From: Tabrizicola sp. TH137
GTDB taxonomy: Bacteria > Pseudomonadota > Alphaproteobacteria > Rhodobacterales > Rhodobacteraceae
Direction: 5' to 3'
Length of the DNA: 64,000 nucleotides
Assembly (NCBI RefSeq): GCF_002855575.1
Contig: NZ_PKRQ01000003.1
Span: 372,001-436,000, forward strand
Part shown: piece by piece, positions 1 to 64,000 of the stretch
Numbering within the stretch: the first letter of the stretch is position 1
Layout of the letters: the number at the start of each line of letters is the position of its first letter
Notes under the pieces: model-generated
The model's database searches: none
What the model was told of the DNA's origin: nothing
What the model saw: only the letters and a program-made list of their open reading frames with translations
Position numbers and translations under genes: made by a program

Positions 1-34
1 CGATCTCTTCGACCGCTGCCTCGTTTTCCGCCAT
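1..34 (-). CDS. 5' end of an unidentified protein (partial)
   Basis: Reading the minus strand from an ATG at 34-32, the frame stays open to the window edge and gives MAENEAAVEEI. Only 11 residues are visible, so no function can be given. It is divergent from guaD at 181, and a purine-rich stretch lies just upstream of the ATG. An acidic, Glu/Ala-rich N-terminus is all that can be said. Confidence 0.4.
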   Translation of the reverse strand, partial: MAENEAAVEEI

Positions 35-180
35 CCCGCACCCTGCCCGATTACCCCCAGCCTAGCGAAAGCTGTTTCTGCGAAACAGGGGGCATGGGGA
101 AATTTACCCATGCGCCGAAAGACCATAGGTTTGCAAGCGATGCATGACGCGCCAAAAGCGGCGGGAACAAGGGGCAGCAG

Positions 181-1476
181 ATGGCCGATATTCTTCTGGG
201 GCAGGTGCTCCGCTTCACCGCCGATCCCTTCGCGGCCGGCGAAACCGCCGCCCAGCACGAAAGCCATGGCGCCATCCTCATCGAAGGCGGCCGCATCACC
301 GCGACCGGCCCCGCCGATGACCTGCGCCGCCGCCACCCGCAGGCGCGTATCCATGACTATGGCCGCAGCCTCATCACCGCAGGCTTCATCGACGCCCATG
401 TCCACTACCCCCAGACCGCCATCATCGCCTCCTGGGGCAAGCGGCTGATCGACTGGCTGAACAGCTATACCTTCCCCGAAGAGATGCGGTTCAAGGATCC
501 CGCCTATGCCGAGGTCATCGCCAACCGCTACCTCGACCTCGCCACCGCCCATGGCACCACCACCGTCTGCACCTATGCCACGATCCATCCCGCCAGCGTG
601 GACGCCATCTTCACCGCCGCCCAGACCCGCGGCATGCGCCTCTATGCCGGCAAGACCTGCATGGACCGCAACGCCCCCGAAGGCCTGCGCGACACCGCCC
701 GATCCGCCTATGACGACAGCAAGGCACTCCTGGAGAAATGGCACGGGGTGGGCCGCCTCTCCTATGTCATCACCCCCCGCTTCTCGCCCACCTCCACCCC
801 GGAACAGCTTGCCGCGCTGGGCGCGCTCTGGCGCGAATATCCCGATTGCCTGATGCAGACCCACCTCTCCGAACAGACGGATGAGATCGACTGGGTCCGC
901 GCCCTCTTCCCCCAGTCCCGCGACTATCTCGACACCTACGAGGCGCAGGGCCTCCTGCGCGAAGGCGCACTCTACGGCCACGCCATCCACCTGACCGACC
1001 GCGAACGCGCCCGCCTGATCGAGGCCGGGGCCAGCCTCGTCCATTGCCCCACCTCCAACAGCTTCATCGGCTCCGGCCTCTTCGACATGTCCCTCGCCCG
1101 GCAGCTCCGGGTGGGCCTTGCCACCGATACCGGCGGCGGGTCCTCCTTCTCCATGCTGCACACGATGGCCGCCGCCTATGAAATCGCCCAGTTGCGCGGG
1201 CAGGCGCTGCATCCCTCGCAACTGATCTGGCTCGCCACCGTCGGCTCCGCCCGCGCCCTCCACGCCGAAGACCGCATCGGCAACATCGCCCCCGGGATGG
1301 AAGCCGACCTGACGATCCTCGACCTCGCCTCCACCCCCGCCATCGCACAGGCCAGCGCGCGGGCCGAAACGCTCTGGGAGGCGCTCTTCCCCACCATCAT
1401 GATGGGCGATGACCGCGCAATAAGGTCCGTCTGGATCGGCGGCAAACCCCTGCGGCAACCCCTTGAACTAACCTAG
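181..1476 (+). CDS. guaD: guanine deaminase
   Basis: Amidohydrolase-fold enzyme of 431 residues that hydrolyses guanine to xanthine and ammonia in the cytosol (purine salvage and catabolism). The N-terminal metal motif DAHVHYPQ gives His73 and His75. Further metal or catalytic residues are likely His228 with Glu231 in THLSE, His267/270 in YGHAIH and Asp316 in ATDTGGG. The stretch HCPTSNSFIGSGLF at 289-302 is the guanine deaminase signature and separates it from other cyclic deaminases. Length is normal for the family. The ATG at 181 follows an AAGGGG ribosome site about 7 nt upstream. The 3' side runs into the repeat array at 1620-2150. Confidence 0.93.
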   Translation: MADILLGQVLRFTADPFAAGETAAQHESHGAILIEGGRITATGPADDLRRRHPQARIHDYGRSLITAGFIDAHVHYPQTAIIASWGKRLIDWLNSYTFPEEMRFKDPAYAEVIANRYLDLATAHGTTTVCTYATIHPASVDAIFTAAQTRGMRLYAGKTCMDRNAPEGLRDTARSAYDDSKALLEKWHGVGRLSYVITPRFSPTSTPEQLAALGALWREYPDCLMQTHLSEQTDEIDWVRALFPQSRDYLDTYEAQGLLREGALYGHAIHLTDRERARLIEAGASLVHCPTSNSFIGSGLFDMSLARQLRVGLATDTGGGSSFSMLHTMAAAYEIAQLRGQALHPSQLIWLATVGSARALHAEDRIGNIAPGMEADLTILDLASTPAIAQASARAETLWEALFPTIMMGDDRAIRSVWIGGKPLRQPLELT

Positions 1477-1630
1477 GGTTTAATTCCATCAGAAAGAACA
1501 ACTGAAGGTTATCCCCGCAGATCACCCGACCACCCCCTACCCGACCAGACCGCCCCCGCACCGCCCGACTCGTCCCGCCGTCCCGCCGCCCCGCCAAAAC
1601 CCATCGAAATTCCCTTAAACTCCAACCCTT

Positions 1631-2150
1631 TAACCTTAACGCCCCGCCCCATCTTCATCTTGGCGAAAAATACTCTCAGGGGGTGAATTGGCGCAAAGCG
1701 CCAAGAGGGGGCGGAACGCTCCTTTCCCTCTGCCCCACCAAGCGCGGCCTGTCCCCCACCCCCGCAAGCCGCCCCACCCCGGCCTCCGTCCAAGCCGCAG
1801 ATCACCGCCAGAACCCAAACACTTCCCCCAAACCCCAACCCATTAACCTTAACGCCCCGCCCCATCTTCATCTTGGCGAAAAATACTCTCAGGGGGTGAA
1901 ATGGCGCAAAGCGCCAAGAGGGGGCGGAACGACCCTTTCCTTCTGCCCCACCAAGCGCGGCCTGTCCCCCTCCCCCGAAAGCCGCCCCACCCCGGCCTCC
2001 GTCCAAGCCGCAGATCACCGCCAAAACCCCAACACTTCCCCCAAACCCCAACCCATTAACCTTAACGCCCCGCCCCAGTTTCATCTTGGCGAAAAATACT
2101 CTCAGGGGGTGAATTGGCGCAAAGCGCCAAGAGGGGGCGGAACGCCCCCT
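1631..2150 (+). repeat. 213-bp tandem repeat, about 2.5 copies
   Basis: Copies begin at TTAACCTTAACG at 1631, 1844 and 2057, exactly 213 bp apart; the third is cut off near 2150. Copies are nearly identical, with scattered substitutions. Each carries CTTCATCTTGG (1653, 1866 and, with one change, 2079), then AAATACTC, GGGGGTGA and a small hairpin (copy 1: TTGGCGC 1688-1694, AAA, GCGCCAA 1698-1704). Because 213 is a multiple of three, long meaningless open frames run through the array on both strands. It fills the roughly 700-bp gap between the convergent guaD and FNT genes, and no real gene is visible in 1477-2177. Confidence 0.9.
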
Positions 2151-2177
2151 GACCTTTCTCCCACCGGCAGCGCCCCG

Positions 2178-2957
2178 CTACTTCCCCGCCATCGCCGGAT
2201 AGGCCAGGCGATAGGCCAGCGCCACGCCCCCCGCCCCGCCGATCACATTACCAAGGCTCACCCAGAGCAGGTTCCCCACGGCCCCCGCCAGCGACACCTC
2301 ACCCCCCGCAATCCAGCCCAAAGGCAGCAGGAACATATTGGCCACCGAATGTTCCAGCCCCAGCGCCACGAAAGCCGTGACCGGCCACAGCACCGCCAGC
2401 ACCCGGTCCGTCACCGACCGCGCCGCGAAACTCAGCCAGATCGCCAGACAGACCAGCGCATTGCACAGCGCCCCCCGGACCACCGCCTCGACCGGCCCGA
2501 GCCCCGCCTTGGCCTCCGCCGCCCGCAGCGCCGCCGCCCCCATCGGCCCCTCGGCCAGCCCCGCCATCCCGAAGGCCAGCGCCAGCCCCGCCGCCCCGAT
2601 CAGATTGCCGATCCAGACAATCCCCCAATTCCGCAGCAGCGCCCCCACCGTGATCCGCCGATCCACCGCCGCCATCACCATCAGCGCATTGCCGGTGAAC
2701 AGCTCCGCCCCGCCCACCACCACAAGGATCAGGCCCAGCGCAAAGACCACCCCGCCCAGCACGCGGCCGGGGCCGAAACCGGGGTCCACCCCCGCCATCG
2801 CCACGCACCAGACCGCCGCCCCGAACCCGATGAAACACCCCGCCAGCACGGCCAGCACCAGCATCCGCCCGGCGGGCAGCGCCGCCTTGGCCACCCCCGC
2901 CGTCTCGATCAGCGCGCCGATCTCGGCGGGTCTATAGGCATCCAGCGGTTCCGGCAT
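2178..2957 (-). CDS. formate/nitrite transporter (FNT) family channel
   Basis: Integral membrane protein of 259 residues of the FocA/NirC family, which move small monovalent anions (formate, nitrite, hydrosulfide) across the inner membrane as pentamers. Evidence is six hydrophobic segments and the family stretches AELFTGNALMV near residue 84-94 and the re-entrant segment LEHSVANMFLLPLG near 201-214, whose His would be the conserved pore histidine. The start ATG at 2957 has a GGGGG-rich site upstream. Substrate cannot be decided from sequence; no formate dehydrogenase or nitrite reductase gene is nearby. A 12-bp direct-repeat element shared with another locus lies about 40-80 bp upstream (2998-3035). 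Confidence 0.85.
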   Translation of the reverse strand: MPEPLDAYRPAEIGALIETAGVAKAALPAGRMLVLAVLAGCFIGFGAAVWCVAMAGVDPGFGPGRVLGGVVFALGLILVVVGGAELFTGNALMVMAAVDRRITVGALLRNWGIVWIGNLIGAAGLALAFGMAGLAEGPMGAAALRAAEAKAGLGPVEAVVRGALCNALVCLAIWLSFAARSVTDRVLAVLWPVTAFVALGLEHSVANMFLLPLGWIAGGEVSLAGAVGNLLWVSLGNVIGGAGGVALAYRLAYPAMAGK

Positions 2958-2997
2958 CGCATCCCCCCGTTGCGCACCGCCTCAATGGGCCGCACGG

Positions 2998-3035
2998 CGC
3001 GTGACCACAGTTTGCGGCACAAAACACGGCACAGC
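2998..3035 (-). promoter_or_regulatory. 12-bp direct repeats, candidate operator of the FNT gene
   Basis: On the plus strand GCGGCAC at 3014-3020 and ACGGCAC at 3026-3032 are spaced 12 bp, preceded by CGCGTGACCACAGTT. Nearly the same sequence with three repeats occurs at 38983-39034. Here it sits upstream of the FNT start on the minus strand. A regulatory role is inference. Confidence 0.4.
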
Positions 3036-3051
3036 CGATAATGGTGCAACC

Positions 3052-3363
3052 CTACTCGGCCAGTTCCCAGCCATCGGGATAGAAATCATGCGCCAGCGCA
3101 ATCTCGGTGGCCAGCCGTTCCTTGTCCCAGATCGCCTCGGGCGTCACGGGGATGGGGCCGAAACTGGCGATGACCGTCTCGCCATCCCCCACCCGCCTTG
3201 TCTTGAAACCCCTTGCTTTCAAGGCCTTTTCAAAGGCCCCCCAATTCGCATCCGTCTCTTCGACAAAGAAGATGAAGTCGATCACGGATTGCGCGGGCAG
3301 GCCCTTCACCCCCTTGAAGGTGGCAAAGGTCTCGCGGCGCTGGGCTTCGAAATTATGCGACAT
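3052..3363 (-). CDS. RraB-like ribonuclease E regulator family protein
   Basis: A 103-residue protein ending in DFYPDGWELAE, matching the family hallmark DxxPDGWEF of RraB (regulator of RNase E activity B). It also has the VIDFIFFVEETDANWGAFEKAL region typical of that fold, split here as VIDFIFFVEE and NWGAFEKAL. RraB binds RNase E and changes its RNA decay activity in E. coli; whether this alphaproteobacterial member does so is not shown. It starts 12 bp after the stop of the 8-oxoguanine deaminase gene, so the two are probably co-transcribed. No signal peptide or membrane segment. Confidence 0.7.
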   Translation of the reverse strand: MSHNFEAQRRETFATFKGVKGLPAQSVIDFIFFVEETDANWGAFEKALKARGFKTRRVGDGETVIASFGPIPVTPEAIWDKERLATEIALAHDFYPDGWELAE

Positions 3364-3375
3364 GGCCCCCGCCTA

Positions 3376-4719
3376 TCACCCCATCAGCCGCGCCGCCAGA
3401 CGCATCTGCCGCTCCACCACGCGGGGCAGGTCGATCGTCACCATCTCCCCCTCCCGAACCACCTGTTTTCCCTCGACAAACAGATGCTTCACCCGCGCAG
3501 GGCCGCACAGAAGCAGCGCCCCCACCGGGTCCCAGCTCCCCGCCGATTCGACCCCCGAAACATCCCAGACGGCCACATCCCCCCGCTTGCCCACCTCCAG
3601 CGATCCGCAATCGCTCCGCCCCAGAACCCGCGCCCCGCCCAGCGTCGCGATCTCCAGCGCCTCGCGCACCCCCATCGCATCCGCCCCGCGCGCCACGCGC
3701 TGCAACAGCATCGCCATCCGCGCCTCGCCCACCAGATTGCCCGCATCGTTCGACGCCGACCCGTCCACGCCAAGCCCCACCTTCACGCCCCGATCCCGCA
3801 TCGCCCGCACCGGCGCGATACCCGACCCCAATCGACAATTCGAACAGGGGCAATGCGCCACCCCCGTCCCCGACTGCCCGAAAAGTTCAATTTCAGAACC
3901 ATCCAGCTTCACGCAATGCGCGTGCCAGACATCCTCCCCCACCCAGCCCAATTCCTCCGCATATTGCCCCGGACGGCAGCCGAATTGGGCCAGCGAATAG
4001 GCGATATCCTCGTCATTCTCCGCCAGATGGGTATGCAGCATCACCCCCTTGTCCCGCGCCAGTACCGCCGCCTCCCGCATCAGGTCGCGGCTGACGGAGA
4101 ACGGCGAACAGGGCGCCAGCCCCACCCGCACCATCGCCCCCTCGCGCGAGTCGTGAAAGGCATCCACCACCCGGATGCAATCCTCCAGAATCGTCGCCTC
4201 CCGCTCCACCAGCGCATCCGGCGGCAGCCCCCCGTCACTTTCCCCGATGCTCATCGCCCCCCGCGTCGGATGGAACCGCAGCCCCACCTCGGCGGCGGCG
4301 GCAATCGTGTCATCCAGCCGCGATCCGTTGGGATAAAGGTAAAGATGATCCGAGGTCAGCGTGCAGCCCGACAGCGCCAGTTCCGCCAGCCCCACCTGCG
4401 CGGAAACGAACATCTCCTCCGGCCCGAACCGCCCCCAGATCGGATAGAGCGTCTTCAGCCAGCCAAAGAGCAGCGCATCCTGCCCCCCCGGCACCGCCCG
4501 CGTCAGCGTCTGATACAGGTGATGATGCGTGTTCACCAATCCCGGCGTCACCACGCAACCCGCCGCCTCCACCACCTCGCCCGCGCTGCCCAGCCCCTCC
4601 CCCACGGCGGCCACCACGCCCCCGCGGAGCAGCACATCGCCCCCCGCAATCTCGCGCCGCGCGCCATCCATGGTCACGACCGCCGCCGCGCCGCGGATCA
4701 GAATCTCTCTCTCAGGCAT
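3376..4719 (-). CDS. 8-oxoguanine deaminase / AtzB-like amidohydrolase
   Basis: Metal-dependent amidohydrolase of 447 residues. The metal motif NTHHHLYQTLTR, HTHLAEN, the HCPCSNCRLGSG stretch and GVDGSASND are typical of the 8-oxoguanine deaminase / hydroxychloroatrazine hydrolase group within the cytosine-deaminase-like amidohydrolases. Likely reaction: 8-oxoguanine to urate plus ammonia. The ATG at 4719 is chosen because GGGAG lies 6-7 nt upstream and the predicted N-terminus (MPEREILIRG) fits the family; an upstream extension to 4833 is low-complexity. It is followed 12 bp later by the RraB-like gene. A related s-triazine or isoguanine substrate cannot be excluded. Confidence 0.8.
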   Translation of the reverse strand: MPEREILIRGAAAVVTMDGARREIAGGDVLLRGGVVAAVGEGLGSAGEVVEAAGCVVTPGLVNTHHHLYQTLTRAVPGGQDALLFGWLKTLYPIWGRFGPEEMFVSAQVGLAELALSGCTLTSDHLYLYPNGSRLDDTIAAAAEVGLRFHPTRGAMSIGESDGGLPPDALVEREATILEDCIRVVDAFHDSREGAMVRVGLAPCSPFSVSRDLMREAAVLARDKGVMLHTHLAENDEDIAYSLAQFGCRPGQYAEELGWVGEDVWHAHCVKLDGSEIELFGQSGTGVAHCPCSNCRLGSGIAPVRAMRDRGVKVGLGVDGSASNDAGNLVGEARMAMLLQRVARGADAMGVREALEIATLGGARVLGRSDCGSLEVGKRGDVAVWDVSGVESAGSWDPVGALLLCGPARVKHLFVEGKQVVREGEMVTIDLPRVVERQMRLAARLMG

Positions 4720-4867
4720 GGAATGCTCCCTTCTCGCCCACCCCCTTCGGTGGATCGGGAACGGCGGGCGACAGAAGGGGGAAGGACTCGGCCCGCACCC
4801 GGCCAGCCTAGCCCTGGCCGCGCCGCAGGCCAAGCCCCGCCCGCAGCAAAACCCCTGCCCCTGCCAG

Positions 4868-4899
4868 CTTCATCTTGGCCCAAATACTCAAAAAACCAC
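4868..4899 (+). repeat. solitary copy of the CTTCATCTTGG intergenic element
   Basis: CTTCATCTTGG at 4868-4878 is followed by CCCAAATACTC, the core of the dispersed element also seen at 1653, 10710, 15903 and 16019. This copy lacks the GGGGGTGA hairpin part. It lies between two minus-strand genes. Confidence 0.6.
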
Positions 4900-4927
4900 G
4901 GCCAGACCCAGGCGCAACGCCGCAGGT

Positions 4928-5725
4928 CTAGCCCCGCAACAAGGCCAGCGCCGCCGCATGCACCTCGCGGTTCGCGGCGGCCAGCACGCGGCCCCCGTCC
5001 GGGCAGGGCCGCCCCTCCCAATCGGTGACGATGCCCCCCGCTGCCTCGATCACCGCAATGGGGGCCTGCACGTCATAGGCCTGCAACCCGGCCTCGATCA
5101 CCAGATCCACCATCCCCGCCGCAATCAGCGCATAGCCATAGCAATCCGTGCCATAGCGCGTCAGCCGCACCTGCGGAACGACACGCCGGAAGGCCGCGCC
5201 CTCTTCGGCCGTGCCCACCTCGGGAAAGGTGGAAAAGAGAATCGCCTCCGTCAGCGGCCTTGCCCCCCGGCAGCGCAACGGCGCCCGCCCCGATGGCCCG
5301 TTCACCTCGGCCCGGCCCAAGCCCCCCTCGAACCGTTCGCGGATATAGGGCTGGTCGATGATCCCGTAGATCGGCCCCTCTGCGTCCCGCACCGAAATCA
5401 GCACCCCCCAGGTCGGCGTCCCCGACAGATAGCCGCGCGTCCCGTCGATCGGGTCCAGCACCCAGGTCAGCCCGCTCGTCCCCGCCTCGGCCCCGAATTC
5501 CTCGCCCAGAATGCCATCCTGGGGACGGCGGCGCTTCAGGATGGCGCGCATCCGCTCTTCCGACAGCCGGTCGGCCACCGTCACGGGATCGAACCGCTCC
5601 GTCTCCTTGGTGTCCGCCGTCAGGTCGGCCCGCCGGAAATGCAGCAGCGTCGCCTCCCGCGCCGCATCCGCCAGTTCCGCCGCCGTGGCGATCAGCTCCG
5701 CCGCTTCCCGTTCCGACACCCGCAT
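4928..5725 (-). CDS. hisN: inositol monophosphatase family enzyme, probable histidinol-phosphatase
   Basis: A 265-residue member of the Mg-dependent inositol monophosphatase superfamily. Metal-binding motifs are visible: GEEFG near residue 75-79, DPIDGTRGY near 92-100 and YDVQAPIAVIEAAGG near 215-229. The arrangement RPQDGILGEEFG and the overall length fit the alphaproteobacterial HisN group, which removes phosphate from L-histidinol phosphate. No other his gene is nearby, so inositol-1-phosphatase is the alternative. The ATG at 5725 was chosen for the GGGGGAT site just upstream; an in-frame ATG 21 nt further out is possible. Confidence 0.72.
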   Translation of the reverse strand: MRVSEREAAELIATAAELADAAREATLLHFRRADLTADTKETERFDPVTVADRLSEERMRAILKRRRPQDGILGEEFGAEAGTSGLTWVLDPIDGTRGYLSGTPTWGVLISVRDAEGPIYGIIDQPYIRERFEGGLGRAEVNGPSGRAPLRCRGARPLTEAILFSTFPEVGTAEEGAAFRRVVPQVRLTRYGTDCYGYALIAAGMVDLVIEAGLQAYDVQAPIAVIEAAGGIVTDWEGRPCPDGGRVLAAANREVHAAALALLRG

Positions 5726-5820
5726 CCCGCATCCCCCAAAAAGCATGTCCCCCCGCGCTATCCGCACGAGGGGACCCTGGTCAAGCATTCGAAGCCGGGG
5801 TGGCAGCCCCGGCAGGGGGA

Positions 5821-6183
5821 TCAGGCCGCGTCGCTCAACACGCGGGCAAGGTCGAACAGGCGGCGGCGCTGCGCTTCGGGGATCGCGTAATAGGACCGCA
5901 CCAGTTCCAGCGCTTCCTTGTCGGCCATGAAGTCGCCCTCGGCCGCCTGCGCGCTTTCCCGGCTGTCATCCAGCCCTTCGAAGAAAAAGCCGATCGTCAC
6001 ACCCAGCGCATCCGCGATGTCCCACAGCCGCGAGGCCGAGACGCGGTTCATGCCGGTTTCGTATTTCTGAATCTGCTGGAACTTGATCCCGACCTTGTCG
6101 GCAAGTTGCTGCTGCGTCATGCCAACCATCCAGCGCCGGTGGCGGATACGCTTGCCAACATGGGCGTCCACGGGATGTTTCAT
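5821..6183 (-). CDS. XRE-family transcriptional regulator (PhrR-like)
   Basis: A 120-residue DNA-binding protein with an N-terminal helix-turn-helix: VGKRIRHRRWMVGMTQQQLA, then FQQIQKYETGMNRV and SASRLWDIADALGV (residues 9-66 overall). This is the pattern of rhizobial PhrR/SinR-like regulators. The C-terminal half is short and Glu-rich and ends LFDLARVLSDAA. The ATG at 6183 has AGGAG upstream (GAGGAGTACCAA). It is divergent from the quinone oxidoreductase gene across 344 bp of AT-richer DNA holding TTTGCAAA-like repeats. Autoregulation is plausible but not shown. Confidence 0.85.
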   Translation of the reverse strand: MKHPVDAHVGKRIRHRRWMVGMTQQQLADKVGIKFQQIQKYETGMNRVSASRLWDIADALGVTIGFFFEGLDDSRESAQAAEGDFMADKEALELVRSYYAIPEAQRRRLFDLARVLSDAA

Positions 6184-6527
6184 TTGGTACTCCTCGACAT
6201 CGTCCCCTACCATGTTACAAGCAAATTTGATGCCGAAAATTACCACCGGGCAGTTTTCCACAAGATTCGACACCGAAGAACGCAAAAACCTGTCGTTTGG
6301 GATAGTTCATTTTATACGAACGAAGAACAAGCTTTGCCCGAAAGGCCCCGCTGAACCGCAGGCTTAGCCAGGATCGACAGACTCGCGCACAAAGATTTTT
6401 GCATTTTGCATTTCGTTTTGCAACTGTCGCGCAGTGCTTTTCGCGGAATGCAACAAATTTTACTTTGGTGGCTGCCTATCCTTGCGCTATCTGCGCAAGG
6501 GACACGCCTAGGGGGAAAGGTAACCGG
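6184..6527. promoter_or_regulatory. AT-rich divergent control region with TTTGCA repeats
   Basis: This 344-bp gap between the XRE and oxidoreductase genes is markedly richer in A+T than its surroundings and encodes no convincing protein. At 6396-6424 it holds three TTTTGCA motifs. The last two (6405-6424) read on the minus strand as GTTGCAAA, four bases, AATGCAAA, close to the TTTGCAAA-N4-TTTGCAAA operator reported for the short-chain acyl-CoA regulator PccR. Both flanking promoters should lie here. Confidence 0.5.
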
Positions 6528-7505
6528 ATGCGCGCCTGGCAGATCGAAGTCCTGGGCCAGCCTGCACGCCTCCTCGACCTTCCCGATCCCCAGCCAGGCC
6601 CGGGCGAGGCGCTGGTCGCCATCCACGCCTGCGGCCTGAACTTCGCCGATCTGCTGATGGCAGAGGGCAAGTATCAGGACAAACCCGCCCTCCCCTTCAT
6701 TCCCGGCCTCGAACTGGCCGGAACCGTCCTTGCCCTCGGCCCCGGCACGGCCGGCCCGCCCCCCGGAACGCGGGTCGCGGTCTATGCCGGCCATGGCGGC
6801 CTTGCCGAACGGGGATGCTTCCCCGTCGAAAGCCTGCTGCCCCTGCCCGACAGCCTGCCCTTCGCCGAAGCCGCCGGCTTCCAGATCGCCTATGGCACCT
6901 CCCACCTCGCCCTTTCCCACAAGGCACGGCTCCAGCCGGGCGAAACGCTGCTCGTCCTCGGTGCCGCCGGGGGCGTCGGCCTCACGGCGGTCGAGATCGG
7001 CCATCTGATGGGCGCCCGCGTCATCGCCTGCGCGCGCGGGGCCGAGAAATGCGCCATCGCCCGCGCCGCCGGGGCGGATGAGGTGATCGACAGCGACACG
7101 CCCGACCTCAAGGCCGCGCTCAAGGCGCTGGGTGGCGTGGATGTGGTCTATGATCCCGTCGGCGGCCCCGCCTTCGACGCCGCCCTCCGCGCCACCCGCC
7201 CCGATGGCCGCCTTCTCGCCATCGGCTTCGCCTCGGGCAGCGTCCCGCAGGTGCCTGCCAACCTGCTGCTGGTGAAGAACCTCACCGTGATCGGCTTCTG
7301 GTGGGGTGGCTACCTCGCCGTCGCACCGCATCTGCTGCGCGACAGCCTCGCCACCCTGCTGCTCTGGCAGGCCGAAGGGCGGCTGAAGCCGCATGTCTCC
7401 CACCGCCTGCCCTTCGAGGCGCTGCCGCAGGGCCTCGACCTGCTCCGCAGCCGCGCCGCCACCGGCAAGGTGGTGATCGACATCACCCCCGAAACCGCCC
7501 GCTGA
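6528..7505 (+). CDS. NADPH:quinone oxidoreductase family zinc-type dehydrogenase
   Basis: MDR-superfamily protein of 325 residues. It has a GroES-like N-terminal half (ACGLNFADLLMAEGKY, then PGLELAGTVLALG) and a Rossmann half with the dinucleotide motif LGAAGGVGLTAVEIG near 142-156. It lacks the catalytic-zinc ligands of alcohol dehydrogenases, as quinone reductases do. Predicted role: one- or two-electron reduction of quinones or enones with NADPH, in the cytosol. The ATG at 6528 follows GGGGGAAAGG; the upstream in-frame extension to 6399 is AT-rich and non-coding in style. Divergent from the XRE regulator, which may control it. Confidence 0.85.
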   Translation: MRAWQIEVLGQPARLLDLPDPQPGPGEALVAIHACGLNFADLLMAEGKYQDKPALPFIPGLELAGTVLALGPGTAGPPPGTRVAVYAGHGGLAERGCFPVESLLPLPDSLPFAEAAGFQIAYGTSHLALSHKARLQPGETLLVLGAAGGVGLTAVEIGHLMGARVIACARGAEKCAIARAAGADEVIDSDTPDLKAALKALGGVDVVYDPVGGPAFDAALRATRPDGRLLAIGFASGSVPQVPANLLLVKNLTVIGFWWGGYLAVAPHLLRDSLATLLLWQAEGRLKPHVSHRLPFEALPQGLDLLRSRAATGKVVIDITPETAR

Positions 7506-7520
7506 CCCCCGCGCCGTGCC

Positions 7521-8372
7521 CTAGCAGCAATAGGCGTTGCGGATCTCCTGCCGCAGCAGCTCCGCCGCCTCCCCCCGCAGGGTCGGCGCCGCATAAAGGC
7601 AGATCATCTGCGCCCCCAGATCGGGCAGCGTTCCCCGCGTCTCGATCGGGAAAAGCCCCTGCGGCATCGCATTCGTCAACCGGGCCGAAATCGCCAGATC
7701 CGCCGCCACCGTCGCCTCGATGGCCTGCTCGCTCTCGCCATCCACGGCCATCTCCCAGGGAATGCCCGCCGCCTCCAGCGCCGTCACCGCCTTGCGCCGA
7801 AAGATACAGGTATCCTTGAAGCCGATCCGCAACGGCCGCTTCTGCCAGACCTGCCCTTCCTCTGCCCCGACCCAGACCAGCGGCCTGACCGCCAGTTCCT
7901 CGCCACCCTGCCCTGCCGCATCCTCGGTGGTCAGGATCAGGTCCAGCTCGCCCTTCGCGAAGGACTCCTTCAACAGCACGGTGAAGGACGACACCAGATT
8001 CACCCGCACCCGGGGAAACTGCGCCGACAGCCGCTTCAGAATGCCGGGAATCGCCGGATAGACGATGTCATGCGGCACGCCCAGGCGGATTTCCCCCTCG
8101 AAACTCGATGAGGTCAGCCGCGCCAGCGCCTCGTCATTCAAGGCCAGCATCCGCCGCGCAAAGCCCAGCAACTGCTCCCCCTCCGGCGTCAGGGTCAGCT
8201 TGCGCGCCGCCCGCGCGAAAAGCCCGAGGTTCAGCGACTCCTCCAGCCGTTTCAACTGCATCGACACCGCCGATTGCGTGAGGTTCAGCAACCCCGCCGC
8301 CCGCGTCACCCCCCCGGCATCCACCACCGCGACAAAGGACCGAAGCGCCACCAGATCCAGCACCCGCGCCAT
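7521..8372 (-). CDS. LysR-family transcriptional regulator
   Basis: About 283 residues: an N-terminal winged helix-turn-helix (LVALRSFVAVVDAGGVTRAA, then LNLTQSAVSMQLKRLEE) and a substrate-binding domain from about residue 90. The chosen ATG at 8372 has AGGGAG 7 nt upstream; an adjacent ATG (8375) and GTG (8378) are alternatives. It is convergent with the oxidoreductase gene (15-bp gap) and divergent from the DUF1127 gene, a typical LysR-target arrangement. The inducer is unknown. Confidence 0.88.
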   Translation of the reverse strand: MARVLDLVALRSFVAVVDAGGVTRAAGLLNLTQSAVSMQLKRLEESLNLGLFARAARKLTLTPEGEQLLGFARRMLALNDEALARLTSSSFEGEIRLGVPHDIVYPAIPGILKRLSAQFPRVRVNLVSSFTVLLKESFAKGELDLILTTEDAAGQGGEELAVRPLVWVGAEEGQVWQKRPLRIGFKDTCIFRRKAVTALEAAGIPWEMAVDGESEQAIEATVAADLAISARLTNAMPQGLFPIETRGTLPDLGAQMICLYAAPTLRGEAAELLRQEIRNAYCC

Positions 8373-8494
8373 CATCACACTCCCTTATGCAGGTCCAAAC
8401 AATCATTCATTTTTCAACTGCCACATCTTCCGGCATGTTTCAACCATCCTGATCGGAAAAGCCAACAGCATCATCAATCGGAATGGAAATCCTC

Positions 8495-8713
8495 ATGCCC
8501 CGCCTCATCGCCTCCAGCCTGCGCCACGCCCCCGTCCGCGCCCGCCTGTCGCCCCTGCGCCTCCTGCGCCGGCTCATCGCCTTGCGCCGCCAGCGCCGCA
8601 CGCTGGCCCAGCTCGACGACCACCTCCTCGCCGATATCGGCCTGACGCCCGAAGCCGCTCGGATCGAAGCCGAACGCCCGGTCTGGGACGTCCCCGCGCA
8701 TTGGCTGCGCTAG
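8495..8713 (+). CDS. DUF1127 (YjiS-like) small protein
   Basis: A basic protein of 72 residues (76 if the ATG at 8483 is used) with the DUF1127 pattern LDDHLLADIGLTPEAA followed by ERPVWDVPAHWLR. The N-terminal half is Arg/Leu-rich. In alphaproteobacteria such proteins include RNA-binding post-transcriptional regulators (CcaF1 in Rhodobacter sphaeroides). Start 8495 is preferred for the GGAAA upstream. Divergent from LysR, so it may be its target. Confidence 0.82.
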   Translation: MPRLIASSLRHAPVRARLSPLRLLRRLIALRRQRRTLAQLDDHLLADIGLTPEAARIEAERPVWDVPAHWLR

Positions 8714-8781
8714 GGGCGGAACCCACCGGAATGCGGGGAAAAAACCCGACTCGGGAATACAGCGTTTCCTGCACAAGCGTC

Positions 8782-8810
8782 TTGAAATCCAAGGCACGGC
8801 TTCCGATATT
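8782..8810 (+). promoter_or_regulatory. candidate sigma-70-type promoter for the BI-1 gene
   Basis: TTGAAA at 8782-8787 and GATATT at 8805-8810 are separated by 17 bp and lie about 60 bp upstream of the ATG at 8873. The -35 match is good and the -10 match moderate. Confidence 0.4.
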
Positions 8811-8872
8811 CGCAGCATCCGGCCTGTGGGATGCCAACCCGCAGCCGAAGGCTCAACATTCGGAGGCTTCAC

Positions 8873-9613
8873 ATGGCTGAATACCAGACGATCCGTTCGG
8901 TCGGCGCAGGCGCCCGGACCGCTCAGATCGACGCAGGGCTGCGCGCCCACATGAACAAGGTTTACGGGCTGATGTCCGTGGGCATGCTGCTGACCGGCGG
9001 CGTGGCCTGGGCAGTCGGCACCTCGGACGCTCTGTTGTCCATCTTCCGCGATCCCGTCACGCTCTCGCCCAATATCCTCGGCTGGATCGTGATGTTCGCG
9101 CCCCTCGCCATGGTCTTCGCCTTCGGCGCGGCCATCAACCGCCTGTCGCAGGCGGCGGCGCAGCTCTTCTTCTACGCCTTCGCGGCGGTGATGGGTCTTT
9201 CCATCGCCTGGATCTTCAAGGCCTTCACCGGCGTCTCCATCGCGCAGACCTTCCTCGTGACGGCGATCGCCTTCGCGGGCCTGTCGCTCTGGGGCTACAC
9301 CACGAAGAAAGACCTGTCGGGGATGGGCACCTTCCTGATGATGGGCCTGATCGGCCTGATCGTCGCCTCGATCGTGAACATCTTCCTCGGCTCTGGCGCG
9401 CTGGCCTTCGCGATCTCGGTGATCGGTCTGCTGATCTTCGCCGGCCTGACCGCCTTCGACACGCAGAACATCAAGAACACCTATATCCAGCACGCGCAGT
9501 ATGGTGATGAAGAATGGCTCGGCAAGTCCGCCATCATGGGCGCGCTCAGCCTCTACATGAACTTCATCAACATCTTCATGTTCCTGCTGCAATTCCTCGG
9601 CAACCGCGAGTGA
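8873..9613 (+). CDS. Bax inhibitor-1 / YccA family membrane protein
   Basis: Inner-membrane protein of 246 residues with seven hydrophobic segments and the BI-1 family C-terminus GLTAFDTQNIKNTY followed by a final hydrophobic helix ending in FLLQFLGNRE. Bacterial members (YccA, YbhL) are linked to FtsH proteolysis or calcium leak; the role here is unproven. The ATG at 8873 follows CGGAGG. A strong terminator follows at 9636, so the gene is probably monocistronic. Confidence 0.9.
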   Translation: MAEYQTIRSVGAGARTAQIDAGLRAHMNKVYGLMSVGMLLTGGVAWAVGTSDALLSIFRDPVTLSPNILGWIVMFAPLAMVFAFGAAINRLSQAAAQLFFYAFAAVMGLSIAWIFKAFTGVSIAQTFLVTAIAFAGLSLWGYTTKKDLSGMGTFLMMGLIGLIVASIVNIFLGSGALAFAISVIGLLIFAGLTAFDTQNIKNTYIQHAQYGDEEWLGKSAIMGALSLYMNFINIFMFLLQFLGNRE

Positions 9614-9635
9614 CGCAGTCAGGGCACGGAAACGG

Positions 9636-9664
9636 AAAGGGCCGGTCGCAAGACCGGCCCTTTT
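9636..9664 (+). terminator. intrinsic terminator of the BI-1 gene
   Basis: A perfect stem AAAGGGCCGGTC / GACCGGCCCTTT with loop GCAA, followed by T residues, lies 22 bp after the stop codon. Confidence 0.85.
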
Positions 9665-9685
9665 CCATTCCGCCACCCTCGCCGC

Positions 9686-10198
9686 TCAGGGGCTGATCTG
9701 CCGCATCATGCGCACCGCCGGAAAGACGATCCCCGGCGCCAGCGGCACATCCACCTCATGCAGCACGCGAAAGCCCAGCGCATCATAGAAAGGGATCGCC
9801 GTCCGCGTGGACAGGCAATCCAGCCAGCGGATGCCATGCCGCAGCGCATCCACGATCACCTCGCTGATGACGGCGCTGCCCACCCCCTGCCGCAGCCGCG
9901 CGGGGTCCACCGCGACCTGCCGCACATGGGCGGTCTGCGCGGCCTCCGCTCCCAGCCCGGGCAGCGCCGCGCTCCACCCGCCGGCCCCGATCACCTGCCC
10001 CTCTTCCGTCTCCGCCAGGAAGTAGCGCCCCGAAGCCAGAAGCTCCGGCTTGGCGCGCGAGATGAGGGGAAGCGCAAGCACCTGAACCGACGGCGCGTAA
10101 TCCTGCTTCAAGAGCCGCGGATAGCTCCGCCCAAGCAGCCGGTCCACGGCGGCAAGGTCCGAAGGCTTGGCACGGCGAAGGGTAAGGATGTGATCCAT
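9686..10198 (-). CDS. GNAT-family N-acetyltransferase
   Basis: A 170-residue acetyltransferase of the GNAT fold. The acetyl-CoA-binding motif A is visible as VRQVAVDPARLRQGVGSAV (near 93-111, RQGVGS giving the pyrophosphate loop), followed by FYDALGFRVLHEV. The substrate is not predictable. Located between two terminators, on the same strand as rpmG. Confidence 0.85.
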   Translation of the reverse strand: MDHILTLRRAKPSDLAAVDRLLGRSYPRLLKQDYAPSVQVLALPLISRAKPELLASGRYFLAETEEGQVIGAGGWSAALPGLGAEAAQTAHVRQVAVDPARLRQGVGSAVISEVIVDALRHGIRWLDCLSTRTAIPFYDALGFRVLHEVDVPLAPGIVFPAVRMMRQISP

Positions 10199-10245
10199 CG
10201 CGTGCAGCTAGCGCAACCTGCGCGCGAGGAAAGGCCCATGGCGAA

Positions 10246-10274
10246 AAAGAAAAGGCCGCCCCGAAGGGCGGCCC
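10246..10274 (-). terminator. intrinsic terminator of rpmG
   Basis: On the minus strand a stem GGCCGCCC / GGGCGGCC (10273-10254) with tetraloop TTCG is followed by TTTTCTTTTT. It lies about 25 bp after the rpmG stop. Confidence 0.85.
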
Positions 10275-10297
10275 GATCCCGAATGTCAGGCAAGACC

Positions 10298-10465
10298 TTA
10301 CTTGATCTTGCCTTCCTTGTATTCCACATGCTCGCGCTTGACGGGGTCGTACTTCTTCACGACCATCTTCTCGGTCATGGTGCGGGCGTTCTTCTTGGTC
10401 ACGTAGAAATGCCCGGTCCCCGCCGTCGAGTTCAGACGGATCTTGATCGTCGTCGGCTTCGCCAT
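10298..10465 (-). CDS. rpmG: 50S ribosomal protein L33
   Basis: A 55-residue basic protein with the L33 sequence pattern [31 protein letters not shown] and [14 protein letters not shown]. It lacks the zinc-binding Cys pairs, so it is the zinc-independent (C-minus) form. Large-subunit component. The ATG at 10465 has TAGGAGAG upstream. Monocistronic with its own terminator. Confidence 0.97.
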
Positions 10466-10524
10466 AGTCGTCTCTCCTAGAACGGGGAAACGCACAGGCC
10501 CCCGCGAAATCTCTTGAAGCCCGC

Positions 10525-10552
10525 CTTTTACTTGGGGAGGCGGCAGAGTCAA
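10525..10552 (-). promoter_or_regulatory. candidate promoter of rpmG
   Basis: On the minus strand TTGACT (10552-10547) is followed after 16 bp by TAAAAG (10530-10525), about 60 bp before the rpmG ATG. The -35 match is good and the -10 weak. Confidence 0.35.
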
Positions 10553-10639
10553 CAGCCAAACCGCCCGCCTTCCATCAAATTGCGCGCCATGCGGCGCAAG
10601 TCTTTCAGGTCGCCTGCGCGGCCTGCGCCGCTTGGCTCC

Positions 10640-10790
10640 GCCGGGGGTCCCCCCCGGACCCCCGGAGTATTTTCCACCAAGATGAAGACAGCGTGAGACC
10701 GGCCCCCTGCTTCATCTTGGCCCGAAATACTCCGGGGGTGAGCCGCGCCGCGCGCGGCGAGGGGCCAAGGCCCCCTGTTCGACGCCGGTC
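10640..10790. repeat. inverted pair of the modular intergenic element
   Basis: Two copies face each other: CTTCATCTTGG on the minus strand (10687-10677) and on the plus strand (10710-10720), each followed outward by AAATACTCCGGGGG. The plus copy continues with GGGGGTGA and hairpin GCCGCGC (10742-10748), CGC, GCGCGGC (10752-10758), then GAGGGG. The minus copy continues with a GGGGGTCC / GGACCCCC hairpin. It fills most of the gap between rpmG and the 3' end of rnpB. Confidence 0.8.
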
Positions 10791-10799
10791 AAGGGAAAT

Positions 10800-11200
10800 G
10801 CGCGGATGGCCTATAAGCCGGATTCTGTCCCCCCCGGACCGTGATCCGGGGCTGGATGACCATTCCTCTGCCGCACGTGTCACCACGGCGGTCAAGCTGC
10901 CAACCCGGGCCCCTGGGCTGAAGCGTCCCTGCGGAGGTCTCTGCCGAGGCAGACCTTTCCGCGCGAGGCCCCTATTCGGCATTGCTCCGGGTGGGGCTTG
11001 CCGTGCCGTCCCGGTTGCCCGGTCCGCGGTGGGCTCTTACCCCACCGTTTCACCATCACCCCGGATCAAATCCGGGGCAGACTCTTCTCTGTGGCGCTTT
11101 CCCTGGGGTTACCCCCGCCGGGCGTTACCCGGCACCCTTGCTTCATGGAGTCCGGACTTTCCTCGGAACATACGCCCCGCGGTCATCCGGCCATCCGCGC
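10800..11200 (-). ncRNA. rnpB: RNase P RNA (class A)
   Basis: The catalytic RNA that removes tRNA 5' leaders. On the minus strand the 5' end GCGCGGATGGCC (11200-11189) pairs with the 3' end GGCCATCCGCGC (10811-10800), forming P1. The near-universal block GAGGAAAGTCCGGACTCCAT follows at about 11163-11144, and the CR-V/3' region ACAGAATCCGGCTTATAGG lies near the 3' end. The size, about 400 nt, fits an alphaproteobacterial type A RNA. It begins 11 bp after the stop of the amidase gene. Open frames on the other strand across this RNA are not genes. Confidence 0.95.
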
Positions 11201-11210
11201 GCCGCCGGGC

Positions 11211-11882
11211 TTACGCCGCCCCCGTGGCTGCGTCAACCGGGAAGCGCCGCGCAAGATCCGCCGCCATCCCCGCATCCACCGCATCGAGTGGCCCTTCCAC
11301 CCCGGGCCGGAACCGCAGCCGGAACGCCCGCAGCAGCAGCCCCTCCTCCACATCCGGATATCCGAAGCGGCGCGCATGGCCGAGGAACTCGGCCGGCCGA
11401 CCGCCGCTTCGCGCCTCGGGCCAGACCGACAGACCGCTCCGCGCCAGCCTGCGCCAGTCGAACCGCGGCCCCGGATCGGATTTGCGCGCAGGGGCCATGT
11501 CGGAATGCCCGATCACCCGCTCGGGCCTCACCCCCCAGCGCCCCATGATCCCGGCCAAGAGCCGCTCCAGCGCCGCCATCTGCGGTTCAGGAAAGGGCTG
11601 CGCGCCGCCATTGGCCAGTTCGATCCCGATGGAGCGTGAATTGACATCCGTCACCGCCCCCCAGGCCCCCGCCCCGGCATGCCAGGCCCGCAGCGCCTCA
11701 TCCACAAGCTGCTCGGTGCCGCCATCCTCGGCAATCAGCCAATGCGCCGAAACCTCATGCGCCGGGTCGCAGAGCCGTGCCCGCGCCTCTGCCACGCCCG
11801 CCATGGCGGTATAGTGGATGACCACAAGGTCGGGCCGCGCCCCGCCGCGCCTTTCGCCGCAATTCGGCGAAGGGAAGCTCAC
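11211..11882 (-). CDS. N-acetylmuramoyl-L-alanine amidase (AmpD / amidase_2 family)
   Basis: A zinc amidase of 223 residues of the peptidoglycan-recycling type. His23 in VVIHYTAM, the central block NSRSIGIELANGG and the C-terminal zinc and catalytic block IGHSDMAPARKSDPGPRF match AmpD-like amidases cleaving MurNAc-L-Ala bonds. There is no signal peptide, so it is probably cytosolic and acts on imported anhydromuropeptides. The GTG start at 11882 overlaps the TGA of the lipoprotein gene (GTGA), suggesting translational coupling. An unusual Arg-rich C-terminal third (about 140-223) follows the amidase domain. Confidence 0.85.
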   Translation of the reverse strand: MSFPSPNCGERRGGARPDLVVIHYTAMAGVAEARARLCDPAHEVSAHWLIAEDGGTEQLVDEALRAWHAGAGAWGAVTDVNSRSIGIELANGGAQPFPEPQMAALERLLAGIMGRWGVRPERVIGHSDMAPARKSDPGPRFDWRRLARSGLSVWPEARSGGRPAEFLGHARRFGYPDVEEGLLLRAFRLRFRPGVEGPLDAVDAGMAADLARRFPVDAATGAA

Positions 11883-12679
11883 TGCAAACGGAAGGGCCGC
11901 GGGTCCCAGGCACAGGCGAAGCCGTCGCCATCCGGGTCCAGCCCGCGGCGATCCCGCTCCGGCCCACCGGCCTCCAGAAAGGCCTGCTGCGCCAGATCGG
12001 GCGAGGCATAGCGCGCACAGGCGGCCTGCGGATCGGTGAAGCGCAGCGATGACCGGGAATGCACCTGCGTGCCGGGGTTATGCGTGGTGGACAGCGCATA
12101 GGCCACGATATTCGGCCCTGTCTCCGTGCGTTCCGGCACGGCCGTCGGCTGGATCACCGTGTATTGCGCCCGGTTCCGCGCCAGCCGTTCGGCATCGCTC
12201 TCGATCGTCTCGCGCTGCGACACGGCTGCGAAATCCTGCTCATCGGAAATGCCGGTATTGTTATGCACCATCTCGCCCGCTTGCGGCGCGATGGTCGCGG
12301 GCGCATTGCCGCGCGGCCGGTTCGGATCGTTCGGATCAAAGGCCGCCACCGCCGTCCCCGCGCCCTGGGTCATCGGATCGCCGATCACCACCGGCTGCGG
12401 CGCCGTGGCCGAAAGCGGGGCTGCACCGGTCGCCCGGTCGATGGCCGCCGCCGCCAGATCGGGCGAAAAGCCGCCCGCCGGGGCCGTGGCCGGGGCCATG
12501 GCCGTGCCGAAAGGCGCGACCGGCGTCACCGGCGTCGCCGCCCGCGGGGCCGAGGCCGCCTGTTCCCGCAGATAGCTGTTGTAGTCATTGAACCCGACCC
12601 CGGCGCCCGAATCCGGAACGCTGGAGGTGCAGGCGGCCATGGCCGCGGTCAGGGCAAGCATCACAACAGATCGCATCAT
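11879..12679 (-). CDS. lipoprotein with C-terminal excalibur-like domain
   Basis: A protein of 266 residues with a lipobox signal (MMRSVVMLALTAAMAAC, Cys17), an Ala/Pro-rich linker (about 35-120) and a C-terminal part with Cys, FLEAGG and LDPDGDGFACAWDPRPF. That pattern is the excalibur calcium-binding motif, with DPDGDG and a flanking Cys pair. Likely anchored in the outer or inner membrane facing the periplasm. Function unknown. It lies 29 bp after gatA and overlaps the amidase gene by 4 bp, so it belongs to the gatCA transcription unit. Confidence 0.7.
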   Translation of the reverse strand: MMRSVVMLALTAAMAACTSSVPDSGAGVGFNDYNSYLREQAASAPRAATPVTPVAPFGTAMAPATAPAGGFSPDLAAAAIDRATGAAPLSATAPQPVVIGDPMTQGAGTAVAAFDPNDPNRPRGNAPATIAPQAGEMVHNNTGISDEQDFAAVSQRETIESDAERLARNRAQYTVIQPTAVPERTETGPNIVAYALSTTHNPGTQVHSRSSLRFTDPQAACARYASPDLAQQAFLEAGGPERDRRGLDPDGDGFACAWDPRPFRLQ

Positions 12680-12708
12680 CGCGCCTCGACTTTCCTCGAT
12701 CCGGCGAA

Positions 12709-14187
12709 TTACCACCATTTGGCTGGCTTTGCCACAAAGCCCGCCGCCCGTTCCAGCACATAAGCGTGATTCAGCAACCCGCCCTCGTCCCAGGGACGTC
12801 CGATCAGTTGCAAACCCAGCGGCAGCCCCTGCTTGTCCAGCCCGACCGGCACAGAAATCCCCGGCAGCCCCGCCAGGTTCACCGTCACGGTAAAGACGTC
12901 GTTCAGATACATCTCGATCGGGTCCGCCGATGACATCTCGCCAAGGCCGAAGGCCGCGCTCGGCGTGGCGGGCGTCAGGATCGCATCCACCCCGTTTGCA
13001 AAGGCCTCGTCGAAATCCCGCTTGATCAGCGCCCGCACCTTCCGCGCCCGGTTGTAATAGGCGTCATAGAACCCCGCCGACAGGACATAGGTCCCGATCA
13101 TCACCCGGCGCTGCACTTCCTTGCCAAAGCCTTCGGCGCGGGTCTTCTCATACATCTCGGTTATGCCATCGCCCGCCGCCAGCTTCGCCCGATGCCCATA
13201 ACGCACCCCGTCATAGCGGGCGAGGTTCGATGACGCCTCCGCCGGCGCGATCACGTAATAGGCCGGCAGCGCGTATTTCGTATGGGGCAGCGAGATATCC
13301 ACGATCTCCGCCCCGGCATCCTTCAGCATCGCCGCGCCATCGGCCCAGAGCTTTTCGATCTCCGACGGCATCCCCTCCATGCGGTATTCGCGCGGCAGGC
13401 CGATCTTCTTGCCCCGGATATCCCCGGTCAGCGCCGCCTCGAAATCCGGCACCGCCAGATCGGCCGAAGTGCTGTCCTTCGGATCATGCCCCGCCATGGC
13501 CTGAAGGAAGATCGCCGCATCCCGCACGCTCTTCGTCATCGGCCCCGCCTGGTCCAGGGACGAGGCAAAGGCCACGATCCCCCAGCGGCTGACGCGCCCA
13601 TAGGTCGGCTTGATCCCCACGATCCCGGTAAAGGCGGCAGGCTGGCGGATCGACCCGCCCGTATCCGTCCCCGTCGCGGCCAGGCACAGGTCGCCCGCTA
13701 CGGCGGCGGCAGACCCGCCCGAGGAACCGCCCGGCGTCAGCTTGCGCCCGTCCACCTTCCACGGGTTCACCGCATGGCCATAGCAGGAGGTTTCGTTGCT
13801 GGACCCCATGGCAAACTCGTCCATGTTCAGCTTGCCCAGCATCACCGCGCCCGCTTCGAACAGCTTCGCCGTGACAGTCGATTCATATTCCGGCCTGAAC
13901 CCGGCAAGGATGTTCGATGCCGCCTGCGACGGCACACCCTTGGTGCAGAACAGATCCTTGATCCCCAGCGGAATCCCGCACATCGACGGCGCATCCCCCG
14001 CCTTGATCCGCGCATCCGCCGCCCGCGCCTGATCCAGCGCGATCTCGGGCGTCTTGTGGACAAAGGCCCCCAGCGCATCGCCCGCATCCATCGCCGTCAG
14101 GCAGGCCATCGTCAGGTCGGTGGCCGAAATCTCGCCCTTGCGCAGCGCATCCCGCGCCGCCGCGATCGTCCAAGTGTTCGCGCTCAT
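12709..14187 (-). CDS. gatA: Asp-tRNA(Asn)/Glu-tRNA(Gln) amidotransferase subunit A
   Basis: The glutaminase subunit (492 residues) of the GatCAB complex that amidates mischarged Glu-tRNA(Gln) and Asp-tRNA(Asn). The amidase signature is visible: catalytic Lys in [11 protein letters not shown] (near 73-83), the Ser block [15 protein letters not shown] (near 153-167) and [10 protein letters not shown] with the catalytic Ser. The start ATG overlaps the gatC stop (ATGA at 14184-14187). gatB is not in this window. Confidence 0.96.
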
Positions 14188-14471
14188 TCCACCACCTTCG
14201 GCACGGCAAAGAACCCCTCGCGCGCATCCGGCGCATTCTTCAAAACCTGCGCCTGGATATTCCCATCCGTCACCTCATCCTTGCGCCGCTTCAGGCGCAT
14301 CGGCGTGACCGATGTCATCGGCTCCACCCCCGTCACATCCACCTCATTCAACTGCTCCATGAAGGTCAGGATGCCCGAAAGCTCCCCGGCCAGCGCCGGC
14401 AGATCGGCCTCTTCCACCCGGATCCGGGCCAGCTTCGCCACGCGGCGCGCGGTGTCGATGTCGATGGACAT
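14184..14471 (-). CDS. gatC: Asp-tRNA(Asn)/Glu-tRNA(Gln) amidotransferase subunit C
   Basis: A small stabilising subunit of 95 residues with the GatC pattern [20 protein letters not shown] and [17 protein letters not shown] and a C-terminal FFAVPKVVE. The ATG at 14471 follows GGGGAAAG; the in-frame upstream extension is not typical of the family. It overlaps gatA by 4 bp. Confidence 0.95.
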
Positions 14472-14675
14472 GGGTCTTTCCCCTGTTCTGATCCCCGCCC
14501 GTTTAGCCCCCCGCCCCCAATCCCGCAAGGGCATCAGGCGGCTTCAGGCCGGACAATCCCCGCTCATGCACAGGGTCTGCGCCCGCAGCGGCATTCCCAT
14601 TCCGTCCGCGCCCGCTAGCTTGGCCCGGACAAGCGACCATCCGACCAGATCCCCGACCAGATCAAGGAGACAGAC

Positions 14676-15368
14676 ATGCAGATCACCTGGCTCGGCCATT
14701 CCGGCTTCCGCATCGAGATCGAGGGGGCCACCCTCCTGATCGACCCCTGGCTCACCGGCAATCCCCTGTTCCCCGCCGACCGCCGGGCCGAGGCGCTCGC
14801 AGGCGCGACCCATGTCCTCCTCACCCATGGCCATGGCGACCATGCCGCCGATGCCGCCGCCATCTGCAAGGAACTGGGCATCCCGCTGGTGGGCATCTAT
14901 GACCTCGTCAGCTATCTCGAAGGCCGCGACGGCATCGCCAGCATCGGCTTCAACAAGGGCGGCACCGTCGATCTGGCCGGGGCCAGGGTCACCATGGTCA
15001 ATGCCTGCCACTCCTCCACCCTCTCGGGCGCGGCGGGCCCCGTCGCCGCAGGTTCCGAAGCTGGTTACATGATCGCGGGCGAAGGCCACACGATCTATGT
15101 CTCGGGCGACACCGACATCATGGCCGACATGCAATGGATGGGCGAACTTCACGCCCCCTCCATCGGCATCCTCTGCGCGGGTGGCCATTTCACCATGGAC
15201 ATGAAACGCGCGGCCTGGGCGGCGCGGCGCTATTTCAACTTCAAGACGGTGATCCCCTGCCACTACCGCACCTTCGGCGCGCTGGAACAAGATGCAACCG
15301 ACATGGTGGTGGAACTGCCCGGCGTGCAGGTGATCGAACCCCAGGTCCTCGACCCGATCCGTTTCTGA
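14676..15368 (+). CDS. metal-dependent hydrolase, UPF0173 family (metallo-beta-lactamase fold)
   Basis: A 230-residue protein with the MBL-fold motif LTHGHGDHAAD (His51, His53, Asp55, His56) and further ligand candidates NACHSS and SGDTDI, ending with a C-terminal histidine in VIPCHYRTF. Members are cytosolic hydrolases of unknown physiological substrate. The ATG at 14676 has AAGGAG upstream. Monocistronic in appearance and divergent from gatC. Confidence 0.87.
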   Translation: MQITWLGHSGFRIEIEGATLLIDPWLTGNPLFPADRRAEALAGATHVLLTHGHGDHAADAAAICKELGIPLVGIYDLVSYLEGRDGIASIGFNKGGTVDLAGARVTMVNACHSSTLSGAAGPVAAGSEAGYMIAGEGHTIYVSGDTDIMADMQWMGELHAPSIGILCAGGHFTMDMKRAAWAARRYFNFKTVIPCHYRTFGALEQDATDMVVELPGVQVIEPQVLDPIRF

Positions 15369-15410
15369 CGGCCTGCAAGGGCGGGGGGAGGGGGGGGCCG
15401 CCGCCCCCCT

Positions 15411-15860
15411 TCACCGCTTCGCGGCAAAGAACCCTTTCAGCAGCCGCTCCGCCTCTGCCGCCCCGATCCCGTCATAGACCTCCGGCACATGATGGCATTG
15501 CGGATGCGAAAACACCCGCGCCCCCACCGCCACGCCCCCGCTCTTGGGGTCCGCCGCGCCATAATACAGCCGCCCGATCCGCGCCGCCGAGATCGCCGCC
15601 GCACACATCGGACAAGGCTCCAGCGTCACGTAAAGATCATGGCCCGGCAACCGCTCCGCCCCCAGCGCCGCGCAAGCCGCCCGGATCGCCAGCACCTCGG
15701 CATGGGCCGTGGGGTCGCACAACTCCCGCGTCCGGTTCCCCGCCCGCGCGACCACCGCACCGGCAGGCGACACCACCACCGCGCCCACGGGAACCTCGCC
15801 CCGCGCGCCCGCCGCCCGCGCCTCGTCCAGCGCCAACTCCATGAAAGACCGGAACTCCAT
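15411..15860 (-). CDS. tadA: tRNA-specific adenosine deaminase
   Basis: A 149-residue zinc deaminase converting A34 to inosine in tRNA(Arg). Zinc and catalytic motifs are HAEV (His53, Glu55) and PCPMC (Cys83, Cys86), with the N-terminal family pattern ALDEARAAGARGEVPVGAVV. The ATG at 15860 has GGAAGG upstream; the larger open frame extending to 16310 runs through repeats and is rejected. Confidence 0.95.
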   Translation of the reverse strand: MEFRSFMELALDEARAAGARGEVPVGAVVVSPAGAVVARAGNRTRELCDPTAHAEVLAIRAACAALGAERLPGHDLYVTLEPCPMCAAAISAARIGRLYYGAADPKSGGVAVGARVFSHPQCHHVPEVYDGIGAAEAERLLKGFFAAKR

Positions 15861-15887
15861 ACCCCTTCCTGCCCCGCCAAACACAAA

Positions 15888-16085
15888 GGCGCAACCTTGC
15901 CCCTTCATCTTGGAAAAAATACTCTCCGGGGCCAGACGCCGGATTCGCCACCGGTTCAAGAACCGGCGGCCGACGGGGTGGAAAACCCCGGCGGGTTCCG
16001 CTAGGCGCAACCTTGCCCCTTCATCTTGGAAAAAATACTCTCCGGGGGTCCGGGGGTGGAAAACCCCCGGGGGTTCCGCTAGGCA
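15888..16085 (+). repeat. duplicated CTTCATCTTGG element in the tadA-rluB gap
   Basis: GGCGCAACCTTGCCCCTTCA at 15888 recurs at 16004, 116 bp apart; each copy runs on through CTTGGAAAAAATACTCTCCGGGG. Each is followed by a hairpin-forming stretch with GTGGAAAACCCC and GGGTTCCGCTAGGC. The region separates divergently transcribed tadA and rluB, so their promoters must lie in or beside the repeats. Confidence 0.8.
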
Positions 16086-16113
16086 CCACGCTTGGCCCTT
16101 GAAGGACAACCCC

Positions 16114-17316
16114 ATGACCCGCCCGCCGAAATCCCCCAGCGCCAGGCCCGCCCCCGAAGGCGACCGCATCGCCAAGGTGCTCTCCCGCGCCGGCATCGCC
16201 TCCCGGCGCGAGGCGGAACGCATGATCGCGGCGGGCGAGGTGGCGGTGAACGGCAAGGTCATCGACAGCCCCGCCCTCAATGTCACGGCGAAGGATCGCA
16301 TCACGGTCAACGGCCAGCCCCTGGCCCCGCCCGAACCCCCGCGCCTCTGGCTCTATTACAAACCCGAAGGGCTGGTGACCTCCGCCGCCGATGAAAAAGG
16401 CCGCGACACCGTTTTCGACCACCTGCCCGAAGACATGCCCCGCGTCATGTCCATCGGGCGGCTGGACCTCAATTCCGAAGGCCTCCTCCTTCTGACCAAT
16501 GACGGCGAGTTGAAACGCCGCCTCGAACTCCCCTCCACCGGCTGGCTGCGCAAATACCGCGTCCGGGTGAAGGGCAACCCCACCGACCCCGATCTTGAAC
16601 CGCTGCGCCAAGGGATCACCGTCGAAGGCGAACGGTTTCAGCCGATGCAGGTCGCGCTCGACCGCCTTCAAGGCGCCAATGCCTGGCTCACCGTCGGCCT
16701 GCGCGAAGGCAAGAACCGCGAAATCCGCCGCGCCATGTCCGCCATCGGCCTGACCGTGAACCGGCTGATCCGCGTCAGCTACGGCCCCTTCCGCCTGAAC
16801 GAGTTGCAGCCCGGCGAGGTGGAGGAAGTCCGCCCCCGTGTCCTGCGCGACCAGCTCGGTTTCGCCCCCGACCTCTTCACCGCGACCGATGCAGCGCCCC
16901 GCAAACCCGCCCCGGCGCGCCCCGCCAAACCCGCAGCGCGCAGCGACAGCGCCCCCCGCCCCGCCCGTGGCCCGAAACCCGACACGCCCACGACACGCGG
17001 CCCGATACCCGGCCCCCGGCCCGACAGCAGCGCCCCGCGCCCCGCCCGCGGCCCGAAAGCCGAAGCCAAAACCGCCCGCCCCACCCGGGGCGGCAAACCC
17101 TCCGCCCCGCGCGGCACACTGGCCGATGCCCCCGCCCCCCGCCCCGCGAAACCCGGCCCCGCGAAAACCGGCCCCGCCAAGCCCGGCCCGCGCAGCCCCG
17201 CCAAGCCCAAACCGCAATCCACCCGCAACCGCCCCGACGCCGCCCCCGGCCCCCAAGGCAAGCCCCGCCCCGCCGCCCCCTCGGGCGGCAAGCCCCGCCG
17301 CCCCCCGCGCGGCTGA
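16114..17316 (+). CDS. rluB: RluB/RsuA-family 23S rRNA pseudouridine synthase with long basic tail
   Basis: A 400-residue protein. An S4 RNA-binding domain (IAKVLSRAGIASRREAERMI, about 19-65) precedes a catalytic domain with GRLDLNSEGLLLLTNDGEL carrying catalytic Asp118 and GLREGKNREIRRAM near 195. By family it makes Psi2605 in 23S rRNA; RluE or RluF are alternatives. From about residue 250 to the end the chain is almost only Pro, Ala, Arg, Lys and Gly (repeated PARGPK and PAKPGP units), a disordered basic tail. ATG 16114 follows GAAGGA. Confidence 0.88.
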   Translation: MTRPPKSPSARPAPEGDRIAKVLSRAGIASRREAERMIAAGEVAVNGKVIDSPALNVTAKDRITVNGQPLAPPEPPRLWLYYKPEGLVTSAADEKGRDTVFDHLPEDMPRVMSIGRLDLNSEGLLLLTNDGELKRRLELPSTGWLRKYRVRVKGNPTDPDLEPLRQGITVEGERFQPMQVALDRLQGANAWLTVGLREGKNREIRRAMSAIGLTVNRLIRVSYGPFRLNELQPGEVEEVRPRVLRDQLGFAPDLFTATDAAPRKPAPARPAKPAARSDSAPRPARGPKPDTPTTRGPIPGPRPDSSAPRPARGPKAEAKTARPTRGGKPSAPRGTLADAPAPRPAKPGPAKTGPAKPGPRSPAKPKPQSTRNRPDAAPGPQGKPRPAAPSGGKPRRPPRG

Positions 17317-17400
17317 TCGGCACAGCCTGCCCCCTTCCCCCCTGCCCCCGCCCTCGCCTATACTCCGCCCGCAGAAGTCGGCAGGGGGCGGAACAGGCAG

Positions 17401-17484
17401 ATGACAGGCACCGGACTGCAAACCCTCGCCTATTTCGTGCTGCTCGCCCTCATCCTCTACACCGCCGGCAGCGGGGTGCAGTGA
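17401..17484 (+). CDS. possible 27-residue single-span membrane peptide
   Basis: Open frame MTGTGLQTLAYFVLLALIL followed by YTAGSGVQ and a TGA that ends 1 bp before the ATG of the XpaC-like gene. A GGGGGCGGAACAGG stretch lies upstream. It is one hydrophobic helix with short polar ends. Position, spacing and codon style support expression in one message with 17486, but no homology can be claimed. Confidence 0.5.
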   Translation: MTGTGLQTLAYFVLLALILYTAGSGVQ

Positions 17485-17485
17485 C

Positions 17486-18409
17486 ATGGCCCAACGTTTT
17501 GGCGGCAAGTACAGCCCCGATCCCGAACGCCGCGGCGATGCCGACGAACGCCGCGCCGCCCGTGGCCAGACCGGGCCGGGCGGCCCGCAAGGCCCCGAAG
17601 GCCCCCATCGCTTCGACGGCAAACGCCCGATCCGCAAGGGCGCGCGGGTTAACTTCTTCTTCTTCATCTCGCTCACCATGCTCATCCCCGCCTTCTCCGG
17701 CGGGCCAGAGGCGCTCTTCCCCGGTCTCGGGGCGACGGGCCTCCTGCTCCTGTCCGCATGGCTCACCCGCGAAGGCACCCGCGCCCATCAGGAATATGAC
17801 GACCGCCGCATCGCCCGCCGCCCCGCCATCCCGCGCAAGATCTTCGGCGCCGTCCTGACCGGGGTCGCCCTCGCCCTTGCCGCCTCGATCAGCCAGCCGG
17901 GCCTCCTCCCCTTCGCCTTCGGCGCCCTGGCTGGCCTTCTCCACCTTTTCGCCTTCGGCCCCGACCCGCTCAAGGACAAGGGCGCCGAGGGCATCGACAG
18001 TTTCCAGACCGACCGCGTCGCCCGCGCGGTGGACGAGGCGGAAAAGCTGGTCGCCGGCATGAAGGACGCGATCCTGCGCGCCAATGACCGCGCCCTCGAA
18101 TCCCGCGTGGACCGCTTCGCCGATACCGCCCGCGCCATGTTCCGCACCATCGAGGCCGATCCCCGCGACCTCTCCTCCGCCCGGAAATACCTCAGCGTCT
18201 ATCTGGCAGGGGCCCGCGACGCGACGGTCAAATTCGCCGATTTCTACGCGCAAAGCCGCGACGCCAAGGCGCGGGCAGATTATGAATCGCTGCTCGCCGA
18301 TCTGGAAACCAACTTCGCCTCCCGCACCCGCGCCCTGATCGAAGACGGGCGCACCGATCTCGATGTCGAAATCGGCGTGTTGCGCGAACGGCTGCAACGC
18401 GAAGGCTGA
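17486..18409 (+). CDS. XpaC-like (5-bromo-4-chloroindolyl phosphate hydrolysis) family membrane protein
   Basis: A 307-residue protein. The N-terminus (1-50) is polar and Gly/Pro-rich, followed by hydrophobic segments at about 56-96 and 120-150, then a long helical cytosolic part (165-307) rich in Ala, Asp and Arg, including AVDEAEKLVAGMKDAILRAN. This matches the XpaC family, often paired with TelA, a toxic-anion resistance protein; no telA is next to it here. The actual biochemical role is unknown despite the family name. Confidence 0.7.
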   Translation: MAQRFGGKYSPDPERRGDADERRAARGQTGPGGPQGPEGPHRFDGKRPIRKGARVNFFFFISLTMLIPAFSGGPEALFPGLGATGLLLLSAWLTREGTRAHQEYDDRRIARRPAIPRKIFGAVLTGVALALAASISQPGLLPFAFGALAGLLHLFAFGPDPLKDKGAEGIDSFQTDRVARAVDEAEKLVAGMKDAILRANDRALESRVDRFADTARAMFRTIEADPRDLSSARKYLSVYLAGARDATVKFADFYAQSRDAKARADYESLLADLETNFASRTRALIEDGRTDLDVEIGVLRERLQREG

Positions 18410-18449
18410 CCCCTTCCCAACCCGCCCCGCGATGCGCTAAGGCGCGGGC

Positions 18450-19031
18450 ATGGCCAAGCTCTATTTCCACTACTCCACGATGAATGCAGGCAAATCGACC
18501 CTGCTCCTGCAAGCCTCGCACAACTACCGCGAGGGGGGCATGGCGACCTATCTCATCACCGCGCAATTCGACAACCGCGCGGGCGAGGGCCGCATCGCCT
18601 CCCGCATCGGGATCGGGGAAGAGGCCGACACCTTCGCCCCGGACGAAGACATGTTCGAAAAGATCAGGAACCGCCTGTCCCAAGGCCCCGTCGCCTGCAT
18701 CTTTGTCGATGAAGCGCAATTCTTGTCAAAGGATCAGGTCTGGCAACTCGCCCGCGCCGTGGATGACCTGAAGGTCCCCGTCATGTGCTACGGCCTGCGG
18801 GTGGATTTCCAGGGCAATCTCTTCCCCGGCTCCGCCGCCCTGCTCGCCTGGGCCGATGAGATGCGCGAGGTCCGCACCATCTGCCATTGCGGGAAAAAGG
18901 CCACCATGGTCATCCGCCGCGGCCCCGATGGCCGCGCCCTGACCGCGGGCGAACAGGTGGTGATCGGCGGCAACGAAACCTATGTCAGCCTCTGCCGCAA
19001 ACATTGGCGCGAAGCCGTGGGCGATCTCTAA
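18450..19031 (+). CDS. tdk: thymidine kinase (type II)
   Basis: A 193-residue cytosolic enzyme phosphorylating thymidine with ATP. The P-loop is the type II form STMNAGKST (9-17). The Walker B/catalytic stretch FVDEAQFL lies near residue 85-92, with the lasso-region zinc cysteines in CHCGKK and in LCRKH at the end. It fits the nucleoside salvage theme of the window. Two AT-rich palindromes follow the stop. Confidence 0.96.
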   Translation: MAKLYFHYSTMNAGKSTLLLQASHNYREGGMATYLITAQFDNRAGEGRIASRIGIGEEADTFAPDEDMFEKIRNRLSQGPVACIFVDEAQFLSKDQVWQLARAVDDLKVPVMCYGLRVDFQGNLFPGSAALLAWADEMREVRTICHCGKKATMVIRRGPDGRALTAGEQVVIGGNETYVSLCRKHWREAVGDL

Positions 19032-19037
19032 GACCAA

Positions 19038-19079
19038 ATTTCTTCGAAGAAATCTGCAAAAATCTTCGAAGATTTTTGT
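19038..19079 (+). terminator. paired TTCGAA palindromes after tdk, possible terminator
   Basis: ATTTCTTCGAAGAAAT (19038-19053) and AAAAATCTTCGAAGATTTTT (19058-19077) are perfect palindromes 4 bp apart. The second ends in a T run followed by G, consistent with a weak intrinsic terminator in either direction. Confidence 0.45.
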
Positions 19080-19084
19080 CCCAC

Positions 19085-19313
19085 CCTACCGACAAAACCA
19101 TCGCCCCAGCCGCCCGTAGGGTGCGTGCTCGCACGCACCAAACCCGACCCCTCCACCACCTCCACCCAACACAACCATCGCCCCAGCCGCCCGTAATGTG
19201 CGTGCTCGCACGCACCAAACCCTACCCCTCCACCACCTCCACCCAACACAACCACCGCCCCAGCCACCCGTAGGGTGCGTGCTCGCACGCACCGAACCCT
19301 ACCCCTCCACCGC
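19085..19313 (+). repeat. 77-bp tandem repeat, three copies, with GTGCGTGC palindrome
   Basis: The palindromic core GTGCGTGCTCGCACGCAC starts at 19121, 19198 and 19275, exactly 77 bp apart, embedded in CCGCCCGTAGG on the left and ACCCCTCCACCACC on the right. The third copy overlaps the last codons and TAG stop of the DMT transporter gene on the minus strand. Repeats are not CRISPR-like, because repeat and spacer are both conserved. Confidence 0.88.
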
Positions 19314-20216
19314 CCTCGCCCGCAGCGCGATCATCGACCCCGCCGCCACGATCAGCACCATCCCCAGCACGGCCAAAGGCGCCAGCCCCGTCCCCCACAA
19401 CACCCAGGTCCAAAAGGCCGAGGCGGGCAGGATCACATATTCCAGCACGCTCGCCTTCGACGCATCGGTGATCTGATAGGCCCGGATCATCATCCCCACC
19501 CCGACCAGCGACCCCGCCGCCTGCACGAAAGTCCAGAAGTAGAAGGTCCCGCCCGGCCAGACCGGCCCGCGCTGCAAGAACCCTTCCGCCCCCGCAGGCA
19601 CCGCAATCGGGGCCAGCCAGAGCACCGCCATCCCCACCGCCCCGATCACCCCCAGCGCGGCAAAGAACCCCGCCAGCAGCGTCTCGGCGCTTTCCTGCGC
19701 GCACCATTCCCGCGTCGCGATATTGCCCATCGCATACATCGCCCCCGCCAGCACCGGCAGCACCGCAGGCAGCGATGCCCCGGCCAGCGCCTCCGGCCCC
19801 AGCACCAGCACCACGCCGACAAATCCCAGCACCACCGCAACAATCCGCACCGGCCCGATCGCATGGCCATAGACGAAACGCGAAATCAGCAGCACCCAGA
19901 TCGGCGCGGTGAACAGCCCCGCCGCCACCAGCGCCACATCCAGAAAGGCCAGCGCCCCGAAATAGATCACCATCGCCGCGCCATGGATCGACGACCGCGC
20001 CACCACCGCGCCCCATCGCACCGGCCGTAGCTTCAGCTTCAAGGGCACCATCGCCAGCGCCAGCAGCACCGCCGCCATCAGGCTCCGCGTCAGATGGAAC
20101 TGCCACAGCCCCGCCTCTTCGGCGATCACCCGCACGTAATTGTCGGTGAAGCCGATCACCATCGCATAGACAAGGATCAACCCCGCCGCCGCCAATGTCC
20201 TGTCGGAACTGCCCAT
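19299..20216 (-). CDS. DMT-superfamily (EamA) permease
   Basis: A 305-residue inner-membrane transporter with about ten hydrophobic helices in two EamA-type repeats (roughly 10-140 and 150-300). FVGVVLVLGPEAL marks the end of the first half. Substrate is unknown; family members export amino acids or other small metabolites. ATG at 20216; divergent from the acyl-CoA ligase gene. The final codons and TAG stop lie inside a 77-bp repeat. Confidence 0.85.
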   Translation of the reverse strand: MGSSDRTLAAAGLILVYAMVIGFTDNYVRVIAEEAGLWQFHLTRSLMAAVLLALAMVPLKLKLRPVRWGAVVARSSIHGAAMVIYFGALAFLDVALVAAGLFTAPIWVLLISRFVYGHAIGPVRIVAVVLGFVGVVLVLGPEALAGASLPAVLPVLAGAMYAMGNIATREWCAQESAETLLAGFFAALGVIGAVGMAVLWLAPIAVPAGAEGFLQRGPVWPGGTFYFWTFVQAAGSLVGVGMMIRAYQITDASKASVLEYVILPASAFWTWVLWGTGLAPLAVLGMVLIVAAGSMIALRARAVEG

Positions 20217-20322
20217 GGAAATGCCTTTTCCGCCCTCTCGCCTCCCGTGTGAACCCTGCTACCTTCCGCATTGCGCGCCCGAAAACGACATGCACAGAAG
20301 AATTGACGGGGGAGGGACAAGA

Positions 20323-21954
20323 ATGGGCTGGCTGGCCGATGAAACCGGATTGGAAAAATGCGCGGCGAATTACGTGCCGCTCACGCCGCTCTCCTTCCTG
20401 AAACGGGCGGCGGATATCCACGCCAACCGCACGGCGGTCGTCTGGAAATCCACCCGGCTGACCTATGCCGCCTATGCCGAACAGGTCTCCCGCCTTGCAT
20501 CAAGCCTTGCCCGCCGGGGCATCGCGCCGGGCGATGTGGTGGCCACGCTCCTGCCCAATATCCCGCCGCAGGCCGTGGCCCATTTCGGCGTCCCCGCCGC
20601 GGGCGCGATCCTGAACACGATCAACACCCGCCTCGATGCCGATACCGTCGCCTATATCTTCGGCCATGCCGGGGCGAAGATCGTCCTCTGCGACACGGCC
20701 TTCCTGCCTCTGGCCGAAGAGTCGATCCGCCGCATGGAAGGCCCCGCCCCCCAGATCATCGAGGTGGCGGATGAAGGCTTCACCCCCTCCGGCCATTACC
20801 TGACCTATGACGCGCTTCTCGCCGAAGGCGATCCCGCCGCGCCCTGGGTGATGCCCGAAGACGAATGGGAATCCATCGCCATCAACTACACCTCCGGCAC
20901 CACCGGCCGCCCCAAGGGCGTGGTCTATCACCATCGCGGGGCCTATCTCTCGGCCACGGCCAATATCCTCTCCTGGCGCATGGTGCTGCACCCGGTCTAT
21001 CTGACCATCGTGCCGCTTTTCCACTGCAACGGCTGGACCCATACCTGGATGACCCCCATCCTCGCCGGCACCCTCGTCTGCTGCCGCGACATCACCGCCA
21101 AGGCGATCTATGACGCCATCGCCGATGAAGGCGTCACCCATTTCGGCGGCGCGCCCATCGTCCTGAACACCATCATCAACGCCCCCGAAACCGACCGCCG
21201 CCCCTTCGACCATATCGTCGAGGTTTTCACCGCCGGCGCCCCGCCCCCTGCCGCCACGCTGGCCGCCTTCGAACCGCTCGGCTTCAACGTGACGCAGGTC
21301 TATGGCCTGACGGAAACCTACGGCCCCGCCACCGAATGCACCTGGCGCGCGGAATGGGACGGCTGCGCCAAGGATGACCGCGCCGCCTACAAGGCCCGCA
21401 CCGGCGTCGCCATGCCCATGCTCGAAGGGGCCGAGGTGCATGACACCCACGGCACCCCCGTCCCCCGCGATGGCCAGCATCTGGGCGAGATTGCCATGCG
21501 CGGCAACATGGTGATGAAAGGCTATTACAAGAACCCCAAAGCCACGGCCGAGGCCTTCAAGGGCGGCTGGTTCCGCTCCGGCGACATCGCCTTCCAGCAC
21601 CCCGACGGCTATATCAAGATCACCGACCGCGCGAAGGACATCATCATCTCGGGCGGCGAGAATGTCTCGTCGGTGGAGGTGGAAGGCGTCCTCATGCACC
21701 ACCCCGCCGTCCTCCTCTGCGCCGTGGTGGCCAAGCCCGACGAAAAATGGGGCGAGGTGCCCTGCGCCTTCGTCGAACTGAAACCGGGGCAGACCGCCAC
21801 CGAAAAGGACCTCATCGCCTTCTGCCGCGAAAGGCTGGCGGGCTTCAAGACGCCCAAACATGTGGTCTTCTCCGACCTGCCCAAGACCTCCACCGGCAAG
21901 ATCCAGAAATTCGAACTCCGCGCCGTGGCAAAACTCATGGGCCAACCCGCCTGA
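20323..21954 (+). CDS. acyl-CoA synthetase (AMP-forming), DmdB-like group
   Basis: A 543-residue member of the acyl-adenylate-forming superfamily. The ATP-binding motif YTSGTTGRPKG is at 189-199, then GLTETYGPA, the hinge GWFRSGDIAFQHPDGY and the catalytic Lys region STGKIQKFELR near the end. It activates a carboxylic acid to its CoA thioester. The length and N-terminus (ANYVPLTPLSFL) resemble medium-chain ligases including 3-methylmercaptopropionyl-CoA ligase DmdB; other dmd genes are absent, so the substrate is left open. ATG 20323 follows GGGGGAGGG. Confidence 0.85.
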   Translation: MGWLADETGLEKCAANYVPLTPLSFLKRAADIHANRTAVVWKSTRLTYAAYAEQVSRLASSLARRGIAPGDVVATLLPNIPPQAVAHFGVPAAGAILNTINTRLDADTVAYIFGHAGAKIVLCDTAFLPLAEESIRRMEGPAPQIIEVADEGFTPSGHYLTYDALLAEGDPAAPWVMPEDEWESIAINYTSGTTGRPKGVVYHHRGAYLSATANILSWRMVLHPVYLTIVPLFHCNGWTHTWMTPILAGTLVCCRDITAKAIYDAIADEGVTHFGGAPIVLNTIINAPETDRRPFDHIVEVFTAGAPPPAATLAAFEPLGFNVTQVYGLTETYGPATECTWRAEWDGCAKDDRAAYKARTGVAMPMLEGAEVHDTHGTPVPRDGQHLGEIAMRGNMVMKGYYKNPKATAEAFKGGWFRSGDIAFQHPDGYIKITDRAKDIIISGGENVSSVEVEGVLMHHPAVLLCAVVAKPDEKWGEVPCAFVELKPGQTATEKDLIAFCRERLAGFKTPKHVVFSDLPKTSTGKIQKFELRAVAKLMGQPA

Positions 21955-22084
21955 TCCGCCCTGCCGACCCCCGCTCAGGCCAGGCAGGGCTTGACAAAGT
22001 TGTGCCGCCCCTGTCCCTGCGCTATCGTCCCGCCCGACCGCAATGGAACGGCCGGACCAACCGCCGCAGGACCGCAGGCAAGGC

Positions 22085-23104
22085 ATGACCGCGCTGAAGA
22101 AATACCAGAGGCTGGAAAGCCCCGGCCTCTGGCGTGACGGACCCCAGTCCCAGCGCCGCGAGGTCGTCGTCGCCTTCCGCGAGGCGACGCTGGTCCTCTC
22201 CGACCCGCGCACGGAACTGGCCCTCTCGCATTGGTCGCTGCCCGCCATCGAACGGATCAATCCCGGCACCCTGCCCGCCCTCTACGCCCCCGGCCCGGAT
22301 GCCGAGGAACTGCTGGAACTCGACGATCCCGACATGATCGCCGCGCTGGAAACCATCCGCAGCGCCGTGCGCCGCCGCACCCCGCGCCCCGGCCGGTTGC
22401 GCGGCACGCTGCTGATCGGCACCACGCTCGCCATCCTCGGGATCGGCGCCTATTTCGTCCCCGACGCGCTCATCCGCCACACCGCCGCCGTCCTGCCCCC
22501 CGCCACCCGCGCCCAGATCGGCGAGGCGGCGCTGGCCGATATCGCCCGCCTCACCGGCGCGCCCTGCGGCACACCGCTGGGCGACCGCGCGCTCACCCTC
22601 CTGTCCGAACGCCTCTTCGGCGGCGCCGGCATCCGCTTCGCCGTCCTGCGCGAAGGCCTGCCACAGGCGGCGGTGCTGCCCGGCAACCTCGTCCTCCTCG
22701 GCCTGCCCATGCTGACCGGGGCCACCCTGCCCGAAGCGCCCGCAGGCTTCGCCCTGGCCGAAACCCTGCGCGCCGAAAGCGAAGACCCGATGCAGCCCAT
22801 CCTGCGCCATGCAGGCCTTGCCGCCACGGTCCGCCTGCTCACCACCGGCACCCTGCCCGCCACGGCCCTCGAAGGCTATGGCGAAGTCTTCCTGAACACC
22901 CCGCGCCCGCCGCCGCCCGAAGAGGCGCTTCTCGCCCGTTTCGAAGGGGCGGCGGTCTCTTCCGCCGCCTATGGCTTCGCGCTCGATCCCACGGGGGAAA
23001 GCACCCTCACCCTGATCGAGGCCGATCCCTATCGCGGCGGCAGTCCCCGCGCGCTCCTGAACGCCGAGGACTGGAACAGCCTCAAGGCCATCTGCGGCGG
23101 CTGA
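22085..23104 (+). CDS. single-span membrane protein resembling a zinc-less M48 peptidase
   Basis: A 339-residue protein. A soluble N-terminal part (MTALKKYQRLESPGLWRD) is followed by one membrane helix near 103-125 and a C-terminal domain. That domain resembles M48 peptidases (FAVLREGLPQAAVLPGNLVL matching the AFALPGG region), but where HExxH should be it has FALAETLRAESEDPM, so both zinc His residues are absent. If the likeness is real it is a pseudo-peptidase. It ends 3 bp from the convergent SPOR gene. Confidence 0.5.
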   Translation: MTALKKYQRLESPGLWRDGPQSQRREVVVAFREATLVLSDPRTELALSHWSLPAIERINPGTLPALYAPGPDAEELLELDDPDMIAALETIRSAVRRRTPRPGRLRGTLLIGTTLAILGIGAYFVPDALIRHTAAVLPPATRAQIGEAALADIARLTGAPCGTPLGDRALTLLSERLFGGAGIRFAVLREGLPQAAVLPGNLVLLGLPMLTGATLPEAPAGFALAETLRAESEDPMQPILRHAGLAATVRLLTTGTLPATALEGYGEVFLNTPRPPPPEEALLARFEGAAVSSAAYGFALDPTGESTLTLIEADPYRGGSPRALLNAEDWNSLKAICGG

Positions 23105-23107
23105 GGG

Positions 23108-24331
23108 TCACTTCACGAAAGCATCGCCGAACCCGGCACCCCGCGCCGCGCGCAAGGCCGCCTTCGCCGCCCCGCTGTCGCCGAACGGCCCGGCCAGAAT
23201 CACCTGCACCGGCTTGCCGCCGATCCGGCCTTCCGACCGCGCCACCGGCAGGCCCAGCGCCGCCAGACGCCCCGCCGCCCCTTCGGCATTGGCCGGCACG
23301 CCGAAACTGCCCACCTGCACGAAGAACCGCCCCGCCACCACGGGCTTGGCCGCCGCCGCCACAGGCTCCGCTACAGGCTCCACCGCCCGCTCCACCGCCT
23401 GCTCTGCCGCCACCGCCACCCGCCGCGGCGCATTCTTCGCCCCGACACTGACCGAAACCTCGCGGGCCGACCCTGCCGCCGCCGCCTCTTCCACCGGCTC
23501 CGCCGGAATGTCGCGCGTCCAGATCAGATCCTGCGCCGCCTGCCCTTCCGCCGTGCCGACCCCGCGCAGCGGGTTCAGCCGGTCATCCCTCCAGGCCAGC
23601 TTGTATCCTTTCGGCACTGGCACCGCCGGGGCGGCCACCTGCGCCCCCGCCACGCCCGTCCCGATGGCCGCAGGCTGGCCCAGCGGCACCAGCCGCGACG
23701 CGCCCGACAGCGACGCCCCAACCCCCGAACCCTCCGGATAGATCGGCGCGCGCAACCCTTCCAGCGTGCCATCGCCACGCGAACAGACCACCACCGTCCC
23801 GCCATTCGTCAGCCGCAGCCGCACCGGCACCGGGGCCGATGTGGTGCAGCCGATCTGCCGCCCCGTTCCCGCCCTCGCCACGGGCGGCGCGGCAGGCGCA
23901 ACAGGGGCCGCCGCCACCGGTTTCGGCACGGCCACCGGTTTCGCCACCGCCACAGGCTTCGGCGCCACCGTCACAGGCCGCAGCCCCGCCACCGGCGCAG
24001 GGGTATAGCTTTCGGGCGGCGGCTCCCCCGCCATCACCCTCGGCGCGGGCGCCACCACAGGCGCCGCCGCCACCGTCTCGCCCCCGCCGAAGGTCGGCGG
24101 ATAGCCGCACATCGCGCGCCGGTCGCGGTCCACCCGCGGCACCCAGTTGACCCGCCCGCCGATCCCGGCACGCAGGAAGACGCAGCCGCGGCTGTCCACA
24201 TATTGCTGGCCGGAAAAACTCGCCGGAGGCAGCTCACGCGGCCCCCCGATATCGGATGCGGATTGTGCAAAGGCGCAACCCGCGCCCAGAGCAGAGGCCA
24301 GGAACGCCCCCCTCAGAACCTTCACGAACAT
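23108..24331 (-). CDS. SPOR-domain periplasmic protein
   Basis: A 407-residue protein with a signal peptide (about 1-22, ending CAFAQS), a Pro/Ala/Val-rich linker with repeated KPVAV units (about 118-150), a middle part holding Cys pairs, and a C-terminal SPOR domain (about 333-407, starting RFFVQVGSFGVPANAEGAAG). SPOR domains bind denuded peptidoglycan glycan at division sites. Likely cell-envelope or division related. Oriented toward the M48-like gene. Confidence 0.8.
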   Translation of the reverse strand: MFVKVLRGAFLASALGAGCAFAQSASDIGGPRELPPASFSGQQYVDSRGCVFLRAGIGGRVNWVPRVDRDRRAMCGYPPTFGGGETVAAAPVVAPAPRVMAGEPPPESYTPAPVAGLRPVTVAPKPVAVAKPVAVPKPVAAAPVAPAAPPVARAGTGRQIGCTTSAPVPVRLRLTNGGTVVVCSRGDGTLEGLRAPIYPEGSGVGASLSGASRLVPLGQPAAIGTGVAGAQVAAPAVPVPKGYKLAWRDDRLNPLRGVGTAEGQAAQDLIWTRDIPAEPVEEAAAAGSAREVSVSVGAKNAPRRVAVAAEQAVERAVEPVAEPVAAAAKPVVAGRFFVQVGSFGVPANAEGAAGRLAALGLPVARSEGRIGGKPVQVILAGPFGDSGAAKAALRAARGAGFGDAFVK

Positions 24332-24399
24332 GACTACCCCCCAGTAGCGTGACGGCCAGAATGCGCGAGGATTGTTGCCTCGTAAAGGGGGGCAATAGC

Positions 24400-25032
24400 C
24401 TATTTTGTGCCGAACATGCGGTCACCCGCATCGCCTAGTCCCGGAACGATATAACCGTTCTCATTCAAGTGACTATCGACCGAAGCTGTCACAATCGGCA
24501 CATCGGGATGCGCCTCCTTCATCCGGGCAATTCCTTCCGGCGCGGCCAGCAGGCAGAGGAACCGGATTTCCTTCGCCCCCTTGGCCTTGATCAGGTCCAC
24601 CGCCGCCGCGCTGGAATTGCCCGTCGCCAGCATCGGATCGACCACGATGGTCACCCGATCCTCCAACTGCTCCGGCAGCTTGCAGTAATACTGCACCGGT
24701 TGCAGCGTCTCATGGTCGCGATACAGCCCCACGAACCCCACCCGCGCCGCCGGGATCAGTTCCAGAATCCCGTCCAAAAGCCCGTTCCCCGCCCGCAGGA
24801 TCGACACCAGCGCCAGCTTCTTGCCCTCGATCGCCGGCGCATCCATCTCGCACAGCGGCGTCTCGATCCGCTTCGTCGTCATCGGCAATTCGCGCGTCAC
24901 CTCATAGGCCAGCAGCAGGCTGATCTCGCGCAGCAACTGCCGGAAGGAGGCGGTCGAAGTGTCCTTCTCCCGCATCAGCGTCAGCTTGTGCTGGACGAGC
25001 GGATGGGTCACGACGGTCAGGTGCTCAAGCAT
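24400..25032 (-). CDS. upp: uracil phosphoribosyltransferase
   Basis: A 210-residue cytosolic salvage enzyme converting uracil and PRPP to UMP. The PRPP loop [10 protein letters not shown] is at 131-140 and the uracil-binding C-terminus is [17 protein letters not shown]. The ATG at 25032 lies inside the 3' end of add (8-bp overlap) with GGAG upstream, so translation is probably coupled. Last gene of the cdd-deoA-deoB-add-upp operon. Confidence 0.96.
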
Positions 25033-26014
25033 TCCGGCTCTCCAGCTTCTTGGCGATACGGTCCCGCGTATCGCCATCACAGAAGGCGGCGTCAAGCGAG
25101 GTCCGCGCGATCCCCTCGAAAACCCCCTCGTCCCAATCGAAGGCGGCATTCAGCATGTCATATTCCCGCGCCATCGTGGTGTGAAAGAAGGGCGGATCAT
25201 CGGTCGAAACCGTGACCTTCACCCCGCGCCGCCACAATTCGCCAATCGGATGCTTGCGCCAGCCCGGATAGAGGCCCAGCGCGATGTTCGACCCCGGACA
25301 AACCTCCAGCACCACGCCCCGCTCGGCCAGTTCATCCACCAGCGCAAGGTCCTCGATGGCGCGCACGCCATGCCCGATCCGCTCCACCCCCAGATCGCGC
25401 ACGGCATCGCGCACCGACTCCGGCCCGCCCCATTCCCCCGCATGGGCCGTCAGCCGCAGCCCCGCCTCCCGCGCGCAGTCGAAGGACCACAGGTAATCCT
25501 TTGGCTTGCCGATCTTCTCGTCCCCGGCAATGCCGAATCCCACGATCCAGTCCCCCGCCGTCTCGGCGGCGCAGAGCGCCGTCTCCCGCGCCTTGTCGGG
25601 GCCGAAATGCCGGATGCAGGTGACGATGCCGCGCAGGGTGATGCCCATCTCCCGCTCGGCCTTGTCCGCCGCCTCGCGCATCGCATGCAGATATTCCCGC
25701 CAGGCCCCCACATCCCGCCCGCCACAGAAATCGGGGCTCAGGAAAGTCTCGGAATAGACGACGCCCGACTTGGCGCTTTCCTCCAGCACCGCCAGCGTCA
25801 GACGCGCGTAATCGTCCGGAGAGGTCAGCACCGATGTCGCCGCCTCATAGACCTTCAGGAAATCCCAGAAATCCTTGTACTTGTAATTCCCCCGCTCGTC
25901 GAAGATGCCGCCGATATCGGCCTTCTTCTCCTTGGCCAGCCCCCGGATGAAGGCCGGCGGGGCCGCCCCTTCCAGATGCAGATGCAACTCCACCTTCGGC
26001 ATGTCGGTGATCAC
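25025..26014 (-). CDS. add: adenosine deaminase
   Basis: A 329-residue zinc enzyme converting adenosine or deoxyadenosine to inosine forms. Motifs: metal site VELHLHLEG (near 7-15), TAHAGE (near 197-202), GHGVRAI and [10 protein letters not shown] near the C-terminus. The start is read as GTG at 26014 because it overlaps the deoB stop (GTGA) and has GGAGGAG 6 nt upstream; the ATG four codons later is the alternative. Member of the nucleoside salvage operon. Confidence 0.93.
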
Positions 26015-27207
26015 AGGAAACTCCTCCCCGGCCCTTCCGCCGCCACCCCCAGATGCGCCGCGACCGAAGCCGCCACATCCACAAATCCGCACAGCCCGAA
26101 GGACCCCGCCCCCGCCCCGTGACAGACCACCGGCACCCGCTCCCGCGTATGTTCCGTACCGCGAAAGGTCGGATCATTGCCGTGATCGGCGGTCAGGATC
26201 GCCAGATCGCCCGGCCCCAGCCGCGCCAGAAACGGCCCCAGCCGCGCATCGAACCATTCAAGCTGCCGCGCATATCCCGCCACGTCGCGGCGATGGCCGA
26301 AATTCGTGTCAAACTCCACGAAGTTCGCAAAGGTCAAGGACCCCGCCTCCGCCTCGCCCGCCAGCCGGTCCAGATGATCGAAAAGGGCAGCATCATCCTT
26401 GCCCTTGTGCAGATGCGAAATCCCCCGATGGCTGAAGATATCGCCGATCTTGCCAATGGCATGGGTCACCCGCCCCGCCCCCTGCACCCAGTCCAGCAGC
26501 GTGGGCGCAGGCGGGGCAATCGCGAAATCCCGCCGGTTCCCCGTCCGCCGGAAATCCCCCGGCACGCCGACAAAGGGCCGCGCAATCGCCCGCCCCACCT
26601 TCATCCCATGCAGCCTCGGCGCAAGGTCGCGGCACAGGGTCACCAGCCGCTCCAGCCCGAACACCTCCTCATGCGCCGCGATCTGGAACACGCTATCCGC
26701 ACTGGTATAGCAGATGGGCCAGCCCGTCCGCAGATGCTCCGCCCCCAGCCGGTCGATGATCTCGGTCCCCGAGGCATGGCAATTGCCCAAGACCCCGCCA
26801 ACCCCCGCCAGACGGCAAACCTCCGCCACCAGATCATCGGGGAAGGCAGGCACCCGATCCGGGAAATAGGTCCAGTCCCACGGCACGGGCACCCCCGCCA
26901 GTTCCCAATGCCCCGAGGGCGTGTCCTTGCCCCGCGACACTTCCGTCGCCGCGCCCCAGCGCCCCACTGGCACCGCCGAAAGCCCCGGCATCGCGGCCCC
27001 CGAGGCCAGCCGCACCGCCGCCCCCAATCCCAGCGCATCAAGGTTCGGCACCCGCAGCGGCCCGCTCCGCCCCTCCTCCGCCCGGCCCGCCGCACATTCC
27101 GCCGCGATATGGCCCAGGGTATTGGCCCCCGCATCGCCAAAGGCCGCCGCATCCGGCGCGCCACCGCAACCGACCGAATCCATCACGATCAGGAAGGCCC
27201 GCGCCAT
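26011..27207 (-). CDS. deoB: phosphopentomutase
   Basis: A 398-residue Mn-dependent enzyme interconverting ribose or deoxyribose 1- and 5-phosphates. Alkaline-phosphatase-superfamily motifs: metal Asp in LIVMDSVGCGGAPDA (near 7-21), DTPSGHWE with the phospho-acceptor Thr, and LTADHGNDPT near the C-terminus. The ATG overlaps the deoA stop by one base (TGATG); a GTG one codon earlier is possible. It links deoA products to the pentose phosphate pool. Confidence 0.95.
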   Translation of the reverse strand: MARAFLIVMDSVGCGGAPDAAAFGDAGANTLGHIAAECAAGRAEEGRSGPLRVPNLDALGLGAAVRLASGAAMPGLSAVPVGRWGAATEVSRGKDTPSGHWELAGVPVPWDWTYFPDRVPAFPDDLVAEVCRLAGVGGVLGNCHASGTEIIDRLGAEHLRTGWPICYTSADSVFQIAAHEEVFGLERLVTLCRDLAPRLHGMKVGRAIARPFVGVPGDFRRTGNRRDFAIAPPAPTLLDWVQGAGRVTHAIGKIGDIFSHRGISHLHKGKDDAALFDHLDRLAGEAEAGSLTFANFVEFDTNFGHRRDVAGYARQLEWFDARLGPFLARLGPGDLAILTADHGNDPTFRGTEHTRERVPVVCHGAGAGSFGLCGFVDVAASVAAHLGVAAEGPGRSFL

Positions 27208-28514
27208 CACCCCACCCGCTTCAGCACGAGGGGCGGCTCCTCCGGCGCCGAGGTGGCGATGCGATAGGCCGCCTGCACCGCCTTCACCGCCGCCTCCGCC
27301 GCCGCCTCATCCGCCGCATGGACAAGGGCCAGCGGCACATCCCGCGCCACCCCCTCGCCCAGGCCCGCCATATCCGAAAGCCCCACCGACGGATTCACCC
27401 GGTCACCCTCGCGCAGCCGGCCGCCGCCCAGATGCACCACCGCCTCGCCCAGCGCCCGCCCGTCGATGGCCGCCACGAACCCATCGCTGGCCGACAGCAC
27501 CTCCACCACCACCGGCGCCGATGGCAGCCGGTCGGGCCAGCGCTCCACGAAATCCGCAGGCCCGCCCTGCGCCGCCACCATCCGACCGAACCATTCCGCC
27601 GCCTGCCCGTTCTCCAGCACCGCGATGATCCGCGCTTCGCCATCCTCGGCATCCGCCGCCAGCCCGCCCAGCGCCAGCGCCTCGCCCCCCAGCGCCGCCG
27701 TCAGGTCCCAGAGTGCCGCATTGACCGACGTCCCGGTCAGCGTCTCCATCACCTCGATCACCTCCAGCGCATTGCCCGCCGCCGTCGCCAGCGGCTGGCT
27801 CATGTCGGTGATCAGCGCCCGCGTCATGCAGCCCGCCCCCTGCGCCGTGGACACCAGCGCCTGCGCCAGCGCCTCCGCCTTCTCCAGCGTGTCCATGAAG
27901 GCGCCCGATCCGCATTTCACGTCCAGCACCAGCGCCTCCAGCCCCGCCGACAGCTTCTTCGACAGGATCGAGGCGGTGATCAGGTCCACGCTCTCCACCG
28001 TCGAGGTCACGTCGCGGATCGCATAAAGCCGCCGGTCCGCCGGCGCGATCTCGGCACTCGCCGCCACGATGGCACAGCGCACCTCGCCGATCTGCCGCCG
28101 CAACTGCTCCTCGCTCAGCCCGGTCCGGAAACCGGGGATCGCTTCCAGCTTGTCCAGCGTCCCCCCGGTATGGCCCAGTCCCCGGCCCGAAATCATCGGC
28201 ACATAGGCCCCGCAGGCCGCCAGCGCCGGGGCCAGCAGCAGCGACACGCAATCCCCGATCCCGCCCGTGGAATGCTTGTCCACCACCGGCCCGTTCAGAT
28301 CCCAGTCCAGCACCCGGCCCGAATCCCGCATCGCCTTGGTCAGCGCCACGCGCCCCTGCTCGCCCAGCCCTTTCAGCAGCACCGCCATGGCAAAGGCCCC
28401 GGCCTGCGCATCGCTCACCGCGCCATCGGCCAATCCTCTGGCGAACCAGCCCAGTTCCGCCGCCGAGGGCTGCCCCCCATCCCGCAGCTTCGCGATGATC
28501 GCCCGCGCGTCCAC
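27207..28514 (-). CDS. deoA: thymidine phosphorylase
   Basis: A 435-residue enzyme cleaving thymidine or deoxyuridine with phosphate. The family signature KHSTGGIGD is at 80-88; SGRGLGHTGGTLDKLEAIPG and SKKLSAGLEALVLDVK are also present. The GTG start at 28514 is 2 bp after the cdd stop; the longer in-frame extension (to 28655) is antisense-like sequence of cdd. The AUG-initiated alternative is not in frame. Confidence 0.95.
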   Translation of the reverse strand: MDARAIIAKLRDGGQPSAAELGWFARGLADGAVSDAQAGAFAMAVLLKGLGEQGRVALTKAMRDSGRVLDWDLNGPVVDKHSTGGIGDCVSLLLAPALAACGAYVPMISGRGLGHTGGTLDKLEAIPGFRTGLSEEQLRRQIGEVRCAIVAASAEIAPADRRLYAIRDVTSTVESVDLITASILSKKLSAGLEALVLDVKCGSGAFMDTLEKAEALAQALVSTAQGAGCMTRALITDMSQPLATAAGNALEVIEVMETLTGTSVNAALWDLTAALGGEALALGGLAADAEDGEARIIAVLENGQAAEWFGRMVAAQGGPADFVERWPDRLPSAPVVVEVLSASDGFVAAIDGRALGEAVVHLGGGRLREGDRVNPSVGLSDMAGLGEGVARDVPLALVHAADEAAAEAAVKAVQAAYRIATSAPEEPPLVLKRVG

Positions 28515-28516
28515 GC

Positions 28517-28909
28517 TCAGGTCCGGTCCATATGCGCGGCGGTAAAGACCCCCGGCAAAAGCTCCGCCACCGTCATCACCTTCTGCTTGCCATCCGTGGT
28601 GCAAAGCGTGACCCGCACCTCCTGCCCCGCGAATTCCGCGATCTTCTGGCGGCACCCGCCGCAGGGCGGCACCGGCTCGGGGCTGTCGGCGATCACCAGC
28701 ACCTCGGCAATCCGCGTCTCGCCCCCCGCCACCATGGCCGCAATCGCCCCGGCCTCGGCGCAGGTGCCTTCGGGATAGGCCACGTTTTCCACATTGCAGC
28801 CGACATAGACCGTGCCCGCGCTGGTCCGCAGCGCCGCCCCCACCTTGAAGCGGGAATAGGGCGCATAGGCCTTTTCACGAACCTCGGTCGCGGCGGCAAG
28901 AAGGGACAT
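28517..28909 (-). CDS. cdd: cytidine deaminase
   Basis: A 130-residue tetrameric-type enzyme converting cytidine or deoxycytidine to uridine forms. Zinc and catalytic residues are Cys50-Ala-Glu52 in GTCAEAGA and Cys83/Cys86 in PPCGGCRQ, so the three-cysteine (homotetrameric) type. The ATG at 28909 follows AGGAG. First gene of the operon. Confidence 0.96.
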   Translation of the reverse strand: MSLLAAATEVREKAYAPYSRFKVGAALRTSAGTVYVGCNVENVAYPEGTCAEAGAIAAMVAGGETRIAEVLVIADSPEPVPPCGGCRQKIAEFAGQEVRVTLCTTDGKQKVMTVAELLPGVFTAAHMDRT

Positions 28910-29002
28910 GGGCAGGCTCCTGCGGGAATTCTGGCCCATCAGTCTGGAAGCCCGCGCCCGGAATGGCAAGCGGTCCTGCAAGCCCCGCCGTCGCAGGGGG
29001 GC

Positions 29003-29170
29003 TTTGCGCCCCCCTCGCCGCGTGCCGCGGCTCACCCCCCGCAGGATATTTTCAGACAGAAAGTGAACAGGACGCAGGCCGTTAAGGTTAACGCGCCGCC
29101 CTCGCCTCACTTTCTGTCTTCAAATATCCTCGGGGGTGAATTGGCCGCAGGCCAAGAGGGGGCAGACAGC
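29003..29170. repeat. inverted pair of the modular element, TCACTTTCTGTCT variant
   Basis: The arms AGACAGAAAGTGA (29054-29066) and TCACTTTCTGTCT (29107-29119) are perfectly complementary. Outward from each arm come AAATATCC, a G-run with GGGGGTGA and a hairpin: GCCGCG/CGCGGC with a 3-nt loop on the minus copy (29017-29031), and TTGGCC-GCA-GGCCAA on the plus copy (29141-29155). It lies between the cupin stop and the cdd start; no gene is visible in 28910-29208. Confidence 0.8.
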
Positions 29171-29208
29171 CCCCTGCACCGGCCCCCCACAGGCGACACG
29201 CCGCAGGA

Positions 29209-30303
29209 TCAGACCCGCACCGTCGCAGGCGCCCCCGGCAAGGTCACCTCCAGCAATTCCAGATTGTCTGACGGACCCGCGTATCGCGTGGCCATCCCCG
29301 GCGGGATGACGAAGGCATCCCCCGGCGACAGGCGGAACGGGTCCTTCCCCTCGCCCTCCAGCGTGAATTCCCCCGCCATCACGAAGGTGAAGAGGATATC
29401 CCCCTCATGCCGCGTCCAGACGGTCTCCCCCCTATCCGGCCGCGCCACCATGACCGAGGCCACGCCCTTCGTCGCATCATGAATGCCGGTATCCCGCGCC
29501 ACGAAACCCGGCAGGCGGAAAGGTCGGAACACCCCCTCAGCCCCCCGGTCATGGACGAAGCGCTGCCCCTGCCATTCCCGCTCGGGGCGCAGATGCGGCG
29601 TCGGCAGTTCCATCTCATGGTCGATCTCGGTGATATGCTCTGCCGGAACGCCGATCTCGATCACCTCGATCCCGTCGCTGGCATGCAGCACCCGATGGCG
29701 GATTTCCGGCGGCTGGATGAAGCAATCCCCGGCCGTCAGCCGGATCGGTGGCCCCTGATCCTCATAGACCACATCGACCCAACCGTTGATGCAGAAGATC
29801 AGTTGGAACCCCACCTTGTGGAAATGCACCATATCCGGCACCGGCCCGCCATCCGGGATGCGGATATGGCTTGCAATCATCGCGCCGCCCAGCCGCGAGG
29901 GCACGAGGTCGCGATACTGCATCCCCGCCCGCCCGATGATCCAGGGCGCCTGTTCCGCCAGCCTGCGCACCACAAAGGCATGTTCCGTCCTGGGCAGCAC
30001 CAGCGGCGGATTGGCCCGGTCGATCTCCACCCGCGTCCCGTTCGGCGCGATCAGCAGCCGCTCCCCCCCGGCAAAGCCCTCTTCATCCGTCAGGATGCGC
30101 ACCGTGCCGGGATGCTCCGCCGCCCCCTTCTGGATGCGCAGCCTGAGGCCATGCCCGGACAGCACCGCCACCTCCGGGTTGTCAGCCGGATAGATCATGT
30201 CCAGCCGGAACCCCAGTTTCTTCGTCCAGAAGGGCAGGTCATCCCGCAATTCCTGCGTCGGCAGCCGCATCTCGGCCCGGGTTTCGCCTTTGACTTCGAA
30301 CAT
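29209..30303 (-). CDS. VOC-like / bicupin fusion protein
   Basis: A 364-residue cytosolic protein. The N-terminal ~95 residues resemble a glyoxalase/VOC half domain (LPTQELRDDLPFWTKKLGF). Two cupin barrels follow: about 150-225 with VHFHKVGFQLIFCINGWVDV and GDCFIQPPEIRHRV, and about 285-355 with RHEGDILFTFVMAGEF and LSPGDAFVIPPGMA. Metal-binding His/Glu are clear in the first cupin (HFH) and sparser in the second. Substrate unknown. It is upstream of the nucleoside operon but separated by repeats. ATG 30303. Confidence 0.65.
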   Translation of the reverse strand: MFEVKGETRAEMRLPTQELRDDLPFWTKKLGFRLDMIYPADNPEVAVLSGHGLRLRIQKGAAEHPGTVRILTDEEGFAGGERLLIAPNGTRVEIDRANPPLVLPRTEHAFVVRRLAEQAPWIIGRAGMQYRDLVPSRLGGAMIASHIRIPDGGPVPDMVHFHKVGFQLIFCINGWVDVVYEDQGPPIRLTAGDCFIQPPEIRHRVLHASDGIEVIEIGVPAEHITEIDHEMELPTPHLRPEREWQGQRFVHDRGAEGVFRPFRLPGFVARDTGIHDATKGVASVMVARPDRGETVWTRHEGDILFTFVMAGEFTLEGEGKDPFRLSPGDAFVIPPGMATRYAGPSDNLELLEVTLPGAPATVRV

Positions 30304-30441
30304 CTTTCCCTCCCCTGTCCCCGCGAAGAATGGCCGCGCCCTTCGGGGATTTGCAAGACGGGGCGAAAACGCCTATTGGAAAGAGAGGGAAATGGTTCGA
30401 CAAAAAATAGTTTAACGTTGAACAAACTGGTGGAGGGGGCG

Positions 30442-32736
30442 ATGGAAGATCACGTCAAGGGCGACGGACGGCAGGAAAACGCGCGTCAGGCGGCACTCGA
30501 CTATCATGAATTCCCCAAGCCCGGAAAACTCGAAATCCGCGCCACCAAGCCGCTGGCCAATGGCCGCGACCTCTCCCGCGCCTATTCCCCCGGCGTGGCT
30601 GAGGCCTGTCTCGAAATCAAGGCTGACCCCGCCACCGCCTCGCGCTACACGGCCCGCGGCAATCTCGTTGCGGTCGTCTCCAACGGCACCGCCGTCCTTG
30701 GCCTTGGCAATATCGGCGCGCTGGCCTCCAAGCCCGTGATGGAAGGCAAGGCCGTCCTCTTCAAGAAATTCGCCAATATCGACTGTTTCGACATCGAGCT
30801 GAACGAACCCGATCCGGTGAAACTCGCCGATATCGTCTGCGCGCTGGAACCCACCTTCGGCGCGATCAACCTTGAAGATATCAAGGCCCCCGACTGCTTC
30901 ATCGTCGAAAAGCTCTGCCGCGAACGGATGAACATCCCCGTCTTCCACGATGACCAGCACGGCACCGCCATCGTCGTGGGGGCCGCCGCCACCAATGCCC
31001 TCATCGTCGCAGGGAAAAGGTTCGACGAGATCAAGGTCGTCTCCACCGGCGGAGGCGCCGCGGGCATCGCCTGCCTCAACATGCTCCTGAACCTCGGCGT
31101 GAAACGCGAAAACGTCTGGCTCTGCGATCTCGCCGGTCTGGTCTATGAGGGCCGGCATGACCAGATGACCGCCCAGAAGGAGGAATTCGCCCAGGGCACC
31201 ACCCCCGCCACGCTGGCCGACGTGATCGAAGGGGCCGACCTCTTCCTCGGCCTCTCCGGCCCCGGGGTGCTGACGCCCGAGATGGTGGCGAAGATGGCTC
31301 CCCGCCCCATTGTCTTCGCCCTCGCCAATCCCACGCCCGAGATCCTGCCCGATCAGGTCCGCGCCGTGGCCCCCGATGCGATCATCGCCACGGGCCGGTC
31401 GGACTTCCCCAATCAGGTCAACAACGTTCTCTGCTTCCCCTTCATCTTCCGCGGCGCGCTCGACGTGGGCGCCACCGTCATCAACAAGAAGATGGAGCTT
31501 GCCTGCATCGAAGGCATCGCCGCCCTCGCCCGCGCCACCACCAGCGCCGAGGCCGCCGCCGCCTATTCCGGCGAGAAGCTTTCCTTCGGCGCCGATTACC
31601 TGATCCCCAAACCCTTCGACCCGCGCCTGATCGGCGTCGTCGCCTCCGCCGTCGCCAAGGCCGCGATGGACTCGGGTGTCGCCACCCGGCCCATCGACGA
31701 CATCGACGCCTACAAGCGCAAGCTGGACGGCTCCGTCTTCAAATCCGCCCTCATCATGCGCCCGGTCTTCGAAGCGTCCAAGGTCGCCGCCCGCACCATC
31801 GTCTTTGCCGAGGGCGAGGATGAACGCGTCCTGCGCGCCGCCCATGCAATGATGGAGGAAACCAACGACATCCCCATCCTCATCGGCCGCCCCGAAGTGG
31901 TGGAGATGCGCTGCGAACGTGCGGGCCTTCCCATCCGCCCCGGCCGCGACGTGCATCTGGTGAACCCGGAAAACGATCCCCGCTACCGCGATTACTGGGG
32001 CACCTATCACGATCTGATGGCCCGTCGCGGCGTCTCGCCCGATATCGCGCGGGCCGTGATGCGCACAAACACCACTGCCATCGGCGCGGTCATGGTGCAT
32101 CGGGGAGAGGCCGACAGCCTGATCTGCGGCACCTTCGGGCAATATCACTGGCACCTCAACTATATCCGTCAGGTTCTGGCACGCGGCGGGCTGCATCCCG
32201 TGGGCGCGCTCTCGCTCATGATCCTCGAAGACGGCCCGCTCTTCATCGCCGACACGCAGGTCAACCCCGAACCCACGCCGCAGCAGATCATGGAAAGCGT
32301 GATCGGCGCCGCCCGCCATGTCCGCCGCTTCGGCCTGACGCCCAAGATCGCGCTCTGCACGCAAAGCCAGTTCGGCAACATGGACAATTCCGCCGCCCAG
32401 CGGATGCGCGCCGCGCTCGAACTGCTCGACGCCCGCGAACCCGATTTCTGCTATGAAGGCGAAATGAACGTGGACTCGGCGCTGGATCAGTCGCTGCGCG
32501 ACCGGCTGCTGCCGAATTCCCGCATGGAAGGCCCGGCCAATGTCCTCGTCTTCGCCTCCACCGATGCGGCGGCGGCCACGCGGAACATCCTCAAGATGAA
32601 GGCCAACGGGCTGGAAGTCGGGCCGATCCTGATGGGCATGGGCAACAAGGCCCATATCGTGACCAATTCCATCACCGCGCGTGGGCTTCTGAACATCTCC
32701 GCCCTCGCAGGCACCCCGGTCACCCATTACAGCTAG
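30442..32736 (+). CDS. maeB: NADP-dependent malic enzyme with phosphotransacetylase-like C-terminus
   Basis: A 764-residue two-part protein. The malic enzyme domain spans about 1-420 ([50 protein letters not shown]). A phosphotransacetylase-like domain spans about 435-764 ([16 protein letters not shown]). It decarboxylates malate to pyruvate; in MaeB proteins the C-terminal domain is thought to be regulatory (acetyl-CoA sensing). The ATG at 30442 follows GGAGGGGG; the much longer upstream open frame is antisense to the cupin gene. GTAGGATGGGC hairpins follow the stop. Confidence 0.95.
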
Positions 32737-32747
32737 GGCCGCCCCCG

Positions 32748-32812
32748 TAGGATGGGCCATCCGGCCCATCCCGCGCCCCCAAAGGTAGGATGGGCAATAC
32801 TGCCCATCCTAC
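32748..32812 (+). repeat. two GTAGGATGGGC hairpins after maeB
   Basis: AGGATGGGCC-ATCC-GGCCCATCC (32749-32771) and the longer perfect stem GTAGGATGGGCA / TGCCCATCCTAC (32785-32812). The same hairpin core occurs at 36908-36931 after another plus-strand gene. It may terminate or protect transcripts. Confidence 0.75.
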
Positions 32813-32823
32813 GCCTGAGTCGC

Positions 32824-32920
32824 CGCAAACTTTGCAAACCCCGCCCCGCTTCGCTGTCCTCCGCGAAGCCGCGCCGGAATTGCAAAATTTTGCAGACCAC
32901 ACTTGCAATAATCTGCAAAC
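32824..32920. promoter_or_regulatory. TTTGCAAA-type motifs upstream of prpE
   Basis: TTTGCAAA at 32831-32838, the perfect palindrome TGCAAAATTTTGCA at 32881-32894, and TTGCAATAATCTGCAA at 32903-32918 lie 97-185 bp before the prpE ATG in an AT-rich patch. They resemble half-sites of the TTTGCAAA motif reported for PccR/ScfR regulators of propionyl-CoA metabolism. Functional role is inference. Confidence 0.45.
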
Positions 32921-33014
32921 ATATTGCCGCACCCGCCCGCTGTTTCCGGTAACAGCGTTGCGTCACGCCCCCCGCCTCGCGTAACACAACCCAACTCGTG
33001 GAGGAGGGCATACA

Positions 33015-34907
33015 ATGGCATACCGTGAACTCTATGCGAAATGGCAGGCCGATCCCGAAGGCTTCTGGCTCGACGCCGCCGGGGCCATCGACTGGATCGA
33101 ACGCCCCGTCTCGGCCCTCAACGCCTCCCGCGCCCCGCTCTATGAATGGTTCACCGATGCCCGCGTGAACACCTGCTGGAATGCGGTGGACCGCCACGTC
33201 ATCGCCGGGCGCGGCCAGCAGCCCGCCATCATTCATGACAGCCCCGTCACCGGGACCAAACATGTCATCACCTATGCCGAATTGCAGGACCGCGTCGCCC
33301 GCCTCGCCGGTGCCTTGCGCGCCAAGGGCGTCACCAAGGGCGACCGCGTCATCATCTACATGCCGATGGTCCCCGAGGCGCTGGAAGCCATGCTCGCCTG
33401 CGGCCGCCTCGGCGCGATCCATTCCGTGGTCTTCGGCGGTTTCGCGGCCAACGAACTCGCCGTCCGCATCGACGACTGCACGCCCAAGGCCATCATCGCC
33501 GCCTCCTGCGGGATCGAGCCGAACCGCGTCGTGCATTACAAGCCGCTCCTCGATGCCGCCATCGACATGGCCGCGCACAAGCCCGACTTCTGCGTCATCC
33601 TCCAGCGCGAACAGGAAGTGGCGAAACTGATCGAAGGCCGCGACGTCGCCTGGCACAGCTTCCAATATGGCGTAGACCCCGCCGATTGCGTCCCGGTGGA
33701 AGGCAACCACCCCGCCTATATCCTCTACACCTCCGGCACCACCGGCGCGCCCAAGGGCGTGGTGCGCCCCACCGCAGGCCATCTCGTGGCCCTGGCCTGG
33801 ACCATGCGCGCCATCTACAATTGCGGCGTGGGCGATGTCTTCTGGGCCGCCTCCGATGTGGGCTGGGTCGTGGGCCACAGCTATATCTGCTATGCCCCCC
33901 TCATCGCGGGCTGCACCACCATCGTCTATGAAGGCAAACCCGTCGGCACCCCCGATGCCGGGGCCTTCTGGCGCGTCATCGCCGAACACAAGGTCCGCGC
34001 CTTCTTCACCGCCCCCACCGCGCTCCGCGCCATCAAGCGCGACGATCCCGAAGGCCATCTCGTCAAGAACTACGACCTGACCAATCTCCAGGCCCTCTAC
34101 CTCGCCGGGGAACGCGCCGATCCCGATACCGTCAACTGGGCGGGCCGCCATCTGGGCGTGCCGGTGGTCGATCACTGGTGGCAGACCGAAACCGGCTATG
34201 CCATCGCGGCCAACCCCCTGGGGATCGAACATCTGCCCATCAAGGTCGGCTCCCCCTCCGTCGCCATGCCCGGCTTCGACGTGCAGGTGCTGGACGAAGG
34301 CGGCCATCCCGTCGCGCCCGGCCAGCTCGGCGCCATCGCGATCCGGCTGCCCTTGCCCCCCGGCACCCTTCCCACCCTCTGGAACGCCGAGGACCGCTTC
34401 CGCAAATCCTACCTCTCCCATTTCCCCGGCTTTTATGAAACCGGCGATGCGGGCTATATCGACGAAGACGGCTATCTCTACATCATGGCCCGCACCGACG
34501 ATGTCATCAACGTCGCAGGCCACCGCCTGTCCACCGGCGCGATGGAAGAGGTGCTGGGCTTTCACAAGGACGTCGCCGAATGCGCCGTGATCGGCGTGTC
34601 GGATGACCTCAAGGGCCAGTCACCGCTGGGCTTCCTCTGCCTCAACAAGGGCTGCACCCGCCCGGCGGAAGAGATCGTGAAGGAATGCGTCGCCCTGATG
34701 CGCGAAAAGATCGGCCCCGTCGCCGATTTCAAGCGCGCCGTGGTGGTGGACCGCCTGCCCAAGACCCGCTCGGGGAAAATCCTGCGCGGCACCATGGTCA
34801 AGATCGCCGACGGGCAACCCTTCAAGATGCCCGCCACCATCGACGATCCCGCCATCCTCGACGAGATCCGCACCGCCCTGCAAAGCCTCGGCCTCGCGCG
34901 CGGATAG
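33015..34907 (+). CDS. prpE: propionyl-CoA synthetase
   Basis: A 630-residue acyl-adenylate-forming enzyme activating propionate to propionyl-CoA. Matching features: the acetyl-CoA synthetase-type N-terminus (YRELYAKWQADPEGFW), ATP loop YTSGTTGAPKG, WWQTETGY, FPGFYETGDAGY and the catalytic Lys region RSGKILRGTM. Length fits PrpE (about 628). The ATG at 33015 follows GGAGGAGG. Upstream TTTGCAAA-like sites suggest control by an acyl-CoA-responsive regulator. Confidence 0.92.
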   Translation: MAYRELYAKWQADPEGFWLDAAGAIDWIERPVSALNASRAPLYEWFTDARVNTCWNAVDRHVIAGRGQQPAIIHDSPVTGTKHVITYAELQDRVARLAGALRAKGVTKGDRVIIYMPMVPEALEAMLACGRLGAIHSVVFGGFAANELAVRIDDCTPKAIIAASCGIEPNRVVHYKPLLDAAIDMAAHKPDFCVILQREQEVAKLIEGRDVAWHSFQYGVDPADCVPVEGNHPAYILYTSGTTGAPKGVVRPTAGHLVALAWTMRAIYNCGVGDVFWAASDVGWVVGHSYICYAPLIAGCTTIVYEGKPVGTPDAGAFWRVIAEHKVRAFFTAPTALRAIKRDDPEGHLVKNYDLTNLQALYLAGERADPDTVNWAGRHLGVPVVDHWWQTETGYAIAANPLGIEHLPIKVGSPSVAMPGFDVQVLDEGGHPVAPGQLGAIAIRLPLPPGTLPTLWNAEDRFRKSYLSHFPGFYETGDAGYIDEDGYLYIMARTDDVINVAGHRLSTGAMEEVLGFHKDVAECAVIGVSDDLKGQSPLGFLCLNKGCTRPAEEIVKECVALMREKIGPVADFKRAVVVDRLPKTRSGKILRGTMVKIADGQPFKMPATIDDPAILDEIRTALQSLGLARG

Positions 34908-35048
34908 CCGCGCACCGCCGGGCCGCGGCGTCCCGGCACTGGACAAAGACCGGCGCACCGATACTCTGGCGCGCATGCAGGATCTGCAAGCGCGCCGCCC
35001 CATCCCTGTCCGCATCCCGCCCCGCGCCCCATGCCGAGGCGTGCAGCC

Positions 35049-35465
35049 ATGACCCATGCCCCAGCCGCCGACATAATCGGCGATGGCCAGAGGCTCTCCG
35101 ACATCCTCGCCCTCGCCGGACCCGACACCGCCCCCCTGATCCTGCGCCAGATGCAGGCCGATCTCGCCTCCGTCGCCACCGCCCTCACCGCCGCGCTCGA
35201 CGCCGGGGACTGGACGGTCATCCGCGCCCAGACCCATGTCCTCATCTCCCTCGCCGGCACGATCGGCGCGGATCGGCTGCATGCGCTGGCCATCGACCTG
35301 AACACCGCCGCCCATGGCCGCAGCGAACGCCAGGCCGCCGCCCTCTCGGCCCCGCTCCTCGCCGATCTCGACAGCCTGCGCCGCCTCCTCGCCGCCCGCC
35401 CGCCCTGCGCCACCACGCCCGCCACCACAACCGCCAGCACGCCCCCCCGCAAGACCGCGCCATGA
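35049..35465 (+). CDS. histidine phosphotransfer (HPt) domain protein
   Basis: A 138-residue protein. A four-helix HPt domain covers about 15-105 with the phosphorylatable His63 in QTHVLISLAGTIGADRLHAL, comparable to HxLKGxAxxxG. The C-terminal 25 residues are Thr/Pro-rich. The start ATG follows GAGGCGTGCAGCC. Its TGA overlaps the ATG of the sigma-54 activator gene (ATGA), so it is very likely the phosphodonor for that regulator, as LuxU is for LuxO. Confidence 0.72.
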   Translation: MTHAPAADIIGDGQRLSDILALAGPDTAPLILRQMQADLASVATALTAALDAGDWTVIRAQTHVLISLAGTIGADRLHALAIDLNTAAHGRSERQAAALSAPLLADLDSLRRLLAARPPCATTPATTTASTPPRKTAP

Positions 35466-36910
35466 CCGACCAGCCCCCCCTCCTCCTGATCGAGGACACG
35501 CCCTCGCTCCAGATGGTCTATCGCTCGGTCCTCGCCAATGCGGGCCACGCCGTCCGCTGCGCCGGCACCGCCCGCGAAGGCCTCGCCGCCTTCCGCGAAA
35601 GCGGCGCGACGGTGGTCCTCCTCGACCTGATGCTCCCCGACCGTGATGGTCTGGAACTGATGCAGGACATGCTCACCCTCCGCCCCGAGGTGAATGTCAT
35701 CGTCATCACCGCCAACGGCTCCATCAACAAGGCGGTCGAAGCGATGCGCGCCGGCGCGCATGAATTCCTCGTCAAACCCTTCGACGAAACCCGCTTCCTC
35801 GGCGCGGTGGACAATGCCCTCGCCGGGCGCAGCCCCCGCCGCGGCACGGCCGCCGCCGCCGCCCCCCCCGTCACCACCAGCCCGCCCCGCCCGGCCGCCA
35901 TCGCCGCCGCCCTTCCCACCAGCCAGCAGCCCCCCGCCCCCGGCGGCATCTTCGTCGGCACCTCCGACACGATGGCCCGCATCCATGCCAAGATCCGCTC
36001 CGTCGCCCGCTCCATGGCCACCGTCTTCATCACCGGCGAAAGCGGCACCGGCAAGGAACTCTGCGCCCTCGCCGTCCATGACAATTCCCCCCGCGCCACC
36101 GGCCCCTTCATCGCGCTCAACTGCGGCGCCATCCCGCAGGATCTGCTCGAATCCGAAGTTTTCGGCCATATGAAAGGCAGCTTCACCGGCGCCATCTCCG
36201 ACAAGCCCGGCGCCGCCGCCGCCGCCGATGGCGGCACGCTCTTCCTCGATGAAATCTGCGAGATGGCCCCCGCCCTGCAGACCAAGCTCCTGCGCTTCCT
36301 GCAAACCTCCACGGTGCAGCCCGTCGGCGCCACCCGCCCGCGCAAGGTCAATGTCCGCATCGTCTGCGCCACCAACCAGGACCCGCTCGATGCCGTCCGC
36401 CGCGGCCAGTTCCGCGAAGACCTCTACTACCGCCTCTTCGTCGTGCCGATCCACATGCCCCCCCTGCGCGAAAGGGGCGACGACGTCATCGAGATCGCCG
36501 AAGAGGCGCTCGCCCGCTTCGCCGCCGAGGAAGGCCGTCACTTCGACGGCCTCTCCCCCGAAGTGGCCGCCCTCTTCCGCCGCCTCCCCTGGCCCGGCAA
36601 TGTGCGCCAGCTTCTGAACGTCATCCGCCATGTCGTGGTGATGAACGAAGGCGGCCGCGTCACCCTCGACATGCTGCCCCATATCGTCGCTGATGACGGC
36701 AACCGGCAGGCCCCCGCCGCCAGCACGGCCCTCGCCCCGCCCGAACCCATGGTCGAAGGGCTGGTCGGCAAACCCCTGGCCGAAATCGAACGTCTGGTGA
36801 TCGAGGCGACGCTGCGCCGCTTTGACGGCTCTGTCCCCAAGGCCGCCCGCGTCCTCGACCTCGCGCCCTCCACCCTTTATCGCAAGATCGAAGGCTGGAA
36901 AGACGCGTAG
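35462..36910 (+). CDS. sigma-54-dependent response regulator (NtrC/LuxO-like)
   Basis: A 482-residue activator. The receiver domain spans 1-120 with acidic pocket Glu11/Asp12, phospho-acceptor Asp55 in VVLLDLMLPD and Lys105. An Ala/Pro linker covers about 125-162. The AAA+ domain has Walker A GESGTGKE (192-199), the sigma-54 contact loop GSFTGA (239-244, usually GAFTGA) and Walker B GGTLFLDEICEM. A C-terminal Fis-type helix-turn-helix ends STLYRKIEGWKDA. The TAG stop lies within a GTAGGATGGGC hairpin repeat. Target genes unknown. Confidence 0.9.
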   Translation: MTDQPPLLLIEDTPSLQMVYRSVLANAGHAVRCAGTAREGLAAFRESGATVVLLDLMLPDRDGLELMQDMLTLRPEVNVIVITANGSINKAVEAMRAGAHEFLVKPFDETRFLGAVDNALAGRSPRRGTAAAAAPPVTTSPPRPAAIAAALPTSQQPPAPGGIFVGTSDTMARIHAKIRSVARSMATVFITGESGTGKELCALAVHDNSPRATGPFIALNCGAIPQDLLESEVFGHMKGSFTGAISDKPGAAAAADGGTLFLDEICEMAPALQTKLLRFLQTSTVQPVGATRPRKVNVRIVCATNQDPLDAVRRGQFREDLYYRLFVVPIHMPPLRERGDDVIEIAEEALARFAAEEGRHFDGLSPEVAALFRRLPWPGNVRQLLNVIRHVVVMNEGGRVTLDMLPHIVADDGNRQAPAASTALAPPEPMVEGLVGKPLAEIERLVIEATLRRFDGSVPKAARVLDLAPSTLYRKIEGWKDA

Positions 36911-36963
36911 GATGGGCGATACCGCCCATCCTGCCGTCGCGCAGGGCGGGGTTAACCCCGCCC
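36908..36963 (+). repeat. GTAGGATGGGC hairpin plus GTTAAC palindrome
   Basis: Hairpin AGGATGGGCG-ATAC-CGCCCATCCT (about 36909-36931) is followed by the perfect 20-bp palindrome GGGCGGGGTTAACCCCGCCC at 36944-36963. They sit between two convergent genes and may act as a bidirectional terminator. The first element supplies the TAG stop of the upstream gene. Confidence 0.75.
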
Positions 36964-36970
36964 TACCCGA

Positions 36971-38362
36971 TCACGAAAACACCCGCCGCAGCGCGGGAAC
37001 CTGCCGCAACAGCACCAGATCCAGCAGGATCACCGCGGCAATCGCCGCACCGCCCAGCGGGAAGGCGATCCCCAGCACCACGACCAGCGCCGCCGCCCCC
37101 CACCAGAAGGCCAGCCCCTGCGGCGCAGGCGGCGCGGCAAGGCGCAAGGCCCCCTCGGGCCGCCGCTTCCACCACATCACCAGCCCCGACACCGGCAGGA
37201 AGATCATCGACAGGCAGAAGACCGTGTTCAGCGCCAGGTTCCACACCCCCATGTCGCCCTCGTGGAAGGCGATGCCATAGGCCATCGCCTTGGCCCAGGG
37301 GCTGTAATCGGCATAGCCCACATCGGCCAGCACATTGCCGGTATACTGGTCCACATGGATCGTGCGATCCGCGCTCGGGTCCGGCCCGTCATTCGACATG
37401 CTGTCATGGCTGATCGTCCAGACCGCCGTCTCGTCGCCCGGAATGGCAAGCTGGAACCGCCCGTTGAACCCAAGGCTCCGCGCGAAGGCGACCAGCCCGT
37501 CGATATCCACCGCGCCGGTCACCGCCTGCGTGCCGGCAAGCGACCCACTCTCCGGCAGCGGCGTCTGTTCCAGACCCCAGGGCACTTCCTTCGCCGCGCC
37601 ATGGTTCATCTCGGCATGGGTCTTGTCCGACAAGGGCACCGCATCCCATTTCTCCGCCGGGAAGGTGGACCAGGCCTGCACCATCTTGCCGCCCCAGATG
37701 CCCGCCCAGCTCAGGCCGGAAATCAGGAAGACCAGCAGGATGACCGACATCCACATCCCCACCGCGCCATGCAGCGCCTTCCAGGCCCCGCGCGAGGTGA
37801 AGGCAATCTTCGGCAACAGCGTCTCGCGCCATCCTGCGCCCCGGCGCGGCCAATGCAGCCAGACGCCCGTGACGACAAGGATCACCCCCAGCGACGCCGC
37901 CGCCTCGATCAGCCAATCGCCCAGATCACCGATCAGCAGCGTGCCATGGATCTCGGTCGCGAAATCATACCAGCCCGCGCGCCAGGGGAAGGTCTCCACC
38001 ACCTCGCCGGTATAGGGGTTCAGGACCACGGTCACATCGCCCGCCTCGCCCGCCACCTGAAAGACGGCGACGCGATCCGCCGCCATCGGCTCGATATAGG
38101 TCACCGCCGCGCCACCCGGCACCGCGGCCTCCGCCGCCGCCTCCAGCGCCGAAACGGCCATCGGCGCTTCGCCCGGCACGATCACCGTCCGCTCGCCATT
38201 GATCTCCGTCATCGCCGAAATCCACAGCATGATCAGGCCGGTCACCGCCAGCATCATCAGGAAGGGAAAGACGTAGAGAGAGCAGTAGAAATGCCAGCGC
38301 CACACCGTGAAATAGCGCCGTTCCGTCGCCGCTGCGGCGACATTGTCCGTCGTGGAAACCAT
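36971..38362 (-). CDS. PepSY-domain membrane protein (PepSY_TM family)
   Basis: A 463-residue inner-membrane protein with a first helix near 25-50, a periplasmic PepSY-like part with LNPYTGEVVETFPWRAGWYD, helices near 160-178 and 208-232, a second PepSY part with HVDQYTGNVLADVGY, and C-terminal helices near 375-395 and 415-450. Conserved His in EIHGTLL and ALHGAVGMW are typical. Such proteins often accompany TonB-dependent iron uptake and may act as ferric reductases. The ATG at 38362 has AAGGAGG. Confidence 0.82.
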   Translation of the reverse strand: MVSTTDNVAAAATERRYFTVWRWHFYCSLYVFPFLMMLAVTGLIMLWISAMTEINGERTVIVPGEAPMAVSALEAAAEAAVPGGAAVTYIEPMAADRVAVFQVAGEAGDVTVVLNPYTGEVVETFPWRAGWYDFATEIHGTLLIGDLGDWLIEAAASLGVILVVTGVWLHWPRRGAGWRETLLPKIAFTSRGAWKALHGAVGMWMSVILLVFLISGLSWAGIWGGKMVQAWSTFPAEKWDAVPLSDKTHAEMNHGAAKEVPWGLEQTPLPESGSLAGTQAVTGAVDIDGLVAFARSLGFNGRFQLAIPGDETAVWTISHDSMSNDGPDPSADRTIHVDQYTGNVLADVGYADYSPWAKAMAYGIAFHEGDMGVWNLALNTVFCLSMIFLPVSGLVMWWKRRPEGALRLAAPPAPQGLAFWWGAAALVVVLGIAFPLGGAAIAAVILLDLVLLRQVPALRRVFS

Positions 38363-38421
38363 CGCGGTTCCTCCTTGTCCAGAAGCCGGCCGCCGCACCG
38401 CGCGGCAGCCTGAAAGTCGCA

Positions 38422-38811
38422 TCAGGAAAGAAGGATGGACGGCGGCCCCCGCGCCGGGGGGAACAGAACGGGCGATGCAGGTGCAACAGGGTCGGCCTGG
38501 GCAAAGGCCAGGGTCTCGGCCCGTCCCATCGGCGCAGGGCTCACGCCCGCCGCCACGGCGACCAGGACACCCGCCTTCTGCAACATGCAGGCCGGGCACT
38601 CGATCAGCGCATGGCCACCGCCATGCCCCTCTTCGCCCGCCACATGGCAAAGGTCCTCCAGCGACCCGCCCGCCTGAAGGAACAGCGCCAGCGCCGCCGC
38701 TTCGCCCGGACGTTCCACCGGACGATGCGCCGCCCCCGTCCCGGCCAGAACAAAGGCCAGGATCAGGGCCAGACAGGCCCGCAGGAGCCAAGGGAAACGC
38801 GCCAACACCAT
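38422..38811 (-). CDS. DUF2946-like small periplasmic protein
   Basis: A 129-residue protein with an N-terminal hydrophobic signal or anchor (about 8-28), a His/Gly-rich segment CHVAGEEGHGGGHALIECPACM with possible metal ligands (described here as CHVAGEEGHGGGH plus ECPACM), and a Pro-rich end with RGPPS. This resembles DUF2946 proteins found beside metal-uptake genes. It is transcribed toward the PepSY gene 59 bp downstream, so probably one operon. Metal binding is inference. Confidence 0.65.
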   Translation of the reverse strand: MVLARFPWLLRACLALILAFVLAGTGAAHRPVERPGEAAALALFLQAGGSLEDLCHVAGEEGHGGGHALIECPACMLQKAGVLVAVAAGVSPAPMGRAETLAFAQADPVAPASPVLFPPARGPPSILLS

Positions 38812-38982
38812 GCCGTAGCGCTAACGCAGCTTATCCCCGCCGATCAAGGGCCAAAGGTCCAACAATCCGCCACAGATTCAGGTTATGGCCTGGCCAGGTG
38901 GTCATAGTCACAGCACGGCGCCAAGGCCCCGCAGCCCCCGACTCACCCCCCGCAGAATGGTTAACGCCCGCTTTCCCCACCG

Positions 38983-39034
38983 CGCGTGGCCACAGTTTGC
39001 GGCACAGAATGCGGCACACAATGCGGCACGGCCG
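38983..39034 (-). promoter_or_regulatory. 12-bp direct repeats, three copies, candidate operator
   Basis: GCGGCAC begins at 38999, 39011 and 39023, a strict 12-bp period, preceded by CGCGTGGCCACAGTT. The element is shared with 2998-3035. Here it lies about 170-220 bp upstream of the DUF2946-like gene on the minus strand and after nadK. Confidence 0.45.
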
Positions 39035-39097
39035 TTTCCCGCAAATCCGGACAGTAAACCCAGCGCGCGCAAGGGGTTACCGGTTGGAGATTGGGGG

Positions 39098-39865
39098 TTA
39101 GACAAATTGCTCGTTGATCAGCCGCTCTTCCAGCCCATGCCCCGGATCAAAGAGTATCCGATGCCGCACCCCCGGCTCCGACCGGATCTCCACACTCGCC
39201 ACCTCGCGCACCGATCCCCGGCTGTCGGCATCCGCCATCACCGGACGTTTCGCCGCCTCCAGCACCTCCAGCCGCACCACCGCCGTCTTGGGGATCAGCG
39301 CCCCCCGCCACCGCCTTGGCCGGAAGGCCGCCATCGCCGTCAGGGCCAGCACATCCGCCCCGATGGGCAGGATCGGCCCATGCGCCGAATAGTTGTAAGC
39401 CGTTGATCCCGCAGGCGTCGCCACCAGAGCGCCATCGCAGACCAGTTCTTCCATCCGCACCCGCCCATCCACGATCACCCGCAGCTTGGCCGCCTGCGGC
39501 CCGGCCCGCAACAGGCTCACCTCATTGATGGCCAACGCCTGATGCACCGTCCCATCCACCCCCACGGCGCGCATCCGCAGCGGATTGATCACCGCCTCCT
39601 CGGCCGCCGCAAGCCGCTCCGGCAGGTCGCCCGGCTGGTAGGTGTTCATCAGAAAGCCGATCGTCCCGCAATTCATGCCATAAACGGGCAGAGCCATCGC
39701 CTGCGTCTCATGCAGGGTCTGCAACATGAATCCGTCGCCCCCAAGGGCCACCACCACATCGGCCTTTTCCACCTCCGCCTGCCCATAGCGCGCCGTCAGC
39801 ACCCGCAGCGCCTCCACCGCCGCCGGTGCCGTCGATGCCCTGAAGGCAATCCGTCCAAAGGCCAT
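39098..39865 (-). CDS. nadK: NAD kinase
   Basis: A 255-residue cytosolic enzyme making NADP from NAD and ATP or polyphosphate. The conserved GGDG motif is at 42-45 in VVALGGDGFML, with NEVSLLR, ATPAGSTAYNYSAHGPI and the catalytic region present. The length is at the short end, normal for alphaproteobacterial forms. The ATG at 39865 has AAAGGGGAC; upstream extension to 40081 overlaps the glyA start and is rejected. Divergent from glyA. Confidence 0.94.
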   Translation of the reverse strand: MAFGRIAFRASTAPAAVEALRVLTARYGQAEVEKADVVVALGGDGFMLQTLHETQAMALPVYGMNCGTIGFLMNTYQPGDLPERLAAAEEAVINPLRMRAVGVDGTVHQALAINEVSLLRAGPQAAKLRVIVDGRVRMEELVCDGALVATPAGSTAYNYSAHGPILPIGADVLALTAMAAFRPRRWRGALIPKTAVVRLEVLEAAKRPVMADADSRGSVREVASVEIRSEPGVRHRILFDPGHGLEERLINEQFV

Positions 39866-40092
39866 CGCCAGTCCCCTTTTCCCGCAGGCCCTGCCCGCCC
39901 CCCATCCTTGCGGGGCAAGCGCCGCAAACTCAACCCCCGCCCGCCGCTCCCATCGGCGCCGATCCGCCCGCCACGCACAATTATTTCGCACGAGCCACGT
40001 TTGGAGTCGTTTTCCTGCCTTCCCGCAGCCCACCCGTTGCGCTAGATGCTGCCCAAGCCCGCAAATGCCGTCCATCGTCATGAGGAGTGCCC

Positions 40093-41388
40093 ATGAACGC
40101 CCCCCACCGCGACTCCGGATTCTTCACCGAACCGCTTGCCACCCGCGACCCGGAGCTTTTCGGCGCGGTCACCCAGGAACTCGGCCGCCAGCGGCACGAG
40201 ATCGAACTCATCGCGTCGGAGAACATCGTCTCCCGCGCCGTGATGGAGGCGCAAGGCTCCGTCATGACCAACAAATATGCCGAAGGCTATCCCGGCAAGC
40301 GCTATTATGGCGGCTGCCAATACGTTGATATCGCGGAAAATCTCGCCATCGAACGGGCCTGCAAGCTGTTCGGCTGCGGCTTCGCCAACGTGCAGCCCAA
40401 TTCCGGCTCTCAGGCAAATCAGGGCGTGTTCCAGGCGCTGATCCAGCCCGGCGACACCATCCTCGGCATGTCGCTCGATGCCGGTGGCCACCTCACCCAC
40501 GGCGCCGCGCCCAACCAGTCGGGCAAGTGGTTCAAGGCCGTGCAATACGGCGTGCGCAAACAGGACCTCGAACTGAACTACGATCAGGTCGCGGAACTCG
40601 CCGCCGAACACAAGCCCAAGCTCATCATCGCCGGCGGCTCCGCCATCCCGCGCGTGATCGACTTCAAGCGGATGCGCGAAATTGCCGATAGCGTCGGCGC
40701 CTATCTCCTTGTGGACATGGCACATTTCGCGGGCCTCGTGGCGGCGGGCCTCTACCCCTCGCCCTTCCCGCATGCCCATGTCGCCACCACCACCACGCAT
40801 AAAACCCTGCGTGGCCCGCGCGGCGGCATGATCCTGACCGACGATGAAACCATCGCCAAGAAGGTCAATTCCGCCATCTTCCCGGGCATCCAGGGCGGCC
40901 CCCTGATGCATGTCATCGCCGCCAAGGCCGTCGCCTTCGGCGAGGCGCTGCGCCCCGAATTCGTCACCTACCAGAAGCAGGTCATCGCCAATGCCAAGGC
41001 CCTGGCGGATGAGCTGATGAAGGGCGGTCTCGACATCGTCACCGGCGGCACCGACACGCATCTGATGCTGGTGGACCTGCGCCCCAAGGGTGTGAAGGGC
41101 AACGCCACCGAAAAGGCCCTCGGCCGCGCCCACATCACCTGCAACAAGAACGGCATCCCCTTCGACACGGAAAAGCCCACCATCACCTCCGGCGTCCGCC
41201 TCGGCACCCCCGCCGGCACGACGCGCGGCTTCGGTGAGGGCGAATTCCGCCAGATCGGCCGCTGGATCACCGAAGTCGTGGACGGCCTCGCCGCCAATGG
41301 CGAAGACGGCAACTCCACCGTCGAAGCCAAGGTCAAGGCCGAGGTGGAGGCGCTCTGCCAGCGCTTCCCGATCTATCCCAACCTCTGA
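40093..41388 (+). CDS. glyA: serine hydroxymethyltransferase
   Basis: A 431-residue PLP enzyme interconverting serine and glycine with tetrahydrofolate. The PLP lysine is Lys237 in [16 protein letters not shown]; the N-terminal [11 protein letters not shown] and [13 protein letters not shown] blocks are canonical. The ATG at 40093 is preferred over an in-frame GTG two codons earlier because GAGGAG lies 6 nt upstream. A strong terminator follows. Confidence 0.97.
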
Positions 41389-41408
41389 TCCCTCTGCATT
41401 CGCAGGGA

Positions 41409-41442
41409 AAAAGGGGCGCAGGCCGCAGCCTGCGCCCCTTTT
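41409..41442 (+). terminator. intrinsic terminator of glyA
   Basis: Stem AAGGGGCGCAGGC (41411-41423), loop CGCA, and GCCTGCGCCCCTT (41428-41440) followed by TT, about 20 bp after the glyA stop. Preceding A residues extend the pairing. Confidence 0.88.
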
Positions 41443-41503
41443 CGCATTGACGCCTCCCCCGGCGGCGGGCCACCCTTGACGGCAAGGTCAGCCGCAGGTC
41501 CGC

Positions 41504-43525
41504 ATGCCCCCCGATCCCCGCTATGCCCCGCTGTTCCAGCCGCTTCGGATCGGCCCCGTCACCGCCCCCAACCGCTTCTGGCAGGTTCCCCATTGCTCGG
41601 GCATGGGCAACCAGCACCCCGCCACCCTCGCCGCCATGCGCGGGGTCAAGGCCGAAGGCGGCTGGGGCGTGGTCAACAGCGAATACTGCTCCATCCACCC
41701 CAGTTCGGACGACACGCCCGCCCCCTATTGCAGCCTCTGGGACGAAGGCGACACCGCCAACATGGCCGCCATGGCCGATGCCGTCCACGCCCATGGCGCA
41801 CTGGCGGGGGTGGAACTGTGGCATGGCGGCGGGCGCAGCGCGAATGTCCTCAGCCGCGCGGCGGCGCTTGGCCCCGAAAGCATCCTCGCCGAAACCGGCC
41901 CCTGGCAAAGCCAGCGGATGGATCGCAAGGATATCAAAGACCTGCGCGACTGGCACCGCGCCGCCGCCCTGCGCGCCAAGGCCGCCGATTTCGACATCGT
42001 CTATGTCTATGCCGCCCATACCTACCTGCTGGCGCAATTCCTCGACCCCGCGCTGAACCGCCGCGCCGATGACCACGGGCGCGATTTCGACGCCCGCACC
42101 CGCCTGATCCGCGACCTCGTGTCAGACACCCGCGATGCCGTGGGCGACCGCGCCGCCATCGCCATCCGCATCGAGGTGACGGATGAAGACGGCACCGGCA
42201 GCGCAGCCCGCGCCGAATTCCTGGGCCGCATCGCCCCCCTTGTCGATGTCTTCGACGTCACGATCCCGGATTACGGGGTGGAAATGGGCCCGTCCCGCTT
42301 CGTCAAGGAAGCCGCGCTGGAATCCCATATCGCCCATGTCCGCAGCGCCACCGGCAAACCCGTCGTCTCCGTCGGGCGCTTCACCAGCCCCGACACGATG
42401 CTTTCGCAACTCCGCCGCGGCATCCTCGATTTCATCGGTGCCGCGCGCCCCTCCATCGCCGACCCCTTCCTTCCCGCCAAGATCCGCGACGGCCGGCTCG
42501 ACGACATCCGCGAATGCATTGGCTGCAACATCTGCTACGCCCATGACGGCCTCGGCGCCCCCATCCGCTGCACGCAGAACCCCACGATGGGCGAGGAATG
42601 GCGTCAGGGCTGGCATCCCGACCGCGTCCCCGCCCTCATCGGCACCGCAGACCCTGTCCTGATCGTGGGGGCAGGCCCCGCAGGGCTGGAGGCCGCCGTC
42701 ACCCTTGGCCAGCGCGGCATCCCCGTGGTTCTGGCCGAGGCGGGCGAACCCGGCGGCCGCGTCACCCGCGAGGCGCGGCTTCCCGGCCTGGCGGAATGGG
42801 GCCGGGTGATCGACTGGCGGCTCACGCAAATCGCCAAGCTGCCGCAGGTCACCCTCTATCCCGGCAGCCGGATGACCCCGGACGACATCCGCGATACGGG
42901 CCTCTCCCATGTCATGATCGCCACCGGCAGTCTCTGGCGCGCCGATGGGCGCGGGCGCAGCCATCCGGGCGGCGTGCCCTGCTTTGCAGATCCCCGCACC
43001 CTGACCCCCGATCATATCCTCGACGGCACCCGCCCGCCCGGCGGTCCCATCGTGATCTTCGACGACGAAGGCTATCACATCGCCGCTGGACTTGCCGATC
43101 TGCTGGCGGCAGAAGGCCATGATGTCGCTTATGTTTCTCCCGCAGGCAGCGTAGCGTCCTGGACCTCCTACACCGTCGAACAGTCCCGCCTTCAGGCCCG
43201 GCTGATCGACCGGAACGTCACCCTCCGCCTCGGCCAGATCGTCTCCGCCCTCGGACCCGGCACCGCCACCCTGGCCTGCGCCCATACCGGGCGCGAGACG
43301 ATCATCCCCTGCACGACCCTGATCCCCGTCACCTCGCGCGAACCGCAGGATGCGCTCTATCTCGCGCTCCAGGACAGGGGCCTCACAACCCTGTCCCGCA
43401 TCGGCGATGCCCGCGCGCCCGGGCTCATCGCCCATGCCATCCATGATGCGCATGGCGTCGCCCGCGCCCATCTGACCCCCGCCCCGCCACCGCGCCGCGA
43501 ACGCCCCGTCCTGCCGCGCCGATGA
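41504..43525 (+). CDS. trimethylamine/dimethylamine dehydrogenase-type iron-sulfur flavoprotein
   Basis: A 673-residue protein of the TMADH family. A TIM-barrel FMN domain spans 1-370, with VPHCSGMG (Cys31) where TMADH links 6-S-cysteinyl-FMN, and Tyr169/His172 in VYVYAAHTY at the family's catalytic positions. The 4Fe-4S cluster cysteines are Cys338, Cys341, Cys344 and Cys356 (ECIGCNICYAHDG, IRCTQNP). A dinucleotide-binding domain starts at LIVGAGPAGLEAA (about 386-398). It probably oxidatively demethylates an N-methylated amine and passes electrons to ETF. The exact amine is unknown. It overlaps the DUF817 gene by 4 bp. Confidence 0.85.
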   Translation: MPPDPRYAPLFQPLRIGPVTAPNRFWQVPHCSGMGNQHPATLAAMRGVKAEGGWGVVNSEYCSIHPSSDDTPAPYCSLWDEGDTANMAAMADAVHAHGALAGVELWHGGGRSANVLSRAAALGPESILAETGPWQSQRMDRKDIKDLRDWHRAAALRAKAADFDIVYVYAAHTYLLAQFLDPALNRRADDHGRDFDARTRLIRDLVSDTRDAVGDRAAIAIRIEVTDEDGTGSAARAEFLGRIAPLVDVFDVTIPDYGVEMGPSRFVKEAALESHIAHVRSATGKPVVSVGRFTSPDTMLSQLRRGILDFIGAARPSIADPFLPAKIRDGRLDDIRECIGCNICYAHDGLGAPIRCTQNPTMGEEWRQGWHPDRVPALIGTADPVLIVGAGPAGLEAAVTLGQRGIPVVLAEAGEPGGRVTREARLPGLAEWGRVIDWRLTQIAKLPQVTLYPGSRMTPDDIRDTGLSHVMIATGSLWRADGRGRSHPGGVPCFADPRTLTPDHILDGTRPPGGPIVIFDDEGYHIAAGLADLLAAEGHDVAYVSPAGSVASWTSYTVEQSRLQARLIDRNVTLRLGQIVSALGPGTATLACAHTGRETIIPCTTLIPVTSREPQDALYLALQDRGLTTLSRIGDARAPGLIAHAIHDAHGVARAHLTPAPPPRRERPVLPRR

Positions 43526-44379
43526 CCCTGCGCGACACCCGCAGCCTCGAACACCGCCTCGGCGACGCCGCCCGCGCCCGCCTGCCGTTGCCCCTGGCCG
43601 AATTCGCGCTCTTCGTCCTGAAACAGGGCTGGGCCTGCCTCTTCGGCGGCCTGATGCTCGCCGCCATAATCGGATCGAAACTGATCTGGCAGCCCGACTG
43701 GCCGCTTCACCGCTATGACGCGCTCTTCCTCTTCGCCCTTGCCACGCAGGCGGCCTTCCTCTGGCTGAAGCTGGAAACCTGGGAAGAGGCGCGGGTCATC
43801 CTCCTGTTCCACCTCACCGGCACGGCGATGGAATGGTTCAAGGTCGCCGCAGGGTCCTGGGACTATCCCGAACCCGCGCTGCTCAAGCTGATGGGCGTGC
43901 CGCTCTTTTCCGGCTTCATGTATGCCGCCGTGGGCAGCTACATCGCCCGCGTGATCCGCATCTTCGACATGCGCTTCACGCCCTATCCGCCCTTTGCCCT
44001 GACCCTGATCCTCGCCCTGGCGATCTACGCGAATTTCTTCGCCCACCACTATCTGCCGGACATCCGCTTCGGGCTTTTCGCAGCAACGCTGATCCTCTTC
44101 GCCCGCACCCGCGTCTGGTTCCGCATCACGGACAGGCACCACTGGATGCCCATGCCCCTCGCGGCCTTCCTCGCCGCCCTCGCGCTCTGGATCGCCGAGA
44201 ATGTCGGCACCCTCACCGGCACATGGCTCTATTCCGGGCAGGTGCCGGGGCAACTGGTCAGCCTCGGCAAGCTCGGCTCCTGGTATCTGCTGCTCTATGT
44301 CTCTTTCGCCACCGTGACGGTGGTCAGCCGGGGCGCACTGGGCGGCCCGGCGCCCGGGCCTCAGATCAGGCCCGCATAG
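43522..44379 (+). CDS. DUF817 integral membrane protein
   Basis: A 285-residue protein with about seven hydrophobic segments and the DUF817 pattern EEARVILLFHLTGTAMEWFK, SWDYPEPALLKLMGVPLFSG and NVGTLTGTWLYSGQ. Function unknown. The ATG overlaps the TGA of the TMADH-like gene, so the pair is translationally coupled. The 3' end overlaps the convergent small membrane gene by 19 bp. Confidence 0.82.
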   Translation: MTLRDTRSLEHRLGDAARARLPLPLAEFALFVLKQGWACLFGGLMLAAIIGSKLIWQPDWPLHRYDALFLFALATQAAFLWLKLETWEEARVILLFHLTGTAMEWFKVAAGSWDYPEPALLKLMGVPLFSGFMYAAVGSYIARVIRIFDMRFTPYPPFALTLILALAIYANFFAHHYLPDIRFGLFAATLILFARTRVWFRITDRHHWMPMPLAAFLAALALWIAENVGTLTGTWLYSGQVPGQLVSLGKLGSWYLLLYVSFATVTVVSRGALGGPAPGPQIRPA

Positions 44380-44744
44380 GCCAGCCCCGCATAAAGCATC
44401 AACAGCGACAGAACCGCCGTCAGCCCGCCCTGCAACAGACCCCGCAACAGGCCCGGTCCGTGGCTGCCGGGACGGATCTCCTGGATATGCCGCAGGCAGA
44501 GGCGGTAATCGTCGTCAAAGCGATGGGCGTCGATATCCACGATCCCGCCCGTCTGCGCCTTCCGTTCCGCCACGGCCACCCGCCGCGCCGCCCGGCGCGC
44601 CTCGGAGGGCAGCATCCGCGAGGCCCGGCGCAGGCGAGGCCCCAGACGCGGGCCGGTCTCCGGCCCCTTGACGCCGACACGTTCCTCCAGCAACTCGGCT
44701 ATGCGTCCTGCCTTTTGCAGGATGATGATCGCACTCGCAGCCAT
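44361..44744 (-). CDS. hypothetical protein with C-terminal membrane helix
   Basis: A 127-residue protein: N-terminal amphipathic helix (MAASAIIILQKAGRIAELLE), a very Arg-rich middle (about 30-65), a short conserved-looking stretch FDDDYRLCLRHIQEI, and one C-terminal hydrophobic helix (about 103-127). I do not recognise a family. The ATG at 44744 has AAGGGG upstream. The end overlaps the convergent DUF817 gene. Confidence 0.6.
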   Translation of the reverse strand: MAASAIIILQKAGRIAELLEERVGVKGPETGPRLGPRLRRASRMLPSEARRAARRVAVAERKAQTGGIVDIDAHRFDDDYRLCLRHIQEIRPGSHGPGLLRGLLQGGLTAVLSLLMLYAGLAYAGLI

Positions 44745-44839
44745 GTTCGCACCCCTTAACGGATTGTGGCAGAATAATGGCCTGATTGCGGCGGAACAAT
44801 GCCAAGGGGCGGAAACGACCCTGTCACCAATTGGAAACA

Positions 44840-45625
44840 ATGCTGAACCTGATCCATCACCCCGCCGCCGAAACCGCCGAGAAGCCGCCCCTCGTCATCG
44901 CCCATGGCCTCTTCGGATCGGGCCGCAACTGGGGTGTGATCGCCCGCCGCCTTGCCGACCGCCGCGCGGTCTTCGCCGTGGACATGCGCAATCACGGCGA
45001 CAGCCCCCGCGCAGCGTCCCACCGCTATCCCGACCTCGCCGCCGACCTGGCCGAGGTGATCCGCCATATCGGCGCGCCCGCCGATCTTCTGGGCCATTCC
45101 ATGGGTGGCAAGGCCGCAATGCAGCTTGCCCTGACCCAGCCCGACCTCGTCCGCCGCCTCGTCGTCGCCGACATCGCCCCGGTCGCCTATACGCATGACC
45201 AGACCCGCCATATCGACGCGATGCGCGCACTCGATCTGGCCGATCTCACCTCACGGGCCGAAGCAGACCGCCGCCTCGCCGCCACGGTCGAAGACCCGGC
45301 GCTGCGGGCATTCTTCCTGCAATCGCTGGACCTCAAGGCCGAAGGCGGGCCGCGCTGGCGGCTCAATCTCGATGTGCTGGAGGCCGAGATGCCCCATATC
45401 GTCGGCTGGCCCGGCACAACGGGCCAGTTCGACCGCCCCACCCTCTTCCTGACCGGCGCGCAAAGCCATTACGTGCGGCCCGAACACCGCGACAGGATCC
45501 GCGCCCATTTCCCCGCCGCCCGCTTTGCCCGCATCCCCGATGCGGGCCACTGGCTTCATGCCGAAAAGCCCCGCGAATTCGAGGAAACGGTGCGCGTCTT
45601 CCTCGACGCGCCCGATCGGGCCTGA
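44840..45625 (+). CDS. alpha/beta hydrolase (YbfF-like esterase)
   Basis: A 261-residue hydrolase with the oxyanion motif AHGLFGSGRNWG (about 21-32), DMRNHGDSPR, the nucleophile elbow GHSMGGKAA (Ser about 94), an Asp in the C-terminal half and the catalytic His in IPDAGHWLHAEKP. This matches YbfF-type acyl-thioesterase/esterases. The start at 44840 is chosen for the family-like N-terminus; GGA lies 6 nt upstream. Convergent with the che operon, 11 bp apart. Confidence 0.85.
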   Translation: MLNLIHHPAAETAEKPPLVIAHGLFGSGRNWGVIARRLADRRAVFAVDMRNHGDSPRAASHRYPDLAADLAEVIRHIGAPADLLGHSMGGKAAMQLALTQPDLVRRLVVADIAPVAYTHDQTRHIDAMRALDLADLTSRAEADRRLAATVEDPALRAFFLQSLDLKAEGGPRWRLNLDVLEAEMPHIVGWPGTTGQFDRPTLFLTGAQSHYVRPEHRDRIRAHFPAARFARIPDAGHWLHAEKPREFEETVRVFLDAPDRA

Positions 45626-45636
45626 CGCGGCACAGC

Positions 45637-47358
45637 TCAGAACAGGATGTCGTCCAGCGTTTCCTCCGCCACGGCCTCCTGCGGCGCCACCACGGGGGCA
45701 AGGCCTGCCCCGATCACCCCGTCATGGATCGCCCGCTCCGCCTGCATCGTATAGCGGGCCCGCTGGCGGGCCAGAACCTCGGCCTCATGCGTGCCTTCGA
45801 CCATGGGCAGCACCGGATCGGCCAGCATCATCCGCCGCAGCAGAAGGCTGCTTTCCAGCTTCGCCAGATCATCCAGCGCCCGCCGGAAGGTCTCCAGCCG
45901 CTCCGCCGCCTGACCCAGCTTGAGGGGCAGCGCCTTGCCGCCCGCATCGAAGCCGCGCGCCGTGTCGCTGACAACCCGGTCGATCTGGCCCATCGCCTCG
46001 TTCAGCGCCTCGGCATCGCCGATGAATCCCGACAGCGCCCCTTCCAGACGGTCCACCCCGGCCTGACCGGCCTCGCGGGTGCGGTTTCGCGTCTCGGCCA
46101 GATTGCCCTGCAACCGCTGCACGATGGCATCGCTCTCATCGGTCAAGGTCCGCAGCCATTGCGCCAATTCCCGCAGCGACCGCCCCTCCTCGCCCAGCTT
46201 GGCGCAGATCAGCACGGCGTTCAGCCCCGACAGACGCACCTGCTGCGCGATCTGCCGGATCGTCGCCTCGTGCTTCAGGATCAGGTCCAGCCGCCCGCGC
46301 AACTCTTCCGCCCTTGCGCGCATCACCGAAAGGTTCCGCCGCACCCGCGCCAGACTGGCCGACAGCGCCTCGGCATCCCCCGACGTGCCATCCGCCGCCG
46401 TTCCTGCGCCATTGCGCCCGGCCTTGGCGAAGTAAAAGCTCCGCGCCGCCTGCATCGCCTGCTCGGCGCTCGACCGCACCGCCGCAAGTGCCGTGACCGA
46501 CACGCCGACCTCGGACTCCGCATCCTCCCGCGCCGCCGCCGAAAGCGCCCGCGCCAGATCGACCAGCACCGCCTCCAGCCCCGATCCGGGCACCATGGAC
46601 GCCTCGGCCAGCACCTCGCGCACCCGATCCAGCCGCTGCCGCGTGCTGTCGCCGGTCTGCAAGGCCATGATCATCCGCGACACTTCCGAAAAGACGGTGC
46701 GCATCCGCGTCGCCAGATCGGCACTCATCCGCGTCATCTCGGCCCGGCCATCCTGCACCGATTGCGCGATGGCGGCAAAGCGCGTCAGCCGCGGCAGGAC
46801 ATGCAGCATCAGTTCCTGCCGCAATTCCTGCAACGAGGCTTCCATCGCCCCGGTGTCATGCCCGATCCCCACCATCGCATCCTTCACCTCGGTCAGGATG
46901 CTTTCGGCCTCCGAGGCCATCACCGCCAGCCGCTCGATGAAGGAATTCACCTGCGGCCGCGGCGGCACCAGCCCGTTGCCCTGGATGCGCGCATTGATCG
47001 ACACGTTGGAAATGGTCCGCACCACGCGGTCCAGTTCGTTCACCTCCACCCGCACGCTGCGCACCGCGCCGCGCAGCGCCTCGGCATCGCGGCTGAACAT
47101 GTCGAAATCGGCCCGGATCACCTCCACATTGGCAAAGGTCTCCTCGATCAGCGAGGCAAGCTGCGCGCTCGTCTCATCGCCCAGCGTCACGTCCAGACGG
47201 GCGAAAAGCTGCTCGGTCCCGCGCAGGATCTCCACGGCCCCCGAAAGGGCATCGCCCGCCTGGACGAAGGTCTCCTCGCTGATCCGCAGCACCCCTTCCA
47301 GAGGGTCGGCCAGCGGCTGGCGCAGCTTCGGGGTCGGGATGGGGGTCGCGATCGTCAT
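45637..47358 (-). CDS. che-operon soluble coiled-coil protein with two MCP-tip-like hairpins
   Basis: A 573-residue protein, no membrane helix, mostly predicted long helices. Two stretches resemble the MCP signalling hairpin tip: about 111-152 (VVRTISNVSINARIQGNG, FIERLAVMASE) and about 363-410 (IRQIAQQVRLSGLNAVLICA, GEEGRSLRELAQWLR), which parallels IAxQTNLLALNAAIEAARAGExGRGF but has lost several CheA-contact residues. Between them IMALQTGDSTRQRLDRV (229-245 region) resembles a helix of other chemotaxis helpers. The C-terminus TLDDILF recalls CheY-binding tails such as the CheZ end. The ATG overlaps the cheB stop (ATGA). Role unproven; CheY phosphatase or an adaptor are candidates. Confidence 0.7.
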   Translation of the reverse strand: MTIATPIPTPKLRQPLADPLEGVLRISEETFVQAGDALSGAVEILRGTEQLFARLDVTLGDETSAQLASLIEETFANVEVIRADFDMFSRDAEALRGAVRSVRVEVNELDRVVRTISNVSINARIQGNGLVPPRPQVNSFIERLAVMASEAESILTEVKDAMVGIGHDTGAMEASLQELRQELMLHVLPRLTRFAAIAQSVQDGRAEMTRMSADLATRMRTVFSEVSRMIMALQTGDSTRQRLDRVREVLAEASMVPGSGLEAVLVDLARALSAAAREDAESEVGVSVTALAAVRSSAEQAMQAARSFYFAKAGRNGAGTAADGTSGDAEALSASLARVRRNLSVMRARAEELRGRLDLILKHEATIRQIAQQVRLSGLNAVLICAKLGEEGRSLRELAQWLRTLTDESDAIVQRLQGNLAETRNRTREAGQAGVDRLEGALSGFIGDAEALNEAMGQIDRVVSDTARGFDAGGKALPLKLGQAAERLETFRRALDDLAKLESSLLLRRMMLADPVLPMVEGTHEAEVLARQRARYTMQAERAIHDGVIGAGLAPVVAPQEAVAEETLDDILF

Positions 47359-48467
47359 GCCTGCACTCCTGCCCTGTGGCGGCGGGCGAAATTCATGATC
47401 GCAGCCGCCATCTTGTCGAGGGGCAGGGTCTGCCCCGCACTGCCCATCCGCACCGCCTCGCGCGGCATTCCGTAAACCACCGAACTCGCCTCGTCCTGCG
47501 CGATGGTCGTGCATCCGGCCGCCTTCATCTCGCCCAGGCAGCGCGCTCCGTCATCGCCCATCCCCGTCAGGATGACGCCCAGGGCATTGGCCCCCGCCGC
47601 TCCAGCCGCCGACCGGAACAGCACATCGACCGAGGGGCGGTGACGGCTGACATAGGGCCCCTGCACGACCGACACGCGATACCCGCCCGTCAACCGGCGC
47701 AGCACCATATGCTGGTCGCCCGGTGCAATCAGCACCTCGCCCTGTCCGACCGAGGCACCATCCACCGCTTCCGAAACCTTCACCTTGCACAGCCCGTCCA
47801 GCCGCCGCGCGAAAGCGGCGGTGAAACCGGCGGGCATGTGCTGGACGATGCAGATCGCCGGCGCATCCGGCGGCAAGGCCACCAGCACCTGCCGCAGCGC
47901 CTCGGTCCCCCCGGTCGAGGCGCCGATACAGACGATGGGCTCCGTCGTCGGCACCGGGCGCGAAAGGTTCGGCGGCGGCAGGATCTCGTCCGCCGTCAGC
48001 TTCGGCCCCGGCGCCCGCAGCGCTCCGGGCAGCAGGCCCGCGCGTCCGCCCCGCGTCTGCGCCGCCGCACGCAGCGCATCGCAGATGCGCACCTGCGCCT
48101 CGGCCCGCGCCCGTTCATCCCCGGCCGAAGGCTTCAGGATCACGTCCACCGCGCCCGCCTCCAGCGCCGCGATGCTCTGGTCCGACCCGCGCGCCGTCAG
48201 CCCCGAACAGATCACCACCGGCAGCGGCTTCTGCGCCATGATCTTCTTCAGGAAGGTCATCCCGTCCATGCCCGGCAGTTCCAGGTCCAGCAGGATCACG
48301 TCAGGCAGCCCGTCGCGCATCACCTTGGCCGCCTCGAAGGCATCAATGCACATGGCCATCACCGAAAGCCCCGGATCGCTTTCGACGATCGCCCGCAGCA
48401 TCGCCCGCGCCGACGCGCTGTCGTCCACGATAAGGACCTTAGCCGTTTCCGATGATTTCAGGGGCAT
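47355..48467 (-). CDS. cheB: chemotaxis protein-glutamate methylesterase
   Basis: A 370-residue protein. The receiver domain spans about 8-125, with acidic pair Asp15/16 and phospho-acceptor Asp61 in VILLDLELPGMDG. A linker follows, then the methylesterase domain from about 178 with the catalytic Ser in IGASTGGTEAL, His in VQHMPAGF and Asp in TGMGDDGA. It demethylates or deamidates receptor glutamates. Start at 48467 is 1 bp after the cheR stop region; it overlaps the next gene by 4 bp. Confidence 0.95.
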   Translation of the reverse strand: MPLKSSETAKVLIVDDSASARAMLRAIVESDPGLSVMAMCIDAFEAAKVMRDGLPDVILLDLELPGMDGMTFLKKIMAQKPLPVVICSGLTARGSDQSIAALEAGAVDVILKPSAGDERARAEAQVRICDALRAAAQTRGGRAGLLPGALRAPGPKLTADEILPPPNLSRPVPTTEPIVCIGASTGGTEALRQVLVALPPDAPAICIVQHMPAGFTAAFARRLDGLCKVKVSEAVDGASVGQGEVLIAPGDQHMVLRRLTGGYRVSVVQGPYVSRHRPSVDVLFRSAAGAAGANALGVILTGMGDDGARCLGEMKAAGCTTIAQDEASSVVYGMPREAVRMGSAGQTLPLDKMAAAIMNFARRHRAGVQA

Positions 48468-48468
48468 G

Positions 48469-49308
48469 TCACACCTTCTTGAAAATCGTGGGGCGGACCT
48501 GCCGCAGCATGGGGTGCCGCACCACCATGCTTTCGGCATGACCGACGATCAGGTAACCACCGGGCAGCAGATGCCCGGTCAGCCGGTCCACCACCCCCTC
48601 CTTGTCCGCCTGATCGAAATAGATCAGGATGTTGCGCAGCATCACCACATCGACATCGCGATCGACAGGATACCGCTTGTCCATCAGGTTCAGGTGGCGG
48701 AACCGCACATTGCGGCGCAGCTCCGGCACCACCCGCGACTTTCCCGCGACACTGGGATCGTCCGACGTCAGGAAATACCGCCGCTGCAAGGCCTGCGGCA
48801 CCGTGGTCAACTGATCATTGGCATAGATCGCCGCCTGCGCCCGCTCCACCATCCGCTGGCTCAGATCGGTGCCGAGGATCGCCCAGTCGCAGCCCTTCCC
48901 GGCCCGCCGCGCCTCTTCCAGCACCATCGCCGCCGTATAGGCCTCCGCCCCTTCCGACGCCGCCGCCGACCACAGCTTGAACCGCGCGGACGCACCGGCC
49001 CGGACCTGCGCCATCTTCTCGGCCAGGACCACATCGGTCAGGAAGGTGAAATGCTCCGCCTCGCGGAAAAAGCTCGTAGTATTGGTGGTGATCAGGTCGA
49101 TGACCTGTCCCAGCTCGTCCTTGGGCAGCGCCCCGGCAAGAAGCTGCGACAGATAGGCTTCCGTATCCGGCAAGCCGAAGGCCACGACGCGACGCCGCAA
49201 CCGCTGGTCGATCATCTGCACCTTGTGCGGGGGCAGGCTGATCCCCGTGATCGACCGGATCAGGTCGCGAAACCGGTCGCTGGCCTGTTGAACATTCTCA
49301 CTCAGCAT
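48469..49308 (-). CDS. cheR: chemotaxis protein methyltransferase
   Basis: A 279-residue SAM-dependent enzyme methylating receptor glutamates. N-terminal helical domain with DQRLRRRVVAFGL; TTNTTSFFRE marks the CheR substrate region; the SAM site includes LWSAAASEGAEAYT, where the usual CSSGEEPYS is altered to AASEGAEAY. VVMLRNILIYFD and LLPGGYLIVGHAES complete the fold. It sits 1 bp before cheB. Confidence 0.94.
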   Translation of the reverse strand: MLSENVQQASDRFRDLIRSITGISLPPHKVQMIDQRLRRRVVAFGLPDTEAYLSQLLAGALPKDELGQVIDLITTNTTSFFREAEHFTFLTDVVLAEKMAQVRAGASARFKLWSAAASEGAEAYTAAMVLEEARRAGKGCDWAILGTDLSQRMVERAQAAIYANDQLTTVPQALQRRYFLTSDDPSVAGKSRVVPELRRNVRFRHLNLMDKRYPVDRDVDVVMLRNILIYFDQADKEGVVDRLTGHLLPGGYLIVGHAESMVVRHPMLRQVRPTIFKKV

Positions 49309-49398
49309 AGCCCCATTCTCATCTGGTCTGGGCCGTTACGGCCGTGGCGCTGTCGCCCCCCGGACAGGCCGGGGGGCAGTTCGGGCAGAACGCAGGGC

Positions 49399-49899
49399 TC
49401 AGGCCGCCACGCTGTCCAGTTCGGCGCGGGTGCCCCCGCCCGCCGCGGCCACGATGTCGGGCTTGGCAAACAGCCGGTCCAGATCAAGCACGCTCACCAC
49501 CGCACCGCGGCAGCGCGCGATGCCGGCCACCGCGCTGCCTGTCCAGCGCAGCAGTTCCGCCTCCGCCAGCGGCTTCAGCTCCGGCTCGTCCAGGGCCGTC
49601 ACCTCGATCACCCGGTCGGTCTTGATGCCCAGGACGATCTGCACGCCCTCATGGGCGACCTGCACCACAAGGATACGGCTCTGCGCCGTATCCTCGGTGT
49701 CCGGGCGCCCCAGCAGGCGGCGCAGGTCCACCACCGGGACATTGGCCCCCCTCAGGTCGATCACCCCCAGAAGATAGGCCGGGGTGCTCGGCAGCGGGGC
49801 CACCGGGCGCAGGTCCAGAATTTCCTGCACCCGACCGACAGGCACCGCATACAGCGCCTCATCGGCAACGAAGGTAACGACAGTCGCGCTCTCGCTCAT
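49399..49899 (-). CDS. cheW: chemotaxis coupling protein CheW
   Basis: A 166-residue SH3-like coupling protein linking receptors to CheA. Family pattern: YAVPVGRVQEIL, STPAYLLGVIDLRGANVPVV and GIKTDRVIEV. It lies 9 bp upstream of the MCP gene end; one of two CheW in this operon. Confidence 0.92.
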   Translation of the reverse strand: MSESATVVTFVADEALYAVPVGRVQEILDLRPVAPLPSTPAYLLGVIDLRGANVPVVDLRRLLGRPDTEDTAQSRILVVQVAHEGVQIVLGIKTDRVIEVTALDEPELKPLAEAELLRWTGSAVAGIARCRGAVVSVLDLDRLFAKPDIVAAAGGGTRAELDSVAA

Positions 49900-49908
49900 C
49901 TTCCCTCC

Positions 49909-51573
49909 TCAGGCCGCATCGCGGCGCTTGAATCTAGCATCCAGATCATCGGCCGACTCATGGCCCAGATCGAAATCGAACCCACCCTCGACCGGTGCCG
50001 CCGCCTTGGCCCGTGCCGCAGGCCGCGCCTCGACAGGGGCCTTGGCCGTCACCGCGCTGCGCCCGGCCTCTTCGCCCGTGCGGAAGAACGCGATCGCCTC
50101 GGCCAGCATCTCGGCCTGGCTCGCCAACTCCGTCGCGCTGGACGACAGCTCTTCCGAGGCCGAGGTGTTCTCCTGCGTGACCTTGTCGAGCTGCTGGATC
50201 GACAGGCTGATCTGCGACGAACCGGTCGCCAGTTCGCGCGAGGCGGTGGAAATCTCGGTCACCAGCGCCGAGGTCTTCTCGATGTCCGGCACCAGTCCCT
50301 GAAGCATTTCGCCCGCGCTGGCCGCCGTGCGCACCGTGCTGGCCGACAGGGACGAGATTTCCGCCGCCGCCGTCTGGCTGCGTTCGGCCAGCTTGCGCAC
50401 CTCGGCCGCCACCACCGCGAAGCCGCGGCCGTGCTCGCCCGCCCGCGCCGCTTCCACCGCCGCATTCAGCGCCAGAAGGTCGGTCTGCCGCGCGATTTCC
50501 TGCACGATCATGATCCGGTCCGCGATGGTCTGCATCGCCTGCACGGCTTCCGCCACGGCCTTGCCGCTGGCCCGCGCATCCTCGGCCGACTTCACCGCCA
50601 TCTTCTCGGTGATGGTCGCATTCTCGGCGCTCTGCTTGATGTTCGCCGCCATCTGCTCCACCGCCGACGACGCCTCTTCGGTGGACGAAGCCTGCTCCGT
50701 CGCGCCCTGGCTCAGTTCCTGCGAGGTCGAGGCCATCTGCGTGGACCCCGACGCCACATTGCGCGCCGACTGGTTCACGCGGGCCACGACGTCGCGCAGC
50801 TTCACCACCATCTCGTTCTGCGCCTTCAGCAGATCGGCAATCTCGTCATTGCTGCGCAGGTCCGCCGTCTTGCGCAGATCGCCCTCGGCAATCGACGACG
50901 CCAGTTCGACCGACTCTTTCAACCCGCGCGACAGCCCGCGCATGATCCAGAACGCCGCCGCCGCAGACACGACGGCAGACGCCGCGAACAGCGCGATCAT
51001 CACGGTCCGGGCCGAAGCATATTCCGCATTCGTCAGGTCCTCGTTCTCCGTCGCAATGCCGCGGATGATCGTCCGCAACTCGCCCAGAACGCGGACGATG
51101 TTGTCCCCGATCACGTCCAGGTCCTTGTGATAGAGCGTGTTGGCCTGATCGCCATTGCCCGCCAGCTCAAGGGCGATGATCTCCTTGTTCATCGCATAGG
51201 CGGCCTTGTGCAGCGCCTCGAACTCGTCGATCTTGGCGAAGATGTCCTCGCGGGTCGTCTGCGACCGCAGATCGGCAATCAGTTCATCCACCCGCGCCGC
51301 CCCGGCATCCACCGCCGCGACCAGATCCGGAATATGGTTCGGCGGCGCATCCGGCAGCCCGATCAGAACCAGCCCCACATTCTGCCGCACCATGAGCTTT
51401 TCCGTCACAATGTCCTCGACCTCAAGCAACCGCGTGATGTCGCGGTTCACCGTCTCGGCGTAGCGGTCATTCGCACCGCCCAGATACATGACGGCCATAC
51501 CCGTCGATGCGCCCCAAAGCGCAAAGACAAGGGCGAAGGTCGCCGCCAGCTTGGTCTTGATCGTCAGTCTCAT
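49909..51573 (-). CDS. methyl-accepting chemotaxis protein
   Basis: A 554-residue receptor. N-terminal helix about 10-32, a four-helix-type periplasmic domain (about 33-190), a second helix about 192-212, HAMP (about 213-265) and the signalling domain with the conserved tip [20 protein letters not shown] and [18 protein letters not shown]. The linker after the signalling helix ends in [19 protein letters not shown] followed by KRRDAA. The ligand is unknown. Encoded between two cheW genes. Confidence 0.93.
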
Positions 51574-51595
51574 TTCTTGATGCTCCTTCAGAGCG

Positions 51596-52075
51596 TTAGG
51601 CCATTGGCCTCTGTGCCAATGCGGAAAGGATCTGGTCGAGGTCGGGCATCAGCACGAACCCCGCCCCTCCCCTGTAAAGCCCGGTCAGGTATTCCGGCGG
51701 CCAGGCGCTGGCCGTCGCCGGAACGGGTTCGATGATCGCGGTCTCGATGGTGGCCACCTCATGCACCGCATCGGCCTCCATCGCGACGACCGCAGGCTCG
51801 CCCGCAATCGTCACATCCAGCACCAGGATGCGGCGGCGGTCATCCGCCTCGGTCTCGGGAATGCGCAGCACCTGCTTGAGGTTGGCCAGCGGCACAACCG
51901 TCCCCCGCACGTTCAGCACGGCCGGCACCAGAGGCCCCGCCCCCGGCACCCGCGTCACCGGCATCGGGTCCAGGATCTCGCGAAGCCGCACGGCCGGGAT
52001 GGCCAGCACCTGCTTGCCCAGGGACAGCGTCACCAGCGTGATCTGCCGGTCTTCCTTCAGATGATGGATCGTCAT
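51596..52075 (-). CDS. cheW: chemotaxis coupling protein CheW (second copy)
   Basis: A 159-residue CheW with [20 protein letters not shown] and [18 protein letters not shown]. Sequence differs widely from the other CheW of the operon, so it is not a recent duplicate. Its ATG overlaps the cheA stop (52072-52075). Confidence 0.92.
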
Positions 52076-54120
52076 GCCAGAACCTCCTGCCGCGCCGCCT
52101 GCGGCGCCTCACCCTGCTGCCGCGACATCCCCACGAGGTGCCCCACGTCGAGGATCAGCGCGATGGACCCGTTGCCCAGAAGCGTCGCCCCCGACAGGGC
52201 GCGCACCCCGGAATGCAGCTTCGACATCTGCTTGATCACCGTCTGGTTGGTGCCGATGATCCGGTCCACCACGATGCCCACCCGCGCGTCGCCCGCGCGC
52301 ACGATCACCACATTCTGCCCCGGCCCCGGTTCGCCCGCGCAGTCGAACAACTGGCGCAGCCGCAGGAAGGGCACGAACCCGCCGCGCACATCGAGGAAAT
52401 CCTCGGTCCGGCTCGGCTCCACCTTCTCGGGCGGCAGTTCCACGATCTCCTGCACGTTCGGCATGGGCAGGATGTACTGCTCGCCCGCCACTTCGATCTG
52501 AAGCCCTTCGATGATGGCCAGCGTCAGCGGCAGGCGCAGCGTGACCGTGGTCCCGCGTCCCAGCGCGCTGTCGATCTGGATCGTCCCGCGCAGCGCGTCG
52601 ATGGTCCGGCGCACCACATCCATCCCCACGCCGCGCCCCGACAAGTCGGTCACGGCCTCGGCGGTGGAAAAGCCCGGCTCGAAGATCAGCGCGAAGATCT
52701 GCGCCTCGGTCATCTGCGCCTCGGGCGTGATGATCCCCTTGGCAATCGCCTTCTCGCGCAGCTTCGCAGGGTCCATCCCCTTGCCGTCGTCGCGCACCTT
52801 GATCAGGACCTCGGCCCCCGCATGTTCGGCGACCAGTTCCACCAGACCTTCGCGCGGCTTGCCCGCCGCGACGCGCGCATCGGGCAGTTCCATCCCGTGA
52901 TCCAGCGCGTTGCGCAGCACATGGACCAGAGGATCGGCCAGCTTCTCGATCACCGTCTTGTCAAGTTCGGTATCCTCGCCGGTCACCCGGAATTCCACCG
53001 GCTTGCCCAGCTTGTCCGACAGGTCGAGCACAAGGCGACGGAACCGCCCGACCAGAGACCGCATCGGCACCATGCGCATCGTCATCGTCGCATCGCGCAG
53101 GCCACCCGCCAGACGGGTGATCTGCTCCGCCGTGGCGATCAGCGCCGGGTCGCGCAGGTCGCGCGCCAATTGCGTCAGCCGCGCCTCCGCCGTCACCAGT
53201 TCGCCCACCGCATCCATCAGCGCATCCAGCCGCTCGGCCGGAACCCGGATCGTCGCACCCGCGTCGGACTTCGCGTCCGACTTGGTCTCGACCTTCGCCT
53301 CGACCTTCACCTCCGGCTTCACCACGGCACCCGCCGCAACCGGAGCCGCCTTGGCCGCCGCCACCGGCGCGGCCTCGGCAACCGCCGGGGCCGCCTCCGT
53401 CGCGGCGCCTTCCAGCGACCATTCGGCATCGACGAAGAGGAACACTTCCTCCACCTGCGCCGCCGTCACCGAGGCGGGCAGCACCATCTTCCAGCCGATC
53501 GCGCAGGCTTCCACATCCAGCCGGTCCAGCGGCGGCACATCGGCCAGATCGGCCTCGACCGCCACCGCGCCCAGACCGCGCAATTCGTCCAGCACGATCT
53601 CGGGCCGTGCGCCCATCGCCAGCGCCGCGCCACTCAGCCGGAAGCTCAGCCGCATCACACCCTCGCCGGCCGCAACCGCCTCGCCCGCATCCGCCTCGCC
53701 GGCACCCGCCTCGGCCGGGGCCGCAGCGACCTCGGCCTCCGCCGCGACCGGCCCGCCGCCCAGCAGGCCCTGCAAGCCCGACAGGATGGCCACACGCCGC
53801 CCCTCGGGATCGGCCTCGCCCTCCACCAGGCCGGGGATCTCGTCCTTCGCCGCCAGCGCAAGGCGCAGAAGTTCGGGACCAATCGCCAGATTGCCCGAAC
53901 GGACCTGATCGAAGACCGTCTCGAACTCATGGATGAAGGCGGCCAGTTCGGAGAAACCGAACATCGCGCCGCTGCCCTTCACCGTATGCAGATCGCGAAA
54001 GACCTGGTTGACCAGCCCCATATCCTCGGGCCGCGATTTCAGGTCCAGAAGCCCGCGTTCCAGGCTCTCCAGAAGATCACGCACTTCCTCGCGGAAGATC
54101 GCCGTCATGTCATCCATCAT
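52072..54120 (-). CDS. cheA: chemotaxis histidine kinase
   Basis: A 682-residue kinase. The HPt domain (1-110) has phosphorylated His45 in FRDLHTVKGSGAMFGF. A second region (about 150-235) and an Ala-rich linker precede the dimerisation/ATPase core: N box VHVLRNALDHG, G1 DDGKGMD, G2 LSGRGVGMDVV. A C-terminal CheW-like regulatory domain has QYILPMPNVQEIV and RGGFVPFLRL. The ATG overlaps the cheY stop by one base (TGATG). Confidence 0.96.
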   Translation of the reverse strand: MMDDMTAIFREEVRDLLESLERGLLDLKSRPEDMGLVNQVFRDLHTVKGSGAMFGFSELAAFIHEFETVFDQVRSGNLAIGPELLRLALAAKDEIPGLVEGEADPEGRRVAILSGLQGLLGGGPVAAEAEVAAAPAEAGAGEADAGEAVAAGEGVMRLSFRLSGAALAMGARPEIVLDELRGLGAVAVEADLADVPPLDRLDVEACAIGWKMVLPASVTAAQVEEVFLFVDAEWSLEGAATEAAPAVAEAAPVAAAKAAPVAAGAVVKPEVKVEAKVETKSDAKSDAGATIRVPAERLDALMDAVGELVTAEARLTQLARDLRDPALIATAEQITRLAGGLRDATMTMRMVPMRSLVGRFRRLVLDLSDKLGKPVEFRVTGEDTELDKTVIEKLADPLVHVLRNALDHGMELPDARVAAGKPREGLVELVAEHAGAEVLIKVRDDGKGMDPAKLREKAIAKGIITPEAQMTEAQIFALIFEPGFSTAEAVTDLSGRGVGMDVVRRTIDALRGTIQIDSALGRGTTVTLRLPLTLAIIEGLQIEVAGEQYILPMPNVQEIVELPPEKVEPSRTEDFLDVRGGFVPFLRLRQLFDCAGEPGPGQNVVIVRAGDARVGIVVDRIIGTNQTVIKQMSKLHSGVRALSGATLLGNGSIALILDVGHLVGMSRQQGEAPQAARQEVLA

Positions 54121-54485
54121 CAGCCCAGAACCTTCTTGATAACAGCCAAAAGCTTGTCCTGCGTGAAAGGCTTCACCATCCAGCCCAGCGCCCCGGCATC
54201 GCGCGCCTGCGCCTTGAGGTCTTCGGCAGAGTCAGTCGAAAGCACCACGATCGGCACGCCCTTGCCCTGGGGGTGCTGCCGCAGCGCCCGGATGAACCCG
54301 AGCCCGTCAAGATTGGGCATGTTCTGGTCGGTGATGATGGCATCCATCGGCTGGGCCAGCGCCTTGTTCAGGCCGTCCTGTCCATCCACCGCCTCGACGA
54401 CATCATAGCCTGCCTCCTGCAAGGTCATCGCGATCATCCTGCGGATCGACGGCGAGTCATCGACGGTCAATACTGTCTTGGGCAT
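54120..54485 (-). CDS. cheY: chemotaxis response regulator CheY
   Basis: A 121-residue single-domain receiver with Asp9/Asp10, phospho-acceptor Asp53 in IITDQNMPNLDG, Thr/Ser in VLSTDSAED and Lys105 in MVKPFTQD. It is phosphorylated by the adjacent CheA and should bind the flagellar switch. Directly upstream of cheA. Confidence 0.95.
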   Translation of the reverse strand: MPKTVLTVDDSPSIRRMIAMTLQEAGYDVVEAVDGQDGLNKALAQPMDAIITDQNMPNLDGLGFIRALRQHPQGKGVPIVVLSTDSAEDLKAQARDAGALGWMVKPFTQDKLLAVIKKVLG

Positions 54486-54532
54486 CTTGCTGCACTTTCC
54501 TCACTACAATTCTTCGCAACGATCACCGGCCC

Positions 54533-54805
54533 TCAGGCCGAAAGGGCCTTGCCCATCGCCAGCCGGTCCAGCATCGCCGCCAGCACGCCATCCTCCGGCA
54601 TGTCGATCTGCAATTTCCGGTCCATCTGCGCCGCCGTCGCCCGCGCCGCCACAAGCACCTGGATGATCGAGGCATCCACCGCCGTCAGCCCGGCCGTCTT
54701 GATGCGAAGGCTTCCCTTCGCCAGCGCCGCCGCCAGCTCGTCGCGCAATTCGGCGGCTGCGCCTGCGCGCAGATCGCCGGACAGTTCCTTGCTCTTGATT
54801 GCCAT
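54533..54805 (-). CDS. STAS-domain protein at the head of the che operon
   Basis: A 90-residue protein with the SpoIIAA/STAS pattern: GDLRAGAAAELRDEL, LRIKTAGLTAVDASIIQVLV, with Ser46 in the position phosphorylated in anti-anti-sigma factors. It precedes cheY by 47 bp and is the first gene of the operon (ATG 54805). Role unknown, possibly a protein-interaction switch for the array. Confidence 0.8.
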   Translation of the reverse strand: MAIKSKELSGDLRAGAAAELRDELAAALAKGSLRIKTAGLTAVDASIIQVLVAARATAAQMDRKLQIDMPEDGVLAAMLDRLAMGKALSA

Positions 54806-54989
54806 GGCTTCCCTCTGTCCTGCTGCCAGAGCCCCGCACCTTTGGCGGGGCGACCTTCACGCATCAGGACGACAGGTCAGGCAAGAGTGTTAGCCGCAGG
54901 AACCCGCAGCCCCGCCAGACGCGCCGCGCAAATGGGGCAGCGACCTGCGAAAGTCTGTGCCCGCCTCGACAGAAGGATGGGATCGCACC

Positions 54990-57275
54990 TCAGAACCGCA
55001 GCCGCCAGCCCAGCGCCGCGACCTGATCGGTCTGCCCGGCCACATGCCCGGCATTGCGCCGCAGGGTCCAGCCCAGGATCATCTCGCCCCGCTCCGACAG
55101 GGGCAGGGCATATTCCACGCCGAAATTCACTTCGCGCGCCTGCGGCACCAGGGACAGGTCCACAGTGTCAAAGCCCGAGGCCGCCACCGCGCCATCCGCC
55201 GCCACGGCCGAGGCCTGCATCCCCGCCAGCGTCGGCACCGTCACCTGCGCCGCCCCGTCCACCGCCCCCAGCGGCGTCTCGACAAAGATCGACAGCCGGT
55301 CCCCCTGCCGCCAGACCGACCGCTGCGCCAGTTCCACACCCGCCTGCGCATAGGCCAGCCCCGAGACATCGCTCACCAGCCCGCCGGTCGTCAGGTCGAT
55401 GCGCCCGACCTCACCCTCCAGCGCCAGTTCGATCCCCGACCCCAGCTCCTGCCGCAGGCCGATGCGCGCCGCCACGGCCTCTGCCGCGCCCGATCCGCCC
55501 AGATCCATCCCGAACAGCCCGTCCGTGCCACGCATCGCCGACAGTTCCATGGTGACGCGCCCCGATCCCGTCTCCCAGTCGCGGCCCAGCGCGATGCCCG
55601 ACCGCGCCCCGGACCCGTCCGTCAGCGCCGCCAGATGCCATCCCGCCTCGCCCTCCAGCAGCGGCACCCGCGCCAATCCGTTGACCGCCGCGCCATCCGG
55701 CACCGTCAGCAGCCGCCCCTCCGTCCCTCGGCTCCAGGCCGTCATCGCCACGGCCGCCACATCGACCGGCACCGCCGTCGCCACGAAACCCGCCATCGGG
55801 GTTGCGAAACTCCCCGCCATCTGGTCGCGGAAGCCGAGGTTCACCCCCGCCAGCCCCGCCGCCAGCGCATCCCCGGCCAGCACGCCCCCCGCCAGCGTCA
55901 CCTCGTCCAGCGGCAGCACCACGCCCGCCGCCGTTGCCGTCACGCTCTCGCCGATGGGCAGCAGCGCATCCCGCACATTCAGGAAGCCATGCCCGAATTC
56001 CTCGTTATAGCCGTGGCTCACCCCCGGCACGAATTCCAGAACATGGGTCGGGGTGAAAAAGGAATTGTCCGCGCTGGCCAGCAGCCGGTTGCGCAACTGC
56101 GCGGGGGTCAGGCCCGGAAAGGCCTGCGCCAGCAGGCCCAGCGCCCCCGTCACCTGCGGCGCGGCATAGGACGTGCCCGAACCCACCGCATAATCCGTGT
56201 CGCTGTCCACATCCGCTCCATACAGATACCCGGTCGCCCCGATGCACCAGCGCGCCGCCTCCAGACAGCCCAGCGACCGCCGCCGGACCGCCGTGATCCG
56301 GTCCGCTGCCACGTCATAGCTGGCCACCAGATTGATCACGGCCAGCCAGCCCTGTTCCAGTTCCGGCACCTCGGCAGGCAAGCCGGCCAGAAAGGATGAA
56401 CTCGTCTGGGTGGTGTCGTTGAACTGGGCAAAGACCACCACGCCCTGATCCACATAATCCCGCAGCGCCGCCAGATAGGTGGCGAAATTCGCCCCCATCG
56501 TCGTGATCCCGGAATTGGCCACCGTCGCAGGCACGCCGCCCGAAGACACGGTCCAGGAATTGTTCACCGCCACCGCACCCGCCGCCCGCGCCCCATCCAT
56601 GATCGCGCCAAGCGACAGGTAATTCAGCGACGCGCCCGGCGCATAGGAGATCTGCCCCGCATAGATCCGCGCCTCGGGCGCATAGCCCATGATCGGCGCA
56701 GGCGCGCCGCTGCCCCCCGTCCCCGCCATGATCGAGGCGACGAAGGTGCCATGCTCATCCCCCGGATCGTTGACCCCGCCCCCGCCCGCGATGAATTTCC
56801 CCGCCTGGGTGGCGAATTGCTCATGCGTCGAAAGGACAGGGCTGTCGATCATCCCCAGCACCACGCCCGCCCCCGTCAGGTCGGGCAGGCCGTCCGGCGT
56901 GTCGGCCACCCCGTCGGTGACCCCGGACTCGCGGTCGATCGCGCGCACCCAGTCAAGGCGGCTCGCCTGCAAGGGGCGGACATTGTTCAACCCGTTCACC
57001 CCGCTGAAGAGGTTCGACACAAAGGCCTGTTCATTGCGGACCACGGCCAGCCGCGTCTGAAAGGCGGTGGTCCGCATCTCCGCCGGGGTGATGAAGGCCG
57101 CATCCAGCGCCGTCTGCATCTGCGCCAGCGCAGACCCGGTCAGGTTCAGCGTGAACTGCGTGACCGCACCCAGGCCCCCTTCGCCACCGCCGCCCCCGCA
57201 GGCCGACAGAAGAAGCAGCGCCATAAGGGACGGCACCGTCCGTCCGCCCCGCCCCATCCCTGCCGATCCCGCCAT
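54990..57275 (-). CDS. subtilisin-family (S8) autotransporter with lipoprotein-type signal
   Basis: A 761-residue secreted protease. The N-terminus has a lipobox-like MALLLLSAC (Cys26) followed by Gly-rich residues. Catalytic triad: Asp144 (VVLGMIDSPV), His175 (DEHGTFVASIMAG), Ser369 (GSGTSYAAPQVTGA), with Asn239 a likely oxyanion residue. From about 480 to the end the sequence is beta-rich and closes with LGWRLRF, a C-terminal Phe as in outer-membrane barrels. This order matches NalP/SphB1-like lipidated autotransporters. The ATG at 57275 is chosen over a TTG 12 codons earlier. Confidence 0.82.
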   Translation of the reverse strand: MAGSAGMGRGGRTVPSLMALLLLSACGGGGGEGGLGAVTQFTLNLTGSALAQMQTALDAAFITPAEMRTTAFQTRLAVVRNEQAFVSNLFSGVNGLNNVRPLQASRLDWVRAIDRESGVTDGVADTPDGLPDLTGAGVVLGMIDSPVLSTHEQFATQAGKFIAGGGGVNDPGDEHGTFVASIMAGTGGSGAPAPIMGYAPEARIYAGQISYAPGASLNYLSLGAIMDGARAAGAVAVNNSWTVSSGGVPATVANSGITTMGANFATYLAALRDYVDQGVVVFAQFNDTTQTSSSFLAGLPAEVPELEQGWLAVINLVASYDVAADRITAVRRRSLGCLEAARWCIGATGYLYGADVDSDTDYAVGSGTSYAAPQVTGALGLLAQAFPGLTPAQLRNRLLASADNSFFTPTHVLEFVPGVSHGYNEEFGHGFLNVRDALLPIGESVTATAAGVVLPLDEVTLAGGVLAGDALAAGLAGVNLGFRDQMAGSFATPMAGFVATAVPVDVAAVAMTAWSRGTEGRLLTVPDGAAVNGLARVPLLEGEAGWHLAALTDGSGARSGIALGRDWETGSGRVTMELSAMRGTDGLFGMDLGGSGAAEAVAARIGLRQELGSGIELALEGEVGRIDLTTGGLVSDVSGLAYAQAGVELAQRSVWRQGDRLSIFVETPLGAVDGAAQVTVPTLAGMQASAVAADGAVAASGFDTVDLSLVPQAREVNFGVEYALPLSERGEMILGWTLRRNAGHVAGQTDQVAALGWRLRF

Positions 57276-57761
57276 CAGACTGCCCCGCCCAAGTTTCCAT
57301 TGCGTAGCCAAAGGCGCAAGAACCGTGCCAATCGTCCTGTCGCTGGAAAAAGCCCCCCACCAGACCTTGCAACCGCAAGCCGCCCCTCCGGCCCGCGATC
57401 ATCCGCTAAAGAAGTTTACGAAACGCTCGTTAACCTCTCCGGAATGTTATCCCGGTTGCAAGTCATGGTAGCCTGTATGACCGCAAGTTGTGTACTCCCC
57501 ATAGGCCACGCGGCGACCCCTGACCGGGCTGCCGCCGGGGCCTTGCGCCTCCGCCGGGCGGTCCCGGATGGATGCCCCGCCGCATCGCGCGGCGGGCGGG
57601 CATCTCTGCAATCGGGCCCCGCCTTCACGGCCTTACGAAAGTCACCCCCCTTCAACCCGGCCCGCGCGGATAGCCTCCGTTAAGCCTCTAACCCCGTGCT
57701 GTTCTGTCACCATGGACGCCGAAGGATGCAGCACATCCCTCCCCGTCGAAAGGATTGCCCG
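57276..57761. other. 486-bp intergenic gap between the autotransporter and an MCP gene
   Basis: No convincing gene. It must hold the divergent promoters. A long imperfect hairpin (GATGCCCCGCCGC / GCGGCGGGCGGGCATC, 57571-57604) lies upstream of the MCP. An AT-richer patch at about 57405-57475 is the best place for promoters; I see no confident sigma-28 site. Confidence 0.6.
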
Positions 57762-59447
57762 ATGAAACTCTCCCTGAAGGCCAAGCTTGGCGCGATCTTC
57801 ACCATGCTTCTGGTCCTGACCGCCGCCCTCGGTGGCGTCGCGCTGTATCAGATGATCCTGATCAAGGATCAGACCCGCGTCATCACGGAAAGCTGGCTGC
57901 CCAGCGTCAACACCGCAAACGCGATCAATACAGCCACGTCAGATTACCGTCTGCTTCAGTTCGAACACCTGAACGCCCGCTCTCCGCAGGAAAAGCAGGT
58001 CATCGAGGCGGAGATGGAACAGATTGCAGCCTCGATCACCGCGAATATGGACACCTACAAAGGGCTGATTTCCTCCAAGCAGGAAGAGGCCATCTTCGGC
58101 ATGATGTCGGGCAGCATCAACCAATACATCGACGAAAACACTCGCTTTCTCAAAATCTCGCGCTCCAGCGATCTGGCAGGGGGACGCAGCTTCCTCCTCG
58201 ACCAGACCACGATTTTCGACAGCCTGAGCAAGGATGCCCTGACGCTTGTCGAAATGAACGCCAAGGGCGCCGCCGAAGCCCGTGCGACCTCCGACACTGT
58301 CTACAGCACCGCACAGATGGTGGTCGCCGGCTTTGTCGCCGCCGCGCTCGTCCTCGGCATCGGCTGTGCCGTCCTTCTGGTGCGCAACATCCTGCGCACG
58401 CTCGGCGGCGAACCGGACTATGCCCGCGAGGTGATGCGCGAGCTTGTCGCCGGCAATCTCGATGTCGAGGTCAAGACCCGCAAGGGCGACACGGACAGCC
58501 TTCTCGCAGGCACCCGCGACATGGTGACGAAGCTGAAAGAAGTGGTCGCCACCATCGTCACCGCCGCCCGCAACGTGGACAGCGGCAGCCAGGAGCTTTC
58601 CGCCGCCGCAGAGCAGCTCAGCCAGGGCTCAACCGAACAGGCCTCCTCCACCGAAGAAGCCTCCGCCGCGATCGAGCAGCTTGCCGCGACGATCAAGCAG
58701 AACGCCGAGAACGCGATCGAAACCGAATCCATCGCCCGCAAATCGGCCGAAGACGCGGCCCAGAGCGGCGAGGCCGTCACCAAGGCCGTCACCGCGATGG
58801 AAACCATCGCCGAGAAGATCCTCGTCGTGCAGGAAATCGCGCGCCAGACCGACCTCCTCGCCCTCAACGCGGCGGTCGAGGCGGCCCGTGCGGGCGAACA
58901 TGGCCGCGGCTTCGCCGTGGTCGCCTCCGAGGTGCGCAAGCTGGCCGAACGCTCGCAGGCCGCCGCGCAGGAAATCTCGTCCCTCTCGGGCGAAACCGTG
59001 CGCGCGGCCCAGACGGCAGGCGGGATGCTGACCCGACTGGTGCCCGACATCCAGCGCACCGCCGACCTGATCAAGGCCATCTCCACGGCCACCAGCGAAC
59101 AGGATGCCGGCGCGTCGCAGATCAACATCGCGGTGCAGCAGCTTGACAAGGTCACGCAGCAGAACACCTCGGCCTCCGAACAGATCGCGTCCACCGCCGG
59201 GGAACTGGCCGGCCAGTCCAGCCGCCTGCAAGACGTGATCGGCTTCTTCAAGCTCGATGCCGCGCAGGACGCCCCGGCCGCTGCCGAAACGGCCCCGGCC
59301 GCAGAAGCCACCACCCCGGCCCCCCGGTCGGAACGCAAGCCCTCGACCGCCCGCAGCCTGGGCAAGGAAGATGGCGGCGGCTTCGCCTTCGATCTGGACG
59401 GGAACGACGATCTCGACACCCGCTTCACCCGCCACAAGGCCGCCTGA
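57762..59447 (+). CDS. methyl-accepting chemotaxis protein
   Basis: A 561-residue receptor: helix about 10-32, periplasmic four-helix domain (about 33-185, with [20 protein letters not shown]), helix about 190-213, HAMP and signalling domain with the conserved tip [20 protein letters not shown]. The tail ends [18 protein letters not shown] then TRHKAA, like the che-operon MCP. ATG at 57762 after AAAGGATTGCCCG. Strong terminator at 59473. It lies outside the che operon but should feed it. Confidence 0.93.
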
Positions 59448-59472
59448 CGCCTCCGTCATCGCGCGCCCCTCA

Positions 59473-59513
59473 GGACGGGCGGCCACTTTCCCGGTGGCCG
59501 CCCGTCCGCTTTT
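59473..59513 (+). terminator. intrinsic terminator of the MCP gene
   Basis: Perfect 14-bp stem GGACGGGCGGCCAC / GTGGCCGCCCGTCC (59473-59486, 59494-59507) followed by GCTTTT. Confidence 0.88.
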
Positions 59514-59590
59514 CCGCAGCCCGCCCTTGCCTGCGGCCCCGCCGCCTTGCTAGGGCTGGACCGGGCAATCCGGGTCCGAAGGGATGCGCC

Positions 59591-60466
59591 ATGGACGTCT
59601 CCGCCACCTGCGAATTGATCCGCACCGCCCCCGGCGCTTTCCTTCTGGCCGATCACGTCCGCTGCCCTGCGGGCAACCCCGCCTTCCGCCCCGTCCCCCA
59701 TTTCCACCCGCAGGCCGAACTCGTCTGGTTCCGCAAGGTGACGGGCGAGATCCGCCTCGACGGCCAGACCCATCCCCTTGCCGATGGACAGGCCGTCTAT
59801 CTGCCGCCGATGCAGGTCCATGCCTTCGCCACCGGCACCGGGGCGCGCGATTGGGTCCTGATCCAGTTCGACCCCGCCCTCATCGAAGGCCGCCTGCACC
59901 AGCCGCCCTTCCGCAGCCTCGCCCGGCCCGCCCTCCTGTCTCCCGCGCCCGACATCGCCGCACGGATCGACCTGCTCTGCACCTGGCTCGCCGGGATCGC
60001 GGGCAGCGCCGACCGGATGGCCGAGGCGCAGCGCCTGCTCGACCTGATCCTCATTCTTCTGGCCGATGGCGCCACGAAGGCCGCACCCCTCCTCCCCGAC
60101 CGCGCCGCCCCGCCCGATCGCCTGCGCGACGTCCTCGCCGCGATCCATGCCGCGCCCGGCACGGCCCCATCCCTCGCCCAGGCCGCCGCCATCGCCCGCC
60201 TGTCGCCCGCCACCTTCTCGCGCCGGTTCAAGGCCACCATCGGCCTCGGATACGCGGCCTATCTCCAGATGCACCGCCTCAACCTCGCCGCGCGGCACCT
60301 TCTCACCGATCCGGGCCATGTCGCGCAGGTCGCCTATGGCCTCGGCTTCTCCTCGGCGGCCCATTTCTCCACCCTCTTCACCCGCCGCTTCGGCACCACC
60401 CCCCGCGACTGGCGCCGCCGCGCCGGCCTGCCCCCCGGCCCCGCGCAGAAAAACGAAAACGAATGA
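59591..60466 (+). CDS. AraC-family transcriptional regulator
   Basis: A 291-residue regulator: N-terminal cupin-like sensor (about 15-140, with VPHFHPQAELVWFRK and YLPPMQVHAF) and a C-terminal double helix-turn-helix (about 185-280, with LAQAAAIARLSPATFSRRFK and VAQVAYGLGFSSAAHFSTLF). It lies 83 bp upstream of the ferredoxin-P450-PanB-like genes in the same direction and is the obvious candidate to control them. The inducer is unknown. Confidence 0.9.
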   Translation: MDVSATCELIRTAPGAFLLADHVRCPAGNPAFRPVPHFHPQAELVWFRKVTGEIRLDGQTHPLADGQAVYLPPMQVHAFATGTGARDWVLIQFDPALIEGRLHQPPFRSLARPALLSPAPDIAARIDLLCTWLAGIAGSADRMAEAQRLLDLILILLADGATKAAPLLPDRAAPPDRLRDVLAAIHAAPGTAPSLAQAAAIARLSPATFSRRFKATIGLGYAAYLQMHRLNLAARHLLTDPGHVAQVAYGLGFSSAAHFSTLFTRRFGTTPRDWRRRAGLPPGPAQKNENE

Positions 60467-60549
60467 CCGGATCACCAAAGTCGTTTTCCTTGATCCCTCC
60501 CCGCCTCTTCGGCCTATCCTGACCGCACCCGCACCAGAGGAGATGCCGC

Positions 60550-60879
60550 TTGCCCGCCCTCACCTTCCACCTGCCCGATGGCAGCACCCGCCGGCTCGAA
60601 GGCCAGACCGGCACCCTCATGGAACTGGCCCGCAATGCCGGCATCCCGGGCATCGTCGGCGAATGCGGCGGGGCCTGCGCCTGCGGCACCTGCCATGTCC
60701 GCCTCTGCCCCGAGGCGCTCGCCCATCTCGGCCCGGCCACAACGGACGAACGCAACATCCTCGATTTCGAAGACAGCGCCGCCCCCGACAGCCGCCTCGC
60801 CTGCCAGATCTCCCTCGCCGCCCTGCCCGACGGGCTGACCTTCACCCTGCCCGGCTCCCGCCAGGAGGAGGCGACATGA
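60550..60879 (+). CDS. adrenodoxin/putidaredoxin-type [2Fe-2S] ferredoxin
   Basis: A 109-residue ferredoxin with cluster cysteines Cys39, Cys45, Cys48 and Cys85: spacing C-x5-C-x2-C-x36-C, exactly that of adrenodoxin-type proteins that feed class I P450s. The start is TTG at 60550, with AGAGGAG about 8 nt upstream; no ATG is in frame near it. The stop overlaps the P450 start (ATGA), which strongly suggests it is the P450's electron donor. No ferredoxin reductase is seen in the window. Confidence 0.88.
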   Translation: MPALTFHLPDGSTRRLEGQTGTLMELARNAGIPGIVGECGGACACGTCHVRLCPEALAHLGPATTDERNILDFEDSAAPDSRLACQISLAALPDGLTFTLPGSRQEEAT

Positions 60880-61958
60880 CCCGTTTCCCCGTCCTGCGCG
60901 ACCCCGTCGATGGCGATGACATCGTCCAGATCACCGGCTATCGCGACCTGCGCGCCGTCGCCCGCGATTGGTCCCGCTTCAGCAGCGATGCCCTCGGCCG
61001 CATCCAGATCCCCGCCGAAGACCAGACCCGCGACTTCCGCCAATATCCCATCGAATCCGATCCGCCCCGCCATATCGGCTATCGGTCGCTGATCCAGTTC
61101 CTCTTCAACAAACCCCTCGATCCGGCCTATGCCGCCCGGATCGAGGCGCTGGTCGATGACATGGTCACCCGCGCCCTCGCCGCGCCAGAGGTGGAAGTGG
61201 TCGAAGGCTTCGCCCTTCCGCTGCAATCGCGCGCCCTGGCCCATCTCCTCGGGATGCCGCAATCCGAGGCCGATCGCTGGATCGGATGGGGCCTGCACGC
61301 CTTCCGCACCGAGGCAGGCTATGACCTCGTCCGCGCCCGCCATCTGGTCGAATATCTGCAAAGCTGCCTCGACCGCGCCCCCGATCTCTGGCCCGACAGC
61401 CTCTTCGCCTTCCTGCGCGACGCCCGCATCGACGGTCGCCCCCTCACGCGCGACGAACAGATGGGATATTCCCATCTCGTCTTCGCCGGTGGCCGCGACA
61501 CCGTGATCCGCCTCATCTCGGGCGGCCTCGCCCATCTCGCCCAGACACCCGAGGCGCTGGCCCGCCTGCGCGCCGATCCGGCCCTCGCCGCCACCGCGAC
61601 CGAGGAACTGGTGCGCTACCTCTCGCCCCTGCCGCTTCTCGGCCGCATCTGCCGCCATGACACCGATCTCGACGGACAGCCCATCGCCGCCGGCCAGCGC
61701 CTCGCGCTCTGCTTCGCCCAGGCCAACCGCGACCCCGACATCTTCCCCGATCCCGACCGCCTCCAGATCGACCGCCGCCCCAACCCGCATGTCGGCTTCG
61801 GCAGCGGCCCGCACAGTTGCCCCGGCTCCGGCCATGCCCGGCTGCTGTCCCGCACCGTCCTGCTCGCCATCGCCCGCCGCGTGCAAGGCATCGCCCCAGC
61901 CCCCGGCGAAAATGCCACCGGGCTCGGCTTCTCGCGCTTCCGCATCCGCCTGACATGA
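60876..61958 (+). CDS. cytochrome P450
   Basis: A 360-residue soluble monooxygenase, shorter than the usual ~400. The I-helix oxygen-binding motif is FAGGRDTVIR (203-212), the K-helix ExxR is Glu244 to Arg247, and the heme loop FGSGPHSCPG (308-317) has Cys315 as iron ligand. No membrane anchor, as in other bacterial class I enzymes. The ATG overlaps the ferredoxin stop and has AGGAGGAGG upstream; the TGA overlaps the PanB-like start. Substrate unknown. Confidence 0.93.
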   Translation: MTRFPVLRDPVDGDDIVQITGYRDLRAVARDWSRFSSDALGRIQIPAEDQTRDFRQYPIESDPPRHIGYRSLIQFLFNKPLDPAYAARIEALVDDMVTRALAAPEVEVVEGFALPLQSRALAHLLGMPQSEADRWIGWGLHAFRTEAGYDLVRARHLVEYLQSCLDRAPDLWPDSLFAFLRDARIDGRPLTRDEQMGYSHLVFAGGRDTVIRLISGGLAHLAQTPEALARLRADPALAATATEELVRYLSPLPLLGRICRHDTDLDGQPIAAGQRLALCFAQANRDPDIFPDPDRLQIDRRPNPHVGFGSGPHSCPGSGHARLLSRTVLLAIARRVQGIAPAPGENATGLGFSRFRIRLT

Positions 61959-62746
61959 AACTTCAGGCCCATCACATCCGCGCCCTCAAGGGCAACCGCC
62001 AGCTCGTCCAGATCAATGTCGCCGACGCCGATCAGGCCGCCGCCGCCGCCGAGGCCGGCATCGACATCGTGGTGAACGGCGATCCGGCCCGCTGGTCCGG
62101 GATACGCGCCGCCGCGCCCGACACCCATCTCTGCCTCTCGCTGCGCCACGGCCAGGCGGCAAGCCGCGGCGAAGCCCTGAAACAGGCCTTCGCCGCGCTG
62201 GAGGCCGGGGCCGAGTCCGTCTATTGCTCCCTCTCCCCCCGCTTCATCGAGGCGCTGTCCCGCGAAGGCATCCCCGTCTGCGCCCATGCCGGGCTGGTGC
62301 CGCCCAAGGCCCGGCTCACCGGAATGCGCGGCTTCGGCAAGACCGCCGCCGAGGCCCGCGCGGTGTTCGAGGCAGTAAAGGCTTTCGAATCCGCAGGGGC
62401 GGTGATGGTGGAGCTGGAATGCCTCGCCGCCCCCGTCACCGCGCTGATCACGCAGGCCACCACGCTTTCCACCGTCTCCATCGGATCGGGCGCCGGGGCC
62501 GACATCCACTATCTCTTCGGCTGCGACATCCTCGGTGAACCGGGCCGCCGCCCCCGCCATGCCCGCGCCTTCGACGATTTCGCCGCCGAATATGCCCGTC
62601 TCCAGACCCGCCGCATCGCGGCCTTCACCGCCTTCCGCGACGCCGCACGGGGCGGGGACTTCCCCGCCGCAACCGAGACCGTCGCCATCCCGTCAGATGA
62701 ACTCGACCGCTTCGCCGACTGGCTTCAGGCCTGCCCGCAGGGCTGA
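61955..62746 (+). CDS. divergent PanB-like (ketopantoate hydroxymethyltransferase family) protein
   Basis: A 263-residue TIM-barrel protein resembling PanB: AEAGIDIVVNGD, IPVCAHAGLVPPKARLTG, AVMVELECLAAPVTALIT and VSIGSGAGADIHYL. The Asp of the VGDS-type metal site and the Glu in VELEC are kept. The positions of the second metal ligand Asp and the Glu of KLEG appear replaced (LSL, YCSL). So it may be a paralog with another aldol-type or lyase activity rather than a pantothenate enzyme. Coupled to the P450 by ATGA. Confidence 0.65.
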   Translation: MKLQAHHIRALKGNRQLVQINVADADQAAAAAEAGIDIVVNGDPARWSGIRAAAPDTHLCLSLRHGQAASRGEALKQAFAALEAGAESVYCSLSPRFIEALSREGIPVCAHAGLVPPKARLTGMRGFGKTAAEARAVFEAVKAFESAGAVMVELECLAAPVTALITQATTLSTVSIGSGAGADIHYLFGCDILGEPGRRPRHARAFDDFAAEYARLQTRRIAAFTAFRDAARGGDFPAATETVAIPSDELDRFADWLQACPQG

Positions 62747-62836
62747 CCCGGCCCTCGCCGCCGGCGGCACTTCGCAGTTGGCGCAAGCCGCCCCCGCCCC
62801 TACCTTCCAGCCAGACGAACAGGGACAGGCGCACAG

Positions 62837-63622
62837 ATGACGGATGACAGAACAGCATCGGATGACAGGGCCCGCGCCACCGATCCCGCCGCCAGCCTTG
62901 CCAGCCGCCTGCGCGCCTTCCCGATCTTCTCCGCCCTCTCGCCCGAAACCCGCACCGCCCTCGCCCAGGGCATGCGCGAGGAACGCTGGCCCGCCGGTCG
63001 GTTGATCTTTTCGCGCGGCGATGCGGGCGACCAGATGTTCGCCCTCACCTCGGGCCGCATCCGCCTCGCCCTCTCCACCCCGCAGGGCCGGGAAATCGTC
63101 CTGCGCAGGCTCGGCCCCGGCGATATCCTGGGCGAGATGGCCCTGATCGACGGTGAACCCCGCTCCGCCGATGCCACCGCCGCCGAGGCGACAACCTGCC
63201 TCGTCCTCTCCCGCGCCCGCTTCGACAGCGTCGCAAGCCAGCGCCCCGATCTGGGCCTCGCCATGGCGCGCCATCTCTCCGCCCATCTGCGCCGCACCAA
63301 TTTCCAGATGGAATCCATCGCCCTCTATGACCTTCAGACGCGGCTGGTGCGCTTCCTGCTCCACAGCCTCGCCCAGATGCCCGATCAGACGGCGGATCAG
63401 AACGCGGACCTCAGAAAGGGCAAGGGTCCGGTCGCGCCCCTCCGCCGCCTGACCCTCGGCCTGAACCAGAGCGATGTCGCCGCCATCCTGGGCGCCTCCC
63501 GCCCCAAGATCAGCCAGGCCTTCCAGACGCTCATCGCCCTGAAGGCGATCCGCCGCGATGGCGACGGCTGGCTCTGCGACATGGCAACCCTCACCACGCT
63601 CTCCGAAGGCCAGGACCCCTAG
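62837..63622 (+). CDS. Crp/Fnr-family transcriptional regulator
   Basis: A 261-residue regulator: cyclic-nucleotide-like sensor about 28-145 (RLIFSRGDAGDQMFALTSGRI, GDILGEMALIDGEPRSADA), dimer helix and a C-terminal helix-turn-helix (LGLNQSDVAAILGASRPKIS, about 212-231). It lacks the N-terminal cysteine set of FNR, so it is not an oxygen-sensing Fe-S type. Ligand unknown. It follows the P450 cluster by 90 bp on the same strand but may be independent. Confidence 0.9.
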   Translation: MTDDRTASDDRARATDPAASLASRLRAFPIFSALSPETRTALAQGMREERWPAGRLIFSRGDAGDQMFALTSGRIRLALSTPQGREIVLRRLGPGDILGEMALIDGEPRSADATAAEATTCLVLSRARFDSVASQRPDLGLAMARHLSAHLRRTNFQMESIALYDLQTRLVRFLLHSLAQMPDQTADQNADLRKGKGPVAPLRRLTLGLNQSDVAAILGASRPKISQAFQTLIALKAIRRDGDGWLCDMATLTTLSEGQDP

Positions 63623-63760
63623 CCCCGCCATGCTCCGCAAGGCCATGCCCGCCCCCGCTTCGCAGCGCTGCCCAAAATCTTTCACATCTGCAACTAAATC
63701 CTTCGGTAATCCGGCGTAAGACAGGATAGGCTGCAAGCGGGGACCGGAGGATGAACCGAC

Positions 63761-63799
63761 ATGCTGGCGCTCCTCCATGGAGCTGAACAGATAAGATGA
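63761..63799 (+). CDS. possible 12-residue leader ORF coupled to the next gene
   Basis: ATG at 63761 reads MLALLHGAEQIR and ends in TGA that overlaps the ATG at 63796 (ATGA). GGACCGGAGG lies 10 nt upstream, a better ribosome site than the one before 63796. It could drive the downstream gene by coupling. Confidence 0.35.
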   Translation: MLALLHGAEQIR

Positions 63800-64000
63800 G
63801 CAGGGCGCAGAGACTCGGCGCACGCCTGCGTGCAGAGACGCAAGTCCTGCGCCCCATCGACATGCGCGATATCGGCAAGCGCCTTGCGATGGCGGGCTTC
63901 TTCCTGCTGCTGATCTTCTGGCTCGACAAGGTCCAGGAAGCCCTCACCGCGCTCGTCGCGATCATCCTGCTCGAGACGGTCTCGCATCTCCTCTACAAGC
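63796..64000 (+). CDS. 5' part of a membrane protein (partial)
   Basis: Open frame from ATG 63796 to the window edge, 68 codons. The start is basic (MSRAQRLGARLRAETQVLRP), followed by MRDIGKRLAM and a hydrophobic segment from about residue 32 to 63. The family cannot be assigned from this much; sensor or transporter proteins are possible. An internal ATG at 63862 is an alternative start. Confidence 0.55.
   Translation, partial: MSRAQRLGARLRAETQVLRPIDMRDIGKRLAMAGFFLLLIFWLDKVQEALTALVAIILLETVSHLLYK

Follow-up and report, generated by a model that had tools for sequence, protein, structure and literature searches.

A receptor-like protein that closes a chemotaxis operon in Tabrizicola sp. TH137 is a candidate CheY-P phosphatase

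A che operon ending in gene X

The window, by which we mean the whole 64,000-nucleotide stretch of Tabrizicola sp. TH137 DNA analyzed here, carries a chemotaxis operon whose genes all lie on the minus strand, in the order (STAS-like by eye)-cheY-cheA-cheW-mcp-cheW-cheR-cheB-X (Table 1). The start ATG of the last gene, X, overlaps the stop codon of cheB as ATGA and is preceded by AGGAG, and the convergent gene downstream of X encodes an alpha/beta hydrolase according to Pfam. A promoter and terminator scan of positions 45400-47500 returned nothing. An earlier note on this DNA had described a soluble helical protein of 573 residues that ends the che operon and is ATGA-coupled to cheB; that description and its coordinates hold, with the gene on the minus strand. 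Pairwise dN/dS values for X (NG86) are 0.11 against L002, 0.33 against L004 and 0.45 against L007.

Table 1. Coordinates of gene X, its segments and the other genes of the operon within the window.
Feature	Position	Strand	Description
gene X	45637..47358 (including stop codon)	minus	573 aa, soluble, predicted all-helical; last gene of the che operon
C-terminal acidic-hydrophobic peptide LDDILF	45640..45657	minus	residues 568-573; candidate CheY-P docking peptide
variable linker	45658..45705	minus	residues 552-567; predicted mostly disordered
MCP-tip-like segment 2 (tip 2)	46129..46257	minus	residues 368-410; match to solved receptor, MCP scan, N380
candidate catalytic motif	46621..46662	minus	residues 233-246 (LQTGDSTRQRLDRV); D237 and Q241 at D-x3-Q spacing
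tip-like segment 1 (tip 1)	46954..47028	minus	residues 111-135 (RVVRTISNVSINARIQGNGLVPPRP); duplication partner of tip 2
cheB	47355..48467	minus	Pfam CheB_methylest and receiver; ATGA overlap with X
cheR	48469..49308	minus	Pfam CheR
cheW, second copy	49399..49899	minus	Pfam CheW
mcp	49909..51573	minus	Pfam 4HB_MCP_1, HAMP, MCPsignal
cheW, first copy	51596..52075	minus	Pfam CheW
cheA	52072..54120	minus	Pfam Hpt, H-kinase_dim, HATPase_c, CheW
cheY	54120..54485	minus	Pfam Response_reg; presumed substrate when phosphorylated
90-aa ORF	54533..54805	minus	STAS-like by eye only; probably first operon gene

X lacks any transmembrane-like stretch (its maximum KD19 is 1.11); we could find no methylation-site motif in it, and Pfam detects neither a sensor nor a HAMP domain. 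No Pfam family matched X above its cut-off; the best single-sequence match is a weak one to MCPsignal (E 0.0036; 17.6 bits against a cut-off of 34.6), and CheC and CheX are absent from the scan. Weak matches of X or its relatives to DUF948, Baculo_PEP_C and ATG17_like look like coiled-coil noise and were set aside.

A classical CheZ was absent from the window according to the earlier note, and this extends to the genome: CheZ, CheX and CheC all lack a match in the whole Tabrizicola sp. TH137 genome, for CheZ at the sensitivity of Pfam. Elsewhere the genome holds two other full-length cheA matches and one fliM, the latter on another contig. A further cheA-like frame with an in-frame TGA (G000:C33:361712-362902) lies about 10 kb from fliM. 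In its core che genes and additional cheW the operon resembles the F8-class clusters, of which excerpts of the literature describe Bradyrhizobium diazoefficiens che3, with core che genes, an additional cheW and several 34H receptors (PMC8429497); the R. leguminosarum che2 receptors are likewise given as 34H (PMC7617929). An X-like gene does not appear in the excerpted descriptions (PMC8429497, PMC7617929).

Relatives of X were found mostly in the window's own bacterial class, the Alphaproteobacteria. A whole-protein search of 41 genomes gave matches in 15, of which 14 (this genome included) are full-length and fall in one genus, and the fifteenth is weak and partial. Patterns derived from the tips recovered 22 loci from GTDB contigs, with titles including Rhodobacter, Gemmobacter, Paracoccus and Marivivens, which we take to be Rhodobacteraceae or close kin. 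A profile of residues 18-256, from which tip 2 is omitted, widened the search and matched 23 of 295 family genomes and 17 of 398 phylum genomes, this genome being counted in both; one match lies outside the class. Plasmids also carry members: we found 18 records and opened eight, which included seven alphaproteobacterial members. A literature search by titles and starts of abstracts in open-license PMC returned no paper naming the family.

Our final alignment contains 58 rows, many of them closely related; 34 were recruited by a profile that contains the D-x3-Q motif described below, and we cut the 34 distant rows back to the family start at their N-termini. We dropped two fragments that both retain D-x3-Q (L101 and L118, the latter with H in place of G236), the duplicates L123 and L124 (ORFs of L120 and L114), L085 (same place as L045) and L083 and L084 (equal to G000 and G002), L105 (no match to the family HMM), L052 (off the contig end or frame-broken, with D-x3-Q retained), L015 and L016 (weak partial matches around tip 2), and L031-L034, L036, L039, L042, L043, L046, L047 and L049 as repeat genomes.

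We fetched 52 neighborhoods of X, which represent 51 distinct places because L125 and L045 coincide. In 41 of the 52, X adjoins a full cheB frame in the same orientation. X lies on the strand opposite to cheB or the che cluster in four, and seven, including one contig end, hold no full cheB in the stretch; the coupling of X to cheB is therefore not obligatory. In two of these seven cheA and cheY are near X with no cheB in the stretch, in two more X belongs to another che cluster, beside mcp, and in a further two it stands beside a shortened cheB frame only. The X-type genes L129 and L131 are beside mcp and near cheA, cheW and cheR, with no full cheB in the stretch, and genome G241 holds both kinds of X-bearing che cluster. 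At L145 (G577:C70) and L143 (G166:C121), a full-length X frame adjoins a shortened cheB (234 and 150 aa, respectively) and no other che gene was found in the stretch; X may persist where the che cluster it belonged to has disappeared or been disrupted. Across the 295 family genomes searched, X is present in all 19 genomes with a CheA match of at least 570 bits and in one of the 11 other family genomes with CheA at E<=1e-130; three further genomes match the X profile without such a CheA match (one of these unconfirmed, one a fragment). Only a few candidates were scored per genome in these searches, so that the absences are soft.

Receptor-like tips and an internal duplication

Compared with solved structures, the family profile matches the chemoreceptor 2ch7 with an E-value of 2.6e-17, the best stretch covering profile positions 345-536; among the other matches listed, coiled coils of designed or viral origin get no further than 5e-8. 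A window scan of X against the MCPs of the operons peaks at tip 2 with a score of 44.7, compared to 28.6 or less for controls, and at E<=0.01 Pfam detects MCPsignal in 25 of the 58 members, the best match having an E-value of 8.1e-7. Within tip 2, N380 is invariant in all 58 rows. Tip 1 falls in the right register against MCPs with a score of 22.8, which is inside the control noise; its DRVVRT sequence is present in all 24 near-family rows and lost in distant members, where both tips are strongly diverged.

We compared the two halves of X with one another and found an offset of 258 residues as the top register at windows of 20, 30 and 40, with N122 falling on N380 and several separate windows sharing this offset. 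At window 40 this register scores 25.0, where the reversed profile reaches 20.8 and shuffles reach 15.5 +/- 1.2; the score at window 20 is marginal (14.0 versus 13.3 reversed). It is because of this duplication register that we retain tip 1 as a tip despite its noise-level score against MCPs. The earlier note had proposed two decayed mimics of the MCP signaling tip and a profile comparison to check them: the comparison bears out tip 2, through the 2ch7 match, and tip 1 stands on weaker ground, through the duplication, while “decayed” suits tip 1 better than tip 2 with its invariant N380.

X thus shares with the MCP signaling domain (PF00015) tip 2 and its helices, a hairpin unit that is duplicated in X at offset 258, and differs from it in having no sensor, HAMP, transmembrane segment or methylation motif, in its divergent tips, and in an additional D-x3-Q motif and tail. 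We infer that the two hairpins pack into one four-helix bundle, which would resemble a receptor dimer within one chain; work on single-chain receptors (PMC4692393) suggests that the one-chain idea is not absurd.

An AF2 model of X built from the 58 sequences is all helix, with a mean pLDDT of 86.7 and a pTM of 0.67. The model places residues 129-134 of tip 1 between two helices and shows a break at residue 233, which is followed by a predicted helix (residues 234-254) that carries D237 and Q241. The pLDDT drops below 50 at residues 552-562 and 564-567, followed by a short helix at 568-572. We searched both X models with Foldseek and obtained nothing at E<=0.001; the top matches are unrelated long-helix proteins and a few receptors, and no CheZ is among the best 50 matches listed for either model.

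An invariant D-x3-Q motif and a conserved C-terminal peptide

Only eight positions are invariant across the 58 aligned rows: L38, Q234, G236, D237, Q241, R242, N380 and R542. Five of these fall in a Q-G-D-Q-R motif, written L-Q-x-G-D-x-x-R-Q-R in X and not mentioned in the earlier note, and one (N380) is in a tip. D237 and Q241 are present in 58/58 aligned members, in 24/24 near-family rows, which had been recruited by whole-protein search or tip pattern and not selected by the motif, and in all seven of the alphaproteobacterial plasmid members opened. Their D-x3-Q spacing, a short motif, is common to X, CheZ and CheT. According to excerpts of PMC3035606, it is Gln147 of CheZ that orients the attacking water, while an acidic residue bonds the receiver lysine. 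For S. meliloti CheT, excerpts of PMC12654446 report a DXXXQ motif, a resemblance to CheZ by AlphaFold and the ability to dephosphorylate one CheY.

We compared X with 41 CheZ sequences, divided into set 1 (18 sequences: 15 of the same class and, as L076-L078, three from outside it) and set 2 (23 from outside the class); L019, L023 and L030 are in neither set. The pattern used to extract CheZ required D/E-x3-Q, and the presence of the motif in the CheZ and CheT profiles is partly imposed by selection patterns that demanded D-x3-Q; the scans therefore show where X fits best, and not that the motif is universal in the comparison sets. When all ungapped windows of X were scored against set 1, the D-x3-Q register ranked first at widths 10, 12, 15 and 20, out of 136,884-145,034 windows and with none of 100 column shuffles reaching it, and the best window at width 40 also lies on the motif diagonal. 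The score at width 15 is 18.4, barely above the 17.6 of the control CheA; as the two are nearly equal, the argument rests on where the window falls and not on the height of the score. Against the 23 outside-class CheZ sequences, the motif register ranks 33, 70, 45 and 22 at widths 10, 12, 15 and 20, and does not beat the shuffles.

Profile methods gave no support for calling X a CheZ, an assignment that we rejected. The earlier note had suggested a comparison with CheZ profiles, and none matched: Pfam CheZ detects 0/58 members at E<=0.005 and is missing from the results for X at E<=10, a level at which the HMMER filters drop most weak matches. When the 24-row family was compared by hhalign with each of the two CheZ sets, no significant match emerged (probability 0.3-2.6%); the top alignments are in other registers, and one second-ranked alignment has the motif in register. 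With no significant match by Pfam or hhalign, we do not file X under CheZ. The resemblance to CheZ (PF04344) is that most set 1 rows carry D-x-[TS]-x-Q-R-x at the position that is the best register of X, and that both proteins have a helical body, a linker and an acidic-hydrophobic C-terminal peptide; excerpts of PMC7750401 give the layout of CheZ as a helical hairpin, a linker and a C-terminal helix. X differs in being much longer, in its receptor-like tips, in its lack of a profile match, and in the residues before the aspartate, where A232-L-Q-T-G-D replaces the AxxFQD of CheZ and the A-x-x-F-Q element is absent.

For CheT, we relied on a CheT-like gene found after cheB-cheY in che operons of Rhizobiaceae-like genomes, named here by operon position and motif and not from a named record. 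In three copies the motif region is [LM]QGIDLAVQK and the last residues are GDFDFF; a fourth, divergent copy has VQRIDHTTQ and ends in GDLELFG. These first four were chosen among frames with D-x3-Q; a search of the class found CheT-like matches in four of 337 genomes, of which three were added and L217 (QDFDLMSQ), which missed the pattern, was left out. Against the seven CheT-like proteins, the D-x3-Q register of X ranks first at five widths and is reached by at most 1 of 200 shuffles; the control CheB scores above X at width 10 (14.6 versus 13.6) and below it at the other widths. The sequence [LMV]-Q-x2-D-x3-Q is common to X and CheT-like rows, with the exception of a single X row that has I in front of the Q, and tails of both mostly end in F.

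X and CheT thus share D-x3-Q with a Q three residues before the D, a terminal F in most rows, and a place in a che operon. They differ in that the CheT-like frames are 115-148 aa long without receptor hairpins, compared to 573 aa with two for X, in that no overall sequence match between them is shown, and in their operons: the small CheT gene follows cheB-cheY towards the end of the main (che1) operon, and X is beside cheB in another operon type. We found no alignment of CheT with CheZ in the motif register, and common descent of X, CheZ and CheT is accordingly not claimed. Three genomes of the window's own family encode small CheT-like proteins (L218, L219 and L220, in G126, G142 and G158) that carry Q-x-[VL]-D-x3-Q and end in LF; L220, one of the three added by the class search, has a tail that is not acidic.

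At the other end of the protein, a linker that varies in length and sequence in the 24-row alignment leads to the C-terminal peptide, in which L568, D570 and I571 are present in 24/24 near-family rows. The earlier note had read the C-terminus, TLDDILF, as CheY-binding-like and had proposed to examine its conservation; it is indeed conserved, 53 of the 58 rows ending in F, two in FG and two in FL, with L100 differing. In the scan against outside-class CheZ, the tail of X scores highest at widths 10, 12 and 20, equalled by 10, 28 and 8 of 100 shuffles, respectively; at width 20 the controls MCP (19.6) and CheA (22.1) score above X (14.8).

A candidate phosphatase and its alternatives

On balance, these sequence comparisons lead us to favor a model in which X is probably a CheY-P phosphatase built on a receptor-derived scaffold. 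The C-terminal peptide, on its flexible linker, would capture CheY-P; Gln241 would place a water molecule to attack the aspartyl phosphate, and Asp237 would pair with the active-site lysine of CheY. This would be chemistry of the CheZ/CheT type on a scaffold of two tandem chemoreceptor hairpins, with the catalytic pair in the first only. Through its tips, X probably sits at, or responds to, the CheA/CheW array of the same operon; this is the least supported step. CheY-P binding, catalysis and tip docking are thus all activities that we infer for X. The earlier note had set phosphatase, decoy receptor and array scaffold side by side; the first gains from D237-x3-Q241, conserved in 58/58 members and in the best register against CheZ set 1 and CheT, and of the checks that the note proposed, the one against CheZ profiles gave no match, but the similarity to MCP tips and the conservation of the C-terminus hold.

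More tentatively, it is possible that a receptor signaling domain was duplicated into one chain, as a built-in hairpin dimer, and turned into a CheY-P phosphatase whose tips plug into the CheA/CheW array, so that the array would be physically coupled to signal termination and perhaps gate it; CheZ, CheT and X would then reach D-x3-Q chemistry on different helical scaffolds.

X could instead be a divergent soluble chemoreceptor or an array scaffold, with tips that bind CheA/CheW and a motif and tail that serve only in structure or docking. The clear receptor relationship of tip 2, its invariant N380, the presence of two tips per chain and the MCPsignal matches in 25/58 members at E<=0.01 all fit such a role. 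We nonetheless consider it unlikely, as X has no sensor or HAMP match, transmembrane stretch or methylation motif, five of its eight invariant positions are in Q-G-D-Q-R and one in a tip, and the tips diverge in distant members. To our knowledge, a conserved acidic C-terminal peptide is also no usual feature of receptors.

We regard as improbable a role for X as a CheY-P trap or adaptor, in which the tail would hold CheY-P near the array without catalysis: the conserved acidic-hydrophobic tail, of the type seen in CheZ and most CheT-like rows, would suit it, but this role would explain neither the best-register matches nor why D237 and Q241 are strictly conserved with a catalytic spacing. Equally doubtful is an action on adaptation, by regulation of CheB or CheR or by dephosphorylation of the CheB receiver rather than CheY, for which the cheB overlap, the adjacency to cheB in 41/52 neighborhoods and a CheT-CheR complex reported in excerpts of PMC12654446 can be cited, and against which X is on the opposite strand in four neighborhoods and without a full cheB in seven.

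The phosphatase model bears on how CheY-P is switched off in chemotaxis systems without CheZ, CheC or CheX, none of which is matched in Tabrizicola sp. TH137. X provides a candidate phosphatase in a defined operon type, testable through two residues and a six-residue tail. The novelty would be CheY-P phosphatase chemistry on a receptor-derived scaffold, a variant of known chemistry. If the model is true, it would add a further CheY-P phosphatase scaffold, in which a receptor domain is reused as a signal-terminating enzyme, and would give a function to a family whose members on plasmids are labeled hypothetical protein, chemotaxis protein or “type VII secretion target”, or bear no label. The eighth plasmid record opened, from Vibrio, proved to be an ordinary receptor without the motif and was not counted as a member. 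A Methylosinus member on plasmid NZ_AP022335.1 (L223) adjoins cheB and has a less divergent tip, LNAKIEAAR, which is perhaps nearer the ancestral state.
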